Below, in pieces: positions 1 through 64,000 of a stretch of DNA of 64,000 bases. The stretch's first letter is position 1; each line of letters starts with the position of its first letter. The notes beneath the pieces are model-generated. The model was not told where the DNA came from. It ran no database searches and was given only the letters and a program-made list of their open reading frames with translations. The translations under genes and the position numbers were made by a program. The stretch is from Roseovarius mucosus DSM 17069. GTDB lineage: Bacteria; Pseudomonadota; Alphaproteobacteria; Rhodobacterales; Rhodobacteraceae. The stretch lies in the NCBI RefSeq assembly GCF_000768555.3, contig NZ_KN293978.2:124001-188000 (forward strand). The letters run 5' to 3'.

Positions 1-871
1 TGTTGAAGGCGTTGCCAAAGGCCTCGAGCGCCTGGGCGGGGATGAGAATGGTGTTGGAGGAGGGGCTGTTGCCAAGGGCATTGAGCGCCTCGACCTGTTT
101 CAGCGCGACCTGATATTGCGCGGCCTCCAGCCCGTTCGCGGCGATGGCGGCGGCAACGACGCTGGTGGCATAGGCCTCGGCATCGGCCTCGATACGGCGG
201 GCCTTGGCGGTTTGTTCGGCTGCATAGAGCTCGGCGTCGGCGGCCAGTTCGACCGCGCGCTTGGTGCCTTCTGCCTCTGTCACCTGAGCGCGGCGCGCGC
301 GCTCGGCGTTGAGCTGTTGCAGCATGGCGTCCCGGGTGGCCTGATCGAGGTTGACGTCTAGAATTTCGGCGCGGGTTACTTCGATGCCCCAGTTATCCAC
401 TGCGTCCTCGACAAATCCCTTGATTGTGGCAATCAGTTGATTGCGATTGGCCTGCACATCATCGAGGTCCATTTTGCCGATTTCGGCGCGCACGATGCCG
501 GCGACTGTGGTGGCAATGGCCGCGTCCACATCGCGAATCCGGTAGACTGTTTTTTCGGGTTGCACGATCCGGTAGAAGACCGAGGTTTCGACCCGCACCA
601 GCACGTTGTCCTTGGTGATGGCGTCCTGACTGGCGGTCGGCAATTGCCGTTCGAGAATTGATATCTTGTGCCGGACCACATCGAGAAAGGGCACGATCAG
701 GTTGATGCCGGGGCCAAGCACCTTGTGCAGCTTTCCAAAACGCTCAACCACATATTGCTCTGACTGGGGCACGATCTTGACCCCGCGAAAGATCACGATG
801 ACCACGAGGAGCGTGATCAGAAGCCAGACGATATTTGCAGAAATCAGTTGCAGGATGATGTCTTCGGTCAT
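1..871 (-). CDS. SPFH/band 7 membrane protein (stomatin/QmcA-like), 3' end cut by window edge
   Basis: Only the first 290 residues are visible because the gene runs off the left edge. An N-terminal hydrophobic segment (about residues 8-30) is followed by a band 7 domain with the typical VVERFG motif (41-46). Further on is a highly charged Ala/Glu-rich stretch typical of the coiled coil of stomatin-like scaffolds. Such proteins form inner-membrane oligomers that organise lipids or proteases; in many bacteria a NfeD-type partner lies next to them, which here would be outside the window. The ATG at 871 is chosen because the membrane anchor starts directly after it. The gene is divergent from tgt across about 84 bp. 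The family call is firm; the exact subfamily is inferred. Confidence 0.9.
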   Translation of the reverse strand, partial: MTEDIILQLISANIVWLLITLLVVIVIFRGVKIVPQSEQYVVERFGKLHKVLGPGINLIVPFLDVVRHKISILERQLPTASQDAITKDNVLVRVETSVFYRIVQPEKTVYRIRDVDAAIATTVAGIVRAEIGKMDLDDVQANRNQLIATIKGFVEDAVDNWGIEVTRAEILDVNLDQATRDAMLQQLNAERARRAQVTEAEGTKRAVELAADAELYAAEQTAKARRIEADAEAYATSVVAAAIAANGLEAAQYQVALKQVEALNALGNSPSSNTILIPAQALEAFGNAFN

Positions 872-955
872 GGGAACTCTCGCAAAGGGGCGGCCAAGAC
901 GGCGTTTTACAAGGCAGGGTAAACCGCTTTAAAGGGGGGCAAAAGGGCTAATGCG

Positions 956-2095
956 ATGGGACATGAAGGCATGCGGTTCGGCTTTGAGAAACTGGCACAG
1001 GATGGCGCGGCGCGGGCAGGGGTGATCCACACGCCGCGCGGGGACATCCGCACGCCTGCCTTCATGCCGGTGGGCACGGCGGCGACGGTCAAGGCGATGA
1101 TGCCCGAGAGCGTGCGCGCCACCGGGGCGGATATCCTGCTTGGTAATACCTATCACTTGATGCTGCGGCCCGGTGCCGAGCGGATTGACCGCTTGGGCGG
1201 TTTGCACCGCTTCATGAACTGGGAGCGGCCGATCCTGACGGATTCGGGCGGTTTTCAGGTGATGAGCCTTGCCGGGTTGCGCAAGCTGACCGAGCAGGGT
1301 GTGACCTTCAAAAGCCATATCGACGGCTCCAAGCACGAGCTGACACCGGAGCGGTCGATGGAAATTCAGCGCCTTCTCGGGTCGGATATCGTGATGTGTT
1401 TCGACGAATGCCCCGCCTTGCCCGCGAGTGACAAGGCGGTGGCCGAGAGTATGCGGCTGAGCATGCGGTGGGCGGCGCGCTCGAAGGAGGCGTTTGGCGA
1501 CCGGCCGGGTCATGCGCTCTTTGGCATCATGCAGGGCGGGGTGACGCCCGAACTGCGCGAAGAGAGTGCCGAGGCGCTCAAGGCTATCGGGTTTGATGGC
1601 TATGCCGTGGGCGGCCTCGCGGTGGGCGAGGGGCAGGAGGCAATGTTTGGCGTGCTGGATTATGCCACCGGTTTCCTGCCCGAGGATCGTCCGCGATACC
1701 TGATGGGGGTGGGCAAGCCGGATGACATCGTGGGTGCCGTGAAGCGTGGCATCGACATGATGGATTGTGTGCTACCCAGCCGGTCGGGGCGCACGGGGCA
1801 GGTGTTTACGCGGCATGGCGTGGTCAATATCAAGAACGCGCGCCATCAGGATGATCCGCGCCCGCTGGATGAGGCCTGCACCTGTCCGGCCTGCCGCAAT
1901 TATTCCCGTGCCTATCTGCATCATGTGTTCCGGTCGCAGGAAATCATCAGCTCCATGCTGCTGACATGGCACAACCTGCATTATTTTCAGCAGATCATGG
2001 GCGAGATGCGCGCGGCGATTGCCGAGGCGCGGTTCGATGCCTGGGAGGCGGCGTTTCATGCGGGTCGCGCCGAGGGCGATATCGAACCGCTCTGA
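956..2095 (+). CDS. tgt: tRNA-guanine transglycosylase (queuine tRNA-ribosyltransferase)
   Basis: Exchanges guanine-34 for the queuosine precursor preQ1 in tRNAs with GUN anticodons. The 379-residue product covers the whole family length. Visible signatures are DSGGFQVMS around residues 97-105, which holds a catalytic Asp, the substrate-binding GGLAVGE, and a zinc site with CTCPAC followed by the downstream HH pair. The ATG at 956 has an AAAGGG element about ten bases upstream. An in-frame ATG at 971 (MRFGF) would match many relatives but lacks a well-spaced ribosome-binding site. The gene is monocistronic here; the next gene begins 141 bases later. Confidence 0.96.
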
Positions 2096-2236
2096 GCGTG
2101 GATATGTCAATGGCCCGCGACTGTGCGGTGGTGTGGGGGCGGCTGTGGGATAGGGCGCAGGCGGCGGGCTTGTGCGGCGTCAGCGGCTGCATAGCTTATG
2201 TTCAAGCGCAATCCTCATGCACAAGGAGCATTCCCC

Positions 2237-3313
2237 ATGAGCCACAAGTTGTTTTCCCCCACCAAGGCCGGTGATCTCGAACTCGCCAATCGGGTCGTCA
2301 TGGCCCCGTTGACGCGCAACCGCGCCGATAATGAAACGGGCGAGGTCGGGGCGCTGCATGTTGATTACTATGCGCAACGTGCCGGGGCCGGATTGATCAT
2401 CACAGAGGCCGCGCAGATCAGCCCCGAGGGCAAAGGCTATGTCGGCACGCCGGGCATTTACAGTCCCGAACAGGTGGCGGCGTGGAAGAAGGTCACGGAT
2501 GCTGTGCACGCCAAGGGCGGCAAGATCGTGATCCAACTCTGGCATGTGGGGCGGATCAGCCATACGTCGTTGCAGCCCGATGGGCAGGCCCCGGTCGCCC
2601 CGGTGGCGGTGGCGGCCAAGGCGCAGACCTTTACGCCCGCCGGGTTCGAGGACACGTCCACCCCGCGCGCCCTGCGCGAGGATGAGATGCCGCGCGTGGT
2701 TGCGGATTATGTCCATGCCGCCAAGGCGGCCAAGGAGGCCGGGTTTGACGGGATCGAACTGCACGCCGCCAATGGTTATCTGCTGGACCAGTTCCTGAAG
2801 GATGGGCCGAACACCCGCGAGGATGCCTATGGCGGCTCGGTGGGCAATCGGGCGCGGTTGCTCTTTGAGGTGTTGGATGGGCTGGAAACGGTCTGGGCAC
2901 CGGGGCAGATTGGTATTCGCCTCTCGCCGTGGTCTGGATTCAACGATGCGACCGACAGTGATCCCGATGCCAGCTTTGGTTGGGTGGTGGAGCAACTGAA
3001 CAGGCGCAGTCTTGCCTATCTGCACCTGATCGAGGGCAGCACCGGCGGCGCGCGCGAGGGCGCGTTTGATGTGCTGCGGGCCAATTGGACGGGCGTTTAC
3101 ATGGCCAACAATGGCTATGATCGCGAATTGGCGCTGACGCGGGTGGCGACGGGCAAGGTCGATCTGGTGGCCTTTGGTCGACCCTATATCGCCAATCCCG
3201 ATCTTGCCGAGCGGTTGGAGCAGAATGCACCTCTGAATGAGGGTGATCAGGCCACCTATTATGGCGGCGGGGCTGAAGGGTATACCGATTACCCGAAGCT
3301 TGAGACCGTCTGA
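2237..3313 (+). CDS. Old Yellow Enzyme family ene-reductase (NemA-like, FMN-dependent)
   Basis: Predicted 358-residue TIM-barrel flavoenzyme that reduces activated C=C bonds (enones, maleimides, possibly nitrate esters) with NAD(P)H. The N-terminus FSPTKAGDLELANRVVMAPL is typical of the family. The substrate-binding His/Asn pair appears in ELHAANGYL (about residues 174-182), and the C-terminal phosphate-binding segment reads VAFGRPYIANP. The start at 2237 is supported by an AAGGAG ribosome-binding site at 2223-2228; the open frame upstream to 2198 is not family-like. It is not obviously coupled to its neighbours. The physiological substrate cannot be told from sequence. Confidence 0.93.
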   Translation: MSHKLFSPTKAGDLELANRVVMAPLTRNRADNETGEVGALHVDYYAQRAGAGLIITEAAQISPEGKGYVGTPGIYSPEQVAAWKKVTDAVHAKGGKIVIQLWHVGRISHTSLQPDGQAPVAPVAVAAKAQTFTPAGFEDTSTPRALREDEMPRVVADYVHAAKAAKEAGFDGIELHAANGYLLDQFLKDGPNTREDAYGGSVGNRARLLFEVLDGLETVWAPGQIGIRLSPWSGFNDATDSDPDASFGWVVEQLNRRSLAYLHLIEGSTGGAREGAFDVLRANWTGVYMANNGYDRELALTRVATGKVDLVAFGRPYIANPDLAERLEQNAPLNEGDQATYYGGGAEGYTDYPKLETV

Positions 3314-3451
3314 CATGCGTCCCGCGCGCGGTCGCTTGGATCGCGCGCGGGGTTGGCCTGATAAATGCACTCGAGTGGCATGTCGCTTGGGACAAGGGGC
3401 GTGGGGGCGCGTCAGATTATACGCCCGCTAAGCCCTAAAGTTGTAAGACGC

Positions 3452-4768
3452 ATGACCGTTGATACGAAAGCGCAGGCCGTGATGTCTGAGCTTTCAGACC
3501 ATGAAACGATGCTGCTCGAGGTGGATATGCACGCAAGCGTCCCCAAATCCGGTCTGCGGACCGATGCGATTTTGGTAGATCAAGAAGTTCCCTTTGGAAT
3601 TGGTGAGTTGTTCTTTTCGCGCACCGACACGCGCGGCGTGATCCGGGCGTTCAACCCGGTCTTTCTGCGCGTTGCGGGTTACGGGGCCGAGGATATGGCC
3701 GGTGCGCCGCACAAGCTGGTGCGCCATCCCGACATGCCCAAAGGTGTGTTCTGGTTGATGTGGGACGGGCTGAAGCGCGGTCACTCGGTCGGGGCCTATG
3801 TCAAGAATCGGGCCAGGGACGGGCGTTTTTACTGGGTCTTTGCCGTGGTTTCGCCGGTTGACGGCGGGTATCTGTCGGTGCGGCTGAAACCGTCGAGCCC
3901 GCTTTTTGCCACGGTGAAAGAGGTTTATGCCCGCGCGCTAGAGCGTGAGCGGGGGCAGGGGATGACGCCTGAGCAGAGTGCCAAAGCCATCGAGGGCGAT
4001 CTGGTCGCCGCCGGTTTTGCCAATTACGGCGCGTTTCAGATCGAGGCGTTGCGCCGGGAACATGCGTCGCGGGATGCGGCGCGCAACCGGGTTGTGGCGC
4101 CCGCGCTGGTCGCGTCGGGGCATCTTCTTGATGTCAAGCGCGAGATCGAGCAGGAATTGCGCGTGCTCTGCGTCAATCTCAAAGAGGCCGAGCTGATCAC
4201 CACGAACATGAAGATCCAGGCCTGCAAGCTGCGATCCGACCGTGGGCCGATCAACGAGATTGCCAAGAATTACGAATTGATGATGCGCGATATCCGCGAT
4301 CATCCCCGCGTGGTCCAGACCCTGCGCAGTGATCAGGGAACCTGGGACGTGAACGACGAGGCCAGATCGGTGTTCATGATTGCGGTGGCCGAACTCATGC
4401 AGGAGATGGTCGCGTTCTTTCGCGAGGAAGTGGCGCGCGGCGACGATGAAGGCGCCAGCGCTGAAATGGAGGTGGTAGCCGCATTGCGGGATCGCTATCG
4501 GGAGGAGGCGGATCGTGCCATGGAGGATGGCTATCGCGCCGTGCGGCAGTTGTCTGCGGATGCCGAGATGATCCGCCGCATGGTCACGGGCCTGGCGATG
4601 GTGCGGGTCGTGCTGCGTGTCGAGGCGGGTATCCTGCGCGAGCGTCTGTCGGGGCTGCAATCCATCCTTGGTCAGCTCGACCGTTTCCATGACGAGGTGA
4701 GTGCCGCGCTCGAGCGTGTGCAGGACGCGGTGACGTCGCTTTTGCGCGATCGCGGTCTGGCCGGCTGA
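3452..4768 (+). CDS. Soluble PAS-domain protein with a divergent chemoreceptor-type signalling helix
   Basis: The 438-residue product has no predicted membrane segment. A PAS domain spans about residues 35-135 (sensor core FNPVFLRVAGY, then RHPDMPKGVFWLMW), similar to the PAS module of Aer-type energy-taxis receptors. The rest is almost entirely helical. The segment TTNMKIQACKL...GPINEIAKNYELM looks like a decayed version of the methyl-accepting chemoreceptor hairpin, with the shape of the NLLALNAAIEAARAGE region but little identity. I infer a cytoplasmic sensor that may no longer couple to CheA. ATG 3452 is the likely start; another in-frame ATG lies at 3482. It lies directly upstream of lon but with its own spacing. 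Confidence 0.75.
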   Translation: MTVDTKAQAVMSELSDHETMLLEVDMHASVPKSGLRTDAILVDQEVPFGIGELFFSRTDTRGVIRAFNPVFLRVAGYGAEDMAGAPHKLVRHPDMPKGVFWLMWDGLKRGHSVGAYVKNRARDGRFYWVFAVVSPVDGGYLSVRLKPSSPLFATVKEVYARALERERGQGMTPEQSAKAIEGDLVAAGFANYGAFQIEALRREHASRDAARNRVVAPALVASGHLLDVKREIEQELRVLCVNLKEAELITTNMKIQACKLRSDRGPINEIAKNYELMMRDIRDHPRVVQTLRSDQGTWDVNDEARSVFMIAVAELMQEMVAFFREEVARGDDEGASAEMEVVAALRDRYREEADRAMEDGYRAVRQLSADAEMIRRMVTGLAMVRVVLRVEAGILRERLSGLQSILGQLDRFHDEVSAALERVQDAVTSLLRDRGLAG

Positions 4769-4847
4769 AGGCGGCTGGAAAGGGAGCATGGGGATGCAGT
4801 GTCCTCTTGTGCCCGGTCGGATCTGCGGGCAATGTTCGCCGAATCTG

Positions 4848-4876
4848 TTGAAACCTGACCGGGTGCGCCCCAAGTT
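4848..4876 (+). promoter_or_regulatory. Candidate heat-shock (RpoH) promoter of lon
   Basis: TTGAAA at 4848-4853, a 14-base spacer and CCCCAAGTT at 4868-4876 match the general layout of sigma-32 promoters (CTTGAAA, 11-16 bases, CCCCATnT). Transcription would start near 4883 and leave a leader of about 70 bases before the lon ATG at 4955. lon is a classical heat-shock gene, which supports the reading. No transcript data are available here. Confidence 0.6.
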
Positions 4877-4954
4877 AGGGCTAACGTAACGGAGAGGGCC
4901 GTGGTTGCCGCCGCGCGGGACCGGTGCCCTTTTGCCAAGAACAGGAAAACGAGC

Positions 4955-7366
4955 ATGCAAGACACCCTCAACGCCTCTTATCCGGTCCTGCCGCTGCGGG
5001 ATATCGTGGTGTTCCCGCACATGATCGTGCCGCTCTTTGTGGGGCGCGAGAAATCGGTGCGCGCGCTGGAAGAGGTCATGGCCGATGACAAGCAGATCCT
5101 GCTGTCGAGCCAGATTGATCCTGCCGATGACGATCCCGCCGAATCCGGCATTTACCGTGTGGGCGTGTTGGCGAATGTGCTGCAACTGCTGAAACTGCCC
5201 GATGGCACCGTAAAGGTGCTGGTCGAGGGCGTGGCGCGGGTGCGGATTACCGACTACTTGCCCAACTCCGAGTTTTTCGAGGCCAAGGCCGAATATCTGA
5301 GCGAAATCCCCGGCGATGCCACCACCATTGCGGCGCTGTTGCGCACTGTGGGGGATGAATTTGCGCGCTATGCCAAGGTCAAGAAGAACATCCCCGATGA
5401 GGCGATGGCCGCTGTGACCGAGTCCGAGGAACCGGCCAAGCTGGCCGATCTGGTGGCGGGTCATCTGGGGCTTGATGTCGGTCGCAAGCAGGAACTGCTT
5501 GAGACACTCAGCGTAAGCGAACGTCTGGAGAAGGTTTATGGCCTGATGCAGGGTGAGATGAGCGTTCTTCAGGTCGAGAAAAAGATTAAGACGCGCGTCA
5601 AATCCCAGATGGAGCGTACGCAACGCGAATATTATCTGAATGAGCAGATGAAGGCCATTCAGAAGGAATTGGGCGATGGTGAGGATGGCGCGGGCGAGAT
5701 TGCCGAGCTGGAAGAGCGCATCGCCAAGACCAAGCTGAGCAAGGAAGCCGCAGAAAAGGCCGAAGCCGAGCTTAAAAAGCTCAAGAACATGAGCCCGATG
5801 AGTGCTGAGGCAACGGTGGTGCGCAACTATCTCGACTGGATGCTGAGCATCCCGTGGGGTGTGAAAAGCCGGACCAAGAAGGACCTGCACAAGGCGCAAG
5901 AGGTGCTGGATGCCGATCACTATGGTCTGGACAAGGTCAAGGAGCGGATTGTCGAGTATCTCGCGGTACAGCAGCGCAGCCAAAAGCTGAAAGGCCCGAT
6001 CATGTGCCTTGTCGGCCCTCCGGGCGTGGGTAAGACGTCGTTGGGTAAATCCGTGGCACGGGCGACGGGGCGAGAGTTCATCCGCATTTCGCTGGGCGGT
6101 GTGCGCGATGAGAGCGAAATTCGCGGCCACCGGCGGACCTATATCGGGTCGATGCCCGGCAAGATCATTCAGGCGTTGAAGAAGGCCAAGACGACCAATC
6201 CGCTGATCCTGCTGGATGAGATCGACAAGATGGGTCAGGATTTCCGGGGTGATCCGGCGTCGGCGATGCTCGAGGTGCTCGATCCAGAGCAGAACTCGAC
6301 CTTTGTCGATCACTATCTTGAGGTGGAATACGACCTCTCGAACGTGATGTTCCTGACCACGGCCAACAGCTATAACATGCCCGGGCCGCTCTTGGACCGG
6401 ATGGAGATCATTCCGTTGGCGGGCTATACCGAGGATGAAAAGCGCGAGATTGCCAAGCAGCATCTGGTGGACAAGCAGGTCAAGAACAATGGTCTGAAGA
6501 AGGGCGAGTTCACGCTGACCGATGCCGCGCTGACCGACGTGATCCGCTATTACACCCGCGAGGCCGGGGTGCGGAACCTTGAGCGTGAGATTGCCAAGCT
6601 GGCCCGCAAGGCGGTGACGCGGATCATCAAGGGAGCGGACAAGGCGATCACGGTCACGCCAGAGAACCTCGATGATTTTCTGGGCGTGCGCAAATACAAG
6701 TTCGGTCTGGCCGAAGAGAGCGATCAGGTCGGCGTTGTCACCGGGCTGGCCTATACATCCGTCGGCGGTGAATTGCTTAACATCGAGGCACTCCGCTTGC
6801 CGGGCAAGGGTCGGATGAAAACCACCGGCAAGCTGGGCGATGTGATGAAGGAGTCGATTGATGCGGCGTCAAGCTACGTCCGCTCGGTTGCGCCGGACCT
6901 GGGGATCAAGCCGCCGAAGTTCGAGAAATGGGATATTCACGTGCATGTTCCCGAAGGCGCGACGCCCAAGGATGGCCCGTCGGCTGGCCTTGCGATGGTG
7001 ACCTCCATCGTGTCGGTGCTGACCGGCATCCCCATTCGCAAGGATATCGCCATGACCGGCGAGGTGACGTTGCGCGGCAATGCGCTGCCTATTGGCGGCC
7101 TCAAGGAAAAGCTGCTGGCGGCGCTGCGGGGCGGGATCAAGACCGTGCTCATTCCGCGTGAGAACGAAAAGGATCTGGCCGAGATTCCGGACAATGTGAA
7201 AGAGGGGTTGGATATTATCCCCGTCGATCACGTGCGTGACGTCCTGAAACTGGCGCTGGTGCGCGCGCCCGAGCCAGTCGAATGGGACGAAGAGGCCGAA
7301 GAGGCCGCCGCCGCCGAGGCCGCGTTGAAATCCGGCGAAGAGGGCCGGGGGGCTGTGGCGCACTGA
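4955..7366 (+). CDS. lon: ATP-dependent protease Lon
   Basis: An 803-residue LonA protease that degrades misfolded and regulatory proteins in the cytoplasm. The N-terminal substrate-binding domain begins [13 protein letters not shown] (residues 10-22). The AAA+ module has Walker A GPPGVGKT near residue 356 and Walker B LLDEIDKM. The C-terminal serine-lysine protease domain has the PKDGPSAG motif that carries the catalytic Ser, and a downstream lysine in GGLKEK. The ATG at 4955 has an AGGA ribosome-binding site; extending the frame upstream to 4901 adds non-family sequence. The C-terminal tail is Glu/Ala-rich. A heat-shock-type promoter lies upstream and a strong terminator follows 15 bases after the stop. 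Confidence 0.98.
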
Positions 7367-7375
7367 GAAAGCTGT

Positions 7376-7410
7376 AAAAAATGCCCCGGAGATGATCCGG
7401 GGCATTTTCT
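7376..7410 (+). terminator. Rho-independent terminator after lon
   Basis: A perfect ten-base stem (7381-7390 with 7396-7405), five-base loop GATGA, flanked by an A run before and TTTT after. It ends lon transcription 15 bases after the stop codon. Confidence 0.92.
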
Positions 7411-7425
7411 TGATGGGGTGTCGGT

Positions 7426-7782
7426 ATGAGTGAAGAGCGAGTTTTTCCGGTACGGCGTCGGATGTTACTGTGGTTTGGTTGGTTCTGGCTGATACTGATT
7501 CCGGTCTACGTTGCGGTCTCGCTTGCCGAAGGGCCGCCCTATGAACGAAAAATCCTGATCGTTGCGATTTTGGGGCTGGCCATTGGACTATACAGTCTCA
7601 AGTCCGCTTGGAACGTGCGCGAAATCCGCATCGACGCACAGCGCCTGCTGTTTCTGCCGATCGGGGCGGAGCTGCGCTTTGCCGATATCGACGGGATGGA
7701 GGTGCCAAGCTGGATGGACAGGAATGACACGCCGCCCCGGTCTCTTGGCGGACTGCGGCTAAAGATGGTGAAGAAAGAGTGA
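7426..7782 (+). CDS. Small two-helix membrane protein of unknown function
   Basis: A 118-residue product with two hydrophobic helices (about residues 13-32 and 43-62) followed by a short soluble domain (DAQRLLFLP...LRFADIDGMEVP). The order of two helices and then a beta-rich tail resembles small bacterial membrane proteins with a PH-like tail, but I cannot name the family with confidence. The ATG lies about 15 bases past the lon terminator, and the GGGGTG stretch just upstream could serve as a ribosome-binding site. Since it follows a strong terminator it probably has its own promoter or depends on read-through. Confidence 0.7.
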   Translation: MSEERVFPVRRRMLLWFGWFWLILIPVYVAVSLAEGPPYERKILIVAILGLAIGLYSLKSAWNVREIRIDAQRLLFLPIGAELRFADIDGMEVPSWMDRNDTPPRSLGGLRLKMVKKE

Positions 7783-7934
7783 CGTATCGTTACGGGGGCG
7801 TTCTGGTGTTGGGACGAGGTCGGTAGTCTTTATTTATATGGGTGTGACAGCGATGCCATTCTTGAAATATTGAAAGACCGAATTCCGCGTGTCTGAGGTG
7901 AGCCCGCGTATCCGGAAAAGGCGGCCGAAAGGAA

Positions 7935-7971
7935 ACCGGCCCCGCTGTTGAACGGGGCCGGTGAAATTTTT
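7935..7971. terminator. Strong GC hairpin between convergent genes, probably a bidirectional terminator
   Basis: Perfect ten-base-pair stem ACCGGCCCCG (7935-7944) with CGGGGCCGGT (7953-7962) and an eight-base loop. A run of five T follows on the plus strand after GAAA. On the minus strand it sits 24 bases past the stop of the large nucleotidase gene and is followed by TTTCCTTTC. No other feature is seen in the interval 7783-7985. Confidence 0.75.
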
Positions 7972-7985
7972 GCATAGACCAGTAT

Positions 7986-10900
7986 TTACCCGAAGAGGAA
8001 GTTATCTGCGGTGAGGTCTGCCGCGAGAACCCCCTCGAAGGTGATGGTCTGGCCGTCGACCGTCACAACCGCACCGGCGACCGTATCGGTGATGTCGAGC
8101 GCGTCGAAATTGGCCAAGCTGCGCAGGATGACGGTTTCGGTGGCTGCATCGAAATCGGTGATGATGTCGGCCTCGCCGCTGGTGAGCCTGTTGAAGACGA
8201 AGGTATCCAAGCCCTCGCCGCCGGTCATCAGGTCATTGCCCTCACCGCCGTTGAGCGTGTCGTTGCCCGTGCCGCCATCCAGCAGGTCATCGCGCCCGCC
8301 GCCTGCGAGGAAGTCATCGCCGTCGCCGCCAAACACATCGTCATCGCCCAAGCCGCCGCCGATGGTATCGTTCCCTGCGCCGCCTTCGATGAGGTCGGTC
8401 CCGAAACCGCCGCCGATGAAGTCATTGCCTTCGCCGCCGTCGATCGTGTCGGCACCCTGACCGCCGCCAAGGCGGTCGTCGCCATCTTCGCCGAGCACCC
8501 GGTCGTTCCCAGCACCGCCGTTCGCCACATCGTTGCCAGCACCGCCGTTGACGATGTCGTCACCTAAGCCAGCCCCGATGGTGTCGTTGCCAAGTCCGCC
8601 GTTCACGGTATCGTTGCCAAAGCCGCCGCCGAGGTTGTCATCGCCTGCGCCGCCGCTCACGAGGTCGTCGCCTGCGCCCGCGCCGAACCTATCGTCACCG
8701 TCGGTCCCAGCAAGCGTGTCATCGCCGTCGCTGCGCCCGGTTGGGGAGCTGTCCACGCCGAGGTTGTCGAGGTTGTAGATGACCGTGTTGCCGTCGCCCT
8801 CGTAAGCGATGGCGATCTGGGCAAAGCCCGTCGCACTCTGGTCAGCCGGGATGAAAGCGATGGTTTCGGGGCTGATATTGCCGTTGGCCTCGCTGTCGAT
8901 ATAGCGGTCGAACACCGGGTTTGCGGGGTCGGAGATGTCGAACACCATGATGCCGCTGTCGCGCTCGAGGCCGATAAAGACATAGGGTTTGCCTTCGACA
9001 ACGCCCACGGCGATGGCCTCGGGCTCGACGCCTTTGTCGTCTGAACGGTTGTCAAACTCGCCCTCGTCCTGATTGAACAGCCCGGGCCGGATTTCGGCGA
9101 TAAGCTGCGAGAACTGCGACCCGCTGTCAAAGACGATCTCGCCGGCGGTGTTGTAGATGGTGAAGGAGCGCGAACCGTAGTGGAACAACTGGTCGTAATC
9201 GCCATCCCCATCGGTGTCGCCCAGATCGGTGCGCACGTTGAGGCGGCCAAGGTTTTCGTTCAGTTGCAGGATATCGGCATTCGGGAAGGCGGTCGGATCG
9301 AGATCGAGGCTGCCAATCCGCGCCTCTGTCGCATCGCGCGCGTCGCCCTCGTTGGCGGTGAAGATATAGGTCTCGCCGCCGATTTCGATCGAGGTGATCC
9401 CGTCGGGCTGGCGCATGCCGAAGAGGTTGTCATAGGTTTGCAGGTTGATTGCATTGTCGCGGTTCGACGCGTCAATCTCGTTGCCCGGAAGCGAGCGGTC
9501 CACGAGGCCGAAGCTGCGAATGTCGGTCACGGTGTTGGTGGTGAGGTCGATGACCGCGTAGGCATTGGCCTCTTGCAGGGACACCCATGCAGTGACGCCA
9601 TCCGGCAGGACCGTGATATATTCCGGCTCAAGGTCCTGAGAGGCGGAGTTTCCCGGCTGGATCAGAACACCGGCCTCGCGCAAGCTGTCCTCTTGACCGT
9701 CGAAGGCCGAGAAATCGAGCGTGACGGCGGTGGCATTGGCCGCGCCACCGCTCACGTCGATGATGGACACGCCGCCCAAAGGATCGGTGCCGTCCAGTGG
9801 CTCGCCCTCATTGGCGACGAGGATGCGCGTGCCATCGGGGGTGAAGGTCAGCATATCGGGCAGGTTGCCCACCTCGACGGTGTTGAGCAGATTGCCGTCC
9901 AGATCGAAGATTGCGACGACGCCATTGGCCTCGGCGGGTGTGACCGAGAGCGCAGCAGCCACGAGGCCGTTCTTGGCCGCGACCGATTGCACGCTGGCGA
10001 ACCCTGTCACCTGACCAAGGTCGAATTCACCCAGTTTCTCGCCGGTGGCCGCGTCGAACGCGTCGATGCGATTCTGCGCGCCGTTGGTGACATAGGCGCG
10101 GCCTGCGTCCACCGAGACCACTTCGGACCCGCCGGTGAACAGCTCGGTTTCGCCGCTCAGAAGCTCTGCCGCGATGGAGGTGCCGAGGGTCGGCGTGTTT
10201 TCGTCGAGCAGGATACGGTCGACACCGCCATTGCGCGCCAGTTGCACGATGCGCAGGTCGTTGGTGACATCCGTCTCGGCATTGGCAAAGGCGTTGTCCG
10301 CGTCCGGGAAGTTCTCGGACATGAAATCGCCGAGCGCCTGCTGTTCGCCAAGGCGGTCGGCCTCTGCGTCAGAGGTGATGCCGCCCTCAGGTGTCAGGAA
10401 CTGCACATCCGAAATGAGTTCCTGGAACGGATAGCCATCGCCATTCGTGAGCATCAGGAAGTCGAGCGTGACCATGCGGATCGTCTCGGGGGCTTCGGCA
10501 GTGAAGGCACCATCGCGGAAGATCACGATGTCATCGCCGGTTTCCGGGTCGATCAGGGCTACGGTCTTGATCCGGTCGCCAGCCACGGCCACTTGCGGGC
10601 GGTCGGTGGCCGGATCGACCACATAATCGCCATTCAAATCGGTGACGAGCTCCTGAGCGGTGCCGTTCTCGTCAAAGCTGACGCGGAAGCCGCCGATCTG
10701 GAAGAACCGGCCGGGGGTGTTCCCCGCCTCGGTGTCGGTATCGGCCACGCCATGCTCGAGCAGCATGAGAAAGCCTTCTTTGGTCACGGTGGCAACGGCA
10801 AGACCATTGTTGAAGCGCAGCGAATTTTGCAGGTCAAGTTGCGAGAGCACGCCGTCGCCCGCATCGGTGCCGGTGTTGGTGGAAGAGCCGATTTCGGCAC

Positions 10901-12257
10901 GGATACCGCCGCCGTTCTTGAACGAGACATTGACCGTGGTATCAGCATCGCGGGCAGCTGAGAGATTGGCATCGGCGGTCAGATTGCCGAGATTGCTCTC
11001 TTCTGTGCGTACGGTTTCGCGGCGACCGTCGAGGAAGACATCATGGTTACCGAATGCAATGGCATCGGCCTCGTCCACGATGACTTGGACCGCGTCGGTC
11101 AGGTCTTGCACGATGCTGGCCTTGGCCGAGCTGTCGAGCGCCTCTTGCAGGTTGGCGGCGCCTGTCACGTCCAGCACGCCCTGATCGTCGGTGGCAAAGG
11201 TGCCCGAGACATCGGCGTCGATGGACGAGGCGACGAGCACGCCATTGTCATCGAATTCCACGACGAGGCGACCCAGGTAGCTGTACTCGCCATCGGTCGA
11301 GACGATGGCCACCGGATTGCCATTCGCATCCACGGTCAGGAAGGGATAGCCTTCGGCGGCTTCGTCACCGTCGCGCAGGCGGTCATTGGCATCGGCCTGA
11401 AGCGTGTTGGAGCCGCCGGCGATGATGATGTCGACCCCGTCGAGCAGGCCCGCCAGTTCCTTTTCCAGCGCAATCTGCTGGAGATGCGAGGTGAGGATGA
11501 TCTTGTTTGCACCCGCCGCGATCAGAGCGTCGATTTGCGGCTGGATGACAGCGGCGAGGGCCGCCATGTCGGTGGCCCCGCCGGTGATCTCGTTGGTGCC
11601 TCCTGTCGAGGAAATGCTCTCGATGATCTGGGTGGTGGCACCGACCACGCCGATCAGCTCACCACCTTCTTCAATCAGGGTAGCGGGTGCGATGGCCGGG
11701 CCGAAATTGCCGGCGGCCTGGTCGGCCAACGACTCTGCGAAGGCATCGGAGGTGAGAAGCTGGGTCGTGAAAAGATCGCCGAGATTGGCGTCTTCGGAAA
11801 AGTCGATGTTGGAGGTCAGATACGGAAAGAGCGCCCCGACCCAGTTGATCGTGCCATTGCCACCGGCCCCGTCGATCACCGATGCGAAGGCGCTGGTGCC
11901 GGGATCGAATTCATGGTTGCCCACCGCAGAGGCATCAAAGCCCAGCACGTTCATGATCGTGATGTCGACACGACCGGGTGCCTCGCGCAGATCCAGGGTC
12001 ACATCGGTCAGGTCCTGCCCGAGCACCTCGGTGTAGAACCGTTCATAAGCGTTGGTCAGGGTGGCGCGAAACGAGCGGTCCGCTGCGGTCGAGAAGAACG
12101 GGCCGGGAATGTAGTTGTCACCGGCAGAGAGCAGGACCGTGTTCTCGAACGTATCTTCGAGCGTGTCGACGATCGCGGCAAAATTCGGTGCGTTGTCCAG
12201 AGCGGCGACGCCGCCCTCGAGGTCGTTGGCATGCAGAAGTTGAAGCGTATAGGCCAT
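7986..12257 (-). CDS. Secreted 5'-nucleotidase / choice-of-anchor I / RTX calcium-binding protein
   Basis: A 1423-residue three-part protein. The first part is a metallophosphatase/5'-nucleotidase: LLHANDLEGG (residues 6-15), SAGDNY, GNHEFD near 115, and the nucleotidase C-terminal motif NGGGIRAEI. The middle part (about 690-1180) is a choice-of-anchor I beta-propeller-like domain. The last part (about 1186-1352) holds many glycine-rich GGxGxDx nonapeptides, the RTX calcium-binding repeats, followed by a short hydrophobic tail ending FLFG. There is no N-terminal signal peptide, which fits type I secretion through a C-terminal signal. I infer extracellular release of phosphate from nucleotides. 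ATG 12257 is preferred; a GTG four codons upstream is possible. No type I transporter genes lie nearby. Confidence 0.92.
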   Translation of the reverse strand: MAYTLQLLHANDLEGGVAALDNAPNFAAIVDTLEDTFENTVLLSAGDNYIPGPFFSTAADRSFRATLTNAYERFYTEVLGQDLTDVTLDLREAPGRVDITIMNVLGFDASAVGNHEFDPGTSAFASVIDGAGGNGTINWVGALFPYLTSNIDFSEDANLGDLFTTQLLTSDAFAESLADQAAGNFGPAIAPATLIEEGGELIGVVGATTQIIESISSTGGTNEITGGATDMAALAAVIQPQIDALIAAGANKIILTSHLQQIALEKELAGLLDGVDIIIAGGSNTLQADANDRLRDGDEAAEGYPFLTVDANGNPVAIVSTDGEYSYLGRLVVEFDDNGVLVASSIDADVSGTFATDDQGVLDVTGAANLQEALDSSAKASIVQDLTDAVQVIVDEADAIAFGNHDVFLDGRRETVRTEESNLGNLTADANLSAARDADTTVNVSFKNGGGIRAEIGSSTNTGTDAGDGVLSQLDLQNSLRFNNGLAVATVTKEGFLMLLEHGVADTDTEAGNTPGRFFQIGGFRVSFDENGTAQELVTDLNGDYVVDPATDRPQVAVAGDRIKTVALIDPETGDDIVIFRDGAFTAEAPETIRMVTLDFLMLTNGDGYPFQELISDVQFLTPEGGITSDAEADRLGEQQALGDFMSENFPDADNAFANAETDVTNDLRIVQLARNGGVDRILLDENTPTLGTSIAAELLSGETELFTGGSEVVSVDAGRAYVTNGAQNRIDAFDAATGEKLGEFDLGQVTGFASVQSVAAKNGLVAAALSVTPAEANGVVAIFDLDGNLLNTVEVGNLPDMLTFTPDGTRILVANEGEPLDGTDPLGGVSIIDVSGGAANATAVTLDFSAFDGQEDSLREAGVLIQPGNSASQDLEPEYITVLPDGVTAWVSLQEANAYAVIDLTTNTVTDIRSFGLVDRSLPGNEIDASNRDNAINLQTYDNLFGMRQPDGITSIEIGGETYIFTANEGDARDATEARIGSLDLDPTAFPNADILQLNENLGRLNVRTDLGDTDGDGDYDQLFHYGSRSFTIYNTAGEIVFDSGSQFSQLIAEIRPGLFNQDEGEFDNRSDDKGVEPEAIAVGVVEGKPYVFIGLERDSGIMVFDISDPANPVFDRYIDSEANGNISPETIAFIPADQSATGFAQIAIAYEGDGNTVIYNLDNLGVDSSPTGRSDGDDTLAGTDGDDRFGAGAGDDLVSGGAGDDNLGGGFGNDTVNGGLGNDTIGAGLGDDIVNGGAGNDVANGGAGNDRVLGEDGDDRLGGGQGADTIDGGEGNDFIGGGFGTDLIEGGAGNDTIGGGLGDDDVFGGDGDDFLAGGGRDDLLDGGTGNDTLNGGEGNDLMTGGEGLDTFVFNRLTSGEADIITDFDAATETVILRSLANFDALDITDTVAGAVVTVDGQTITFEGVLAADLTADNFLFG

Positions 12258-12331
12258 CCGTTGGTCCACCCAGATTGAGAAATGTTACCGGGCACGGATA
12301 GGGTCAGTTTGTGACGTGGGTTTGAGAGATT

Positions 12332-12349
12332 TGTAACGTCTGCGTAACG
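12332..12349 (-). promoter_or_regulatory. Pho-box-like direct repeat upstream of the nucleotidase gene
   Basis: Two copies of GTAACG, in TGTAACG (12332-12338) and CGTAACG (12343-12349), are spaced with an 11-base period. This is the spacing of PhoB half-sites, although the match to the textbook half-site is only partial. It lies about 80 bases upstream of the nucleotidase start. Phosphate-starvation control would suit the product. This is a weak inference. Confidence 0.3.
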
Positions 12350-12415
12350 CGGTATGGCCGCGTCGCGGACGTGAGCGATGATCCGTCTGATAGCTGAGGC
12401 GCGTGGGTTTCGCGC

Positions 12416-13351
12416 TTAGTCGGCCTCTGACGCATCCGGTCTAATGCGGCTGCGCAGGCGTTGCGCCCGCGCGATTCTGTCCATCTGGTTCATTGCCCCG
12501 AGGATGTTTCCCGTCGCCGCCGTAAAAAGCGCCTCGCGCTGCGCAAAATAGGGATCTGCAAATGTCTCGAAGGCGCGGCGAGCGACGGCGGCACCTGTTT
12601 CAAGATGATGATGCCGTGCCAAGGCATGCAGCATTTCCTTGTGATATTTGGGCAATGTTCTGCGGGCGCGCATAGCGGCGTAGAACCAGGCGCTCTCCAA
12701 CGTTCCGGTGCTGGCTTTGCGAAAGATATCCTTCAAGAGACCCATCGCGTCAAAGGCTTCGGGTAGGCCGTGCCCAAGCAGGGGGCTGCGTAGGTGCCGC
12801 ACATTTTCCCCGGTGAAGCGCGCCGCATGACGGCGGTCCTCGCTGTGGAAGGGATCGTAGAACAGATAGACCTCGGAGGCCTGTCGCGATTCCGCAGCGG
12901 CATCGGTGAACAGGCCATCCCAGCTCTGCTGACGCCCTTTGCGGTGGTTGGTTTCCCACGGCACAAGATCGGCGCGCAGGGTGCTTTGCGGCGTGTAGCT
13001 GATCACACGACAACCGGGGGCCAGCGATGCGAAGGCTGCCGCGCCAAAACCGCCCATCGAAGTGCCGGTCATGACGACCAGCGCGAATTGTTGGAAAAAG
13101 CCGCGGTCACGCAGCGCCAACAACTCTTTGTGCAAGGCAGGGCATCTGAACCAGTCGGAATCACCGGCGATCACCCCCAGAACCGAATGTCCCTCATCCG
13201 CAAAAAAACCGTGCCCCCACGCGCGCCGATCAGGCGCCTTGCGCTGCGCGGCGACGGCATTGTCAAAGGAGACGACCAACGTTGGACCTGCTGCCGTAAA
13301 GGACAGGCGGTTCTTTGGTAGCACAGTCTCGAAATCCGCGAGAAAAGCCAT
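12416..13351 (-). CDS. Predicted alpha/beta-hydrolase-like protein of unknown substrate
   Basis: A 311-residue protein. The nucleophile elbow GTSMGGFGAAAF (G-x-S-x-G-G) and two later candidates, an Asp in YDPFHSED and a His in LLGHGLPE, make a plausible Ser-Asp-His triad in the right order. The C-terminal third is helical and basic, without an obvious domain. ATG 13351 follows an AGAG element and removes 18 residues of unlikely N-terminal extension. It shares its strand with the upstream tRNA-Ser gene, from which it is separated by 196 bases. I cannot assign a substrate; conserved hypothetical proteins with this pattern occur in marine Rhodobacteraceae. Confidence 0.72.
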   Translation of the reverse strand: MAFLADFETVLPKNRLSFTAAGPTLVVSFDNAVAAQRKAPDRRAWGHGFFADEGHSVLGVIAGDSDWFRCPALHKELLALRDRGFFQQFALVVMTGTSMGGFGAAAFASLAPGCRVISYTPQSTLRADLVPWETNHRKGRQQSWDGLFTDAAAESRQASEVYLFYDPFHSEDRRHAARFTGENVRHLRSPLLGHGLPEAFDAMGLLKDIFRKASTGTLESAWFYAAMRARRTLPKYHKEMLHALARHHHLETGAAVARRAFETFADPYFAQREALFTAATGNILGAMNQMDRIARAQRLRSRIRPDASEAD

Positions 13352-13547
13352 GGTGTTTTTATCTCTGCTCTTGGCCCATCTGTCAGGTCCGCGTCTCGGT
13401 ATCACCGATCATTGCGGGCGCGTAACCTCTTTGCTCAAGTTTGCTCAAGAGTTTCGCGCTTTCCCAGCGGCACCGCAACAGGGAGTGCAGCCTGTAGCAG
13501 GCCCATCTGCCCTTTAATTTTGCAGTTAAAACACCTTGGGGGGATGA

Positions 13548-13637
13548 TGGCGGAGAGACAGGGATTCGAACCCTGGGTGGAGTTGCCCCCACAACGGTTT
13601 TCGAGACCGCCCCGTTCGACCACTCCGGCACCTCTCC
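13548..13637 (-). tRNA. tRNA-Ser (anticodon CGA), CCA encoded
   Basis: Read on the minus strand the gene starts GGAGAGG at 13637. The anticodon loop is CTCGAAA (anticodon CGA, codon UCG), there is a long variable arm typical of class II serine tRNAs, and the T loop is TTCGAAT. The acceptor stem pairs with one G-U and the discriminator base is G at 13551. CCA is genome-encoded at 13550-13548. No intron or integrated element is seen at its 3' end. Confidence 0.97.
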
Positions 13638-13748
13638 GCGGGGGTCTGGTGGAGCAAGCGTTTATTTGCCTTTGGCGGGGGGGGCAAGGGGGATTTGCAT
13701 TGTTTCGCGGGATAATTTGCCTAGGTTGGAACAGGTCTGGCTGAAACA

Positions 13749-14615
13749 ATGTGGAAAGGATGGCGTGTGATGGGCGGGGTTCGCTTGCGGTCACAGTCGC
13801 GCGGTATCGCGTTGGCGGTGCTGGCGCTTTTGATGGTAGTGCTGGTCGCCGCGCCCCTCCGTGCGGCGGACCGGGCGCGGCTGGAGGCGTTTCTGGAGGT
13901 GACGGGCTTTGGCGTGGCACTCGACAGTATCGCGCTCTCAGCCTCTGGCGCGCCAGAGATGCTGGGGCTGTCGGCCAGTGATTTTGGCCAAGGCTGGACC
14001 ACGCTGGCCGAAGAGGTGTTTGACACCGACCGGATGCGCGACATGGGGCTGAGCATTCTGGAGCAGGCGCTGGATGACGAGATGTTGGGCCATGCCGCTG
14101 AGTTCTATGCTTCGGACCTTGGGCAGCGTCTGGTTGCGGTCGAGAACGCGGCGCATCTGCATGAGGACGACGACGCCAAGCGGGTCGAAGGGGAGACGCT
14201 CTTGGCGCAGATGCCACAAGATCGGGTCGAGGTGTTGCGGGCCATGAACGCAGCGGTGGACAGTGCGGGCACCGGGGTGCAAGCGGTGCAGGAAATCCAG
14301 GTGCGGTTTCTGCTGGCGGCCTCTTATGCCGGGGTGCTGGAGAGTGAGATTGACGAAGGCATGCTGCGTGCCCTTCTGGCGGAGGGCGAAGACGAATTGC
14401 GCGAGAGCCTGCGTGCCTCGGCGCTGGCCAGTGCCGCCTATACCTATCAGAGCCTGCCCATCGAGGATTTGCGCGCCTATGTGGTCGCCCTTGAGCATCC
14501 GACCATGGCGCGGGTCTACGAATTGATGAATGCTGTGCAATACGAGATCATGGCCAACCGGTTCGAGGTTCTGGCCGCAAGGATGCGGGGTCTGACCCCG
14601 GCGCAGGAGTTGTGA
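13749..14615 (+). CDS. DUF2059-type exported protein, first of a tandem pair
   Basis: A 288-residue protein with an N-terminal signal sequence or anchor (hydrophobic about 21-37, ending PLRAADR). A mostly helical body follows, with the features of DUF2059: short helical repeats and a segment EFYASDLGQRL near residue 117 that matches the 'FY.S..G..l' core of the family. It probably acts in the periplasm; its function is unknown. The next gene starts two bases after this stop and encodes a paralogue of similar size, so the two look like a tandem duplication expressed together. An in-frame ATG at codon 8 is an alternative start. Confidence 0.8.
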   Translation: MWKGWRVMGGVRLRSQSRGIALAVLALLMVVLVAAPLRAADRARLEAFLEVTGFGVALDSIALSASGAPEMLGLSASDFGQGWTTLAEEVFDTDRMRDMGLSILEQALDDEMLGHAAEFYASDLGQRLVAVENAAHLHEDDDAKRVEGETLLAQMPQDRVEVLRAMNAAVDSAGTGVQAVQEIQVRFLLAASYAGVLESEIDEGMLRALLAEGEDELRESLRASALASAAYTYQSLPIEDLRAYVVALEHPTMARVYELMNAVQYEIMANRFEVLAARMRGLTPAQEL

Positions 14616-14617
14616 GG

Positions 14618-15424
14618 ATGCGGGCGGTTCTCTTTGCCTGCGCAGCGCTGCTTCTGGCGGCGCTGCCATTGCGCGCGGGCGAGATCGACCGGCTTATGGC
14701 TGCGCTGCACTTTGAAGAGACCGTCGAGATCATGCGCGCGGAGGGGCTGCGCTATGGTGGCGATGTTGGCGACGAGATGCTGAGCACGGTCGAGCGGGCC
14801 CGTTGGGATCGGGTGGTCGGTCGGGTTTACGATGTCGAGCGCATGTTGGCACAGGTGCAAAGCCGGTTCGCGCGGGCGATGGAGGGGGCCGACACGGGAC
14901 CGCTGCTGGGCTTTTTCGAGGGGCAGGGGGCAGAGGTGGTGGCCCTGGAAATCGCCGGGCGCCGGGCGCTCTTGGACGATGGCACCGAGGCCGCGGCAGA
15001 GGCGCGCTATGCCGAGTTGGCGGCGGCCGATGCGCCGATTGTGCGCCATGTGGCAACCCTCATTGACGATAGCGATCTGATCGAGCGCAATGTCGCGGGG
15101 GCGCTCAATGCCAACCTTGGATTCTATCGCGGCCTGGCCGATGGTGGCGGTCTGGACCTGAGCGAAGAGGAAATGCTGGCGGAAATCTGGGCGCAGGAAC
15201 CCGAGATGCGCGAAGAGACGCGCGACTGGATGCAGGCCTATCTGACCATGGCTTATCAACCGCTGGCGCAAGAGGTGCTTGAGGCTTATATCGCGCTCTA
15301 CAGAAGCGCGGAGGGCCAACAGTTGAACCGCGCGCTGTTCGCGGCCTTTGATGCGATGTATGAAGAGTTGTCGTATCAATTGGGTCTGGCCACCGCCTTG
15401 ACGATGGAAGGCGAGGATTTATGA
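14618..15424 (+). CDS. DUF2059-type exported protein, second of a tandem pair
   Basis: A 268-residue paralogue of the preceding gene, with a clear cleavable signal peptide (MRAVLFACAALLLAALPLRAG). The helical body repeats the same pattern: a family core near LLGFFEGQGAEVVALE, and near the C-terminus LEAYIALYRSAEGQQLNRA, which parallels LRAYVVALEHPTMARVYEL in the first copy. The start at 14618 has a GCAGGAG ribosome-binding site inside the end of the upstream gene. An overlapping GTG at 14612 would be the alternative. Both copies are probably periplasmic. No enzymatic motif is visible. Confidence 0.8.
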   Translation: MRAVLFACAALLLAALPLRAGEIDRLMAALHFEETVEIMRAEGLRYGGDVGDEMLSTVERARWDRVVGRVYDVERMLAQVQSRFARAMEGADTGPLLGFFEGQGAEVVALEIAGRRALLDDGTEAAAEARYAELAAADAPIVRHVATLIDDSDLIERNVAGALNANLGFYRGLADGGGLDLSEEEMLAEIWAQEPEMREETRDWMQAYLTMAYQPLAQEVLEAYIALYRSAEGQQLNRALFAAFDAMYEELSYQLGLATALTMEGEDL

Positions 15425-15455
15425 GGGTTTTGGCGCGGTTTTGGCGGGCTGGCCC

Positions 15456-15484
15456 TTGACTCGGGGGGCAGAGTTTGGCAATAG
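15456..15484 (+). promoter_or_regulatory. Candidate sigma-70 promoter of rplU-rpmA
   Basis: TTGACT at 15456-15461 and CAATAG at 15479-15484 are separated by 17 bases. This would give a leader of about 135 bases before rplU, which contains the hairpin annotated just downstream. The -10 element is imperfect. Confidence 0.45.
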
Positions 15485-15489
15485 CGCGC

Positions 15490-15523
15490 AACCCGGCGGG
15501 ATGATCTTGCCGGGTTTGTCTTT
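15490..15523 (+). promoter_or_regulatory. Leader hairpin before rplU, possible attenuator
   Basis: AACCCGGC (15490-15497) pairs with GCCGGGTT (15509-15516) around an 11-base loop and is followed by TGTCTTTG, a weak U-rich tail. Ribosomal protein leaders often carry such structures for autogenous control, but nothing here identifies the ligand. It could also be a weak terminator for the DUF2059 pair. Confidence 0.4.
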
Positions 15524-15624
15524 GATATACACCCCGAAAAGGGGCGCAGTTCGAGGTGGCCCAACGGCCGAAAACGCCCGGAGTATCCGGGGACCACAGA
15601 GCGCGGAGAGAAAAGGAAGAGCCC

Positions 15625-16239
15625 ATGTTTGCGGTCCTCAAGACCGGTGGCAAGCAATACAAGGTGTCGTCGGGCGACATGCTTCGTGTTGAGAAAATTG
15701 CAGCCGATGCCGGTGAAAAAGTTCAGTTCAACGATATCCTGATGCTGGGTGGCGATGCCCTCGTCATCGGTGCGCCCTTTGTGGCGGGCGCGGCCGTGCA
15801 GGCCGAGGTCGTTGATCAAATCAAGGGTGACAAGGTTATCAACTTTGTCAAACGCCGCCGTAAGCACGGCTCGCAGCGCACCCGTGGTCATCGTCAGAAG
15901 CTGACGCTGGTACGTGTCACCGAGATTCTGGCCAGCGGTGCAGAAGCAACAGGCGTCAAGGCGGCTGTCGGCTCTGGTTCGGTGGCGACCGTGGTCGAGG
16001 CGAAGCCCGCCAAGAAATCCAGCGCCAAGCCCGCAGCGGGTGGCGATGACCTCAAGCGGCTGTCGGGGGTTGGTCCCGCGCTTGAGAAAAAGCTTCTTGA
16101 GGCGGGTGTGACCACCTTTGCCCAAGTGGCAGCATGGACCGAGGCCGATGTGGCCGCCATGGACGAGAAACTGTCGTTCAAAGGCCGGATCGAGCGTGAA
16201 GGCTGGATCGAACAGGCCAAAGAGCTGGCTAAAGGCTAA
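15625..16239 (+). CDS. rplU: 50S ribosomal protein L21 with C-terminal helix-hairpin-helix extension
   Basis: A 204-residue protein. Residues 1-103 are a canonical L21 ([20 protein letters not shown], later [18 protein letters not shown]), which binds 23S rRNA. An Ala/Lys linker (about 128-145) leads to a helix-hairpin-helix-like tail ([21 protein letters not shown] and onward). Typical L21 is about 103 residues, so the tail doubles the protein; this extension is seen in some alphaproteobacteria and its role is unclear. ATG 15625 has an AAGGAAGA ribosome-binding site. The gene is followed after 11 bases by rpmA, the usual L21-L27 pair. Confidence 0.97.
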
Positions 16240-16250
16240 GGAGAGACCAA

Positions 16251-16520
16251 ATGGCACATAAAAAAGCAGGCGGTTCATCCCGTAACGGGCGCGACTCTGA
16301 TGGTCGTCGCCTTGGCGTCAAGAAATACGGTGGCGAAGCCGTGATTTCCGGCAACATCCTCGTGCGTCAGCGCGGCAACAAGTTTTGGCCGGGTCTGAAC
16401 GTGGGTGAAGGCAAGGATCACACCCTCTTTGCCGTGGCCGAAGGTGCTGTGAAATTCCACAAGGGCCTCAAGGGCCGCACCTTTGTTTCGGTTCTGCCAG
16501 TGGCGGAGGCCGCTGAATAA
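16251..16520 (+). CDS. rpmA: 50S ribosomal protein L27
   Basis: An 89-residue L27 with the conserved N-terminus [18 protein letters not shown], which reaches the peptidyl transferase centre, and the family segments [10 protein letters not shown] and [10 protein letters not shown]. It lies 11 bases after rplU with its own GGAGAG site and is followed by a terminator. There is no N-terminal cleavage extension of the Firmicutes type. Confidence 0.99.
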
Positions 16521-16546
16521 GCCGTCCTTAGGGTTTTGACACTATA

Positions 16547-16580
16547 GGGGATCGGCGAGACCGCCGGTCCCCTTTTCGCT
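16547..16580 (+). terminator. Rho-independent terminator after rpmA
   Basis: An 11-base-pair stem with one wobble pair (16547-16557 with 16562-16572), a four-base loop and a TTTT run followed by CGCTTTT. It lies 26 bases after the rpmA stop. The remaining bases up to 16704 hold no other feature that I can support. Confidence 0.88.
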
Positions 16581-16704
16581 TTTGCGAGCCGGAGGAGGTC
16601 CGTGAGGTGACGAGGCTGCACAATCGCGCGACCGTGCCGTTGTGCTTTGGCGGAGAGTGGCCATCTCTTGCCATGAGTTTGGCGCTGATCGGAGGAGCAG
16701 GCGC

Positions 16705-17244
16705 ATGAAGTACGAGACGATTGTGAACCAGCCGGTGATTGTGGCGGAACGGTTTGATCTGCGGCCCTTGCGGGTGTCGGATGCGGGGTTGATCGGGATG
16801 AATGCGGGGGACGTGCGCGTCGCGCGTTTTACCCGCAGCATTCCGCACCCGTTGCCGCCGGGCGCCACCGAGGCGTTGATCGCCCGGGCGCAGGCCGACG
16901 GCCGGTCCGAGGATATCTGGGCCATCGACGGCACCAAGGCGGGTGGCTCCGAGGTGATGGGCCTTATTAGCCTGGAGCGGGTGGATGACGGCCAATCCGA
17001 GATCGCCTATTGGGTGGCACCGGCCTATTGGAACACGGGTGTCGCGTCGGCGGCGGTCGAGGCGCTGTTGGCGGACAATCCGCATCGGGCACGGACGATC
17101 TTTGCCTCGGTGTTTCAGGACAATGCCGCCTCGGCGCGGGTCTTGACGAATTGCGGGTTTCAGTATCTTGGGGATGCCGAAGCGTTCAGCGTTGCACGTG
17201 GCGCCAAGGTCTTGACCTGGACCTATAGTAAAAAGATGATCTGA
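16705..17244 (+). CDS. GNAT-family N-acetyltransferase (RimJ/RimL-like)
   Basis: A 179-residue acetyltransferase of the RimJ/RimL subgroup. It begins with the typical ERFDLRPLRVSDA strand-helix. It has the core strand MGLISLERVDDGQSEIAYWVAPAYWNTGVASAAVEAL and the C-terminal pattern DNAASARVLTNCGF, where the Asn and the Cys-Gly-Phe run match the acetyl-CoA-binding end of the fold. Note that the usual pyrophosphate loop RGxGxG/A is reduced to NTGVAS. The start at 16705 has a GGAGGA site. The gene lies between rpmA and obgE, as in many Rhodobacteraceae; the acceptor substrate is unknown. Confidence 0.9.
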   Translation: MKYETIVNQPVIVAERFDLRPLRVSDAGLIGMNAGDVRVARFTRSIPHPLPPGATEALIARAQADGRSEDIWAIDGTKAGGSEVMGLISLERVDDGQSEIAYWVAPAYWNTGVASAAVEALLADNPHRARTIFASVFQDNAASARVLTNCGFQYLGDAEAFSVARGAKVLTWTYSKKMI

Positions 17245-17270
17245 GGCTCGGACAGGGGCCTTTGCGATAA

Positions 17271-19418
<2,148 letters not shown>

Positions 19419-19436
19419 CACGTGGGAGGGCAGCGG

Positions 19437-20702
19437 ATGAAGGATCAGACAGAGATTACGGCGCTGATGGCCGAAATTGGCGCGCGCGCCCGTGCGGCGG
19501 CGGCCGACCTGGCGGTTGCAGATGCCGCGACCAAGCGCGCGGCTCTGGAGGCGGCGGCCGATGCGGTCTGGGACGGCCGGGCCGGGATCATGGCGGCCAA
19601 CGCGCGCGATCTGGAGTATGGTCGCGACAAGGGGCTGTCCGATGCGATGATGGACCGTCTGGCGCTCGACGAGGCGCGGATCAAGGGGATCGTGGACGGA
19701 TTACGCGCCGTGGCGGCGCAGGACGATCCGGTGGGCGAGGTTCTGGCGGAATGGGATCAGCCCACGGGCCTGCATATCCGCCGGGTTCGCACGCCTTTGG
19801 GCGTGGTTGGGGTGATCTATGAAAGCCGTCCCAATGTGACGGCGGATGCCGGGGCGCTCTGCGTGAAATCCGGCAATGCGGTGATCCTGCGCGGCGGGTC
19901 GGAGAGCTTTCATTCCTCGGGCGCGATTCATGCCTGTCTAGTGGCGGGGTTACGCGCGGCAGGGCTACCGGAGGATGCGATCCAGCTTGTGCCCACACGG
20001 GACCGGGCAGCGGTCCAAGAGATGCTGACCATGACCGACACGATTGACGTGATCATCCCGCGCGGCGGCAAGGGCCTTGTGGGTCTTGTGCAGCGCGAGG
20101 CGCGGGTGCCCGTCTTTGCCCATCTTGAAGGCATCGTGCATATTTTCCTGGATGCGGCGGCGGATCCGGCCAAGGCGCTACGCGTGGTGCTGAATGCCAA
20201 GACCCGGCGCACGGGGATTTGCGGCGCAGCGGAATGTCTGCTCATTCATCGCGATATTGTCGAGACCATTGGTCAGGGTGTGATCCGCGCGCTGATCGAC
20301 GCCGGGGTCGAAGTGCGCGCCGATGCGGCCCTGCAGGAGATCGCGGGCACGGTTGCGGCCACCGAAGAGGATTGGGGGCGCGAATATCTCGACAGTATCA
20401 TCGCCGTCAGGGTTGTGGACAGCCTGGATGACGCCATCGCGCATATTCGGCGCTATGGGTCCAACCACACCGATTGCATCGTGACCGAGGATGATGCGGC
20501 GGCGGCGCGGTTTTTTGCCCGGCTCGACAGTGCCATCCTGATGCGCAACGCCTCAACCCAGTTCGCCGATGGCGGCGAATTCGGTATGGGGGCGGAAATC
20601 GGGATTGCCACCGGCAAGATGCATGCGCGCGGTCCCGTGGGGGCGGCGCAACTGACCAGTTTCAAATATCTGGTTGAGGCAGATGGTGCCGTGAGAGCGT
20701 GA
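19437..20702 (+). CDS. proA: Glutamate-5-semialdehyde dehydrogenase (gamma-glutamyl phosphate reductase)
   Basis: A 421-residue NADPH-dependent enzyme that reduces the product of ProB, the second step of proline synthesis. Visible motifs are [30 protein letters not shown], and the catalytic Cys region [14 protein letters not shown] (Cys near residue 263). The start at 19437 has a GGAGGG ribosome-binding site. A GTG at 19422 in the same frame is less likely. It begins 18 bases after the proB frame ends. The last 41 bases overlap the 3' end of the convergent chpT gene. Confidence 0.98.
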
Positions 20703-21291
20703 CGCAGAACTCTGTTTCGCTGAGACTGCGTTGAACGGTCAGGCCCTGCGTCGCAAGACAGTGATGTAAAAGCAGGAAATGCACCTGCGCGGGGCTGACC
20801 TCTGGCCAGGACCCGCCCGCGCAGAGCGCTTGCCAGAGGTCCGGGTTCGGGGCGAGGCGTGGGGCGGTGGCCGTGATCTGCCACCCGTCGGAGGTTTCGC
20901 CAATTACGATATGACCGCCCTGTGGCAGCGCCTGCTCGACGCAAAGCAGACCAAGCAGAAGAATCTGCGCCGTGGGGCGAGGCAGGGTGCTGGTGATTTG
21001 CAGAGCAAGGGCGATGCGCCCGCCCTCATGAAATGTGCCAAGGATATCGCGCAACTCCTCGGCCCGCGTGACCTGATCCGCCTCGGCCTGACCAAAAGCC
21101 AGCCGAAAAAATCGCACGCGGGCCAATGCTTGGGTCGTCGATGCCGTGACCAGCGCCATTTCCGGCCCTGTCGTAGCCCCGGCAAGCTCCATCAATTCCA
21201 GACCATTGTCGATCGCCCCCAAGGGGCTGACGAGGTCATGGCAGATGCGAGAGGCTATCAAAGCGCCAATGGTATGGGTATGTTGGGGCAT
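20662..21291 (-). CDS. chpT: Histidine phosphotransferase ChpT
   Basis: A 209-residue dimeric phosphotransferase that in alphaproteobacteria passes phosphate from the hybrid kinase CckA to the response regulators CtrA and CpdR. The phospho-accepting His is in [21 protein letters not shown] (His18), followed by a weakly conserved ATP-domain-like fold lacking the usual nucleotide motifs. ATG 21291 has a GGAG element eight bases upstream; extending upstream adds sequence read through the divergent DUF3553 gene. The gene overlaps the end of proA by 41 bases on the opposite strand and lies 25 bases from the divergent DUF3553 gene. Confidence 0.88.
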
Positions 21292-21316
21292 TGGACACTC
21301 CGGGGTGAGATACGGC

Positions 21317-21499
21317 ATGACGGATATGAATTCGATACTTGAGCCGGGAATGCTGGTGCAGCATCCGCAGAGGCCGGATTGGGGAACGGGGCAGGTACAA
21401 TCCAACATCGGCGGGCGTATCACCGTCAACTTTCGTGAAGAGGGCAAGGTGGTCATTGATGGCAACCGCGTGGAACTGATACCTCTTCTTGATCCTTGA
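21317..21499 (+). CDS. Small DUF3553 protein
   Basis: A 60-residue protein matching DUF3553: LEPGMLVQHPQRPDWGTGQVQSN, then GRITVNFREEGKVVI, a small beta-barrel-like fold also found as a UvrD C-terminal module. Its function is unknown. The ATG at 21317 is 25 bases from the divergent chpT start, so both share one short control region. The last codons and the stop lie inside the first two units of a heptamer repeat. Because the stop falls in unit two, changes in copy number beyond that would not change the protein. Confidence 0.85.
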   Translation: MTDMNSILEPGMLVQHPQRPDWGTGQVQSNIGGRITVNFREEGKVVIDGNRVELIPLLDP

Positions 21500-21543
21500 T
21501 CCTTGATCCTTGATCCTTGATCCTTGATCCTTGATCCTTGATC
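21488..21543. repeat. Tandem heptamer repeat, eight exact copies of CTTGATC
   Basis: Eight perfect head-to-tail copies of the 7-base unit CTTGATC fill 21488-21543. The first two contain the end of the DUF3553 gene; the rest lie in the leader region of olsB. Tracts like this change length by slippage. No protein frame depends on it beyond the second unit, so any effect would be on transcription or spacing. Confidence 0.97.
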
Positions 21544-21547
21544 CGGG

Positions 21548-21562
21548 TTAGCAAAAGGTTAA
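21548..21562 (+). promoter_or_regulatory. CtrA-like site upstream of olsB
   Basis: TTAG-N7-TTAA (21548-21551 and 21559-21562) differs by one base from the CtrA consensus TTAA-N7-TTAA. It lies about 88 bases upstream of olsB and close to chpT, whose product activates CtrA. One such match can occur by chance, so this is suggestive only. Confidence 0.35.
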
Positions 21563-21649
21563 CAACCGCCGAGCATTGCGACCAGCGGTATCGTTGCACT
21601 TGGCCGTGCTCTTGCCTAAAAGGCGGCGCAGACCCGAGAGGCAAGGCCG

Positions 21650-22417
21650 ATGACCGCAAGCGCCCCCAAGTTCCGTGTGAAGCTGGCCGAAACGCCCGAG
21701 GAATTGCGCGCGGCGCAACGTCTGCGCTACGAGGTTTTTGTCGAGGAATTGGGTGGCGACGGGCCGTTGGTGGATCATGCTGCGCGGCTGGAACGTGATC
21801 GGTTCGATCCGTTCTTTGATCATCTCCTTTTGTTGGACGATGCTAATAATGGAGCCGTTGTGGGAGTTTACCGTCTACTCCGCGATGATCAGGCCGCGCG
21901 CGCGGGGCAATTCTATTCCGAGGATGAGTATGACCTGAGCGCGCTCAAAACCAGTGGGCGGCGGCTGATGGAGTTGGGGCGTTCTTGCCTAGCGAAATCC
22001 TATCGCGGGGGGCCGGGCATGTATCATCTCTGGAACGGTTTGGGTCGTTATGTGACGGATCATGGCATTGAGATTCTGTTCGGCGTGGCCAGCTTTCATG
22101 GCACCGACATCGCGGAACTTGCCCCCTCGCTGAGTCTGTTGCATGAGCGGCATCTGGCGCCAGAGGGCTTGCGTGTGCGGGCGCGGGGGGGACATTTTCA
22201 ACGCATGGACCTGATCGCCGCAGGTGATCTGGACCGGCGCGCGGCGATGCGCCAAGTGCCTGCGCTGATCAAGGCCTATCTGCGATTGGGGGGCTATGTT
22301 GGCGACGGGGCATTTGTGGACCATCAGTTCAATACCACCGATGTCTGCCTGATTCTGGATATTGATCGGTTGAGTGAAAAGCAAAAATCAACGTATCAGC
22401 AAGGCATTACACCTTGA
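21650..22417 (+). CDS. olsB: L-ornithine N-alpha-acyltransferase (OlsB)
   Basis: A 255-residue enzyme of the acyl-ACP-using GNAT-like family that makes lyso-ornithine lipid, the first step to ornithine lipids. The N-terminus reads ETPEELRAAQRLRYEVFVEELG, and later come MELGRSCL and GMYHLWNGLGRYV, as in OlsB relatives. The gene ends with TGA overlapping the TTG start of olsA, so the pathway pair is translationally coupled. Phosphate-free membrane lipids of this kind are often induced when phosphate is scarce. A nearby CtrA-like motif and the heptamer repeat lie in its leader. Confidence 0.93.
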   Translation: MTASAPKFRVKLAETPEELRAAQRLRYEVFVEELGGDGPLVDHAARLERDRFDPFFDHLLLLDDANNGAVVGVYRLLRDDQAARAGQFYSEDEYDLSALKTSGRRLMELGRSCLAKSYRGGPGMYHLWNGLGRYVTDHGIEILFGVASFHGTDIAELAPSLSLLHERHLAPEGLRVRARGGHFQRMDLIAAGDLDRRAAMRQVPALIKAYLRLGGYVGDGAFVDHQFNTTDVCLILDIDRLSEKQKSTYQQGITP

Positions 22418-23247
22418 AGTTCAGGTGGGACTCCGACGTACCACCCGCTGATTTCACGCTGACACCCGGCGGTTGGTTGCGTGCGGGAATGCGTGGGCTG
22501 TGCATGGCGCTGGTGATTCTCCTGGGCGTGGTTGTCTCGGTCGCCTTGCGGCTGATCGAGCGACCCTTGCATGGGCTACACCGGCCCTGGACACCCTATG
22601 TGACGCAATGGGTCTGTTGGGCGGTGTTTCGCGTCTTGGGTATGGGCCATGAGGTCAAGGGCACGCCGATGCGAGCGCCGGGTGCGGTAGTGGCCAATCA
22701 TGCCTCGTGGCTGGACATTTTCGCGCTAAATGCGCGCAAGCGCGTGTATTTTGTGTCGAAATCCGAGGTTGCGGGCTGGCCTGGCATTGGTCATCTGGCA
22801 CGGCTGGTGGGCACGGTGTTCATTACCCGCGATCCCAAAGAGGCCAAGGCGCAGACCGAGGTTTTCGAGTCGCGCCTTCTGGCGGGCCACAAGCTCTTGT
22901 TCTTTCCCGAAGGCAGTTCGACCGATGGGATGCGCGTTATCCCATTTAAATCAACGCTTTTTCAGGCATTCTTCAGTCAAAAACTGGCGCATGCGATCCA
23001 TGTTCAGCCGGTTTCGGTGATCTATGAATCCCCCAAGGGACAAGATCCGAGATTCTATGGCTGGTGGGGCGATATGGATTTTGGCACGCATTTGCTGCGT
23101 GTTCTTGCGGTGCGGCGTCAGGGCCGGGTGCGGGTGGTCTACCACGCCCCGGCGCGGGTGGATGCCTTTGCGGACCGCAAGGCGCTGGCCGCCTGGGCCG
23201 AGGCGCAGGTGCGCGCGGGCATGCCCGAGACGCGGCGCGGGCGGTAA
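22414..23247 (+). CDS. olsA: Lyso-ornithine lipid O-acyltransferase (OlsA, PlsC family)
   Basis: A 277-residue membrane-associated acyltransferase that adds the second fatty acid to lyso-ornithine lipid. It has an N-terminal hydrophobic helix (about 28-47), the PlsC catalytic motif NHASWLDIF (NHX4D, about residues 93-101) and the acceptor-binding motif FPEGSSTDGMRVIPF. The TTG at 22414 overlaps the olsB stop (TTGA) and fits coupled translation; the first ATG downstream (codon 24) would cut into the conserved N-terminal region. It converges on the thiE-like gene with only nine bases between stops. Confidence 0.93.
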   Translation: MKFRWDSDVPPADFTLTPGGWLRAGMRGLCMALVILLGVVVSVALRLIERPLHGLHRPWTPYVTQWVCWAVFRVLGMGHEVKGTPMRAPGAVVANHASWLDIFALNARKRVYFVSKSEVAGWPGIGHLARLVGTVFITRDPKEAKAQTEVFESRLLAGHKLLFFPEGSSTDGMRVIPFKSTLFQAFFSQKLAHAIHVQPVSVIYESPKGQDPRFYGWWGDMDFGTHLLRVLAVRRQGRVRVVYHAPARVDAFADRKALAAWAEAQVRAGMPETRRGR

Positions 23248-23256
23248 CGTCGCGGT

Positions 23257-23877
23257 TCAGCCCATCGCGGCGATAAAGCGGCCAAGGGCCTGAACCGGAT
23301 CCTCTTCTCGCCAGATTTCCTCGCCAAAGGCCAGAAAGTCCGTCATCGGGGCCAGCTTTGCGACAAGTGCCAGATCAAGCGCACCTTCGGCCACCACCGG
23401 CAATTCGATCACCTTGGACCACCAGTCGAACACATCCATATCGACATGCGCGCCGTCGTCGAGCGGGCTATCCCCAACAGGACCAAAGCTGATGTAATCG
23501 GCACCTGCCTCGCCTGCGTTCATGCCGTCATGGCGCGACGTGCCGCAAAAGCAGCCGACTATGGCATCCTCACCCAGTTCCTTGCGCGCTGCGCGCACCG
23601 AACGACCAGCGTCGGGCAGGTGCACGCCGTCGAGGCCATGCCGCTCGACCAGCATCAGATGGCTCTCGATCACGAGCGCCACGTCGCGGGCGTGTGTCAC
23701 CTCGCGGCAGGCATCGGCCGCGCGTGAGATGCGATCCTCGTCACGGCTGGCCAGGGCAAGCCGCACACAGGCGACCGGATGATGATCGAGAACGCGGGCT
23801 AATGTGTCGGGAAAGACGCTCAGCTCGAACTCGGGCGGGGTGATGAGGTAAATCTGCGGCTGCTCGGTCTCGGCCAT
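23257..23877 (-). CDS. Degenerate thiamine-phosphate synthase (ThiE/TenI-like) protein
   Basis: A 206-residue TIM-barrel protein recognisable as ThiE-like from YLITPPEF at the start, the segment GLDGVHLPDAGRSVRAARK, and GADYISFGPVGDSP. Several residues that ThiE uses for substrate binding are missing: the Q-x-R-x-K motif reads CVRLAL, NDR is replaced by ESH, GVHLGQ reads GVHLPD, and the T-x-T-K phosphate loop is absent. I therefore do not call it an active thiamine-phosphate synthase; it could be a TenI-like paralogue with another job. No other thiamine gene is nearby. It is divergent from the YcjX gene. Confidence 0.8.
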   Translation of the reverse strand: MAETEQPQIYLITPPEFELSVFPDTLARVLDHHPVACVRLALASRDEDRISRAADACREVTHARDVALVIESHLMLVERHGLDGVHLPDAGRSVRAARKELGEDAIVGCFCGTSRHDGMNAGEAGADYISFGPVGDSPLDDGAHVDMDVFDWWSKVIELPVVAEGALDLALVAKLAPMTDFLAFGEEIWREEDPVQALGRFIAAMG

Positions 23878-24058
23878 TGGGGCGCTCCTGATGGATTTTT
23901 GCCCCTATAACGCGGAAATGCGGCTTTGACCATTGGGCAGACCCGGCTTCTTCTTGGGTTGCATGCGCCGACTGTCTGGGGAACAGCGGGGAGCAATTGC
24001 CCCTAGCAACCCCTAAGGTGGGTCTCTATCTTGAGGCCAACGGGAAAAGGGGCGGTTC

Positions 24059-25471
24059 TTGGCAGTAGCAGGCATGGCAGAGGGCGTGGTGCGCGGCATC
24101 GAGGGCTTGGGCGACCTTGTGAGCCAAGCGTTCTTCGAGCCGGTGATCCGGGTCGGGGTGACGGGCCTTGCACGGGCGGGCAAGACGGTATTCATCACCT
24201 CACTCATCGCCAATCTGATGGACCGGGGGCGGATGCCGGGGCTTTTGGCGCAGGGCGACGGGCGGATTCTTGCGGCCTATCTGCAACCACAGCCCGATGT
24301 GACGCTGCCGCGCTTTGACTACGAGGCGCATTTGGCGGCCCTGACCGGCCCCACGCCGCATTGGCCCGAGAGCACGCGCACGGTGTCTGAATTGCGCCTG
24401 TCGTTGCGGGTTCGGCCCGCGGGGCTCTTGGCGGGGGTCGCAGGGCCGAGGGTGGTCCATCTCGATATCGTGGATTACCCGGGCGAATGGCTGCTTGATC
24501 TGGCGCTCATGGATAAGAGCTATGATCAATGGGCGTCCGAAGTTTTGGCACGGATTGCCCCGCGCCCCGAGGCGGCCGGGTATCTGGCACAGGTGGGCCA
24601 AGTGGATGTGGCGGCGCGACTGGACGAGCCGGAGGCGCAGGCGCTGGCGGCAGGGTTTACCGCCTATTTGCAGGCGGCGCGCGCCGCGGGATTCTATGAT
24701 TGCACGCCGGGGCGTTTCATCCTGCCCGGTGATCTTGCGGGATCGCCGGTGGTGACATTCGCGCCGCTGCCAGAGGGCAAGGCGGGTCGCGGCAGCCTGC
24801 GCGCCGAGATGGCACGGCGCTATGACGCTTACAAGCGCGAGGTGGTCAAACCCTTCTTTCGCGACCATTTTGCCAAGATCGACCGACAGGTGGTTCTGGT
24901 TGATGCGCTCGATGCAATTCACAAGGGGCCGCAGGCGGTCGACGATATGCGCCGGGCCATGGCGGAAATTCTGGGCGCGTTCCGGCCCGGCCGCAATGCG
25001 TTCCTGACGCAATTGCTGCTTGGGCGGCGGGTGGAGCGTATCCTTTTTGCCGCGACCAAGGCGGACCATCTGCATCATGCGCAGCACGGGCGGTTGACGG
25101 GGATCATGTCCGCCCTCTTGCGCGAGGCGCGCGACCGGGCGGAATTTGCCGGGGCTAAGACAGAGGCAATGGCCCTGGCCGCGTTGCGCGCTACGGTCGA
25201 GGAACGGCTGAGCCACAACGGCGAGATGCTTGACTGTGTGCGCGGTCGATTACTCGACACGGGGCGACAGGCGGCGTTTTATGCGGGCGACCTGCCCGAT
25301 GATCCGGGGCAACTGCTGGCCTCGGCGCGGTCGGGCGCGACCGAGTGGCTGGGTCAGGATTACCGGGTCATGCGCTTTGCGCCCGCGCCGCTCAACCTGC
25401 GCCCCGGTGAGGGGCCGCCGCATATCCGGCTGGACCGCGCCGCGCAATTCCTGATCGGGGATAGGCTATGA
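24059..25471 (+). CDS. YcjX-family P-loop protein (DUF463)
   Basis: A 470-residue predicted nucleotide-binding protein with Walker A GLARAGKTVFIT near residue 36, a segment LDIVDYPGEWLLDL that takes the place of a switch/Walker B region, and VLVDALDAI further on. Homologues (YcjX) are co-expressed with YcjF in stress responses of enterobacteria; the molecular role is unknown. The TTG at 24059 has an AGGGG element eight bases upstream and is preferred to the ATG at 24074, which lacks one. The gene begins a coupled block, its stop overlapping the ATG of the acetyltransferase that follows. Confidence 0.88.
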   Translation: MAVAGMAEGVVRGIEGLGDLVSQAFFEPVIRVGVTGLARAGKTVFITSLIANLMDRGRMPGLLAQGDGRILAAYLQPQPDVTLPRFDYEAHLAALTGPTPHWPESTRTVSELRLSLRVRPAGLLAGVAGPRVVHLDIVDYPGEWLLDLALMDKSYDQWASEVLARIAPRPEAAGYLAQVGQVDVAARLDEPEAQALAAGFTAYLQAARAAGFYDCTPGRFILPGDLAGSPVVTFAPLPEGKAGRGSLRAEMARRYDAYKREVVKPFFRDHFAKIDRQVVLVDALDAIHKGPQAVDDMRRAMAEILGAFRPGRNAFLTQLLLGRRVERILFAATKADHLHHAQHGRLTGIMSALLREARDRAEFAGAKTEAMALAALRATVEERLSHNGEMLDCVRGRLLDTGRQAAFYAGDLPDDPGQLLASARSGATEWLGQDYRVMRFAPAPLNLRPGEGPPHIRLDRAAQFLIGDRL

Positions 25472-25914
25472 GAACGGCGCGCGGGCAGCTTTGGCATCTG
25501 CCGCAACTGGCTGTGATCCTGTGGGGGTTTACCCGTGCGACGCCATGGTTGCCGCAGGTGCGCAGTCATTGGGACGACCTTCGCGCGCTCGCCAAGGTGA
25601 TCCGCTGGGGCTGGGTCAGGGTGATCCGCAAGCAGGGCCGCTTGGCCGGATTCGTGGTCCGCGACGGCGATATTCTGCATGCGCTCTACGTGCATCCGCT
25701 GCGGCAAGGACAGGGATTTGGCCGGGCGCTCTTGGCCGAGGCCAAGGCCGAAGCAGGTGTCTTGCGCCTCTGGGTGCTCGAGGCGAATGCAGCCGCGCGC
25801 GCGTTCTATGCGCGGCAAGGCTTTGTCGAGGCCGCGCGCAGTATGGGTCTGGGTAATGATGAGGGGTTGCCGGATATCTTGATGGTCTGGCGAGGCAAAG
25901 GAGAGAGCGCGTGA
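25468..25914 (+). CDS. GNAT-family N-acetyltransferase inserted between the ycjX and ycjF homologues
   Basis: A 148-residue acetyltransferase. The acetyl-CoA loop reads RQGQGFGRALLAEA (the R/Q-x-x-G-x-G/A motif), preceded by ILHALYVHP and followed by LWVLEANAAARAFYARQGF, the typical C-terminal pattern. It overlaps the gene before by ATGA and the gene after by four bases. The acetyl acceptor is unknown. Its place within the ycjX-ycjF pair is unusual compared with the enterobacterial arrangement, where the two are adjacent. Confidence 0.9.
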   Translation: MRTARGQLWHLPQLAVILWGFTRATPWLPQVRSHWDDLRALAKVIRWGWVRVIRKQGRLAGFVVRDGDILHALYVHPLRQGQGFGRALLAEAKAEAGVLRLWVLEANAAARAFYARQGFVEAARSMGLGNDEGLPDILMVWRGKGESA

Positions 25915-26912
25915 GCGGCAACAAGGCCAAGGGCCCGGTTCTGATCGAGATGGATGCGCAGGCCGCCGAGGGGCCAGACCGTGCGCCGCCGGTGCCCGAT
26001 CTGATGGATCGGCCTGATGGGCGGGCCATGCGGGCGGTAATCACGCGCGGGGCGGCGGGGCCGTCATGGCTGGGGCGGCTTTTCTGGGGCTTGGCGCTTG
26101 GCTTGATGGGGGCGGCGGTTTCTGTCGCGGCATGGGATTTTGCGATGGGCTTGATCGCGCGTGTGCCGGTGCTGGGCTACGGCGTGGCAGCGATGGGCGC
26201 GGGCCTCTTGATTGTGGCGGCGATCATCGGGTTGCGCGAAGTGGCGGGATTTGCCCGATTGGGTCGGCTCGATACCCTGCGGCGCGAGGCCGTGGCCGCG
26301 CGTGCCACCGAAGATCTGGAGGCGGCACGTCGGGTGGTGGTGCGGCTGCGCACGCTTTACGCCAAGCGTCCCGAAACAGCCTGGGGGCTGGAACGGCTGG
26401 CAGAGCGACAGGCGGAGCAGTTTGACGCCGAGGCGCTGCTCGGATTGGCGGAAGTCGAGATTCTGGCCCCTCTCGATGCGCAGGCCCTGCGCGAAGTGGA
26501 GGTCGCGGCGCGGCAGGTGGCGATGGTCACGGCGCTGGTGCCGCTGGCCCTGGCCGATGTCGTGGGGGCGTTTGTCGCAAATCTGCGCATGATCCGGGCG
26601 GTGGCCGAGATCTATGGTGGGCGCGCCGGTGTCCTGGGCAGTTGGCGACTGGCTCGGGCGGTCATGGCCCATCTCCTGGCCACGGGGGCCGTGGCGGTGG
26701 GCGATGATATGATCAGCAGCATGGCCGGTGGCGGCGTGCTCTCCAAGGTGTCGCGTCGGTTCGGGGAAGGCGTGGTTAACGGCGCGCTGACGGCGCGGGT
26801 GGGGGTGGCCGCGATCGAGGTGTGCCGCCCGCTGCCGTTTCAGCGCGGACGCAGGCCCTCGGTGACAGGGGTGGTGCATCGGGCGTTGACCGGACTTTTC
26901 GGGCAGGGGTGA
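25911..26912 (+). CDS. YcjF-type TIGR01620/DUF697 membrane protein
   Basis: A 333-residue protein. The first 50 residues are soluble and charged. Two hydrophobic helices follow at about 57-79 and 85-105, then an Arg/Ala-rich helical region, and a C-terminal DUF697-like part (LADVVGAFVANLRMIRAVAEIYGGRAG) of the kind found in inner-membrane proteins encoded beside YcjX. It probably works with the upstream YcjX homologue. The start overlaps the acetyltransferase stop by four bases, and the DUF2339 gene begins three bases after its own stop. Confidence 0.88.
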   Translation: MSGNKAKGPVLIEMDAQAAEGPDRAPPVPDLMDRPDGRAMRAVITRGAAGPSWLGRLFWGLALGLMGAAVSVAAWDFAMGLIARVPVLGYGVAAMGAGLLIVAAIIGLREVAGFARLGRLDTLRREAVAARATEDLEAARRVVVRLRTLYAKRPETAWGLERLAERQAEQFDAEALLGLAEVEILAPLDAQALREVEVAARQVAMVTALVPLALADVVGAFVANLRMIRAVAEIYGGRAGVLGSWRLARAVMAHLLATGAVAVGDDMISSMAGGGVLSKVSRRFGEGVVNGALTARVGVAAIEVCRPLPFQRGRRPSVTGVVHRALTGLFGQG

Positions 26913-26915
26913 TCC

Positions 26916-29552
26916 ATGGATGCACTCGCCGTTCTTTTCGGGCTTGGATTACTCGCGCTCCTTGTGATCGGAGTGCCCTATCTCCTGATTTCGCATTTGC
27001 GTCTCAAGGCGCGGGTTGCGCGGCTTGAGGCGGGGCTGTCACAGGCGCGTCCCGAAGCGGTGGCAGAGGTTGCGCCCGTGGTCGAGGAACGGGCTGGTCC
27101 CTGGGCCGTTTCCCCGGTGGTTGCGCCTGAGGCGAGTCAAGACCTCGCACCGCCGCGCGCCTTTGTGCTGCGCGCCGACCGGATGTCGGCGCTGATGGCT
27201 TGGGTTCGCGGCAATTGGGCGTTGGCGGTGGCGGGCGTGTCGCTGGCCTTGGCTGGCGTTTTCATGGTGCAATACGGCGTCGAGCAAGGTCTGCTCACGC
27301 CGTTTTGGCGGGTGATCGGTGCGCTGGTGCTTGGGGCCACGTTGATCGCAGCGGGTGAGCGGCTGCGGCGGCGCTATGGCGATGAGGCGGCGGGCGCGGT
27401 CACCGGGTTGCCTTCGGTTTTGTCCGGTGCGGGGGTGATCGCGCTCTTTGCGGGTGTTCTGGCTGCGCGGGGACTCTATGATCTGATCGGGCCGGGTGTG
27501 GCATTGGCAGGCCTGGTGGGCGTTGGTGCGGCGGCTGTGATCCTTGGCTGGTTCCACGGGCCGGTTCTGACGGCGCTCGGTCTTATTGGCGCGGGGGTAG
27601 CCCCGTTCATGGTGGGCGGGCAGTCGGACACGCCCGGCGTCTTTTACGGGTATTTCGCGGTCTTGGCAGCGGTCGGGCTGGCGGTGGATGCCGCGCGGCG
27701 ATGGGCCTGGATTTCGGTTCTGGCCTTGGCAATCAGTATCGGTGGCGCGACGCTGCTCTATTTGGCGCAGGCGGGCGCGCTGCTTTATCTTGCGTTTTGG
27801 GCGATGTTGGTGGTGTTGACGGTGCTGGTTCCCGAGGCGCGGTTGGTGCCGCAGCACGCGGGCAATTCGCTGTTGCGCCGGGTGCTGGCAGGGGGGAGCT
27901 ATCCTGATTTTCCGGTGCGTCTTGTGTGGGGGGTGGTGGCTCTGGCGAGCCTTGCCGCTCTCTGGCTGGCACAGGAGGCGCGCGAGGCCCTGGTCGTCTG
28001 GGGCGCGCTGAGCCTGCTGGCGGGGATGCTGGCGGCGCTGATTCTCGGCACGCGACGGGCCGCGGCGCTGGAAGATGTGCCGGTGGTTCCGGCCGTGGCG
28101 ACGCTTCTGCTGGTGGCGCTCGAAGGATTTGGACAGGGGCCGGTTTGGTCGGCGTTCATGGCCGGGGCCGAGCGATTACCCGAAGCCAAGATGCCGCTTG
28201 ATGCGAGCGTGATCCTGACGGGCGGGGCGGTGGTCTCGATCCTTTGTGCGTTTCGAGCGCGTTATGCGGCGGGCGTGGTGCCGGTGATCCTCTGGAGCCT
28301 TAGCGCGGCGGTTATGGCACCGGGGCTTGCGCTGATCCTTGAGCTGTTCTGGACCCCCGCCGTGGTGCTCGGGGCCTATGCGTGGGCCTTGCAGGTGATG
28401 GCCTTGGCGGCGCTGATGGTGGTGTTTGCGGTGCGGTCGCGCGGGCCGGAGGGGGCAGTCGCTGCTCTGTTCGCGGCGGCGGCCTTGGTGCTGATCACGC
28501 TGGCGCTTTTTGTGGTACTGAGCAAGGCGGCGCTGACGCTGGCGCTTGGGCTGATGATTCTGAGCACGGCGGTGATTGACCGACGGTTCAATCTGCCACT
28601 GCTTGGGGGGCTGGCGCAGGTGGGCGTCGCGGTGATCGGCTATCGGCTGGTGATTGATCCGGGTCTGGACTGGGCGGTGCGCGAGGCGGGATGGGACGAT
28701 GTGCTCCTGTCGCATCTGGGGCCGCTGGCCCTGCTGGCGGCGGCATGGGGCGTGATGGCGGCGCGCGCCGGGGGTGCCACTCGGGTGGTGATCGAAAGCG
28801 CCGTCTGGAGCATTACGGCGATCTTCCTCAGCGTCGTCTTGCAGCGATGGCTGGGCGGATCAGGGGCGATGGGGCATGCGGGGCTTGGTCTGACGGCGGT
28901 GGTGTGGCTTGCGTCCAGCATGGTGCAGCTCTGGCGGTTGCGCGCGGGTGGGCGCGTGGTGCGGTGGCTGCGGCTGGCGCTTGGCTCTGTCATGGGGGCG
29001 GTGGCGCTGGTGACGCTGGTGGCGCAGGCGGTGCTGACCAATCCGCTGGTGCCGCTGCTCTGGCGCAAGGAGTTTGTGAGCGGGCCTCTGATCCTCGACA
29101 CATTGGCTGCGGCCTATCTGCCAGTGGCGCTGGTCTTTGCACTGGCGGCATGGAAACTGGATCACCTGCGGCGTTTGCCTCGGCTGGCGTTTGCTGTGGC
29201 GGGGGCGGGGTATGGGGCATGGTATCTCGCGCTCGAAATTCGGCGGCTTTGGCAGGGGGATGACCTGAGCGTGCCGGGGGTGAGCGACGGCGAGCTATAC
29301 AGCTATACGGTTGCGCTTATTCTGGTCTCGGTCATGTTGTTGGGCTTGGCATTGGTGCGACGGTCCGAGACCTTGCGCCGGGTGGCAATGGCCGGGGTGG
29401 CGCTGACCGTGGCCAAGGTGTTTCTGGTTGATATGGCCGGGCTGTCGGGGCTGGTGCGGGTGGCGTCCTTCCTCGGCTTGGGGCTGTCGCTGGCGGGGCT
29501 TGCCTGGCTCAACCGGCGCATTGCCGAGCATATGGGGCGCGATCCGGGCTAG
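26916..29552 (+). CDS. DUF2339 multi-spanning membrane protein
   Basis: An 878-residue protein with one N-terminal helix (residues 5-25), a short charged coil, and then more than twenty hydrophobic segments in Leu/Val/Ala/Gly-rich stretches from about residue 100 to the end. The GNWALAVAGVSLALAGVFMV region is typical of DUF2339. Function is unknown; the length is near the family norm. It is the last gene of the YcjX-GNAT-YcjF-DUF2339 block, and its stop overlaps by four bases that of the convergent MobA-like gene. No cytochrome or enzyme motif is seen. Confidence 0.9.
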   Translation: MDALAVLFGLGLLALLVIGVPYLLISHLRLKARVARLEAGLSQARPEAVAEVAPVVEERAGPWAVSPVVAPEASQDLAPPRAFVLRADRMSALMAWVRGNWALAVAGVSLALAGVFMVQYGVEQGLLTPFWRVIGALVLGATLIAAGERLRRRYGDEAAGAVTGLPSVLSGAGVIALFAGVLAARGLYDLIGPGVALAGLVGVGAAAVILGWFHGPVLTALGLIGAGVAPFMVGGQSDTPGVFYGYFAVLAAVGLAVDAARRWAWISVLALAISIGGATLLYLAQAGALLYLAFWAMLVVLTVLVPEARLVPQHAGNSLLRRVLAGGSYPDFPVRLVWGVVALASLAALWLAQEAREALVVWGALSLLAGMLAALILGTRRAAALEDVPVVPAVATLLLVALEGFGQGPVWSAFMAGAERLPEAKMPLDASVILTGGAVVSILCAFRARYAAGVVPVILWSLSAAVMAPGLALILELFWTPAVVLGAYAWALQVMALAALMVVFAVRSRGPEGAVAALFAAAALVLITLALFVVLSKAALTLALGLMILSTAVIDRRFNLPLLGGLAQVGVAVIGYRLVIDPGLDWAVREAGWDDVLLSHLGPLALLAAAWGVMAARAGGATRVVIESAVWSITAIFLSVVLQRWLGGSGAMGHAGLGLTAVVWLASSMVQLWRLRAGGRVVRWLRLALGSVMGAVALVTLVAQAVLTNPLVPLLWRKEFVSGPLILDTLAAAYLPVALVFALAAWKLDHLRRLPRLAFAVAGAGYGAWYLALEIRRLWQGDDLSVPGVSDGELYSYTVALILVSVMLLGLALVRRSETLRRVAMAGVALTVAKVFLVDMAGLSGLVRVASFLGLGLSLAGLAWLNRRIAEHMGRDPG

Positions 29553-30136
29553 TGTTGCGCGGCGCGCCACGCCGCCCAAGCCTCGGGCGTGTCGAGGTCG
29601 GTTGTTGCATGTCGATCGGGAAGCGTCACGGGCGTCACGGGGTGTTTGCGCAAGAGGTCGCGCGCACCGGTGTCGCCGGTGATGCGGGTTAACTCAGTTA
29701 ACCGGCGGGCCGGCAGGATGACCGGGTGGCCGGGCGTGCCATGCGCGTCGCAGGCGCGAAAGATGGTTTCACAATCGTTGGCTTGCAGCATGAGGCTCAT
29801 GTCGCTCGCGGTCAGGTCCGGCAGGTCGGGAAGGAGTATCATAAGGGCAGCCACCTCTTGCGCTATGGCCCACTCGGCCCCCGCACGCAGCGAGGCGGAC
29901 ATGCCGGTCGCGGCGTCGGGCACGGCCAAAAGGGTGACACGCAGCCCGTCCAGAGCGGCGCGGCGGGTGCCGGACTCAGGCGGCAGGGTCACCGCTATGG
30001 GGCAGCCGGTGGCAAGGGCAAGGGTCACGCGGTCGCGCAAGAGCGGCTGACCGCGCACCGTTTCCAAGAGTTTGTCTCTGCCCCGCATTCGCGACGAGGC
30101 CCCGGCTGCGGGGATAAGAATCGCCACGCTGCCCAT
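29549..30136 (-). CDS. MobA/MocA-like nucleotidyltransferase
   Basis: A 195-residue Rossmann-type nucleotidyltransferase. The N-terminal nucleotide motif is LIPAAGASSRMRGRDKLLE (GxxxRMxxxDK, as in MobA and MocA). It also has LLPDLPDLTASDM, where the metal-binding Asp is expected, and GTPGHPVILPA, typical of the CTP:molybdopterin cytidylyltransferase (MocA) subgroup. It likely modifies a molybdenum cofactor, though no molybdoenzyme gene is visible in the window. It is the last gene of the transporter operon, with its ATG overlapping the permease stop (TGATG). Confidence 0.85.
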   Translation of the reverse strand: MGSVAILIPAAGASSRMRGRDKLLETVRGQPLLRDRVTLALATGCPIAVTLPPESGTRRAALDGLRVTLLAVPDAATGMSASLRAGAEWAIAQEVAALMILLPDLPDLTASDMSLMLQANDCETIFRACDAHGTPGHPVILPARRLTELTRITGDTGARDLLRKHPVTPVTLPDRHATTDLDTPEAWAAWRAAQH

Positions 30137-30942
30137 CAGCGGATCAGGTTCATCCGCAAGTTGAGCTTGCGTCGGTATTCCTGCGGCAGATGGCGGTTGA
30201 GGTGGCGGTTGATCAGGCCAAAGACGCTGATCACCACCAGTGTGAGCAGGATGAAATAGCCCGCAAGGATCGGGTAGGGCACGAAGGGGTTAAAGGTCTT
30301 GTCCGCGAAATACTTGGCATAATACAGCGCATCGCCGCGCTGTTGCCAGACCGGAAAGCCCGAGAAAAAGACCAATGTCGTGGCGTGAAAGAGAAAGATC
30401 GCCTCATTCGTATAAGCAGGCCATGCGAGCCGCAGCATGGTGGGCCAGATGATCCGGCGAAAGCGTGGCCAACCGGAAAACCCATAGGCATCCGCCGCCT
30501 CAACATCCCCTTTGGGGATAGAGCGCAGCGCGCCATAGAAAATCTCGCCGGAATAGGCGGCGGTGTTGAGGAAAAGCACGATCAGGGCACCGAGCCAAGC
30601 CGAGGTCAGGATATCAAAGAAGGGGGAGACCGATTTGAGCGATAGAAAGAAGAAATAGGCAAAGAAGAACTGGATAAAGAGCGGCGAGCCGCGAAAGACA
30701 AAGATGAACCATTCCGAAAGTTTGCGGATCACGCGGTTGCGAGAGCCTTTGCCAAGCGCCACGGCGGTGGCGAGGACGAAACCGCTGACAAGGGCGAAAA
30801 GCCCGAAATAGATATTCCAGATCAGGCCAGAGCCGATCAGCGTGACTTGTTCACAGAGAGTGAAATCGCTCTGCGGCAAGAGGCGTTCGCCGATGCCGAT
30901 GGCGCGCAGCCCATAGGCCTGAATGGTCTCAAGACAGCTCAT
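30136..30942 (-). CDS. Polar amino-acid ABC transporter permease (HisM type)
   Basis: A 268-residue inner-membrane permease with about five transmembrane segments and the EAA loop EAADAYGFSGWPRFRRIIWP, which contacts the ATPase. FRGSPLFIQFFFAYFF matches the substrate-path helix of His/Arg/octopine-type permeases. ATG 30942 has an AAGGAAAG site; a longer open frame to 31239 is antisense to the upstream permease. It overlaps the first permease gene by four bases, and the two form the heterodimeric membrane channel. Confidence 0.93.
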   Translation of the reverse strand: MSCLETIQAYGLRAIGIGERLLPQSDFTLCEQVTLIGSGLIWNIYFGLFALVSGFVLATAVALGKGSRNRVIRKLSEWFIFVFRGSPLFIQFFFAYFFFLSLKSVSPFFDILTSAWLGALIVLFLNTAAYSGEIFYGALRSIPKGDVEAADAYGFSGWPRFRRIIWPTMLRLAWPAYTNEAIFLFHATTLVFFSGFPVWQQRGDALYYAKYFADKTFNPFVPYPILAGYFILLTLVVISVFGLINRHLNRHLPQEYRRKLNLRMNLIR

Positions 30943-31820
30943 GCCGCTTTCCTTTGCGCTTCGCCGCCGGTCGTGGCCTGCCCTAGTGTAAGACGCTGCA
31001 TGAGGCGTTCCAGCACCACCTCTGATACGCGCGTGAATCCGAGATAGAACACCATCAGCCCCAGAAAATACCACATCCGCCAGTCGCCATGCGGATAGTC
31101 GGTAAAGCGCGGATTGGCGGTGGCGCCAAGCTCGCGTGCCCAATAGACGATATCTTCGACCCCGAGCAGAAAGAGCAACGGCGTCGCCTTGATCAGCACC
31201 ATCCAGAGATTGCCAAGACCGGGCAGGGCGTAAACCCACATCTGCGGCACCATGATCCGCCAGAAGGCCTGACGACGGGTCATGCCATAGGCCTCTGCGG
31301 TTTCCATCTGGGCACGGGGCACCGCGCGCATGGCCCCAAAGAGCACATTTGCGGCAAAGGCCCCGAAGACAATGGCAAAGGTCAGCACTGCAAGGGTGAA
31401 GCCGTAGGTTTCATGCACCCATTGTGGGGCAGAACCGAGCGGCAGTTTCGCGGCCTGACAGACCACGAAATCGTTGCCCTGACGGATCGGTTGATCCCAA
31501 TCTGGGCACAGGATCTGATGCCGCGTCCATTCAAATGCCTGATCGAGTGCGATGACGAAAAAGAGGAAGAACGCGATGTCGGGCACGCCGCGCACGACGG
31601 CAATATAGGCCTTGCCGAACCAGCGCAGGGGGGCCAGATGCGCCCGCGCGGCCATTGCCCCGCCAAAGCCAAAGGCAAGCGCTGCCGGCGCGGTGATCGC
31701 CAGCAGCAACAGCACCGTGCCAACTGCATAGTAGAGTTGCAGGTGCTTGGCCGTGGTGAGATAGCATGTGATCCATGCTAGCCCGTCAAGGCTGGCTGGA
31801 TCGGAGCAAAAGGCAAACAT
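30939..31820 (-). CDS. Polar amino-acid ABC transporter permease (HisQ type)
   Basis: A 293-residue permease, longer than the roughly 230 residues of enterobacterial HisQ. The extra length includes an insert of about 40 residues between helices (around RHQILCPDW to QWVHETYG) that should face the periplasm and holds two Cys (CPDW and VVCQ). The permease motifs are VVRGVPDIAFFLFFVIALDQ and the EAA loop ETAEAYGMTRRQAFWRIMVP. It lies 58 bases downstream of the binding-protein gene and pairs with the following permease. Confidence 0.92.
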   Translation of the reverse strand: MFAFCSDPASLDGLAWITCYLTTAKHLQLYYAVGTVLLLLAITAPAALAFGFGGAMAARAHLAPLRWFGKAYIAVVRGVPDIAFFLFFVIALDQAFEWTRHQILCPDWDQPIRQGNDFVVCQAAKLPLGSAPQWVHETYGFTLAVLTFAIVFGAFAANVLFGAMRAVPRAQMETAEAYGMTRRQAFWRIMVPQMWVYALPGLGNLWMVLIKATPLLFLLGVEDIVYWARELGATANPRFTDYPHGDWRMWYFLGLMVFYLGFTRVSEVVLERLMQRLTLGQATTGGEAQRKAA

Positions 31821-31878
31821 CGCAAAGAGCCTTGTTGGAGGGGGCGGGGCCGCATTGGACCCCGCCTGTCGGCCAACC

Positions 31879-32592
31879 TCAGAAGGTCAGGCCGATTTCC
31901 CATTTCTCGATCAGGGCGTTCAGGCTGCCATCGTCCTTCATCGACTGGATGGCGGCATCAAACTTGGCCTTGAGTTCGGCGTCGCTCTCGCGCAGGCCAA
32001 GGCCGATACCGCCGCCGATCATCACCAACTCTTCCAGAAGTTCCAGCCCTGCGTCCTCTTCAGCCACGGGCAGAAGGAAGGCACGGTCCGCCAGCACGGC
32101 GTCCGCTTCGCCATTGCGGACGGCGGCGATGGATTCCTCGGGTGTTGCATACTCGACCAGCGTCGCCCCGCTGCTGGCCACGTAGGAGGCTTGGATCGTG
32201 CCCGACTGCGCGGCAATCACGCCGGATTTCACATCGACATCCGCCGAGGGGGCAAGATAGGCCGAGGGGTCGGGCAGGGTATAGTTCTGTGTGAAATCAA
32301 TCACTTGATCGCGCTCGTCGGTGATTGACATGCCTGCAATGATCACGTCATAGTTCCCGGATACAAGGTTCGGGATGATGCTGTCCCAATCATTCGTGAC
32401 CCATTCGCAGGTCAGTTCGGCGCGCTTGCAAAGCTCATCGCCCAACTCGCGCTCGAACCCGTCAACCTCGCCTTTGTCGTTGATGAAGTTGTACGGAGGA
32501 TAGGCACCTTCGGTGCCAAGCCGCACGGTGTCGGCCATGGCAAAGCCTGTGGTGAGGGCCAGAGCAGCGGTGGTGAGTAGCAGTTTCTTCAT
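31879..32592 (-). CDS. Periplasmic amino-acid-binding protein (HisJ/ArgT-like)
   Basis: A 237-residue family 3 solute-binding protein. A signal peptide (MKKLLLTTAALALTTGFAMA) precedes the mature start DTVRLGTEGAYPPYNFIND. The ligand-binding pattern ANGYD..IAGMSITDER is typical of lysine/arginine/ornithine/histidine receptors. Four Cys-containing segments were checked and only CKRAELTC, a likely disulphide seen in HisJ, stands out. The start at 32592 has a GGGAG site; 30 residues of upstream frame are excluded. Ligand identity beyond a polar amino acid is uncertain. Confidence 0.95.
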   Translation of the reverse strand: MKKLLLTTAALALTTGFAMADTVRLGTEGAYPPYNFINDKGEVDGFERELGDELCKRAELTCEWVTNDWDSIIPNLVSGNYDVIIAGMSITDERDQVIDFTQNYTLPDPSAYLAPSADVDVKSGVIAAQSGTIQASYVASSGATLVEYATPEESIAAVRNGEADAVLADRAFLLPVAEEDAGLELLEELVMIGGGIGLGLRESDAELKAKFDAAIQSMKDDGSLNALIEKWEIGLTF

Positions 32593-32623
32593 GATTTTCT
32601 CCCTTTTGAGTGGTGGTCTTGCC

Positions 32624-33400
32624 TCAGCCGCCGCTGGTGGAGCTGAGGAATTGTTGCAGGCGTGTCGATTTCGGCGCGCCAAAGAGTGTATCGGGCGGGC
32701 CCTGTTCCTCGATCAGCCCTTGGTGCAGGAACACGACATGGTCGCTGACATCGGCGGCCATTTTCATGTCATGGGTGACGATCATCATGGTGCGGCCTTC
32801 GTTGGCCAGATCCTTGATGACACGGATTACCTCTTGTTCCAGTTCTGGATCGAGCGCGGAGGTGGGTTCGTCAAACAAGAGCGCCTCGGGTTCCATACAG
32901 AGGGCGCGGGCGATGGCCGCGCGTTGTTGCTGGCCGCCGGACAACTGGGCGGGGTAGACATCGCATTTGTCGCCAATACCCACCTTATCGAGATATTTGC
33001 GTGCGGCCTCTGCGACCTCGTGCCGGTCGCGGCCAAGCACGGTCACGGGGGCCTCCATCACGTTTTGCAGGATCGTGAGATGCGCCCAGAGATTGAATTG
33101 CTGAAACACCATGCTGAGGTTGGTACGAATGCGCAGCACCTGTTTGGGATCAGCCGGATGGCGCGCCAAGCCTGTGCCTTTCCACTGAACCGGCTCGCCC
33201 TTGAAGAGGATGTCGCCCTGCTGGCTGTCCTCAAGCAGATTGGCACAGCGCAGGATGGTCGATTTTCCCGAGCCCGAAGAGCCGATCAGCGAGACCACAT
33301 CGCCACGATGGGCGGCAATATCGACCCCCTTGATCACCTCAAGCGCGCCATACGCCTTGTGCAGGTTGCGGATCTCGATAACCGGGGGCGTGTCGGACAA
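32624..33400 (-). CDS. Polar amino-acid ABC transporter ATPase (HisP/GlnQ type)
   Basis: A 258-residue ATPase with Walker A GSSGSGKST, Q loop FQQFNLW, signature LSGGQQQR, Walker B LLFDEPTSALDPEL and a switch His in VTHDM. I chose the TTG start at 33400 because GGAAG lies six bases upstream and the resulting N-terminus (MSDTPPVIEIRNLHKAYGA) matches the family. An ATG at 33469 in the same frame would add 23 atypical residues. It is first in the operon ATPase, binding protein, two permeases, MobA-like gene. Confidence 0.94.
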   Translation of the reverse strand: MSDTPPVIEIRNLHKAYGALEVIKGVDIAAHRGDVVSLIGSSGSGKSTILRCANLLEDSQQGDILFKGEPVQWKGTGLARHPADPKQVLRIRTNLSMVFQQFNLWAHLTILQNVMEAPVTVLGRDRHEVAEAARKYLDKVGIGDKCDVYPAQLSGGQQQRAAIARALCMEPEALLFDEPTSALDPELEQEVIRVIKDLANEGRTMMIVTHDMKMAADVSDHVVFLHQGLIEEQGPPDTLFGAPKSTRLQQFLSSTSGG

Positions 33401-33502
33401 GGGCAGCTTCCGTTTCGGTGAGTTTTGACGGCTTTGTGACAATAGGGCCGAAAAATTGGCACGATGCAACTTGCAAAACGGGCGATTGAGGGGCTGTTTG
33501 TG

Positions 33503-33530
33503 CGAATTGACGTGCCGTCAGCTCAATTCG
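33503..33530. terminator. Inverted repeat overlapping the PhnD-like stop codon, possible terminator
   Basis: CGAATTGA (33503-33510) and TCAATTCG (33523-33530) form an eight-base stem around a 12-base loop that itself can pair. The stop codon of the minus-strand PhnD-like gene sits in the stem. There is no strong U run, so it would be a weak or rho-assisted terminator ahead of the ABC transporter operon. Confidence 0.45.
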
Positions 33531-34278
33531 GAGGCGCAGGCAAAGGCGGCGGCGCGGGATTGGGCAGGGCCAGATAATCTGTCGCGGTGATATAGGTCAC
33601 TCCCTTTAGCCCAAGGGTTGCACGCGTGTCTGAGGGGAGCGCGTGGATTACATGCGCCACCGCGGCGCGCATCGTGTCTGCATCGCGCCCAAGGGCGGTG
33701 ATATAGGGCAGGGCTGGCGTGGGATCGGTACGGGCCAGTACGCGCAGCCCTGCCGTGAACGGGTCATGCGTCTGCATCAGATGCCAACTGAGCACGTCGA
33801 GCGCCGCAATATCGGCGCGCCCCTCGGCCACGGTCAAGGCAGAGGCCCGGTGCGCGCCGGTGTGGATGGGGTTGGTGAAGGCAAAGCCACGCGCGGCGGC
33901 CCAGTTCTGCGGCGCAGCCCAACCCGATTGCGACAGGGCATCGTTATAGGCCAGGCGCGCGGTGGCAAACTCTTGCGGGTCAGTGCGGGGATCATCGGCG
34001 CGGGCGACAAAGACGCTATAGTAAAACCCCGGTGGACAGCCGGGTAAGTCCAGTACTGGGCTGCCCACCAGCGTCACGCGGCCGTGCAGTCGCGCGCGGT
34101 ATGGATAGCCGCAGGTTTGCGAGAGCAGGAGATCGGGGCTGAGCCAATGATCCCAGAGATCGCCATCGCGGGTCAGGCGCTCCGGACCTGTGCCCAAGGC
34201 GTCGCGAATTCCCTGCCAGAGGGCATCATTGGCCACCGCGGTCTCGGGGCGGTCATACATCGGCAGGCTGGCGATCAT
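33523..34278 (-). CDS. PhnD-like solute-binding-fold protein without a signal peptide
   Basis: A 251-residue protein resembling the phosphate/phosphite/phosphonate-binding (PhnD) fold: an N-terminal strand, LLSQTCGYPYR near residue 52, FYYSVFVARADDPRT, and ARLAYNDALSQSGW with the Asn-Asp-x-x-Ser pattern of ligand loops. Later GRADIAALDVLSWHLM lines the cleft. No export signal is present, unlike true PhnD, so it may act in the cytoplasm or use a different route. It overlaps the upstream TerB gene by four bases, suggesting one operon with the two TerB genes. Ligand unknown. Confidence 0.8.
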   Translation of the reverse strand: MIASLPMYDRPETAVANDALWQGIRDALGTGPERLTRDGDLWDHWLSPDLLLSQTCGYPYRARLHGRVTLVGSPVLDLPGCPPGFYYSVFVARADDPRTDPQEFATARLAYNDALSQSGWAAPQNWAAARGFAFTNPIHTGAHRASALTVAEGRADIAALDVLSWHLMQTHDPFTAGLRVLARTDPTPALPYITALGRDADTMRAAVAHVIHALPSDTRATLGLKGVTYITATDYLALPNPAPPPLPAPPN

Positions 34279-34715
34279 CCCTGACCCATAATGCGTTGAC
34301 GGGCGCGGGCACTGTCCTGATCGGTGATGCCTAAAAGGCTGGCCACCAAGCGCAACAGAGCGTCTTCATCCGCCTCTCGCACCCCGTCGGCCAAGGCCAC
34401 CTGCCACAGCGCCTCGATCACGCCTAAACGATCCTCATGCGGCACGGCGTCCTTGATGGCGCGGGTAAAGCGGACGGTGTCGGGGGCCTCGCTCTCGAGC
34501 GTTTCGGCCTGTTGGCGCAGGGCCTCTGCCTCGGTTTGGGGCAGGTTGTAACGGGCTGAGATGATGCGCGTGATGCGAATGATCTCGGCCGCAGCGTAAT
34601 CTCCATCGGTGCGCGCGACGCGAACGAGGAGGGCACAGAGCGCCAGACGGGCATCACCGCCGGTCAGGGGCTCGGGGGCTGGTTGGATCAGCCGTTTCAG
34701 GAAATCTGCAAACAT
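34275..34715 (-). CDS. TerB-family protein, downstream copy
   Basis: A 146-residue all-helical protein of the tellurite-resistance TerB family. It has RLALCALLVRVARTDGDYAAAEI, in which the paired Asp/Glu residues resemble TerB's metal-binding loop, and later EALWQVALADGVREADEDALLRLVASLLGI, the typical second half. It is coupled to the PhnD-like gene by a four-base overlap. Together with the adjacent paralogue it forms a TerB pair. A link to tellurite has not been shown for such stand-alone proteins. Confidence 0.87.
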   Translation of the reverse strand: MFADFLKRLIQPAPEPLTGGDARLALCALLVRVARTDGDYAAAEIIRITRIISARYNLPQTEAEALRQQAETLESEAPDTVRFTRAIKDAVPHEDRLGVIEALWQVALADGVREADEDALLRLVASLLGITDQDSARARQRIMGQG

Positions 34716-34757
34716 GGCTCTGGTATAGGATGCCCTGCGCGGCGCGCCAATGGGGAA

Positions 34758-35195
34758 TCACTGGGCCTCGGCCAAGGCGCGCGCGGCATCGCTATCGGCA
34801 TGGCTCAGTCCCATCGCCTCGCGCGCGGCGTCAATCACGTGCAATTCCTCTGGTTGGCTCGTGCCGTCAGACAACACCACCTCCCACAGAGCCTCGAGCG
34901 CAGCGAGGCGAGCCTCAAGGCTGACGGTCTCGCGGATGATGTGGCCAAAGCGGTCGGTATCAGGGGCGGCATGCTCGATCCGCTCTGAGAGGGCGCGCAT
35001 CTTGGCCGCCTCAACTGGGCCAAGCCCGTAGATCCGCGCCAAAAGACGGTCAATTCGCTTGATCTCGGCAAGGTCGTAATGATGGTCGGATTTCGCTACG
35101 CGTACCATCAAGGCGGCCAAGGCCAGCTTGTCATCCGGCTCTGGCAGGGGACCGGGCTTTGATGCGGAAAAGACATTCAGAAAACGGTTGAGCAT
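34758..35195 (-). CDS. TerB-family protein, upstream copy
   Basis: A 145-residue paralogue of the next gene with the same order of motifs: KLALAALMVRVAKSDHHYDLAEI, then EALWEVVLSDGTSQPEELHVIDAAREAMGL. The start at 35195 gives MLNRFLNVF, aligned with MFADFLKRL of the other copy, which supports both starts. It lies 42 bases before the second TerB gene and leads the minus-strand operon. The two proteins probably interact or are differentially specialised; the sequence does not say which. Confidence 0.87.
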   Translation of the reverse strand: MLNRFLNVFSASKPGPLPEPDDKLALAALMVRVAKSDHHYDLAEIKRIDRLLARIYGLGPVEAAKMRALSERIEHAAPDTDRFGHIIRETVSLEARLAALEALWEVVLSDGTSQPEELHVIDAAREAMGLSHADSDAARALAEAQ

Positions 35196-35336
35196 AGGCT
35201 CAGCGTAGTCGCCAACGCTTCGTGCCCCAAGCAAAACTTTCGTGTTTGCCCAATTGGCGTCACAGTTGTTCCGCACAAAACGCACTTTCGACGCTCACAT
35301 ACAGGGCATTGTTTTTTCGCTATAGTCACGGAGCCG

Positions 35337-35915
35337 ATGATGCCGCATGCCAGTCCGTTTGATTGGTCCGCAAGCCCTGTTGCCCAGCAGATCGAGTATT
35401 TGCGCAGCCTTTCACCCGAGGCGTTTCATCGTGCGCTTGTCGCGTACGACTGGGCGCTGGCGCCCGAGCCGGTTTTAGGCTGGGCCATGGCGCAGCGCGG
35501 TATTGATTTGTGCACGGCGCTTGGTGTGTTTTTCAACGGCGATCCCGGGCGGTTCAACTATATGCCCAAGGCGCATGTTCCAGAGGCTTATCGCGGTGTG
35601 GCGCGGGTGCTGGACAATATCTGTTTGCGGGTCAACAGCGGCTTTTACCTGATCTATCCCGGCAAGACCCCGTGCTGTCAGGCGCGTCTGTCGGCGTGGC
35701 TCGGTTTTCAGCAGGCGGATCGCGCCGAAGGGCGGCGGGGTCGCTGGATGCTGGACGAGCGGATTCTGGCACCGATGCTGGAGGATGATCTGCGCCTTCC
35801 GCGCGATCCGTCCGCCAAGGACAAGCCGCGTCAGAGCCTGTGGCGCGACTTGTTGAGCCCCATCATCGGTCTGGGGGTGGATCGCGACGTTCTCAAGTAT
35901 AAGGAACCGCGTTGA
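35337..35915 (+). CDS. DUF4274-like protein
   Basis: A 192-residue soluble protein. The region DWALAPEPVLGWAMAQRGIDLCTALGVFFNGDPGRF (residues 38-73) resembles DUF4274, in which a conserved Cys-x-x-x-Ala and Gly-Asp-Pro follow a short helix. The C-terminal 100 residues are not recognised and contain CC in KTPCCQARL. A GGAG element ends seven bases before the ATG. A TATAGT at 35321-35326 could be a -10 element, but no -35 is seen. It converges on the CNNM/CorC gene nine bases later. Confidence 0.65.
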   Translation: MMPHASPFDWSASPVAQQIEYLRSLSPEAFHRALVAYDWALAPEPVLGWAMAQRGIDLCTALGVFFNGDPGRFNYMPKAHVPEAYRGVARVLDNICLRVNSGFYLIYPGKTPCCQARLSAWLGFQQADRAEGRRGRWMLDERILAPMLEDDLRLPRDPSAKDKPRQSLWRDLLSPIIGLGVDRDVLKYKEPR

Positions 35916-35924
35916 CCGAGGCTC

Positions 35925-37232
35925 TCAGAGCTTGCGCACCTTGAGGCGTGTGATGCGATTATCCTTGCGGGCCATGACCTGAAACCGGAAGCCGTGAAAG
36001 ATGAAGACCTGATCGACCTTCGGGATCATCTGGGCCTCATGGATCACCAAGCCCGCCACGGTATTTGCGGCCTCGTCGGGCAGGTTCCAGTCATTGGCAC
36101 GGTTGAGGTCGCGGATGGTCATGGCGCCATCGACGAGAAACTGATTATCCTCGGTCCGGCGCACGGGATGTTCGGCATCGGGGTCGAATTCATCGGTGAT
36201 CTCGCCGACGATCTCTTCGAGGATATCCTCCAGCGTTATCAGGCCCTGAAGTGTGCCGTATTCGTCGACCACCATGGCGAAATGGCTGCGCATACGCAGG
36301 AACTGCCGCATCTGGTCATCCAGCGTGGTGGTTTCGGGCACGAAATAGGGTTTGCGCGCGATGCTGCACACGTCGAAATTCTTGAGCGCCGCCGCCCCGT
36401 CCTGCGATTCCGTCACCAGTTTGTGCATGGCGCGCAAGAGGTCCTTGGCGTGGACGACGCCAATGATGTTGTCGGGATCGTCGCGATAGAGTGGCAGGCG
36501 TGTGTGATTGCTCTTGAGGCATTGATCGAGGATTGCGTCGGGGTCTGCCTCGGCGTCGATCATTTCGATCCGCGAGCGATGCAGCATGATTTCCTCGACT
36601 GCGCGTTCGCCCAGGTCAAGCGCGCCCAGGATCCGGTCGCGGTCTTCCTTTTCCACCACGCCTTCGGATTGCCCCAGATAGAGCGCGCCCGCGATTTCTT
36701 CGCGCACCGCAAGAATGTGGCTGTCGGGATCGGTCTGCACGCCAAAAAGCGCCAGTACCCGGCGTACAAACCAGCGCACGGCGGTGACGATGGGGGAAAA
36801 GACCTTGATCACCCAGACGATCAGCGGCGCCGTGCGGGCTGCGGCGGCCTCGGCATTGGTGATCGCGTAGGTTTTGGGCAGAACCTCGGCAAAAACCAGC
36901 ACCAGCAGGGTCATCACGAGGGTGGCCAGCGCCACACCGCCTTCGCCAAAGAGGCGGGTGAAGAGGGCGGTCGCCAGCGAGGCCGCGAGAATATTCACCA
37001 TGTTATTGCCGAGCAGGACCGATCCGATCAGACGCTCGTTGTCTTCGGTGATCTTGAGAGCGGTTTCCGCTCCGCGAGAGCCCTTTTCAGCCTGCGCGCG
37101 CAGTTTTCCGCGTGAGGCGGCTGTGAGGGCGGTTTCGCTGCCTGAGAAATAGGCGGACATCACCAGAAGCAGCACGATCGCGCCACTTGTGATCCAGAAT
37201 GTAAGGTCGGTTGCGCTTGACGCGGCTTCCAT
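35925..37232 (-). CDS. CNNM/CorC-type transmembrane protein with CBS domains
   Basis: A 435-residue protein with the usual order: CNNM/DUF21 membrane domain (residues 10-200, AYFSGSETALTAASR near 29), two CBS domains (220-340, with LPLYRDDPDNIIGVVHAKDLL and MVVDEYGTLQGLITLEDILEEIVGEI), and a CorC/HlyC-type C-terminal domain (350-435). Homologues act in magnesium or cobalt efflux or regulation rather than haemolysis. The gene is divergent from the phosphoesterase-like gene across about 70 bases. Its start at 37232 has a purine-rich GAGAT just before it. Confidence 0.95.
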   Translation of the reverse strand: MEAASSATDLTFWITSGAIVLLLVMSAYFSGSETALTAASRGKLRAQAEKGSRGAETALKITEDNERLIGSVLLGNNMVNILAASLATALFTRLFGEGGVALATLVMTLLVLVFAEVLPKTYAITNAEAAAARTAPLIVWVIKVFSPIVTAVRWFVRRVLALFGVQTDPDSHILAVREEIAGALYLGQSEGVVEKEDRDRILGALDLGERAVEEIMLHRSRIEMIDAEADPDAILDQCLKSNHTRLPLYRDDPDNIIGVVHAKDLLRAMHKLVTESQDGAAALKNFDVCSIARKPYFVPETTTLDDQMRQFLRMRSHFAMVVDEYGTLQGLITLEDILEEIVGEITDEFDPDAEHPVRRTEDNQFLVDGAMTIRDLNRANDWNLPDEAANTVAGLVIHEAQMIPKVDQVFIFHGFRFQVMARKDNRITRLKVRKL

Positions 37233-37302
37233 CTCTGTGCGGTCCCTTTTAGTTTACAGGGTTATGGGGCGTGCGCCCCCTGCATTCAAGGGAGCATGGC
37301 CG

Positions 37303-38118
37303 ATGCAAATCACAGATTTGGGCGCGTTGTCTGGGCCTGTGCTGATTTTTGGCGGGCCATATTCCAATTTGCAGGCGACGCAGGCGGTTCTGGCTTGGGC
37401 AACTGCCCATGAAATTCCCCCGGAACGTATGATCTGCACGGGCGATGTCGTGGCCTACTGCGCCGAGCCGGCCGAGACAGTGGCCTTGATCCGCGCGGCG
37501 GGCTGTGTCGTGCTGGCGGGAAATTGCGAGAAACAATTGGCGCGCAACGCGATGGATTGCGGATGTGGGTTTGATACGGGCACGACCTGCGACCTGTTGT
37601 CTGCCGGGTGGTACCGACACGCGGACCGTGCGGTTGGCGGAGAAGCGCGCCGCTGGATGGAGACGCTGCCGGATCTCATCCTCTTCACCCATGCCGGTCG
37701 ACGCGCGGCGGTGATCCATGGTGGCCTGACGGATATCAGCCGATTTCTCTGGTCCGTATCCAGTGATGAGGCATTTTTGGATGAAATCGACCGGATTCAA
37801 GAGGTTGCAGGCCATATTGATCTGGTTTTCGCGGGCCACTCCGGATTGATGTTTCAGCGGCGTATCGGCACGGTAGAGTGGATCAATGCCGGAGCAATCG
37901 GCATGCCGCCGCATGATGGCCGGGTTGAGACCGGCTTTGCGGTATTGGATGAGCACGTCACCTTTCATCGCCTTAGCTATGATCATCACGGCGCGGAGGC
38001 AGCGATGCGGGCGGCGGGGCTGGTGCAGGGGTATGATGTGGCGTTGACGACCGGCTATTGGCCCTCGGAAGAGGTTTTGCCCCCGGTCTTGCGCCGGGCG
38101 GCCTGCGCCAACGGGTGA
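37303..38118 (+). CDS. Metallophosphoesterase-fold protein with altered metal motifs
   Basis: A 271-residue calcineurin-like protein. The second and later motifs are visible (TGDVVAY, AGNCEKQ, VIHGGL, AGHSG). However, the first motif, normally D-x-H-G-N, reads GPYSN (residues 18-22), losing the Asp and His that bind metal 1, and GNHE reads GNCE. A CGCG-type cysteine cluster (MDCGCGFDTGTTC) is present, which is unusual. The ATG at 37303 has AGGGAG upstream. It may bind a different metal set or be non-catalytic. The end overlaps the convergent xerD gene by 64 bases. Confidence 0.85.
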   Translation: MQITDLGALSGPVLIFGGPYSNLQATQAVLAWATAHEIPPERMICTGDVVAYCAEPAETVALIRAAGCVVLAGNCEKQLARNAMDCGCGFDTGTTCDLLSAGWYRHADRAVGGEARRWMETLPDLILFTHAGRRAAVIHGGLTDISRFLWSVSSDEAFLDEIDRIQEVAGHIDLVFAGHSGLMFQRRIGTVEWINAGAIGMPPHDGRVETGFAVLDEHVTFHRLSYDHHGAEAAMRAAGLVQGYDVALTTGYWPSEEVLPPVLRRAACANG

Positions 38119-39026
38119 TGCTCTTGCACCAGTGCTTGGAGGCGGGCCTCAAGCACATGGGTATAAATCTCGGTTGTGGCGACATCGGCATGGCCAAGCA
38201 GGGTCTGGATCACTCTCAGGTCGGCACCGTTGGCCAAAAGATGCGTGGCAAAGGCATGGCGCAGGGTATGCGGCGTCACCTTGTCTGGATCGACATGAGC
38301 TTTGACAGATATTTCTTTGATAAGGTTATAAAATCTGTGACGCGTCAGGTGCCCGGCCGCCCCGCCTGATGCGAAGAGATAGGGCGAGGGTTGCAGGCCT
38401 TTGGCGCGGCGCGTGCTCTCTTCGGCTTCGCGAATCGCAAGCCAGTCTGCCAGGGCCGCGCGCGCGGGCGGCGAGAGGGGCACCATACGTTCCTTGCCCC
38501 CCTTGCCGCGGACCAAGATCATGCGCGGATCGCCCCGCGCGGCGGCAAGGGGCAATGACACCAGTTCGCTCACGCGCATGCCGGTCGCATAGAGCAGGGC
38601 GATCAGGCAGGCGTTGCGGCAGCGTTCGGAGGCGGTGCGCCCGTGGGCCGGAGCACTGTCCAGCAGGCGGCTGACCTCGTCTTCGCTCAGAGTCTTCGGC
38701 AGGCGCTGCGCCTTGCCGGGCCCCTTGATGCGAATGGCAGGGTTATCCGAGCGCAACCGCTCGTCAAAGGCAAATCGGTAGAGCTGGCGGATTGCGGAGA
38801 GCCTGCGCGCCCGCGTGGCCCTTGCCAGGCCCTGCGCGTCGCAATGGATCAAATAGCGATCAATATCCGCCTGGGACAGTGTTTCCAACGAAAGCTGTTG
38901 ATTTGAAACCCAATCAACAAAGTCATTAAGATCCCGCGCATAGGCCAGAAGGGTGTTTTTCGCGGCTCCGACCTCGGCGGCTTGCGCCTCGAGAAAGAGA
39001 TCGACCCAACGTGCCGCGGCGTTCAC
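38055..39026 (-). CDS. xerD: Tyrosine recombinase XerD
   Basis: A 323-residue site-specific recombinase that resolves chromosome dimers at dif together with XerC. It has the N-terminal SAM-like DNA-binding domain (residues 1-95) and a catalytic domain with the Arg in ATGMRVSEL, Lys in GKGGKERMV, H-x-x-R in HTLRHAFATHL, the second His in LLGHADVATTEIY, and the Tyr nucleophile in that same TTEIYTHV. Neighbours (aroKB, and a hypothetical exported protein) are chromosomal housekeeping genes, so it is not a phage integrase. It begins four bases inside the end of the exported-protein gene (overlap 39023-39026). Confidence 0.95.
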   Translation of the reverse strand: MNAAARWVDLFLEAQAAEVGAAKNTLLAYARDLNDFVDWVSNQQLSLETLSQADIDRYLIHCDAQGLARATRARRLSAIRQLYRFAFDERLRSDNPAIRIKGPGKAQRLPKTLSEDEVSRLLDSAPAHGRTASERCRNACLIALLYATGMRVSELVSLPLAAARGDPRMILVRGKGGKERMVPLSPPARAALADWLAIREAEESTRRAKGLQPSPYLFASGGAAGHLTRHRFYNLIKEISVKAHVDPDKVTPHTLRHAFATHLLANGADLRVIQTLLGHADVATTEIYTHVLEARLQALVQEHHPLAQAARRKTGGKTSSEGQ

Positions 39027-40555
39027 CCGCGTGACCCCAGCAGGAGGAGTTGCAGGGCGGCGCGGCGCGCTGTGTCCTCGAGGCCCAGAGCCCGCAGCGT
39101 GGCAATCGCGCCCGGCAGGGCATCGCGGGCACGGTCGCTGTGACCGATCTGTCGGGCGGCGGCCAGGATCGCTTCGCCCAGCCGGCCGGCATCAATCAAC
39201 GCCTGATGCTCCGAAGGGGGCGTGACGCTGGCAAAGCCTGCGGCGATGGCCCCTTGAAGCGCGGTGCGCGCGGTCCCGGCAGAGGGGGTTCCAAGCGCGG
39301 TTTCAATCAGGAAGCGTTGATCCGACGACGGTGACTCGACCCGAGCGGCAGCCGTTTCGTACTGTTCCGACAATAGTGTGATTTCAAAGACTTGCGATGC
39401 GATACTCTGCGGAATCTCCGCTTCGTTCAGGCGTTCTGCGAAAAGCTCTGCGAAGATGACCTCTAGTCGTTGGTCCTGCGCGGCGCGCCAGGCTCTCGGT
39501 AGCGCCTGAACGAGATCCTGCGTGGCCCCTTCACTCAGCGCCAGATCAAGTGCTTGAACCGCCGCAACCCGATCCCAGACCCCGCCCGAGGCCGCTGGGC
39601 GGCGATCCGTGTAGAGCCCCAGGAGGCGCGAGGCGGGAATGGCGCCGGTGCGTGCCAAGCGTTCCGCCGCTTCGATTTCGGCCTTCCAGCCCGAATTGCC
39701 GCGCAGGTCGGCCATGGCGAAGGCGCGGGGCAGGTTATGCGTTGGCAGCGCGGTGCCGATGGCCTCAAACAGGCGGAACTGCAATGCCGTGATGGATTGG
39801 GGCGGTTCTGGCGGTTCCGTTACGTCGATCAATTCGGGATCAAGGTAGAGCGCAAGAAGGGTCGCATCGGTTTCCGAGAGCGTGTCGAGGGCGGTGGCGC
39901 TGTGATAGGTCAGGGCGGCAGTGTTCCAGTCGCCGGTGCGCGCCGCGCAGTAGATCCGCGCGCCGAAATCCGAGGTCAGGCGTGGTTTGCGACTAAGCAT
40001 AGCGCAGGCCGGGTCCTCTTGACCCAGCAGGAGTGACAGATCAAACCATTGATCAAAAAGAGATTTTGTCATGGGGCCGGCGCGCTCGGCCATTGCCTGA
40101 GCGGGCTCGATTGCGCCGAAGTCACGCAGGGCTTGGAGGCGCGCCTGCAAGAATGCCGCCTCTGTTCCGGCATCCAGGGGAGCATTCGCCTCGGCCAGAA
40201 GCAGGGTGTAATAGAGCGCCTGAATGGCAGGCAGTGGTTCGGACTCAAGCTGAGACAGGGCGCGTAAAAGCGTTGGAGTTGTACTTTTTTCCCAGAGGGT
40301 TACAGGCAGTCCTGTGGTGGTGCTGGGCAATAGGCCAACCGCATCGGCACGCGGCGCGTCAAGGGCAGTGACGGTTACGTTCGGCACGGTCACGGTATCG
40401 GCAGCGGGGGGTTCGGTAAGCGAGGGGCGCGGGGCGGTGGTGACAGCGGCGGTGCTGGCCTGATCCAACCAGTCGATGGCCGAGAGAGGCTGCTGCGCGA
40501 GGGCGGCACCCGTCGCGGTCAATCCCAGAAAAACTGCTGCACTAATCCGTATCAA
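39023..40555 (-). CDS. Exported helical-repeat protein of unknown function
   Basis: A 510-residue protein with a signal peptide (MIRISAAVFLGLTATGAALAQ) followed by an Ala/Leu-rich all-helical body resembling TPR/SEL-like solenoids, with no catalytic motif. Start choice matters: TTG 40555 lies eight bases after an AGGA element and places the signal peptide at the N-terminus, whereas ATG 40627 would add 24 residues read from inside the upstream small gene. The gene overlaps the upstream small-membrane-protein gene by 14 bases and the downstream xerD by four. Conserved in position next to xerD and aroK in relatives, as far as I know. Confidence 0.75.
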   Translation of the reverse strand: MIRISAAVFLGLTATGAALAQQPLSAIDWLDQASTAAVTTAPRPSLTEPPAADTVTVPNVTVTALDAPRADAVGLLPSTTTGLPVTLWEKSTTPTLLRALSQLESEPLPAIQALYYTLLLAEANAPLDAGTEAAFLQARLQALRDFGAIEPAQAMAERAGPMTKSLFDQWFDLSLLLGQEDPACAMLSRKPRLTSDFGARIYCAARTGDWNTAALTYHSATALDTLSETDATLLALYLDPELIDVTEPPEPPQSITALQFRLFEAIGTALPTHNLPRAFAMADLRGNSGWKAEIEAAERLARTGAIPASRLLGLYTDRRPAASGGVWDRVAAVQALDLALSEGATQDLVQALPRAWRAAQDQRLEVIFAELFAERLNEAEIPQSIASQVFEITLLSEQYETAAARVESPSSDQRFLIETALGTPSAGTARTALQGAIAAGFASVTPPSEHQALIDAGRLGEAILAAARQIGHSDRARDALPGAIATLRALGLEDTARRAALQLLLLGSRG

Positions 40556-40691
40556 GAATGATGTCCTGCCGAATCTCGGTCTGGTCAGGCGAGAAGTCCG
40601 CACCAAAAAAAGGCCCGATATAGGCATAGGCCACCAAGGCGATAAACCCTAGAATTGCCAGATAAATCAGCCATTTGATTAATCTTAGCAT
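40542..40691 (-). CDS. Small single-helix membrane protein (49 residues)
   Basis: A 49-residue protein with one clear membrane helix (residues 5-24: IKWLIYLAILGFIALVAYAY) and a short acidic tail that ends in IILDTD. It looks like a small membrane protein conserved in Rhodobacteraceae. A GGGATG stretch five bases upstream of the ATG supports translation. It overlaps the next gene by 14 bases, so it is probably the first cistron of an operon with the exported helical protein and xerD. Its function is unknown. Confidence 0.72.
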   Translation of the reverse strand: MLRLIKWLIYLAILGFIALVAYAYIGPFFGADFSPDQTEIRQDIILDTD

Positions 40692-40802
40692 GTCATCCCC
40701 TGCCTGTTTTGCCTGTTCTTTTTCCCAAGTTATAACTGGCCTTTTGCGCAAGATCACGTCATTGAGTGAAAAACTTTGTGAATGGGCAAGGGAGCGCCGA
40801 AA

Positions 40803-41363
40803 GTGTCGGCCAAGGGGCACTGGAAATTGGGCAAGACGGTCGTGCTGGTGGGCATGATGGGGGCAGGCAAGACGGCGGTGGGCAAGGCGCTGGCGGCCCG
40901 GATTGGCGTGCCGTTTCTCGATTCGGATGCCGAGATCGAGAAGGCCGCAAACATGGCAATTTCCGAGATATTTCAAAGAGATGGCGAGACATTCTTTCGC
41001 GCGCGAGAGACCGAGGTGATTGATCGGTTGCTGGATGGGCCAAGGGCGATCCTGTCCACCGGCGGTGGCGCATTTCTGGCCGAGCGCAACCGCGAACTGG
41101 TGGCGCGCAAGGGGGTGTCGGTCTGGCTCGATGCTGATCTTCCGCTGCTGTGGTCGCGGGTAAAAGGAAAGAATACCAGACCCTTACTGCGCACAGCTCA
41201 TCCATTCGAGACGCTGACGCAGATCTACAATGCCCGCGTGCCGATCTATCAGTTGGCCGAGATTCGGGTACGGGCGCGGCCGGAATACAGTGTCGAGGCG
41301 ATGGCCGAGCAAGTTCTTAACGCGCTCAGCACGCGCAAGGAGCTATTGGAGTGGGTGGAATGA
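40803..41363 (+). CDS. aroK: Shikimate kinase
   Basis: A 186-residue P-loop kinase that phosphorylates shikimate in aromatic amino-acid synthesis. Walker A GMMGAGKTAVG, the shikimate-binding DSD (FLDSDAEIE), FR in ETFFRARE, and STGGGAFL are all present. The GTG at 40803 has a strong AAGGGAG element eight bases upstream, whereas the ATG at 40782 has none; the ATG start would add seven residues. The stop overlaps the aroB ATG (ATGA), the usual aroKB arrangement. Confidence 0.95.
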   Translation: MSAKGHWKLGKTVVLVGMMGAGKTAVGKALAARIGVPFLDSDAEIEKAANMAISEIFQRDGETFFRARETEVIDRLLDGPRAILSTGGGAFLAERNRELVARKGVSVWLDADLPLLWSRVKGKNTRPLLRTAHPFETLTQIYNARVPIYQLAEIRVRARPEYSVEAMAEQVLNALSTRKELLEWVE

Positions 41364-42478
41364 CCGAAATCGTGCATGTAGGCCTGCCGGGACGGGAGTA
41401 TGATATTCATATCGGGCCGGGTCTGTTGCGGCAGGCTGGTGCGCTGATTGGGCCGCTCTTGCGACGTCCGCGCGTGGCGATCGTGACCGATGCCACAGTG
41501 GGGCCGCTGCATCTGGAGACGCTCTGCAAAGGCTTGGAGTTGAAAGGGATTTCCTCGGTTTCTCTAACGCTTCCGGCGGGCGAGGCGACTAAATCCTGGC
41601 CGCATTTCGAGCGGGTGGTCGAATGGTTGCTCGAAGAGAAGGTCGAGCGTAACGATGTGGTGGTTGCGTTTGGCGGCGGCGTGATCGGCGATCTGGTGGG
41701 CTTTGCGGCGGCAGTGCTGCGGCGGGGCGTGCGGTTTGTTCAGGTTCCCACGAGTTTGCTGGCGCAGGTGGACAGTTCGGTGGGGGGAAAGACGGGGATC
41801 AACGCGCCGCAGGGCAAGAACCTGATCGGGGCGTTTCACCAACCGAGCCTGGTTCTGGCTGATACCGAGGTCTTGGGCACGCTGACAGAACGGGACTACC
41901 TTGCGGGATACGGCGAGGTCGCCAAATACGGGCTTCTTGGAGATAGTGACTTTTTTCAATGGCTTGAAAGCAATGCTTCACGCGCTGCGTCGGGCGATAT
42001 GGCGGCGAGAATTCATTTGGTCAAGCGCTCGGTCGAGATGAAAGCCGAGATCGTGACGCGCGACGAGACCGAGCAGGGTGACAGGGCGTTGCTCAATCTG
42101 GGGCATACATTTTGTCATGCACTGGAGTCGGCCACACACTATGATGGGTCGCGGCTCTTGCATGGGGAAGGGGTGGCGATTGGCTGTGCGCTCGCGTTCG
42201 AGGTGTCGGCGCGGCTTGGCCTGTGCTCGCAAGAAGACCCGAGCCGGGTGCGGGCGCATTTTCGCGACATGAAGATGAAGGTTGATCTATCTGATATATC
42301 AGGAGATTTGCCGGATGCCGATGGGCTGATCGCGCTCATGGGGCAGGATAAAAAGGTTGTTGATGGCAAGCTGCGCTTTATCCTTGCGCGCGGGATCGGG
42401 GAGGCGTTCATCACCTCGGATGTGCCGCCGGAGGCGGTGCGTGACGTGCTGAAAGAGGCGCTGCGCGGGCGGGGGTGA
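41360..42478 (+). CDS. aroB: 3-dehydroquinate synthase
   Basis: A 372-residue NAD- and metal-dependent enzyme that cyclises DAHP to 3-dehydroquinate. The motifs are AFGGGVIGDLVGFAAAVLRRGV (NAD binding), SLLAQVDSSVGGKTGIN, LIGAFHQP, GYGEVAKYGLL, and the metal-binding residues in LNLGHTFCHALE. Length is normal. The ATG at 41360 overlaps the aroK stop; upstream codons (GTG 41351) are less likely. A long hairpin follows in the 61-base gap before the convergent tyrS. Confidence 0.97.
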   Translation: MTEIVHVGLPGREYDIHIGPGLLRQAGALIGPLLRRPRVAIVTDATVGPLHLETLCKGLELKGISSVSLTLPAGEATKSWPHFERVVEWLLEEKVERNDVVVAFGGGVIGDLVGFAAAVLRRGVRFVQVPTSLLAQVDSSVGGKTGINAPQGKNLIGAFHQPSLVLADTEVLGTLTERDYLAGYGEVAKYGLLGDSDFFQWLESNASRAASGDMAARIHLVKRSVEMKAEIVTRDETEQGDRALLNLGHTFCHALESATHYDGSRLLHGEGVAIGCALAFEVSARLGLCSQEDPSRVRAHFRDMKMKVDLSDISGDLPDADGLIALMGQDKKVVDGKLRFILARGIGEAFITSDVPPEAVRDVLKEALRGRG

Positions 42479-42484
42479 CCCTTA

Positions 42485-42522
42485 CGGACCTTACAAATCG
42501 TAAGCTGATTTTGTAAGGTCCG
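42485..42522. terminator. Bidirectional hairpin between aroB and tyrS
   Basis: A perfect 13-base-pair stem (42485-42497 with 42510-42522) with a 12-base loop. There is no long T run on either side, so termination would be partly rho-dependent. It lies seven bases past aroB and 18 bases past the convergent tyrS stop. Confidence 0.7.
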
Positions 42523-42539
42523 GGGTTCGAATTTGCCCC

Positions 42540-43793
42540 TCAATCGGACAGCTTGACGAGCGCATGACGTTTCTTGCCCGCCGACAGCTTGATCGGCGAT
42601 TGGAGGGCGGCGGCGTCGATCATCAGGCCTGCGTCGGTTAACGGTTCGTCATCCAGACGCGCGCCGTTTTCAGTAATGAGGCGCTTGGCCTCTTTGCCGG
42701 ATTTGGCAAGTCCGGCGCGCACGATGAGTTGCACGATGGAAATTCCCTCGGACACTTCCTCGGCGGTCACCTCGACGGTGGGGAGATCGTCGCCCACGCC
42801 ACCCCGCTCGAACACCTCGCGGGCGGTAGCCTCGGCTGCCGCTGCCGCCTCTGCCCCATGCAGGAGGGTTGTGACCTCATTGGCGAGAATGATCTTGGCG
42901 GCGTTGATCTCGGAGCCTTCCAGAGCGCCAAGGCGCTCGCATTCCTCGATCGGCAATTCGGTGTAGAGTTTGAGGAAGCGCCCGGTGTCGGCGTCGGTGG
43001 TGTTGCGCCAGAACTGCCAGAATTCATACGGGCTGAGCATGTCGGCCGAAAGCCAGACCGCGCCGCCCGCCGATTTGCCCATCTTGCGCCCGTCCGAGGT
43101 GGTCAGAAGCGGCGAGGTGAGGCCGAACACCTCGTGGTCGATCACGCGGCGGGTGAGGTCGATGCCGTTGATGATATTGCCCCATTGATCCGAGCCGCCC
43201 ATCTGCAGGACGCAGCCGTGACGGCGGTTCAATTCAAGGAAATCATAGGCTTGCAGGATCATGTAGTTGAACTCGAGGAACGACAGCGATTGCTCGCGGT
43301 CGAGGCGCGATTTCACCGATTCAAAGCTGAGCATCCGGTTTACTGAGAAATGCCGCCCGATGTCGCGCAGGAATTCGAGGTAATTGAGCCCGTCGAGCCA
43401 TTCGGCGTTGTTGAGCATCATGGCATCCTGCGGCCCGTCGCCATAGGCGAGGTAGCGTGCAAAGACGCGATTCATGCCGGCGATATTCTCGTCGATCTGC
43501 GCAGGCGAGAGCAGCGGGCGTTCATCCGAGCGGAACGAGGGATCGCCCACCTTGGTGGTGCCGCCGCCCATGAGCGTGATGGGGCGGTGCCCGGTCTTTT
43601 GCAGCCAGCGGAGCATCATGATGTTGAGCAGGTGCCCGACATGCAGAGATTTTGCCGTGGCGTCGTAGCCGATATAGGCGGTGACGGTTCCAGCCTGCAG
43701 CGCCTCGTCCAAACCCTGATAATCCGTGCAGTCGGCGAGATAGCCGCGCGACGTCATCACGTTCAGGAAATCGGATTTGGGGCGATAGGTCAT
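42540..43793 (-). CDS. tyrS: Tyrosyl-tRNA synthetase
   Basis: A 417-residue class I synthetase that charges tRNA-Tyr. The class signature HVGHLL stands in for [15 protein letters not shown] forms the tyrosine pocket, and [10 protein letters not shown] stands in for KMSKS. The C-terminal S4-like RNA-binding domain (from about residue 350: [21 protein letters not shown]) closes the protein. The ATG at 43793 gives [13 protein letters not shown]; longer upstream frames run antisense through anmK and are rejected. It is divergent from anmK, with 63 bases between starts. Confidence 0.97.
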
Positions 43794-43856
43794 AATGCTT
43801 GTCCCGGCTTGGTTTGCGCGGCATGTATATGCAGTCGGTGGGCAAAGGAAAAGGCC

Positions 43857-44957
43857 ATGTTGAAGGCGGAGCGCCTCTGGGCGTTGGGGGCGATGTCGGG
43901 CACCTCGTTGGATGGGGTGGATGCGGCCATGGTCGAGACCGATGGCGAGACGATTTTTGCCTTTGGCCCAACCGCTTATCGTGGATACTCCGCCGAGGAG
44001 CAGGCGGTTTTGTCTGCCGCCTTGGGGAAGTGGCCGGGCGAGGATCTGGAAGAGGCGCAAGCGCTGGTTGAGCGCGCGCATCTGGAGGTTCTGAGCCAGT
44101 TCGAGGGCGCGGCGCTGGTGGGGTTTCACGGGCAGACGCTGGCGCATGAGCCGCGCGGGCGGGGCACGCATCAGTTGGGCGATGGCGCGGCCTTGGCCGA
44201 GGGGCTGGGCCTGCCGGTGGTCTGGGATTTTCGCAGCGCGGATATTCGGCTGGGGGGCGAGGGCGCGCCGCTGGCCCCGTTTTTCCATTTCGCCTGTGCC
44301 AAGTGGATCGGGGCTGAGGAGCCGCTGGCGTTTCTGAACCTTGGCGGGGTCGGGAATATCACCTGGCTTGATCCGAAGTTTGCGCGGCCAGAGGAGCCGG
44401 GGGCCATTCTGGCCTTTGATACCGGGCCAGCCAATGCGCCGATCAACGATCTGATGCTGGCGCGGCGCGGAGAGGCGTTTGACCGCGATGGCGCCTTGGC
44501 GCGACAGGGCGAGGTGGCGCAAGGGGCGTTGGAGCTGTTCCTGGATGAGCCCTATTTCCTGCGGATGCCGCCCAAGTCGCTGGATCGGGACACATTCGCC
44601 GACATGATCGGATTGGTGGGCGAGTTGGGCGATGCGGATGCGGTGGCGACGCTGACCGGCATGGCGGCGGCGGCGGTCCTGCGCGGGATGGAGCATTGCC
44701 CGCGCCCGCCCGCACGCTTGCTGGTGACGGGCGGCGGGCGGCATAACGCCGTGATGATGCAGATGCTGCGCGCGGCCCTCGATTGCCCGGTGGAGCCGGT
44801 CGAGGCGGTGGGGCTCGATGGGGATATGCTGGAGGCGCAGGCCTTTGCCTATCTGGCGGTGCGGGTGGCGCGGGGACTGCCTACGTCCTGCGCCAGCACC
44901 ACGGGGGTGCGCGCCGCCGTGTCGGGCGGGACAATCAGTCGGGTGGAGGGGCGGTGA
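43857..44957 (+). CDS. anmK: Anhydro-N-acetylmuramic acid kinase
   Basis: A 366-residue sugar kinase of the ASKHA fold that recycles anhydro-MurNAc from cell-wall turnover into MurNAc-6-phosphate. The ATP-binding loop is [15 protein letters not shown]. Further signatures are [41 protein letters not shown], and [21 protein letters not shown] precedes the ATG. The stop overlaps the next start (TGATG), which couples it to the racemase-family gene. Together with the PBP and amidase genes elsewhere in the window it belongs to peptidoglycan metabolism. Confidence 0.96.
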
Positions 44958-45709
44958 TGGAATATGATCTGGACGGTGGAGCGGGGTCCGGGCTGCGGCT
45001 TGGGATGATCGTGCTCAGCACCGATGAAACGGTGGAATACGAGGCGCGGATGACGCTGGCGGGGCGGGATGTGAACCTGCTGCACGCGCGTATTCCGGCG
45101 CAGGCCGATGTGACGCCCGAGGATCTGGCGCGCATGGCGCCCGAGATGACGCGCACGGCGGCGCTCTTGCCGCGCGGGTTGCAGGCAGTGGCCTACGCCT
45201 GCACCTCGGGGGCGACGATCATCGGATCGGACGAGGTGGCGCGGCTGATCCATCTGGCGCATCCCGGCGTGCCGGTCACGAACCCGCTGAGCGCCGTGAT
45301 CGCGGCGCTGCATCGGTTGCAGGTGCGGCGCATCGCGATGGTCACGCCCTATGTGCGCGAGGTGAGCGGGCCGATGGCGGCGGCGCTTGGCGCGGCGGGG
45401 ATCGAAGTGATCCATGCGGTCAGTTTCGGGCAGAAAGAGGATTGGACCGTGGCGCGCATCAGTGAGGCCAGCACGCGGCGGGCCATGCTGGAGGCGGCGC
45501 GCGTGCCGGGGGTGGAGGCGGTTTTCGCCAGTTGCACCAATTTGCGCACCTTCGGCGTGATCGGGGCGGTGGAGGCGGAATTGGGCCTGCCGGTCGTCAC
45601 CTCAAATCAGGCACTCTTGTGGGATATGTTGCGCCGGGCCGGGGCCGATGCGCGGGGATGGGGGCCGGGGCGGCTCTTTGCGATGGAACATGGAAAGATC
45701 GACGCATGA
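44957..45709 (+). CDS. Aspartate/glutamate racemase superfamily protein (maleate isomerase/EutA-like)
   Basis: A 250-residue enzyme with two conserved Cys, YACTSGA (Cys82) and FASCTNL (Cys193), the catalytic pair of this superfamily. The length and Cys spacing are like those of maleate cis-trans isomerase, arylmalonate decarboxylase and the EutA-type proteins; the exact reaction is not known. The start overlaps the anmK stop by one base and the end overlaps the PLP-enzyme start by four bases (ATGA), so three genes form one operon. It could racemise or isomerise a small acid that feeds the adjacent lyase. Confidence 0.85.
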
Positions 45710-46848
45710 AGAATGAACCGCTGAAACCCGCAACGATTGCCGCGCAGGCGGCGGGGGCCAAGGACACGGCGACAGGCGGCGTGGTGCCGGGCATCTCGCT
45801 GGCCACGACCTATACGCGGGGTGCAGACTATGCGTTGCTGCGGCCTGACAACATGTATGGGCGCGATCAGAATGACACGGTGCGGCAGGCCGAAGAGGTG
45901 ATCCGGCAGTTGGAGGGGGCGGCGGCGACGCTGCTCTTTCCCAGCGGCATGGCGGCGGTGGCGGCGGTGTTTCGCGCACTGCCCAGTGGCGCGCGGGTGG
46001 TGATGCAGACCGGCATCTATTGGGGCACGCTGAAATGGGTGCGGGCCTATTGTGTGCGCCGCGCGATCCTGCTGGATGAGATCGACGCGTCGGACCCGGC
46101 GGCCCTGGCGGCGGCGTGCCGGTCTTCGGCGGATATGGTCTGGATCGAGACCCCGTCGAACCCGTGGCTGAAAACGGTCGAGATCGCCACAGCGGCGGGG
46201 ATGGCGCATAAGGCGGGGGCCATTCTGGTGGTCGATGGCACGGCGGCGACGCCGGTGCTGACGCGGGCGCTGGATCTGGGGGCGGACATTGTGATGCATT
46301 CGGGCACCAAGGCGCTGAACGGGCATTCGGATGTGTTGGCGGGGGTGCTGTCCTGCCGTGAGCCGGGCACTGCGATGTGGCAAGAGATCGTGACCGACCG
46401 GCATGATGCGGGGGCGGTGATGGGGCCGTTCGAGGCGTGGCTCTTGATGCGGGGGATGCGCACGCTGCCGCTCAGGATGGAGCGGATGTGCGAGAATGCG
46501 CTGGCCGTGGCCAGATATCTGGAGGGGCATGCGCAGGTCGAGACGGTGCTTTACCCCGGATTGGAGAGTCATGCGGGCCATGCCATTGCCACGCGGCAGA
46601 TGTGCGGCGGCTATGGCTATCTGCTGTCTGCGGTGGTGGCTGGCGGGCGCGAGCGGGCGTTGCAGGTGGCGGGGCGGTTGCAGCTTTTGCATCGCGCGAC
46701 ATCGCTGGGCGGGGTCGAGAGCCTGGTGGAGCATCGCCATACGATCGAGCCGCATACGGGCATCCCCGAGGGGCTGTTGCGGTTTTCGGTGGGAATCGAG
46801 GATGCGGGCGACCTGATCGCCGATCTGGCGCAGGCGCTGGATGGGTAG
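45706..46848 (+). CDS. PLP-dependent Cys/Met metabolism enzyme (cystathionine beta-lyase-like)
   Basis: A 380-residue fold-type I PLP enzyme of the MetC/MetB family. The PLP Lys is in MHSGTKALNGHSD (Lys202), the Asp partner in VVDGTAA, and the phosphate-binding loop around FPSGMAAVAAV. The C-terminal pattern LHRATSLGGVESLVEHRHT is typical of cystathionine lyases and gamma-synthases; the start of the protein lacks the usual targeting residues for homocysteine thiolation. It is coupled to the racemase-family gene, which suggests a specific amino-acid conversion rather than standard methionine synthesis. Confidence 0.88.
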   Translation: MKNEPLKPATIAAQAAGAKDTATGGVVPGISLATTYTRGADYALLRPDNMYGRDQNDTVRQAEEVIRQLEGAAATLLFPSGMAAVAAVFRALPSGARVVMQTGIYWGTLKWVRAYCVRRAILLDEIDASDPAALAAACRSSADMVWIETPSNPWLKTVEIATAAGMAHKAGAILVVDGTAATPVLTRALDLGADIVMHSGTKALNGHSDVLAGVLSCREPGTAMWQEIVTDRHDAGAVMGPFEAWLLMRGMRTLPLRMERMCENALAVARYLEGHAQVETVLYPGLESHAGHAIATRQMCGGYGYLLSAVVAGGRERALQVAGRLQLLHRATSLGGVESLVEHRHTIEPHTGIPEGLLRFSVGIEDAGDLIADLAQALDG

Positions 46849-46871
46849 GGGTGTTTGAGGCGACTGAATGG

Positions 46872-47012
46872 GGTCCCGGGTCAAGCCCGGGACGGGTTAG
46901 GGAATGGTGAGGTCCCGGGTCAAGCCCGGCACGAGTGCGGATGGGGCACGCCCCGGCCTTGAGCCGGGGCCTTGTGCCTTGGGTTTGCGAGGTCCCGGGT
47001 CAAGCCCGGGAC
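46872..47012. repeat. Cluster of four palindromic repeats (REP-like) between convergent operons
   Basis: Three copies of GGTCCCGGGTCAAGCCCGGGAC, one with a single change, at 46872-46893, 46911-46932 and 46991-47012, and one related palindrome in the other orientation (GCCCCGGCCTTGAGCCGGGGC at 46950-46970). Start-to-start spacings are 39, 39 and 41 bases. Each can form a strong GC hairpin. They separate the convergent PLP-lyase and sox operons and may terminate or protect both transcripts. Confidence 0.9.
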
Positions 47013-47016
47013 GAGG

Positions 47017-47577
47017 TTAGTGCGCCGAGCGGATTGCGGTTAGCAGCGCGTGGTGCAGCGAACCGGCTGAAGAGCGGGGGCCGATCACCGAGATGTGGCG
47101 CGGGCTGTGGCAGAGCAGAAAGCAGCCCATATGTTCGACCGCTGCGCGCTGCGCCTCTCCGCCGGTAAAGGCGCGGGTGTTGGCGTTGGTGAGGCGCTCA
47201 AAGACATCGGCCAGCCCGTCCCCGCTGAGATCGAAACGGCACCATGCGCCGGTCTGGTCGGTGACGCTGGCGGAGCCTTTGGCCTCTGCCTTGATCCGTT
47301 CTGCCAGATCTTCGTGGCTGTCAATCGGCGCGTCCAGCATCCATTGATCGGGTCCCATCCAGAAGGCCATGAGGGTCTCGCCGCCCATACGGGCGGGGCC
47401 GGGGGCCTGGGCACCGATCAGCGACGCGACCAGCGCGTTGGCCTGCGCCTCGTGTCCAAGGCGGGCCGCGACGGAGGCCAGCGCGCGGTCGGTGACTTCG
47501 GTCAGGGTCACGGGACCGTGGCTGTCGATACGGGGACGGGTGGCCCCAAGCGGGCTGATGGCGATGAGATCATGCAC
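47017..47577 (-). CDS. soxG: Sarcosine oxidase-type gamma subunit
   Basis: A 186-residue subunit of the heterotetrameric sarcosine oxidase family, with GcvT-like folate-domain sequence. The segment WMGPDQWMLDAP is the typical GcvT pattern, then SVTDQTGAWCRFDLSG and CFLLCHSPRHI. The GTG at 47577 has an AAGGAG element ten bases upstream and overlaps the alpha subunit by eight bases; an ATG at 47640 would lie well inside soxA. It is last in the soxBDAG-type operon. Confidence 0.9.
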   Translation of the reverse strand: MHDLIAISPLGATRPRIDSHGPVTLTEVTDRALASVAARLGHEAQANALVASLIGAQAPGPARMGGETLMAFWMGPDQWMLDAPIDSHEDLAERIKAEAKGSASVTDQTGAWCRFDLSGDGLADVFERLTNANTRAFTGGEAQRAAVEHMGCFLLCHSPRHISVIGPRSSAGSLHHALLTAIRSAH

Positions 47578-50524
47578 GGAGGCGCTCTCCTTCTGGATCG
47601 ACGAAATGGGCGCTGACGACTTCGACGTCATGTTCGACACCGGTCAGGGGCGAGACAAGGCGCAGGATCTCGCCCATGCGAGTATCGCCGGATTTGAGGA
47701 AGGCCAGCGCAATGGAATGCCCCAAGTTGGGCGAGTAGCAGGCGGAGGTGACATAGCCCTGATCATGGGCGGCATCGACCGGGCTGCCGCGTGTCATCAG
47801 ATGCGCGCCTGCGGGCACGGGCTTGGAGCGGTCCACCGGGCGCAGGCCGACGAGGCGCAGCGCGTCCGGTGCATTGAGCCCCTCGCGGCGTGAGAGCACG
47901 GCACCGATCGAATCCTTGTTGGCCGAGACTATCTTGCCCATTCCGAGATTGAGCGCGGTGGTGGTGCCATTGAGTTCGTTGCCGGCCGCGTGGCCCTTTT
48001 CGATGCGCATGACGCCGAGCGCCTCGGTGCCGTAGGCGACCACGTCGAATTCGCGCCCCGCCTCCATCAGGCGGCGGATCATGGCATCGCCGTAGCGCGT
48101 GGGCACGGCGATTTCATAGGCCAGTTCGCCCGAGAAGGAGATGCGGAAGAGCCGCGCGGGCAGCCCGCCGCAGACGGTGATCTCTCCGCAGGCCATATAG
48201 GGGAAGCCCTCGTTGGAGATGTCGAATTCGGGGTCCACCACCTTTTGCAGCAGTTTGCGGGCGTTGGGGCCTGCGACGGAGTATTGTGCCCAAGCCTCGG
48301 TCGTGGAGATGAGTTGCACATCCATGTCGGGGCAGAGGCACTGGCGCACGAATTCCATGTGGCGATAGACCGTGACCGCATTGGCGGTGGTGGTCGTGAC
48401 CACGAAATGATCCTCGGCCAGGCGCGCGGCGGTGCCGTCATCCATGGCAATCCCGTCCTCGCGCAGCATGAGGCCGTAGCGAACGCGCCCGACGGGCAGC
48501 TTGGCGAAGGCGTTGCAATAGATCTTGTTGAGGAAGGCGGCGGCATCCGCCCCCTGCACGTCGATCTTGCCCAAGGTGGTCACATCGCAGATGCCGACCG
48601 ACCGGCGGGTTTGCAGCACTTCGCGGTCCACGCTCTGTCGCCAATGGGTTTCGCCCGCGCGCGGGAACCATTGGGCACGCAGCCACATGCCGACCTCGAC
48701 AAACACGGCACCCTGTTCCTCGGCCCAGAAATGGCTGAGGGTCTTGCGGGTGGGGCGGAAATCCTTGCCGCGTGCGCGGCCCGCAAAGGCCCCGATGGCC
48801 GTGGGGGTATAGGGCGGGCGGAACATGGTGGTGCCCACCTCGGGGATGGATTTGCCCGCCACCTCGGCCATGATCGCGAGACCGGCGGTGTTCGAGGTCT
48901 TGCCCTGATCGGTGGCCATGCCAAGCGTGGTATAGCGCTTGAGATGCTCGACGGAGACGAAATTCTCCTGATGCGCCAGTTTCACATCCTTGGCGGTCAC
49001 GTCGTTCTGTTGGTCGACCCAGGCGCGCTTGGCCCCTTTGACATGCCAGAACGGCGTGAGGGCGAGCGGCGTATCCTCGGCCTGCGGCAGGTCGGGGCGG
49101 GTGGCGCTGTGGCCAAGTTCTGTGGCGATTTGCGCGGCGGCGTCCGCCCCAGAGGTCAGGGCGGTGTGGTTTGAGAAACGACCGTTGGCTGCGCCCACGA
49201 CAACCATGCCCTCGGGCAGGGTGCCGCCGGGGACGAAGGCGTGAATATCGGCGTCCCATGTGGGGCGGCCACGCTGATGGCAGGTGAGGCTGACGTTGGG
49301 GTTCCAGCCGCCCGAGACACCGAGCGCGCCGCAGCGGATCGTGCGGCGGGTGCCGCGTGCATCCGTGACCTCGATCTTGGTCAGGCCAAGGCGGCCCGAG
49401 GTGTTGGTGACGGTGCCGCCCGCGATCACCTCGTACCCGTTGCCCTTGGGGGCGTCGGGGCGCGTGTCGATCACGGCGGCGACGGTGACGCCCTTGGCCT
49501 TGAGGTCCTGTGCGGTGCGGTGGCCGTCGTCGTTATTGGTGAAAACGGCAATTTCCGGTGCCGGGGTGGCGGCCCAGCGGTTGGCATAGGCGCGCAGCGA
49601 GCCTGCCAGCATGATGCCGGGGCGGTCGTTGTTCTCGAACACGATGGGGCGTTCGGTGGCCCCGGCGGCGAGGATGGCGCGGCGGGAATAGATGCGCCAG
49701 AGGATCTGGCGCGGCTTGCCCTCGGGGGGGACGGGCAGGTGATCGCTCACGCGTTCGAGCGCGCCGTAGATGCCGTGATCGAAGGCCCCGAGCACGGTGG
49801 TGCGGGTCATGAGGCGCACATTGGGCAGGGCGGCCAGACGTTCGGTGGCCTCGGCGGCCCAGTCGGAACCGGATTGTTGGCCAAGGCCGAAGGTTTCGGC
49901 GTTGAGGCGGCCACCGGGTAGGGAATCTTCATCCGCGAGAATGACGTTGAGACCGGATTCGCCCGCGGTCAGCGCCGCCGCCAGACCGGCGGGACCAGCA
50001 CCGATGATCAGCAGGTCGCAGTGCAGATAGCCCTTGTCGTAGCTGTCGGGGTCTGCTTGCAGGCTGAGCGAGCCAAGGCCCGCAGCGCGGCGGATGATGG
50101 GTTCGTAGAGTTTTTCCCAAAAGGCCGCGGGCCACATGAAGGTTTTGTAATAAAACCCGGCGGCAAAGAAATTCGACAGGCGGTCGTTGATCGCAAGTGC
50201 ATCAAAGGCAAGCGAGGGCCAGCGATTCTGCGACTGCGCGGTGAGGCCGTCGAAAAGCTCGGCTGTGGTGGCGCGGGTGTTGGGTTCGCGCCGCGCGCCG
50301 TCGCGCAATTCAACAATGGCGTTTGGTTCTTCGGAGCCTGCCGAAAGCGGGCCGCGCGGGCGGTGGTATTTGAACGAGCGACCCATCAGGCGCACGCCAT
50401 TGGCCAGCAGGGCGGAGGCGAGGGTATCGCCGGGATGGCCCTTCATCCATTTGTCGTCGAAGCGGAAGGAAATGGTGCGGCTGCGGTCGATCAGACCGCC
50501 AGCGAGGCGATTAACTTGGGTCAT
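47570..50524 (-). CDS. soxA: Sarcosine oxidase-type alpha subunit
   Basis: A 984-residue subunit with an N-terminal ferredoxin-like NAD-binding part (residues 1-115), a Rossmann NAD/FAD-type region (LLIIGAGPAGLAAALTAGESG at about 170), and a C-terminal GcvT-like tetrahydrofolate-binding domain (about 590-980, with GICDVTTLGKIDVQGADA and GEITVCGGLPARLFRISFSGELAYEI). Demethylation of an N-methyl amino acid would pass the one-carbon unit to folate. It overlaps soxD by four bases and soxG by eight. Whether the substrate is sarcosine is uncertain; see the delta subunit. Confidence 0.93.
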   Translation of the reverse strand: MTQVNRLAGGLIDRSRTISFRFDDKWMKGHPGDTLASALLANGVRLMGRSFKYHRPRGPLSAGSEEPNAIVELRDGARREPNTRATTAELFDGLTAQSQNRWPSLAFDALAINDRLSNFFAAGFYYKTFMWPAAFWEKLYEPIIRRAAGLGSLSLQADPDSYDKGYLHCDLLIIGAGPAGLAAALTAGESGLNVILADEDSLPGGRLNAETFGLGQQSGSDWAAEATERLAALPNVRLMTRTTVLGAFDHGIYGALERVSDHLPVPPEGKPRQILWRIYSRRAILAAGATERPIVFENNDRPGIMLAGSLRAYANRWAATPAPEIAVFTNNDDGHRTAQDLKAKGVTVAAVIDTRPDAPKGNGYEVIAGGTVTNTSGRLGLTKIEVTDARGTRRTIRCGALGVSGGWNPNVSLTCHQRGRPTWDADIHAFVPGGTLPEGMVVVGAANGRFSNHTALTSGADAAAQIATELGHSATRPDLPQAEDTPLALTPFWHVKGAKRAWVDQQNDVTAKDVKLAHQENFVSVEHLKRYTTLGMATDQGKTSNTAGLAIMAEVAGKSIPEVGTTMFRPPYTPTAIGAFAGRARGKDFRPTRKTLSHFWAEEQGAVFVEVGMWLRAQWFPRAGETHWRQSVDREVLQTRRSVGICDVTTLGKIDVQGADAAAFLNKIYCNAFAKLPVGRVRYGLMLREDGIAMDDGTAARLAEDHFVVTTTTANAVTVYRHMEFVRQCLCPDMDVQLISTTEAWAQYSVAGPNARKLLQKVVDPEFDISNEGFPYMACGEITVCGGLPARLFRISFSGELAYEIAVPTRYGDAMIRRLMEAGREFDVVAYGTEALGVMRIEKGHAAGNELNGTTTALNLGMGKIVSANKDSIGAVLSRREGLNAPDALRLVGLRPVDRSKPVPAGAHLMTRGSPVDAAHDQGYVTSACYSPNLGHSIALAFLKSGDTRMGEILRLVSPLTGVEHDVEVVSAHFVDPEGERLRA

Positions 50525-50808
50525 TTGGAGCGTCCTTCGCGGCGGGCCACGTCGCGGGCCAATTCCACCGAAGTGATTTCATGGGTGAGTGTGTTGCGGG
50601 TGACGACCAGCCAGCTTCGGTCGCCCTGTTCGTGGAACCAGAGTTCCCGATGCGCGCCTGCGGGGTTGTCGCGCAGATAGCCGTAGTCGATGAACTGCTC
50701 CAGCGCGTCGGGCGCGTCGGGGTCGGGGCGGTTGATGAGGGCGGCGTCGCCCTTGTAGACGAATTCGCTGGCGTCGCGGGGGCCTAGGAGGGGGTGATTG
50801 ATCAGCAT
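50521..50808 (-). CDS. soxD: Sarcosine oxidase-type delta subunit lacking the zinc cysteines
   Basis: A 95-residue homologue of SoxD, recognisable by GPRDASEFVYKGDA and the C-terminal RELWFHEQGDRSWLVVTRNT. In sarcosine oxidase this subunit binds zinc through Cys residues of CPxCG near the start and a later Cys. Here the first motif is HPLLG (residues 5-9) and the later one is GDRSW, so none of those Cys remain and the protein has no Cys at all. I infer a paralogue that does not bind zinc in the usual way and may belong to a related N-methyl amino-acid dehydrogenase. It overlaps soxA by four bases. Confidence 0.85.
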   Translation of the reverse strand: MLINHPLLGPRDASEFVYKGDAALINRPDPDAPDALEQFIDYGYLRDNPAGAHRELWFHEQGDRSWLVVTRNTLTHEITSVELARDVARREGRSK

Positions 50809-50820
50809 GTGCAGGCTCCC

Positions 50821-52071
50821 TCAATGCAGGTTGGGCTGGTTGCCCATGCCCTTTTCGTCGATCATCAGCCCTTTGGCGAAGCGATCGAAGCGATAGGCGG
50901 TGGCGGTGGGATGCGGTTTGTCGGTGGCCAGCAGGTGTGCATAGGCAAAGCCCGATGCGGGCGTGGCCTTGAACCCGCCATAGCACCAGCCGCCGTTGAA
51001 ATAGAGGCCGCCGATATGGGTGCGGTCGATGATGGGCGAGCCGTCCATGCTCATATCCATGATGCCGCCCCACATGCGCAGGAGGCGGGCGCGCCCGATC
51101 ATCGGGAAGATTGCCATGCCGCCTTCGCAGACATCCTCGACCACGGGCAGGTTGCCGCGTTGGGCGTAGGAATTGTAGCCGTCGATGTCGCCGCCGAACA
51201 CAAGCCCGCCCTTGTCGGACTGGCTGCAATAGAAATGGCCTGCGCCAAAGGTGATGACACCGGGCAGGACGGGTTTGAGACCCTCGGACACGAAGGCCTG
51301 CAACACGTGGCTTTCGATCGGAAGGCGCATGCCCGCGTGCGACATGAGCCGCGAGGACGAGCCTGCGACGCAAGCGCCGACCTTTTTCGCGCCGATGAAG
51401 CCGCGCGAGGTTTCGACCCCGATGCAGGTGCCGTTCTCGATGCGGAAGCCGGTGACTTCGCAATTCTGGATGATGTCGACGCCGCGCTGGTCGGCGGCGC
51501 GAGCATAGCCCCAGGCGACCGCATCATGGCGCACGGTGCCGCCGCGATGCTGGGCGAGGCCGCCCTTGATCGGGAAGCGCGCGTCATTGACGTTGAGGAA
51601 CGGATAGCGTGCTACGATCTGCGCGGTGGTCAGAAGATCGGCATCGGCCCCGTTCAGCATCATCGCATTGCCGCGCCGGATGAAGGCGTCGCGCTGCGCG
51701 TCGGTGTGGATCAGGTTGAGAATCCCGCGCTGGCTAACCATCGCGTTATAGTTCAGGTCCTGTTCCAGCCCTTCCCAGAGCTTGAGCGAGAATTCATAGA
51801 AGGGCTCATTCCCGTCGAGCAGGTAGTTGGAGCGGATGATGGTGGTATTGCGCCCCACGTTGCCGCCGCCGATCCAGCCCTTTTCCAGCACGGCGATACG
51901 CGCCTGCTTGAATTCCTTGGCCAGATAATAGGCCGTGGCAAGGCCATGCCCGCCGCCGCCGATGATGACGTAATCATAGGACGATTGCGGCGCGGCATCG
52001 CGCCATGCGGGGCCCCAGCCGCGGTGGCCGGTGAGGGCCTCTTTGATGACCTTGAATCCTGAATAGCGCAT
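50821..52071 (-). CDS. soxB: Sarcosine oxidase-type beta subunit (FAD/FMN flavoprotein)
   Basis: A 416-residue flavoprotein of the DAO/MSOX superfamily that oxidises the N-methyl substrate. The FAD motif is VIIGGGGHGLATAYYLAKE (residues 35-53), RHDAVAWGY contains the His that carries covalent FMN in sarcosine oxidase, and GGFKATPASG contains the substrate-carboxylate Lys. The loop before it, NGGWCYGG, differs from the NCGWGTGG of the classical enzyme, hinting at a different substrate. ATG 52071 has an AAAGGAG site. It heads the operon and is 12 bases from soxD. Confidence 0.92.
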   Translation of the reverse strand: MRYSGFKVIKEALTGHRGWGPAWRDAAPQSSYDYVIIGGGGHGLATAYYLAKEFKQARIAVLEKGWIGGGNVGRNTTIIRSNYLLDGNEPFYEFSLKLWEGLEQDLNYNAMVSQRGILNLIHTDAQRDAFIRRGNAMMLNGADADLLTTAQIVARYPFLNVNDARFPIKGGLAQHRGGTVRHDAVAWGYARAADQRGVDIIQNCEVTGFRIENGTCIGVETSRGFIGAKKVGACVAGSSSRLMSHAGMRLPIESHVLQAFVSEGLKPVLPGVITFGAGHFYCSQSDKGGLVFGGDIDGYNSYAQRGNLPVVEDVCEGGMAIFPMIGRARLLRMWGGIMDMSMDGSPIIDRTHIGGLYFNGGWCYGGFKATPASGFAYAHLLATDKPHPTATAYRFDRFAKGLMIDEKGMGNQPNLH

Positions 52072-52198
52072 TGTATCCGACTCCTTTGCCCCAATTTCGG
52101 GGAAAAAGTGCCGCTATGGTATATCGAATTCGGTCAAAGCAGGTCTCAAATCGGACTCTGTGACAAAATCATTGTGGTCCGGTTTGCGGCGGCGCGGG

Positions 52199-52789
52199 TC
52201 AATCGGCGCGGATCGCCTCGAATTCGAGAATAATGCTGACCGCATCGCCGACGAATTCGGGTAGGGCATAGGTGCTGCCGAAATCGCTGCGCAGGATCTC
52301 GGCGGTGGCGGAGATGCCCAGCGTCTCCTTGCCATGGCAACAGGGGTAATCGGCGCGTTTGTTGAGCGTCACGTCGAGGGTCACGGGCTGGGTCACGCCC
52401 CGGATCGTGAGATCGCCGGTGACGGTGCCGGTGGTCTCGGAGGTGGGGGTGCTGCCGGTGGCGGTGAAGGTGATCGAGGGATGCGCTTCGGCGTCGAGGA
52501 AATCGGCGGAACGGACATGATTGTCGCGCTTCTCGTGATCCGTATCGACGCTGCCCGCGCCGATGCGGGCGGTCACCTCGCCCAGTTCCTGTGTGTCGGG
52601 ATCGTAGGTAAAGCTGCCTTCGATGTCGGAAAACCGGCCCAGAACCTTGGCATAGCCTGCGTGCATGATGGTGAAGGCCACGACCGCATGGTCGGGGTCG
52701 ATCTGCCATGTCGCGGGTTCGGCCTGTGCGGGGGGCGCGAGGCCAAGGGCCAGCGTTGCGCCGAGGGCTGTCAGTCTGAAGGCGGTCAT
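52199..52789 (-). CDS. YceI-family periplasmic lipocalin-like protein
   Basis: A 196-residue protein with a signal peptide (residues 1-23, cleavage after APPAQA) and an eight-stranded YceI domain: WQIDPDHAVVAFTIMHAGYAKVLGRFSDIEGSF, RDNHVRSADFLDAEAHPSITF, and GDLTIRGVTQPVTLDV. The family binds isoprenoid-type lipids and responds to base or stress. Two adjacent Cys (YPCCHGK) are unusual. A GGGAGA site precedes the ATG, and it lies 15 bases downstream of opgH, probably in one operon. Confidence 0.92.
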   Translation of the reverse strand: MTAFRLTALGATLALGLAPPAQAEPATWQIDPDHAVVAFTIMHAGYAKVLGRFSDIEGSFTYDPDTQELGEVTARIGAGSVDTDHEKRDNHVRSADFLDAEAHPSITFTATGSTPTSETTGTVTGDLTIRGVTQPVTLDVTLNKRADYPCCHGKETLGISATAEILRSDFGSTYALPEFVGDAVSIILEFEAIRAD

Positions 52790-52804
52790 GCGATGTCTCC
52801 CGTG

Positions 52805-54595
52805 TCAGGCGGTGTTGGCGTGTATGGTCTGGTCTTGCAGAGCGGGGCGGCGATCCTCGGGGATGTCGAAAAGGCCGGTGGATTGCGACCAGCGGCTGAG
52901 GCGGGGCAGGGTGGTGAGCACCGCCACCGGAATGGACAGGGTGAGCGCCAGCAGCACCGGCGCGCCAAAGATCAGCGCCCAAGGGGCCTGAACCCAGAAC
53001 CAGAGGCAAAGCCCCGCGCCCAGCAGGGTTTGCGGCCAGAGCACGCGCGCGGCCTCATGCCATTCGAGGCGCTCGCGCGAGCGTTGTTGCGCGCTCCAGC
53101 CGATGCGCTGGCCAAAGATCAGCCCGATGGCGAATTGCGTGAGCGCGACGGCCACGACCGGCGAGGTGAGCATCGAAAAGACAATCTCGACCAGCCCGCC
53201 CGCCAGCACGCGGGCGCGCCCCCCATAGGCCGCAGAGCGCGCGGATGAGGCCAGCACCTGTGCCAGCCCCATGAGTTTGGGACTGAGGCTGAGCGTCATC
53301 AGCACGGCAAAGAGGGTGAGACCGGCAGCGGCGGGAATGGCGTTGATCTGGTCGACGGTGCCCGCGAGGGCCGCGCCGATCAGGATGAAGGCAATCCACG
53401 CCGGAGAGCTGATATACATCAGGATCGCCAGCACCAGTTGCAGGCGGCTCACGGGTTTGAGGCCGGGCATGGACAGCAGTTTGAAATACTGCAGGTTGCC
53501 ATTCATCCAGCGGAGTTCGCGGCGGATGAAATCGACGAGGCTGGGGGGATTTTCCTCAAAGCTTTCGGATTCCTCGGCCAGAACGCGCACCTCGTACCCG
53601 GCGCGGCGCATCAAGACCGCCTCGACCTGATCATGGCTGAGGATCGCGCCCGAAAGCGGCCCGCGCCCGGCGAGCACCGGCAACATGCAATGCTCGCGGA
53701 AGGGGGCGGTGCGGATCACGATGTTATGCCCCCAGTTGGGGCCGCAATCGCCCTGCCACCATGCGGAGCCAAGCGTGTAGGAGCGCATGCCGTGGCGCAT
53801 GCCGAACTGAAAGGCGCGGGTGAAGAAGCTGCGGGCGGGCAGGCCGGTCACGAGGCTTTGCAACATGCCGATTTCGGGGCTGGCCTGCATCACGCGGATC
53901 ATGCGAAAGACGGTCTCGGCCCCCATTTCGCTATCGGCGTCGAGCGGCAGGAAAAGGTCGCTCTCGCCCTGCGGGCCATGCAGGAACTCCGCGATATTGC
54001 CGGCCTTGTAGCCGGTGTTGTCGGTGCGGCGGCGGTAGTGGATGGCCGCCATGGGGCGCGCGCTGCGCCATTGGGCGATGCGCGCCTCTTCCTTGAGGGC
54101 GACGCGGGCGTCATCGGTATCGCTGAGCACATGGTAGGAAAAGCGCCCCGCATAGGGGGTGAGGGCGATTTCCTCTTCCAATCGCCGCAGGCGGGCGATG
54201 GAGGCGTCCGGGTCTTCGTTGCGCAGCGGCATGACCACGGCGACACGGGCCGTGATCGGCTCGTCGCCGCGGATGCGGGTGAGGGCAGGTGTGACATGGG
54301 CGGCGGCGTGCGCGCCATGGCGCAGGTCGAGCGCGAGGCCAAGGATGCTGTTCCAGAGGCCGATGGAGAGCCAGGGAAGCGTGAGAAGGAAGGCGGTCAG
54401 CATCGCGCCTTCGGCCCATGTGATGCCGAGCGGCAGAAAGAGCGCGAGCATGGCGGTAAAGAGTGTCGCGACCGTCACCACGTTGAGCGCAAGTACGACA
54501 CGGCGGCGGTTGGCCAGCGTGGGCGCGCGGCGCAAATGCGGCGCAATCGGCGTCACGGCTGGCGCATTTGGTCGGTTTGGGGTCAAATCTGTCAC
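52805..54595 (-). CDS. opgH: Periplasmic-glucan glucosyltransferase (OpgH/MdoH-like)
   Basis: A 596-residue inner-membrane family 2 glycosyltransferase that makes osmoregulated periplasmic glucans. It has two N-terminal helices (about 33-75), the catalytic domain with VLSDTDD, LPLDADSEMG (DxD) and RRELRWMNGNLQ (the Q/RxxRW site), then five or so C-terminal helices. It is shorter than the E. coli enzyme, lacking its long N-terminal tail. The GTG at 54595 follows GAGAG. No opgG partner is visible; it is divergent from the pterin-like operon. Confidence 0.92.
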   Translation of the reverse strand: MTDLTPNRPNAPAVTPIAPHLRRAPTLANRRRVVLALNVVTVATLFTAMLALFLPLGITWAEGAMLTAFLLTLPWLSIGLWNSILGLALDLRHGAHAAAHVTPALTRIRGDEPITARVAVVMPLRNEDPDASIARLRRLEEEIALTPYAGRFSYHVLSDTDDARVALKEEARIAQWRSARPMAAIHYRRRTDNTGYKAGNIAEFLHGPQGESDLFLPLDADSEMGAETVFRMIRVMQASPEIGMLQSLVTGLPARSFFTRAFQFGMRHGMRSYTLGSAWWQGDCGPNWGHNIVIRTAPFREHCMLPVLAGRGPLSGAILSHDQVEAVLMRRAGYEVRVLAEESESFEENPPSLVDFIRRELRWMNGNLQYFKLLSMPGLKPVSRLQLVLAILMYISSPAWIAFILIGAALAGTVDQINAIPAAAGLTLFAVLMTLSLSPKLMGLAQVLASSARSAAYGGRARVLAGGLVEIVFSMLTSPVVAVALTQFAIGLIFGQRIGWSAQQRSRERLEWHEAARVLWPQTLLGAGLCLWFWVQAPWALIFGAPVLLALTLSIPVAVLTTLPRLSRWSQSTGLFDIPEDRRPALQDQTIHANTA

Positions 54596-54758
54596 GATGG
54601 CTCTCTGTGTTCGATGCGCAACCTACAGTTATGGCGGCGCGGCGGCAGGTCCAATGAAATTCTCGTGCACGCGCGGGGTTTTGCCGATGTGATCCCTAGG
54701 CTTGACGCAATCGGAGCGCGTGTTACGTCACGCCTGCCATTCAAGGAAGGAAAGCCCC

Positions 54759-55154
54759 ATGTTTGCCGTCGAAGTCCGTGATCACATCATGATCGCCCAT
54801 TCCCTGCCTGATCCCGTCTTTGGCCCCGCGCAGGGGGTGCATGGGGCGACATTCGTGGTCGATGCCGCGTTTTATACAGAGGATATCGATGCGCATGGGC
54901 TGGTGGTGGACATCGGCCTTGCGTCGGAGGCGCTGGCGCGGGTGCTGGCCCCGCTGCGCTATGGCAATCTGGACGACAAACCCGAGTTCAAGGGCAAGTT
55001 CACCACCACGGAATTCCTGTGCCATCACATCTGGACGGGACTGCGCGACATTGCCCGCGCCGAGGGTCTGGGCGATGCGGGGCGATTGGCCCGTATCCGT
55101 GTGATGCTGCACGAAAGCCATGTGGCGCGTGGCTGGTACGAGGCGGATCTCTGA
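54759..55154 (+). CDS. 6-pyruvoyltetrahydropterin synthase/QueD-like protein lacking catalytic residues
   Basis: A 131-residue T-fold protein. Zinc ligands of the family, one His near residue 14 and an HGH motif, are partly kept: His14 in MIAHSL and His28 in VHGATF, but the second His of HGH is Ala30. The catalytic Cys that precedes HGH is absent, and the LDH-type Asp-His pair is replaced by LRYGNLDD. The C-terminal Glu is still suggested by LHESH. So it is unlikely to act as standard PTPS or QueD. A GGAAGG site precedes the ATG. It opens a five-gene operon with a methyltransferase, RibD-like reductase, dehydrogenase and glycosyltransferase. Confidence 0.78.
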   Translation: MFAVEVRDHIMIAHSLPDPVFGPAQGVHGATFVVDAAFYTEDIDAHGLVVDIGLASEALARVLAPLRYGNLDDKPEFKGKFTTTEFLCHHIWTGLRDIARAEGLGDAGRLARIRVMLHESHVARGWYEADL

Positions 55155-55155
55155 G

Positions 55156-55935
55156 ATGGGGTTTGACCCCGGATGGCTGGCGCTGCGGGAACCGGCGGAC
55201 AGGGCGGCACGGGATGCGACCCTGTTGCGTCGGGCGGTGGCGCTGGCCGGGCCGGGGGGCTCGGTGCTTGACCTTGGCTGTGGCACAGGATCGACGGTGC
55301 GCGCCTTTGAGGGGGCCGGAGCCACAGGCGCGCACTGGCGGCTTTTCGACAATGATGCGGGCCTGCTCGCGCGGGCGGCGGTGCTGCATCCGGAGGCGGC
55401 GATTTGTCAGGGGGATCTGGCGGAGATCGACGCTCTGCCGCTTGAGGGTGTCCGGCTTGTGACGGCCTCGGCGCTCTTTGACCTCGTGTCGCGGGACTGG
55501 GTTGAGCGGTTGGCCGCGCGGCTGGTGGCGCAGGGCACAGCGCTTTATGCTGCGCTCAGCTATGACGGCGTGATGCGCTGGTCGCCCGAGGATGCGGAGG
55601 ATGCGGCGATCACCGCGCAGTTCAACGCGCATCAGCGGGGCAACAAGGGGTTTGGGGCAGCTCTTGGCCCAAGCGCGGCGGAAACAGCCGCCGGGATATT
55701 CGCGTCGTTGGGATATGAGGTGCAATGCGCGCCAAGTTCATGGCGGTTGGGGCCGCAAGAGGCAGAGATGCAGCGCCTGCTGCTGGCGGGCATTGCGCAG
55801 GCGGCGGCCGAGGCGGGATACGCCGGAGCAGAAGGCTGGCAGACGCGGCGCGCGCGGGTTCTTGCCGAGGGGTGGGCCGAAATCGGCCATATCGACCTAT
55901 TGGCGGTGCCGCCGGGGGATGGCCGACGCGCATGA
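55156..55935 (+). CDS. SAM-dependent methyltransferase
   Basis: A 259-residue class I methyltransferase. The SAM-binding motif VLDLGCGTGSTVRAF (residues 36-50) is followed by an acidic strand end (LFDNDAGLL) and the post-II region DLAEIDALPLEGVRLVTASALFDLVS. It begins one base after the pterin-synthase-like gene. The acceptor is unknown; with the rest of the operon in mind, a pterin or small heterocycle is a possibility. The C-terminal part has no further recognised domain. Confidence 0.85.
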   Translation: MGFDPGWLALREPADRAARDATLLRRAVALAGPGGSVLDLGCGTGSTVRAFEGAGATGAHWRLFDNDAGLLARAAVLHPEAAICQGDLAEIDALPLEGVRLVTASALFDLVSRDWVERLAARLVAQGTALYAALSYDGVMRWSPEDAEDAAITAQFNAHQRGNKGFGAALGPSAAETAAGIFASLGYEVQCAPSSWRLGPQEAEMQRLLLAGIAQAAAEAGYAGAEGWQTRRARVLAEGWAEIGHIDLLAVPPGDGRRA

Positions 55936-55940
55936 CATTT

Positions 55941-55968
55941 TTGAAAACCCGTCTATCTCTGCTATGCA
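55941..55968 (+). promoter_or_regulatory. Possible promoter before the RibD-like gene
   Basis: TTGAAA at 55941-55946 and TATGCA at 55963-55968, 16 bases apart, lie about 75 bases upstream of the reductase start. The 109-base gap here is the largest inside the operon, so a second promoter is plausible. Confidence 0.35.
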
Positions 55969-56044
55969 CAACACAAGGCGAGCCATAGCGGCCCGCGTTC
56001 AACCATGGCGAAGCGCCGAGACGCAACGCGAAACGGAGACCCGG

Positions 56045-56863
56045 ATGCAGAGTGCTGAAGTCACCCCCAAGGTCTGGGAGCATATTCTCGCGGCGCGCGC
56101 GGGGCGCGCGTGCCTGTGTTGCGGGGACTGGGCCACGGGCGAGCGCGCGGCGATGGCGCTCTATGGCTCGATGCTGGCTGCCCCCGGCACGCCGCAGGTC
56201 GTGGCGCAGATCGGGCAATCGCTGGACGGGCGGGTGGCCACGGTCACGGGCGATGCGGCGGATGTGTCGGGCCCGGACGGGCTGGCGCATCTGCACCGGA
56301 TGCGGGCGCTGGTCGATGCGGTGATCGTGGGGGTCAAAACCGCGCTCCATGACGACCCGCGTCTGACCGTGCGGCTTGTGCCGGGGCAGAATCCGGCACG
56401 CGTGGTGATTGATCCCTCGGGGCGATTGCCGAATGAGGCGCGTTTGTTCGCAGAGGACGGCACGCGGCGGATCGTCATTCAGGAGGTGGACAAGCCGCGC
56501 CCCGAGGGGGTCGAGGTGATCCGCCTGCCGCGCAAGGACTGGATTTCGCCGCCCGCCATCGTGAGCGCCCTGCGCAAGGTGGGGCTGCATCACCTGATGG
56601 TCGAAGGCGGCGCCATCACTATTGCGCGGTTTATCGAGGCGGATTTGCTGGCGCGGCTGCATGTGGCGGTGGCGCCGCTCTTGATCGGGGCGGGGCCGCA
56701 GGGTCTGACCACGCGGCCCGTGGCGCGGTTGGCGCAGGCGCGGCGGCCTGAAACGCAGGTTTATGGGCTTGGGTCGGACGTGCTCTTTGATTGCGTGATG
56801 GGCGCGCGGGTGGCGGCGGAGGTCTGGCCGCATGCACGCCAACCGGCCGCACGGCTGGGGTGA
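56045..56863 (+). CDS. RibD C-terminal-type reductase (DHFR-like fold)
   Basis: A 272-residue protein of the RibD_C/HTP-reductase family. GQSLDGRVATVTGDAADVSG is the NADPH-binding start, followed by HRMRALVDAVIVGVKTALHDDPRLTVR and the late motif MVEGGAITIARFIEADL. There is no deaminase domain of riboflavin RibD and no other riboflavin gene nearby. Such stand-alone reductases act on pyrimidine or pterin-type substrates. The ATG at 56045 has a GGAGA site; longer upstream frames are antisense readings. It is followed after five bases by the dehydrogenase. Confidence 0.88.
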   Translation: MQSAEVTPKVWEHILAARAGRACLCCGDWATGERAAMALYGSMLAAPGTPQVVAQIGQSLDGRVATVTGDAADVSGPDGLAHLHRMRALVDAVIVGVKTALHDDPRLTVRLVPGQNPARVVIDPSGRLPNEARLFAEDGTRRIVIQEVDKPRPEGVEVIRLPRKDWISPPAIVSALRKVGLHHLMVEGGAITIARFIEADLLARLHVAVAPLLIGAGPQGLTTRPVARLAQARRPETQVYGLGSDVLFDCVMGARVAAEVWPHARQPAARLG

Positions 56864-56868
56864 GGGGC

Positions 56869-57834
56869 ATGGCGCAAGCGGCGCGCGCGCTTTGGATTGT
56901 GGCCCCGGAGCAGGTGGATTTGCGTCCCGTGGCGGTAGAGCCGGGACCGGGCGATGTTGTGATCGAGACGCTCTATACTGGCATCAGCAGGGGCACCGAG
57001 CGGCTGGTGTTTCAGGGCCGGGTGCCCGAGAGCGAGCACGCCACGATGCGGGCGCCGTTGCAGGAAGGCGCGTTTCCCGCCCCGGTCAAATACGGCTATT
57101 GCGCCGTTGGGCGCGTGAGCACGGGGGATCGGGCGGGGCAGGTGGTCTTTGTGCTGCACCCGCATCAGACACGGTTTGCCTGCCCCGCGCAGATGGCGGT
57201 GCCGGTGCCGAACGGCGTGCCGCCTGCGCGGGCTGTGCTGGCGGCCAATATGGAAACCGCGCTCAATATCCTGTGGGATGCGCAGGTGGCCCCCGGCGAC
57301 CGGGTGGCGGTGATCGGCGCGGGCACGGTGGGGGCGCTTGTGGGCTATCTTGCGGCGCGGGTGCCGGGAACGGATGTCACCCTGATCGACCGCGACGGGG
57401 CGCGGGCTGCGCTGGCCGAAGCGTTTGGGTGTCGGTTTGCGCAGCCGGAGGCGGCGCAGGGCGATGCGGATGTGGTGATCCATGCCTCGGCCAGTGCCGC
57501 CGGGCTTGGCACGGCGATCGGGATTGCGGGGGTCGAGGCGCGGGTGGTCGAGGCCAGTTGGTATGGCAGCGGTGAGACACCCGTGGCTCTTGGCGGCGCG
57601 TTTCATCAGCGGCGGTTGCAGATCATCTCGTCGCAGGTGGGGCGTATCCCGGCCAGCCATGCGGCACGCTGGGATTATCGGCGGCGGATGGAGGTGGCGC
57701 TGCGGCTCTTGGTCGATCCGGTGCTGGATCGGTTGATCTCCGGTGAGACGCGGTTTGACGATCTGCCGCGCGACTATGCGGGGATTTTGGCGGCGGCAGG
57801 CACCCTCTGCCATCGGGTGCGCTATGGCGCGTGA
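56869..57834 (+). CDS. Medium-chain alcohol dehydrogenase-type oxidoreductase
   Basis: A 321-residue MDR-superfamily protein resembling zinc-type dehydrogenases such as BchC. The catalytic-zinc Cys motif is replaced by TGISRGTERLVF. The cofactor loop VIGAGTVGALVG lies near residue 148, after AANMETALNILWDA. The missing Cys suggests non-canonical metal use. It lies between the reductase and the glycosyltransferase, overlapping the latter by 11 bases, and the three are probably made together. Confidence 0.85.
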   Translation: MAQAARALWIVAPEQVDLRPVAVEPGPGDVVIETLYTGISRGTERLVFQGRVPESEHATMRAPLQEGAFPAPVKYGYCAVGRVSTGDRAGQVVFVLHPHQTRFACPAQMAVPVPNGVPPARAVLAANMETALNILWDAQVAPGDRVAVIGAGTVGALVGYLAARVPGTDVTLIDRDGARAALAEAFGCRFAQPEAAQGDADVVIHASASAAGLGTAIGIAGVEARVVEASWYGSGETPVALGGAFHQRRLQIISSQVGRIPASHAARWDYRRRMEVALRLLVDPVLDRLISGETRFDDLPRDYAGILAAAGTLCHRVRYGA

Positions 57835-58888
57835 GGCTGGGCGCGAGTTGGCCTTTGCCGTGCCGGGGGATCCGGAGCTGACGACGGGGGGATACCTCTA
57901 CGACCGGCGGTTGGCGGAGGCATTGGTGGCGCGGGGTATCACGCTGCGGCATCTGCGGTTGGGGGACAGTTTTCCGCATCCCGATGCGCGCGACATGGCG
58001 GATGCGCTGGCGCAATTGGGGGCGTTGCCGCGCGATTGCCCGGCCTTGGTGGATGGGCTGGCTTACGGTGCGCTCGACCCGGACGGGGTGGCGCGTCTGG
58101 CGGCCCCGATGGTGGCGCTGGTGCATCATCCGCTGGCGCTTGAGCCGGGGTTGAGCGCGGCGCAGGCGCAGGCCATGGCGGCGCGGGAGCGGGCCAATCT
58201 GAGCCGGGCGCGGCATATCGTGGTGACGAGCGGGCATATCGCGGGCCTCTTGCGCGAGGCCTATGGGGTGGCACCGGAGCGGATCAGCGTGGCGCGGCCG
58301 GGGTTTGTGGTGCCGAACCTGAGCCCGGAGCCAGAGGTGCCGCCGCTGATCCTGTCGGTGGGGCTGCTCGCGCGGCGCAAGGGGCATGACGTGCTCTTGC
58401 GGGCCTTGGCGCGGATTACAGACCTAGAGTGGCGGGCGGTGATTGTCGGGCGATTGCATGAGCCCGAGACGGTGGCGGCATTGCACGCGTTGCGGGCCGA
58501 TCTTGGGCTGGCGGAGCGGGTCGAGATCGCGGGGGAGATTACGCAACCGGCGCTGGAGGCGCTGTATGGGCGCGCCACGCTCTTTGCGCTGGCGACGCGC
58601 TATGAGGGCTATGGCATCGTGTTTGATGAGGCGATGGGCCATGGGCTGCCGATCGTGAGCACACAGGCGGGGGCGGTGCCGGAGACGGTGGCCCCCGGCG
58701 CGGGCATTCTGGTGCCGCCCGAGGATGACGCGGCCTTTGGCGCGGCGCTGCGGCGGATGCTGAGTGAGCCTGCGTGGCGGGCAGGCTGCGCCGATGCGGC
58801 GCGGCAGGCGGCGGCGGGCTTGGGCGATTGGGCGGCGGCGGCGCAGGTGGTGTCCGACGCGGTGCGGGTTCACACCTCGGCGGAGTAG
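57824..58888 (+). CDS. Family 4-type glycosyltransferase
   Basis: A 354-residue GT-B glycosyltransferase. The first half starts AVPGDPELTTGGYLYDRRLAEAL and has VHHPLALEPGL. The second half has LSVGLLARRKGHDVLLRALARI and ATRYEGYGIVFDEAMGHGLPIVST, where the E-x(7)-E donor-phosphate site occurs as EGYGIVFDE. The donor sugar and acceptor are unknown. It closes the pterin-like operon, so it may glycosylate its product. Its 3' end overlaps the convergent GlxA-type regulator by 19 bases. Confidence 0.88.
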   Translation: MAREAGRELAFAVPGDPELTTGGYLYDRRLAEALVARGITLRHLRLGDSFPHPDARDMADALAQLGALPRDCPALVDGLAYGALDPDGVARLAAPMVALVHHPLALEPGLSAAQAQAMAARERANLSRARHIVVTSGHIAGLLREAYGVAPERISVARPGFVVPNLSPEPEVPPLILSVGLLARRKGHDVLLRALARITDLEWRAVIVGRLHEPETVAALHALRADLGLAERVEIAGEITQPALEALYGRATLFALATRYEGYGIVFDEAMGHGLPIVSTQAGAVPETVAPGAGILVPPEDDAAFGAALRRMLSEPAWRAGCADAARQAAAGLGDWAAAAQVVSDAVRVHTSAE

Positions 58889-59877
58889 TCGAGCACACGC
58901 TCACGGTGTTTGCCGCGCAGGTCAGAGGGCGTCACGCCGTAGAATTTCTTGAACGCGGTCGAGAGCGTGCCGGTCGAGCCAAAGCCGGTGGCGGTGGCGA
59001 TGTCGATCAGCGGCAGTTTCGTGCTCTGGATCAGGTGATGGGCGCGGCGCACACGTATCAGTTTGTAATAGTGCCCTGGCGAGGTTTCGAACACGGCGCG
59101 GAAACGGCGCTCGAGGCAGCGCTGCGAGGTGTCGACCTCATCGGCGATTTCCGCGATGGAGAGCGGATCGCTCAGATTGTCTTCCATGATGGCGAGGGCA
59201 TCCGACACGGCCTTGTCGTAGAATTTGTGAAAGGCCTCGGGGGCGAAAGGCTGTGTGCTGGAACTGGTGCGGATTTCCGGCAAGAGCAGGTGGCGGCCGA
59301 TTTCGGTGATCTCGGATACGGCCAAGTCGCGGGCCAGAAGGCCGATCACAAGCTCGGCCGTCGCGGCGCGCCCGGCGGCGGTGATGATGCCGTTGGAAAA
59401 CTCTGACAAATTCTCGGTCATGCGCGGTTGATCCTGGGTCTCGCGCAGGATCACGGCATCGGCCCAATGGGTCGTGACAGCGCCGGTTTCGATCTGGGTG
59501 CGCGAAATGAAGGTGGTCGCGGCATCTGCGAGCAGGATCACCGACCGCCCGAGCCGCCGCATGCTGCGGACGCGGGCCATCCAGACGGCGGGATCGGCCG
59601 ACTTTGAGGCGATCACGATCAGGAAGTCGGCCATGCAGTGATCTGGAATCACCGGCTCGGCGCGCACCAGCCCGGCACCGCTGCTTTGGACGAGGCCGGG
59701 ACGGTCCGAGATGATGCGCCAGCCGAAATGCGCTGTGCCATGCACCTTGTTGGCGATTTGCAGGGTATGGATGATCGAGGCCAGTTCCAGATCGCAGTAT
59801 TTGCGCTGCACGAAGATTTCAAAGAGAACCTTTGGGTCCTCTGGTGCGACGATGGGGCGTGGGTTTTGGCTGGTCAT
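58870..59877 (-). CDS. GlxA-family transcriptional regulator (AraC-type)
   Basis: A 335-residue regulator with an N-terminal class I glutamine-amidotransferase-like sensor domain (residues 15-200) and a C-terminal double helix-turn-helix (residues 235-325, including LSIAEIADEVDTSQRCLERRF and PLIDIATATGFGSTGTLSTAFKKFYG). Related regulators control use of quaternary-amine and arginine-type nutrients. The ATG at 59877 gives MTSQNPRPI; the upstream frame is not family-like. It is next to the glycosyltransferase operon and the amidase, but control of either is not evident. Confidence 0.9.
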   Translation of the reverse strand: MTSQNPRPIVAPEDPKVLFEIFVQRKYCDLELASIIHTLQIANKVHGTAHFGWRIISDRPGLVQSSGAGLVRAEPVIPDHCMADFLIVIASKSADPAVWMARVRSMRRLGRSVILLADAATTFISRTQIETGAVTTHWADAVILRETQDQPRMTENLSEFSNGIITAAGRAATAELVIGLLARDLAVSEITEIGRHLLLPEIRTSSSTQPFAPEAFHKFYDKAVSDALAIMEDNLSDPLSIAEIADEVDTSQRCLERRFRAVFETSPGHYYKLIRVRRAHHLIQSTKLPLIDIATATGFGSTGTLSTAFKKFYGVTPSDLRGKHRERVLDYSAEV

Positions 59878-60023
59878 GGCGATTCTATAGACTGGAAGCT
59901 GTGGGATAAAAACCTTGATTGATTGTGCGGCAGGATCAAGCGCTTGTTGTGCGGGACATCGGGGCTGTTGCGTTGAGCGGTGCTCGTGTATCCTTGGGGC
60001 GAACACGAACCGGGAAACGGCGG

Positions 60024-61259
60024 ATGAGCAGGATCATTGGCATGGGGCTGGCGCTTGCGCTGGCGATTGGGGGCGCAGGTGTGCGCGCGCAAGAGGCTGC
60101 GTTCAGCGGTCTGGCGCGGCTCGATGCCGAAGGCAGCGCTATCGCGGACACGGCGCGCGGGGTCGAGATGACCCTGAGCCTGTCGCAGGGCGTGCCCTAC
60201 CGTGTCTATACGCTCGATGCGCCGCCGCGCCTGGTGCTTGATTTTCAAGAGGTGGATTGGCAGGGCATCGGAGCGGGCGATCTGATTGCGGGGGAGCGCG
60301 TCAAGGGTTTGCGGCTGGGCCAGATTCGGCCGGGTTGGTCGCGCATGGTGGCGGATCTGGATGCGCCCTATCCGCTGGAACGGGCGGGGTTGGAGATCGA
60401 CCGCGCAAGCGGGCGGGCGGCTCTGCGGGTCGTCCTTGGGGCATCAGATGCCGAGCGGTTTGCCGCAACGGCGGGCACACCCGCCTTGCCCGGCTGGGAT
60501 CTGCCCGATCCCAAGGATGCGCTGGTGGCGGCCCCGGTGAAGACACCGGGCGAGGGGCCGCTGGTGGTGGTGCTTGATCCGGGCCATGGCGGGATTGATC
60601 CGGGCGCCCAGGAGGGCGCGTTGACCGAAAAGGCGCTGATGCTGCAATTCGCGCAGGAATTGCGCGATGAATTGCTGCGGGCAGGGGGATTCGAAGTGGT
60701 TCTGACACGCGAGCGCGACGAATTCGTGAGCCTTGAGCGGCGCGTGGCGCTGGCGCATTGGGCCGGTGCGGATGTATTCATGTCGTTGCATGCCGATGCC
60801 CTGTCGGGGGCGCAGGCACGCGGGCTGTCGGTTTATACGCTGTCCGAGAGTGCCTCGGACAAGGCCAGTGCCGCGCTCGCGGAGCGGCACAATCGTGCCG
60901 ATATGCTGGCCGGTGTGGACCTGAGCGGCAAGGATGACGTGGTGGCCGATGTGCTGATGGATCTGGCGCGGGTCGAGACACAGCCGCGCACCGCGCATCT
61001 GGCACAGGCCTTGATCGAGAGCTTTGCCGCGCATGAGGTGCCGCTTTTGACGCGGCCCCAGCGGCGGGCGGGGTTTTCGGTGTTGAAAGCCCCTGATATT
61101 CCGTCGGTCCTGATCGAATTGGGGTTTCTGTCCAGCCCGCGCGATTTGGCAAGGTTGCGCGATGAAGAGGGGCGGGCCCGGATTGCTGCGGCCCTGCGTG
61201 CGGCGCTGACCGCGTGGCGGGATGCGGATGCCGCGCGCGCGGGATTGGTGCGGCAATGA
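60024..61259 (+). CDS. N-acetylmuramoyl-L-alanine amidase (AmiC-type, with AMIN domain)
   Basis: A 411-residue periplasmic zinc amidase that cuts the peptide from peptidoglycan during cell separation. There is a signal peptide (residues 1-22, GAGVRAQ), an AMIN domain for septal targeting (about 30-140, YRVYTLDAPPRLVLDFQEVDW), and an amidase_3 domain (about 178-400) with VVLDPGHGGIDPGAQ, the zinc Glu in TEKALMLQFA, SLHADALS, and VLIELGFLSS. It is just upstream of the PBP1a gene, a common pairing in Rhodobacteraceae. The upstream frame (from 59919) is excluded because the signal peptide begins at 60024. Confidence 0.93.
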   Translation: MSRIIGMGLALALAIGGAGVRAQEAAFSGLARLDAEGSAIADTARGVEMTLSLSQGVPYRVYTLDAPPRLVLDFQEVDWQGIGAGDLIAGERVKGLRLGQIRPGWSRMVADLDAPYPLERAGLEIDRASGRAALRVVLGASDAERFAATAGTPALPGWDLPDPKDALVAAPVKTPGEGPLVVVLDPGHGGIDPGAQEGALTEKALMLQFAQELRDELLRAGGFEVVLTRERDEFVSLERRVALAHWAGADVFMSLHADALSGAQARGLSVYTLSESASDKASAALAERHNRADMLAGVDLSGKDDVVADVLMDLARVETQPRTAHLAQALIESFAAHEVPLLTRPQRRAGFSVLKAPDIPSVLIELGFLSSPRDLARLRDEEGRARIAAALRAALTAWRDADAARAGLVRQ

Positions 61260-61371
61260 GGGGGGCGGATGCCTTGACCCGGCGGAATGTGGCGCGTGGG
61301 CGCGCCCATTCCCTTTTGACCCTGAGGCCCGCTATGCCTATATCGGGGCCAGCAAGCATGCGGGGGCCCTT

Positions 61372-63877
61372 GTGATACGTGCGATTCTCAGCCTTTTCGG
61401 CACCGTCTTTAGCCTGATCACGCTGGTCGTGGTGGTGATCGGGCTGAGCATTGGTGCCGTGCTGCATATCTATGGTCAGGATTTGCCCAGCCATGAGAGC
61501 CTTGCCAATTACACGCCGCCGACCATCAGCCGGATTTATTCGGGCGAAGGGCGGATCATCGACGAATTCGCGCGCGAGCGGCGGTTGTTCACGCCCGCTG
61601 AAGATATTCCTAATCTGGTAAAGCAGGCGTTCATCAGCGCAGAGGACAAGAATTTCTACACCCATGGCGGTTACGACGCGGTCGGCATCGCCTCGGCCAT
61701 TGTGGATGCGGTCAAGTCGCGGGGGCGCAATGTGCGCGGGGCCTCGACCATCACGCAGCAGGTGATGAAGAATTTCCTCTTGTCCGGCGACCGTCAGATG
61801 GAGCGCAAGATCAAGGAGATCATCCTGGCCACGCGCATCGAAGAGACGCTCAGCAAGGATGACATTCTCGAACTCTATCTCAACGAGATTTTTCTGGGGC
61901 AGAACAGCTACGGTGTAACCGCTGCCGCGCAGACCTATTTCAACAAGACCCTGACCGAGTTGGCCCCGCATGAGGCCGCGACCATCGCCGCGATGCCGAA
62001 AGCGCCGAGTGATTATCATCCGGTGCGCGAGAAAGAGCGGCTCTTGGAGCGGCGCAATTTCGTGCTGCGCGAAATGTGGGAGAATGGCTATCTGACGCAG
62101 GCGGCCTATGAGCAGGAGCGCGAAGCGCCGCTGCGGAGTGTGCAGAATGGCGATTTCCCGCCCTTCAGCGCCGATTTGCCGCCACGGGATTATTTCACCG
62201 ATGAAATCCGGCGTCAGTTGAGCGCCGATTTCGGGGAGGGCGAATTCTTTAGCGGCGGTCTATCCGTGCGGGCGACCATTGATCCCGAGATGCAGGTTTT
62301 CGCCGCGCGGGCACTGCGGCGCCAGTTGGAGAATTACGACCGGGGGCCAGGGACGCTGGCGCGGCACGGGCGAGAACCTGCCCGCCGAGGTTCTGGACGA
62401 TGAGGCCGCGTGGCGCGCGGCGCTGTCCGGGCTGAGCGTGGCGCGGGACATTGATCTCGACGGAGTCTGGCATCCGGCGGTGGTGCTGGGGATCGGCGAT
62501 CAGGCCATGCAAGTGGGGATCGAGGGCGTCGAGGGGGTGCAGGAGGTGCCGCGCAGTGACATAAAATGGCTGCCCAAGGATTTCGCCGCCACCTTTGATC
62601 TGGGCGACGTGGTGCATGTGCGCGCCGTCACCAAGGATGGGGAATTCGTGAACTGGTCCTTGCGGCAGGTGCCCGAGGTGCAGGGCGGCTTCGTCGCGAT
62701 GGATGTGAACACGGGCCGCGTGATTTCCATGCAGGGCGGGTTTTCCTATCAGGCCTCGGTGTTCAACCGGACCACGCAGGCGTTGCGGCAGCCGGGTTCG
62801 TCCTTCAAGCCGTTCGTCTATGCCGCCGCGCTCGACAGCGGCTATTCGCCCGCGACCATCGTGATCGACGCCCCGATCGAGATCAACACGCCGCAGGGTC
62901 TGTGGCGGCCGCGCAATTCGTCGAACAAGTTTTACGGCCCCACGCCCCTGCGCACCGGCATCGAGCAGTCGCGCAACCTGATGACCATCCGCCTCGCGCA
63001 GGAGGTGGGTATGGATGTTATCGCGGATTATGCCGAGCGCTTTGGTGTCTACGAGAACATGGGGCGGTTTCTGGCCAATTCGCTGGGGTCCGAGGAGACC
63101 ACGCTCTATAACATGGTCGCGGCCTATGCGATGTTTGCCAATGGCGGCGAGCGGGTGCGCCCCACCTTGGTGGACCGCGTGCAGGACCGCTATGGCAAGA
63201 CGGTATATCGCCACGATCAGCGCGATTGCGTCGATTGCAATGATCCCGGCATTCCAGCCGATCGTGGCCCGCGTATCGTGTCGGATCGCGAGCGGGTGAT
63301 GAATGCGGTCACGGCCTATCAGCTCACCTCGATGCTCAAGGGCGTGGTGGATCGTGGCACGGCGGCGGGGGCCATCAACCTGCCGGTGCCCGTGGCGGGC
63401 AAGACCGGCACCACCAATGACGCGCGCGATGTGTGGTTCGTGGGCTTTACCAGCAATATCGCGGCGGGCTGTTACATCGGCCATGACCAGCCGCGCGGCC
63501 TTGGCCGGTCGGCCTATGGCTCGTCGCTCTGCGGGCCGGTGTTTCAGGATTTCATGGAGGAAGCGATCAAGAAATACGGCGGCGGTCCGTTCGAAGTGCC
63601 GCCCGGCGGGCATTTCCTAAAGATCGACCGGTTCACCGGTGCGCGCCTTTCGGATGATGCGACCGGCGACAATGTGGTGGCCGAATATTTCCGTGATGGT
63701 GAAGAGCCAGTGTTTGGTGTGACCTATGATGGGGGTTTTGCCATGGGCAATGACCTTGATCTCTTTGCCGCGGGCGAGCGCGAGCAGGTGCAGGAGGTCA
63801 CGACCTCGACCGGTGAAAAAGCGCGGGTGGGTGGCAAGGCCAGCTTTGGGTCGATGAGTTCGGGTGGCTTGTACTAG
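61372..63877 (+). pseudogene. mrcA: Penicillin-binding protein 1A (MrcA), interrupted by a one-base frameshift
   Basis: A bifunctional peptidoglycan polymerase. The transmembrane anchor (about 6-30) and the glycosyltransferase domain are intact (AEDKNFYTHGG, STITQQVMKNFL). At a run of five G (62342-62346) the frame shifts. One G fewer rejoins the frame with DRGQGRWRGTGE and continues through the transpeptidase domain (PGSSFKPF with SxxK, SRNLMT, GKTGTTND) to the stop, 834 residues in all. As written, the first frame stops at 62401, leaving a 343-residue glycosyltransferase fragment. PBP1a genes are rarely lost, so an error in the consensus sequence is likely. The GTG at 61372 is chosen because the membrane anchor begins there. 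Confidence 0.88.
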
Positions 63878-63941
63878 GGCTCTCTTGCCCGGCCCGGCGC
63901 GCTGCGCTATCACCCGCACCTGACCAGACAAGGACATTCCG

Positions 63942-64000
63942 ATGCGCGCAGAAACCCAGAACCTCGTGGCCGAGATCCAAAAGTCGTTGGAGCTGTTGCG
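63942..64000 (+). CDS. prfB: Peptide chain release factor 2, start only
   Basis: Only the first 19 residues are inside the window. MRAETQNLVAEIQKSLELL matches the N-terminus of RF2 in Rhodobacteraceae, where prfB follows mrcA. An AAGGA site precedes the ATG. The region where many prfB genes carry a programmed +1 shift lies beyond the edge. Confidence 0.8.
   Translation, partial: MRAETQNLVAEIQKSLELL

Follow-up and report, generated by a model that had tools for sequence, protein, structure and literature searches.

Five neighbouring genes in the window, the 64,000-nucleotide stretch of Roseovarius mucosus DSM 17069 DNA analysed here, form one conserved module and no chance assembly, and the gene set is found, for the most part complete, in two phyla far apart from each other, Pseudomonadota and Actinomycetota. 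We propose, with confidence evenly balanced for and against, that the operon encodes the central part of a pathway from GTP to a glycosylated, methylated pterin-like molecule, which would run via a riboflavin-type intermediate and not via GTP cyclohydrolase I. The retention of the module in two phyla implies a useful, so far undescribed metabolite. As the sequence-only reading had described, the set is tightly packed on the plus strand (54759-58888), and the families it named for all five genes agree with profile and fold matches.

54759..55154, plus strand: PTPS-fold protein of the FGPAQ type (PTPS-IV), 131 aa; PF01242, 71.7 bits
55156..55935, plus strand: class I SAM-dependent methyltransferase (MT), 259 aa
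56045..56863, plus strand: RibD C-terminal-type reductase (RibD_C) without a deaminase domain, 272 aa; PF01872, 130.2 bits
56869..57834, plus strand: MDR-fold oxidoreductase that lacks the usual zinc ligands and distantly resembles BchC, 321 aa
57824..58888, plus strand: GT4 glycosyltransferase, 354 aa; PF00534, 104.4 bits
52805..54595, minus strand: OpgH/MdoH-like GT2, a divergent conserved neighbour; NCBIfam MdoH models, up to 720.7 bits

Profile searches, which scored only some first-look candidates per genome and may have missed copies, found PTPS-IV in 27 of 398 drawn Pseudomonadota genomes and MDR in exactly those 27, with MT in 25 of the 27 and in 1 of the 371 others. The homologues are therefore not scattered singly, the pattern that had been named beforehand as speaking against a joint pathway. 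Among drawn Actinomycetota genomes, PTPS-IV is present in 10 of 396. The genome at the centre of each draw (G000 or G149), a known carrier, is counted in these figures; without it, the PTPS-IV counts are 26/397 for Pseudomonadota, 12/148 for the family and 9/395 for Actinomycetota. For Actinomycetota, the draw was centred on an Aquiluna MAG whose copy (L051) resembles those of Rhodobacteraceae, and transfer or misbinning is therefore possible in this MAG.

The neighbours of PTPS-IV were counted at the drawn loci: MDR (27), GT4 (26), MT (25), RibD_C (23) and GTP cyclohydrolase II (GCHII; 11) at the 27 Pseudomonadota loci, and GT4 (10), MDR (9), MT (8), GCHII (8) and creatininase (6) at the 10 Actinomycetota loci, under neighbour score thresholds set post hoc, after an earlier neighbour result had been seen. 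These thresholds exclude one 55-bit MDR and one 77-bit MT match in the family draw and two phosphatase matches in the control, and the HMM training loci include 12 family-draw loci and L051. The stretches are of unequal length (L184 is a 3.8-kb contig, and L016, L017, L021, L025, L026, L185, and L205 are also below 17 kb). No module genes were found in 20 control stretches, hand-placed and not random, at other positions on module-bearing contigs. A set of 80 loci, the best 80 of at least 569, is biased to close relatives, and we therefore draw our conclusions from the drawn sets. Of 20 plasmid records that carry a PTPS-IV-like gene, four are without MDR; the three of these stretches that were examined hold no other module gene. 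The module is also present in the laboratory strain Methylosinus trichosporium OB3b.

By its score above the PF01242 cut-off and its FGPAQ signature, we assign the operon PTPS to the PTPS-IV (FGPAQ) subfamily. It matches PDB 3d7j (SCO6650; E 1.3e-34, 53% identity), a PTPS-IV member whose structure was solved without an assigned function and whose locus tag presumably denotes Streptomyces coelicolor, a laboratory model organism. QueD/PTPS chemistry relies on a catalytic Cys and an Asp-His pair. All 23 aligned PTPS-IV sequences, the operon protein included, contain the FGPAQ, IAHS, and HGAT motifs; none has a Cys preceding HGAT, and alignment to the genome's own QueD shows that the Asp-His pair is replaced in the operon protein. 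Two of the three zinc histidines are kept, with HGH changed to HGA in 23/23; a metal site may still be formed in another manner. The C-terminal Glu, which we take to be the pterin-ring anchor, is likewise retained in 23/23. Against the QueD equivalog model the operon protein reaches 28.8 bits (cut-off, 89.25), and the 6PTHBS cut-off is likewise far above its score. The earlier assignment of this protein to the PTPS/QueD fold stands; the QueD/PTPS catalytic residues are absent, and the genome's QueD is a separate gene on contig 3, amid ORFs judged by eye to be queC/E/F-like. A queuosine branch was rejected on the grounds of that second PTPS.

The MDR fold of the fourth protein is supported by a predicted model and a fold match. 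Zinc-dependent alcohol dehydrogenases hold their catalytic zinc through Cys and a GHE motif. No Cys is invariant among 26 aligned MDR sequences, Ser40 is invariant in all of them, and KYGY stands at the presumed place of the GHE motif. Judged by alignment, MDR falls outside the zinc-dependent alcohol dehydrogenases as defined by their zinc ligands, and because these are missing, ordinary alcohol-dehydrogenase chemistry is doubtful. Its NCBIfam bchC score, 53.3 bits, is far under the cut-off of 291.25. Of the database names, 6-carboxytetrahydropterin synthase, zinc-binding alcohol dehydrogenase, and RibD family protein, the first two are contradicted because the residues differ. The nearest solved folds of the MDR model include sorbitol, xylitol, arabinitol, and idonate dehydrogenases, with other MDRs scoring nearly as high.

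RibD_C consists of the reductase domain alone; a Pfam scan found no N-terminal deaminase domain, so it is not a bifunctional RibD. The genome's full-length RibD lies elsewhere (C5:333479). Where that protein has Lys, the operon RibD_C has Gln, and RibD_C sequences have Gln in 31/33 and Ser in 2/33 at this position. We rejected a plain riboflavin duplication, since full RibD and RibBA are found elsewhere in the genome. Sixteen drawn module loci have no RibD_C nearby. An operon-type copy lies elsewhere in 4 of the 16 genomes; the other 12, among them all six Actinomycetota with Met-type GCHII, have none.

The partners that recur with the module are GCHII, which serves riboflavin synthesis too, and often a creatininase-type deformylase. 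They take the place of the folE/queE-type partner that the sequence-only reading had suggested looking for; neither folE nor queE is listed in ten annotated plasmid stretches, whose gene tables are incomplete. In the window genome, GCHII is a stand-alone gene on another contig, and none lies in the operon itself. GCHII and creatininase adjoin each other in 6/10 drawn Actinomycetota and 4/27 drawn Pseudomonadota loci, and two further loci have creatininase without GCHII nearby. We take the Met/Tyr position of GCHII to be a switch between two products. The Met-versus-Tyr switch, with FAPy-forming GCHII of the SCO6655 type, is said to go back to Spoonamore et al. 2006. The position is Met in 6/6 drawn Actinomycetota loci with GCHII and creatininase, as it is in plasmid copies L121 and L130; the remaining 14 of the 20 drawn GCHII loci have Tyr. 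Tyr is also the residue in the GCHII of the window genome, which thus differs from the FAPy-forming SCO6655 type with its Met. A strict one-to-one pairing of Met-type GCHII with creatininase was rejected, as it fails in Pseudomonadota, where creatininase stands beside GCHII in 4 of 11 Tyr-type loci.

GT4 and MT are fused in 6/49 drawn loci, tying their two steps together. Fold comparison of MT returns small-molecule methyltransferases of many kinds and points to no substrate. Anti-phage defence was rejected, PADLOC having given one 26-bit methyltransferase match. Pterin glycosides occur in cyanobacteria and green sulphur bacteria. PDB matches of GT4 comprise several GT4 enzymes, among which a tetrahydrobiopterin glucosyltransferase comes 26th and last (E 5e-4), outranked by PimB-type, MshA-type, and other GT4 enzymes. 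With so marginal a sequence match, GT4 is at most a candidate pterin glycosyltransferase.

We infer the reactions, their order, and the product as follows. GCHII would open GTP to 2,5-diamino-6-ribosylamino-4(3H)-pyrimidinone 5'-phosphate, and RibD_C would reduce the ribosyl to a ribityl chain; the 2-amino group would stay, because no deaminase accompanies RibD_C. MDR would carry out a redox reaction with NAD(P), probably at the side chain, PTPS-IV would bind the ring and guide closure or side-chain rearrangement, and GT4 and MT would add a sugar and a methyl group, respectively. A membrane or export step would be added in numerous other lineages by a CDP-alcohol phosphatidyltransferase and a UPF0104 flippase beside the module. 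The outline of a pterin-building, methylating, reducing, and glycosylating pathway given earlier gains from the single conserved module and the GT4-MT fusion; its terms "pterin-type" and "glycosylated" are ones that we infer rather than observe. Several observations run against the proposal: the operon has no GCHII, an enzyme that serves riboflavin synthesis as well; RibD_C is not universal; creatininase also stands beside Tyr-type GCHII; MDR is without zinc ligands; and four of the plasmid records with a PTPS-IV-like gene have no MDR.

An elaboration that we rate as quite improbable would make the module a second, FolE-independent pterin route. GCHII and RibD_C would yield a 6-ribitylamino pyrimidine, MDR would oxidise ribityl C2', and closure on the 5-amino group, held by PTPS-IV, would give a dihydroneopterin-type phosphate, which would then be glycosylated and methylated and, with the CDP-alcohol phosphatidyltransferase and flippase, lipid-anchored or exported. 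The C2' oxidation would give a 1-amino-1-deoxy-ketose, the kind of compound that results from the Amadori rearrangement catalysed by GTP cyclohydrolase I, and the polyol dehydrogenases among the nearest folds of the MDR model are a hint of such an oxidation. In the lipid-anchored variant, the product could be a membrane pterin cofactor, and cytochrome b561 might serve as its electron partner in the membrane. Against this route, no operon-type RibD_C was seen in six of the Actinomycetota genomes that carry the module.

Alternatively, a pterin glycoside may arise from the GTP cyclohydrolase I product, as for the pterin glycosides of cyanobacteria and green sulphur bacteria, with PTPS-IV and MDR shaping the side chain, RibD_C acting as a dihydrofolate reductase (DHFR)-like dihydropterin reductase, and GT4 glycosylating. 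The retained Glu, taken as the pterin anchor, is consistent with this, as is the weak GT4 match to UDP-glucose:tetrahydrobiopterin glucosyltransferase, but that match is last of 26, the recurrent linkage is to GCHII, and PTPS-IV is without the residues for PTPS chemistry. We consider this origin unlikely, even though, according to PMC8256712, the RibD reductase domain and DHFR are alike in core structure and work by a similar mechanism.

Many module hosts are Pseudomonadota that are not known to make F420, and no deaminase, lumazine synthase, or radical SAM protein was found among the scanned representatives of recurrent neighbour clusters (c14, c17, c18, and c20, of 5 to 7 loci each, lay outside the scan). 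Both points argue against a flavin-, lumazine-, or deazaflavin-like product, branching from riboflavin synthesis and with a final ring other than pterin, which seems rather improbable to us. In its favour, GCHII and RibD_C are riboflavin-type enzymes, and PMC5041015 states that PTPS-IV acts in F420 synthesis, citing unpublished work.

Envelope-type genes (MdoH-like GT2, CDP-alcohol transferase, sulfatase-like, FkbM, and flippase) are frequent neighbours in drawn loci, and at L100 a glucan ABC exporter gene adjoins MdoH. Such surroundings would suit a glycolipid or glucan module in which these enzymes and GT4 carry out the reactions and a purpose other than pterin synthesis is served by PTPS-IV and RibD_C. 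We regard this as very doubtful. The window genome has the five-gene core, yet profile queries of it for CDP-alcohol transferase, sulfatase, flippase, and FkbM found none, and the MdoH-like GT2 is a neighbour in 13/27 Pseudomonadota and 8/13 family loci but in 0/10 Actinomycetota loci (0/20 control stretches). By its neighbourhood, it is a candidate pathway member at most. Mere co-location of unrelated enzymes with no joint pathway, already disfavoured, is extremely improbable: gene order and strand vary between lineages, but PTPS-IV and MDR occur in identical genomes, the set recurs in two phyla and on plasmids, and GT4 and MT can be fused.

Among known systems, QueD/6-pyruvoyl-tetrahydropterin synthase shares with PTPS-IV the Pfam family, two of three zinc His, and the Glu, whereas PTPS-IV is without the catalytic Cys, the D-H pair, and the third zinc His. 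A stand-alone RibD_C is common to the operon and the archaeal/fungal-type riboflavin reductase; the operon protein, however, scores 104.1 bits against a rib_reduct_arch cut-off of 186.45, has its own motif, GQSLDGR, and comes from a genome that also has full RibD. Cyanobacterial and Chlorobium pteridine glycosyltransferases resemble GT4 in its proposed action on a pterin; the sequence match is marginal, and the portions of that literature consulted do not mention a module of this kind. As described in PMC9478397, BrbF, a formamidase of the creatininase family, converts the formyl intermediate to the diaminopyrimidine proposed here as the first product from GTP, which favours entry by GCHII. 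GCHII and a creatininase-family gene lie side by side in some module loci; the BrbF route ends in riboflavin, whereas in the module the pair lies with MDR, PTPS-IV, GT4, and MT. Full-text literature searches found no published account of the whole gene set and no mention of SCO6650, and met the PTPS-IV type solely in PMC5445326 and one line of PMC5041015. The former, a 2017 AGeNNT network of IPR007115, defines an FGPAQ cluster 62 of 561 sequences, whose signature the operon PTPS shares, and notes PF00925 and PF01872 near its genes. In its section on cluster 62, PF00925 is named "FolE2," no pathway is offered, and MDR, GT4, methyltransferase, deformylase, CDP-alcohol transferase, and flippase go unmentioned. 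The PTPS-IV type beside PF00925 and PF01872 was thus known from that section (PMC5445326); the full module with MDR, GT4, and MT, for which these searches gave no published account, opens the role of PTPS-IV to direct experimental test.

The 4.24-Mb genome of Roseovarius mucosus DSM 17069 is assembled in 17 contigs, and the window corresponds to G000:C4:124001-188000. As the sequence-only reading had proposed, five genes lie consecutively on one strand of this window. In gene order, the first junction measures 1 bp, the second 109 bp (28 bp if an alternative ATG is the start), and the third 5 bp; the last two genes overlap by 11 bp. Families were assigned with Pfam and NCBIfam, and those of the methyltransferase and the zinc-less MDR-fold oxidoreductase (MDR) additionally by comparing AlphaFold2 models with solved structures. 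The operon and its flanking genes are as follows.

54759-58888, +: PTPS-fold protein (PTPS-IV), methyltransferase, RibD_C reductase, MDR, and GT4 glycosyltransferase
52805-54595, -: OpgH/MdoH-like GT2, upstream of the operon and divergent (Pfam/NCBIfam)
52199-52789, -: YceI family gene directly behind MdoH (PF04264, 157 bits)
Downstream, convergent: AraC-type regulator (Pfam/NCBIfam)

Counting the centre genome in each draw, PTPS-IV is present in 13 of the 149 genomes of the family draw, in 27 of the 398 of the Pseudomonadota draw, and in 10 of the 396 of the Actinomycetota draw, Actinomycetota being the phylum of an Aquiluna metagenome-assembled genome (MAG). The Pseudomonadota draw was the same genome set in every profile search, as judged by genome handles. 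There, an MDR profile (E up to 1e-50) matched 27 genomes, identical to the 27 with PTPS-IV. A methyltransferase profile (E up to 1e-20) matched 26, of which 25 belong to the PTPS-IV set; G742 and G758 carry PTPS-IV with no methyltransferase match, and G910, outside the set, gave a weaker match (126.6 bits). Among plasmid records, MDR (E up to 1e-40) was found on 16, every one among the 20 with PTPS-IV, and the four records with PTPS-IV alone of the two are all from Streptomyces. On three of these four plasmids (L126, L129, and L132), the PTPS-IV-like gene has no other module gene (MDR, GT4, or methyltransferase) within the stretch examined, and may represent an offshoot with a different role; its neighbours are MEKHLA, cupin, or metallo-hydrolase genes. 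The module is also plasmid-borne at L121, L122, L123, L124, L125, L127, L130, and L131, and one such plasmid is a 59-kb mobilizable plasmid from Microbacterium. The copy in the Aquiluna MAG (L051) encodes a 63% identical PTPS in a layout like that of Rhodobacteraceae copies, and its MDR frames are broken; this could stem from transfer, sequencing error, or misbinning.

Neighbouring genes were counted by running HMMs on the 49 drawn loci; the models derive from clusters of the initial 93 loci, with plasmid copies added as seeds. None of the neighbour families was detected, at the thresholds used, in any of 20 control stretches of 19.5 kb taken from elsewhere on module-carrying contigs; 17 of these stretches belong to genomes of the phylum draw and 3 to genomes of the family draw.

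Genes near PTPS-IV in drawn loci: Pseudomonadota (n = 27), Actinomycetota (n = 10), family (n = 13); the first and last each include the window.
MDR: 27/27, 9/10, 11/13
GT4: 26/27, 10/10, 10/13
Methyltransferase: 25/27, 8/10, 11/13
RibD_C: 23/27, 3/10, 8/13
MdoH: 13/27, 0/10, 8/13
CDP-alcohol phosphatidyltransferase: 12/27, 8/10, 3/13
GTP cyclohydrolase II (GCHII): 11/27, 8/10, 1/13
Flippase: 11/27, 8/10, 3/13
FkbM: 8/27, 1/10, 2/13
Cytochrome b561: 7/27, 0/10, 4/13
Creatininase: 6/27, 6/10, 0/13
Sulfatase-like: 5/27, 1/10, 3/13
Inositol phosphatase: 1/27, 0/10, 3/13

GT4 and the methyltransferase form a single open frame of 656 to 662 residues in 6 of the 49 loci (L203, L204, L206, L207, L208, and L209). 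In the L204 fusion, Pfam places the GT4 domains over cut-off and Methyltransf_25 slightly under it (26.8 bits against 27). At L100, MdoH has beside it a gene for a glucan ABC exporter, identified by an NCBIfam model scoring over its cut-off.

No deaminase domain was found by Pfam in the operon's RibD_C reductase. Where full RibD has a Lys, which we take to mark reductases acting after deamination, aligned drawn RibD_C copies have Gln (31 of 33) or Ser (L176 and L184). Four of the 16 drawn module genomes with no adjacent RibD_C carry an operon-type copy elsewhere (278 to 301 bits), and the other 12 gave RibD_C matches of at most 120 bits, in a search that would miss more divergent copies such as the one in L176 and that included two genomes only 76% and 82% complete. 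The best match in 15 genomes lacking the module was 143.6 bits. The RibD_C step is usual, not universal.

GCHII is present in 20 drawn loci (11 Pseudomonadota, 8 Actinomycetota, and 1 family), and both scanned Pseudomonadota representatives exceed the NCBIfam PRK08815 cut-off. One aligned position presumably corresponds, by way of the E. coli sequence, to the switch between the formyl product and the diaminopyrimidine reported by Spoonamore et al. 2006. This residue is Met in L177 to L182, all of which also carry creatininase. The remaining 14 loci have Tyr; they include the other two Actinomycetota loci, L176, where creatininase is absent, and L184, on a contig too short for its presence to be judged. 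The Streptomyces plasmid copies L121 and L130 likewise combine Met-type GCHII with creatininase. A strict Met-creatininase rule is, however, contradicted by creatininase beside Tyr-type GCHII in 4 of the 11 Pseudomonadota loci, and by L196 and L210, where creatininase is present with no GCHII nearby. The creatininases of L200 and L206 score 212 to 218 bits against PF02633. A published creatininase-family formamidase converts the formyl intermediate into the diaminopyrimidine (PMC9478397), so the Met-type and Tyr-type loci seem to set the same core beside two different ways of reaching a single intermediate.

Elsewhere, contig 1 of the window genome carries a stand-alone GCHII that shares 57% identity, across 363 residues, with the GCHII within a related cluster (L035). 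Contig 5 encodes a RibBA whose GCHII half is without the usual motifs (L117 7562-8713, around G000:C5:292257) and a 385-residue RibD with deaminase motifs seen by eye. A second PTPS on contig 3 is surrounded by ORFs that, by eye, resemble queC, queE, and queF. CDP-alcohol phosphatidyltransferase and flippase genes recur in drawn loci of both phyla. Searching the window genome with a fused CDP-alcohol transferase/sulfatase and a phosphatase returned phosphatases only (best 47% identity, contig 6), and the sole match to flippase, FkbM, and b561 queries was one b561-like protein (36%). The core does not seem to depend on these membrane-side genes.

We aligned 23 PTPS-IV sequences from both phyla with the genome's own QueD. 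PTPS-IV keeps the C-terminal Glu, as well as the first zinc His and, in HGH, the first His. It lacks the QueD Cys, the Asp-His pair, and the final zinc His, which is Ala in 23 of 23; the roles named here are those of the residues in QueD and PTPS. With these residues lost, PTPS-IV is unlikely to use a QueD or PTPS mechanism.

A full-text literature search, with most subscription papers outside its reach, found no paper on the whole gene set, and the words PTPS and glycosyltransferase are absent from the available portion of a review on pterins in bacteria published in 2026 (PMC13259868). The pathway is real, conserved, and uncharacterised, and its product is, we infer, pterin-like. Four of the new facts are the strongest: PTPS-IV and MDR have identical genome profiles, GCHII is linked with creatininase, GT4 can be fused to the methyltransferase, and both PTPS and MDR have lost catalytic residues. 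Among known systems, an F420 role of PTPS-IV is mentioned as unpublished work in an excerpt of PMC5041015, and the accessible text of the AGeNNT paper (PMC5445326) records PF00925 and PF01872 beside FGPAQ-type PTPS, the type to which PTPS-IV belongs.
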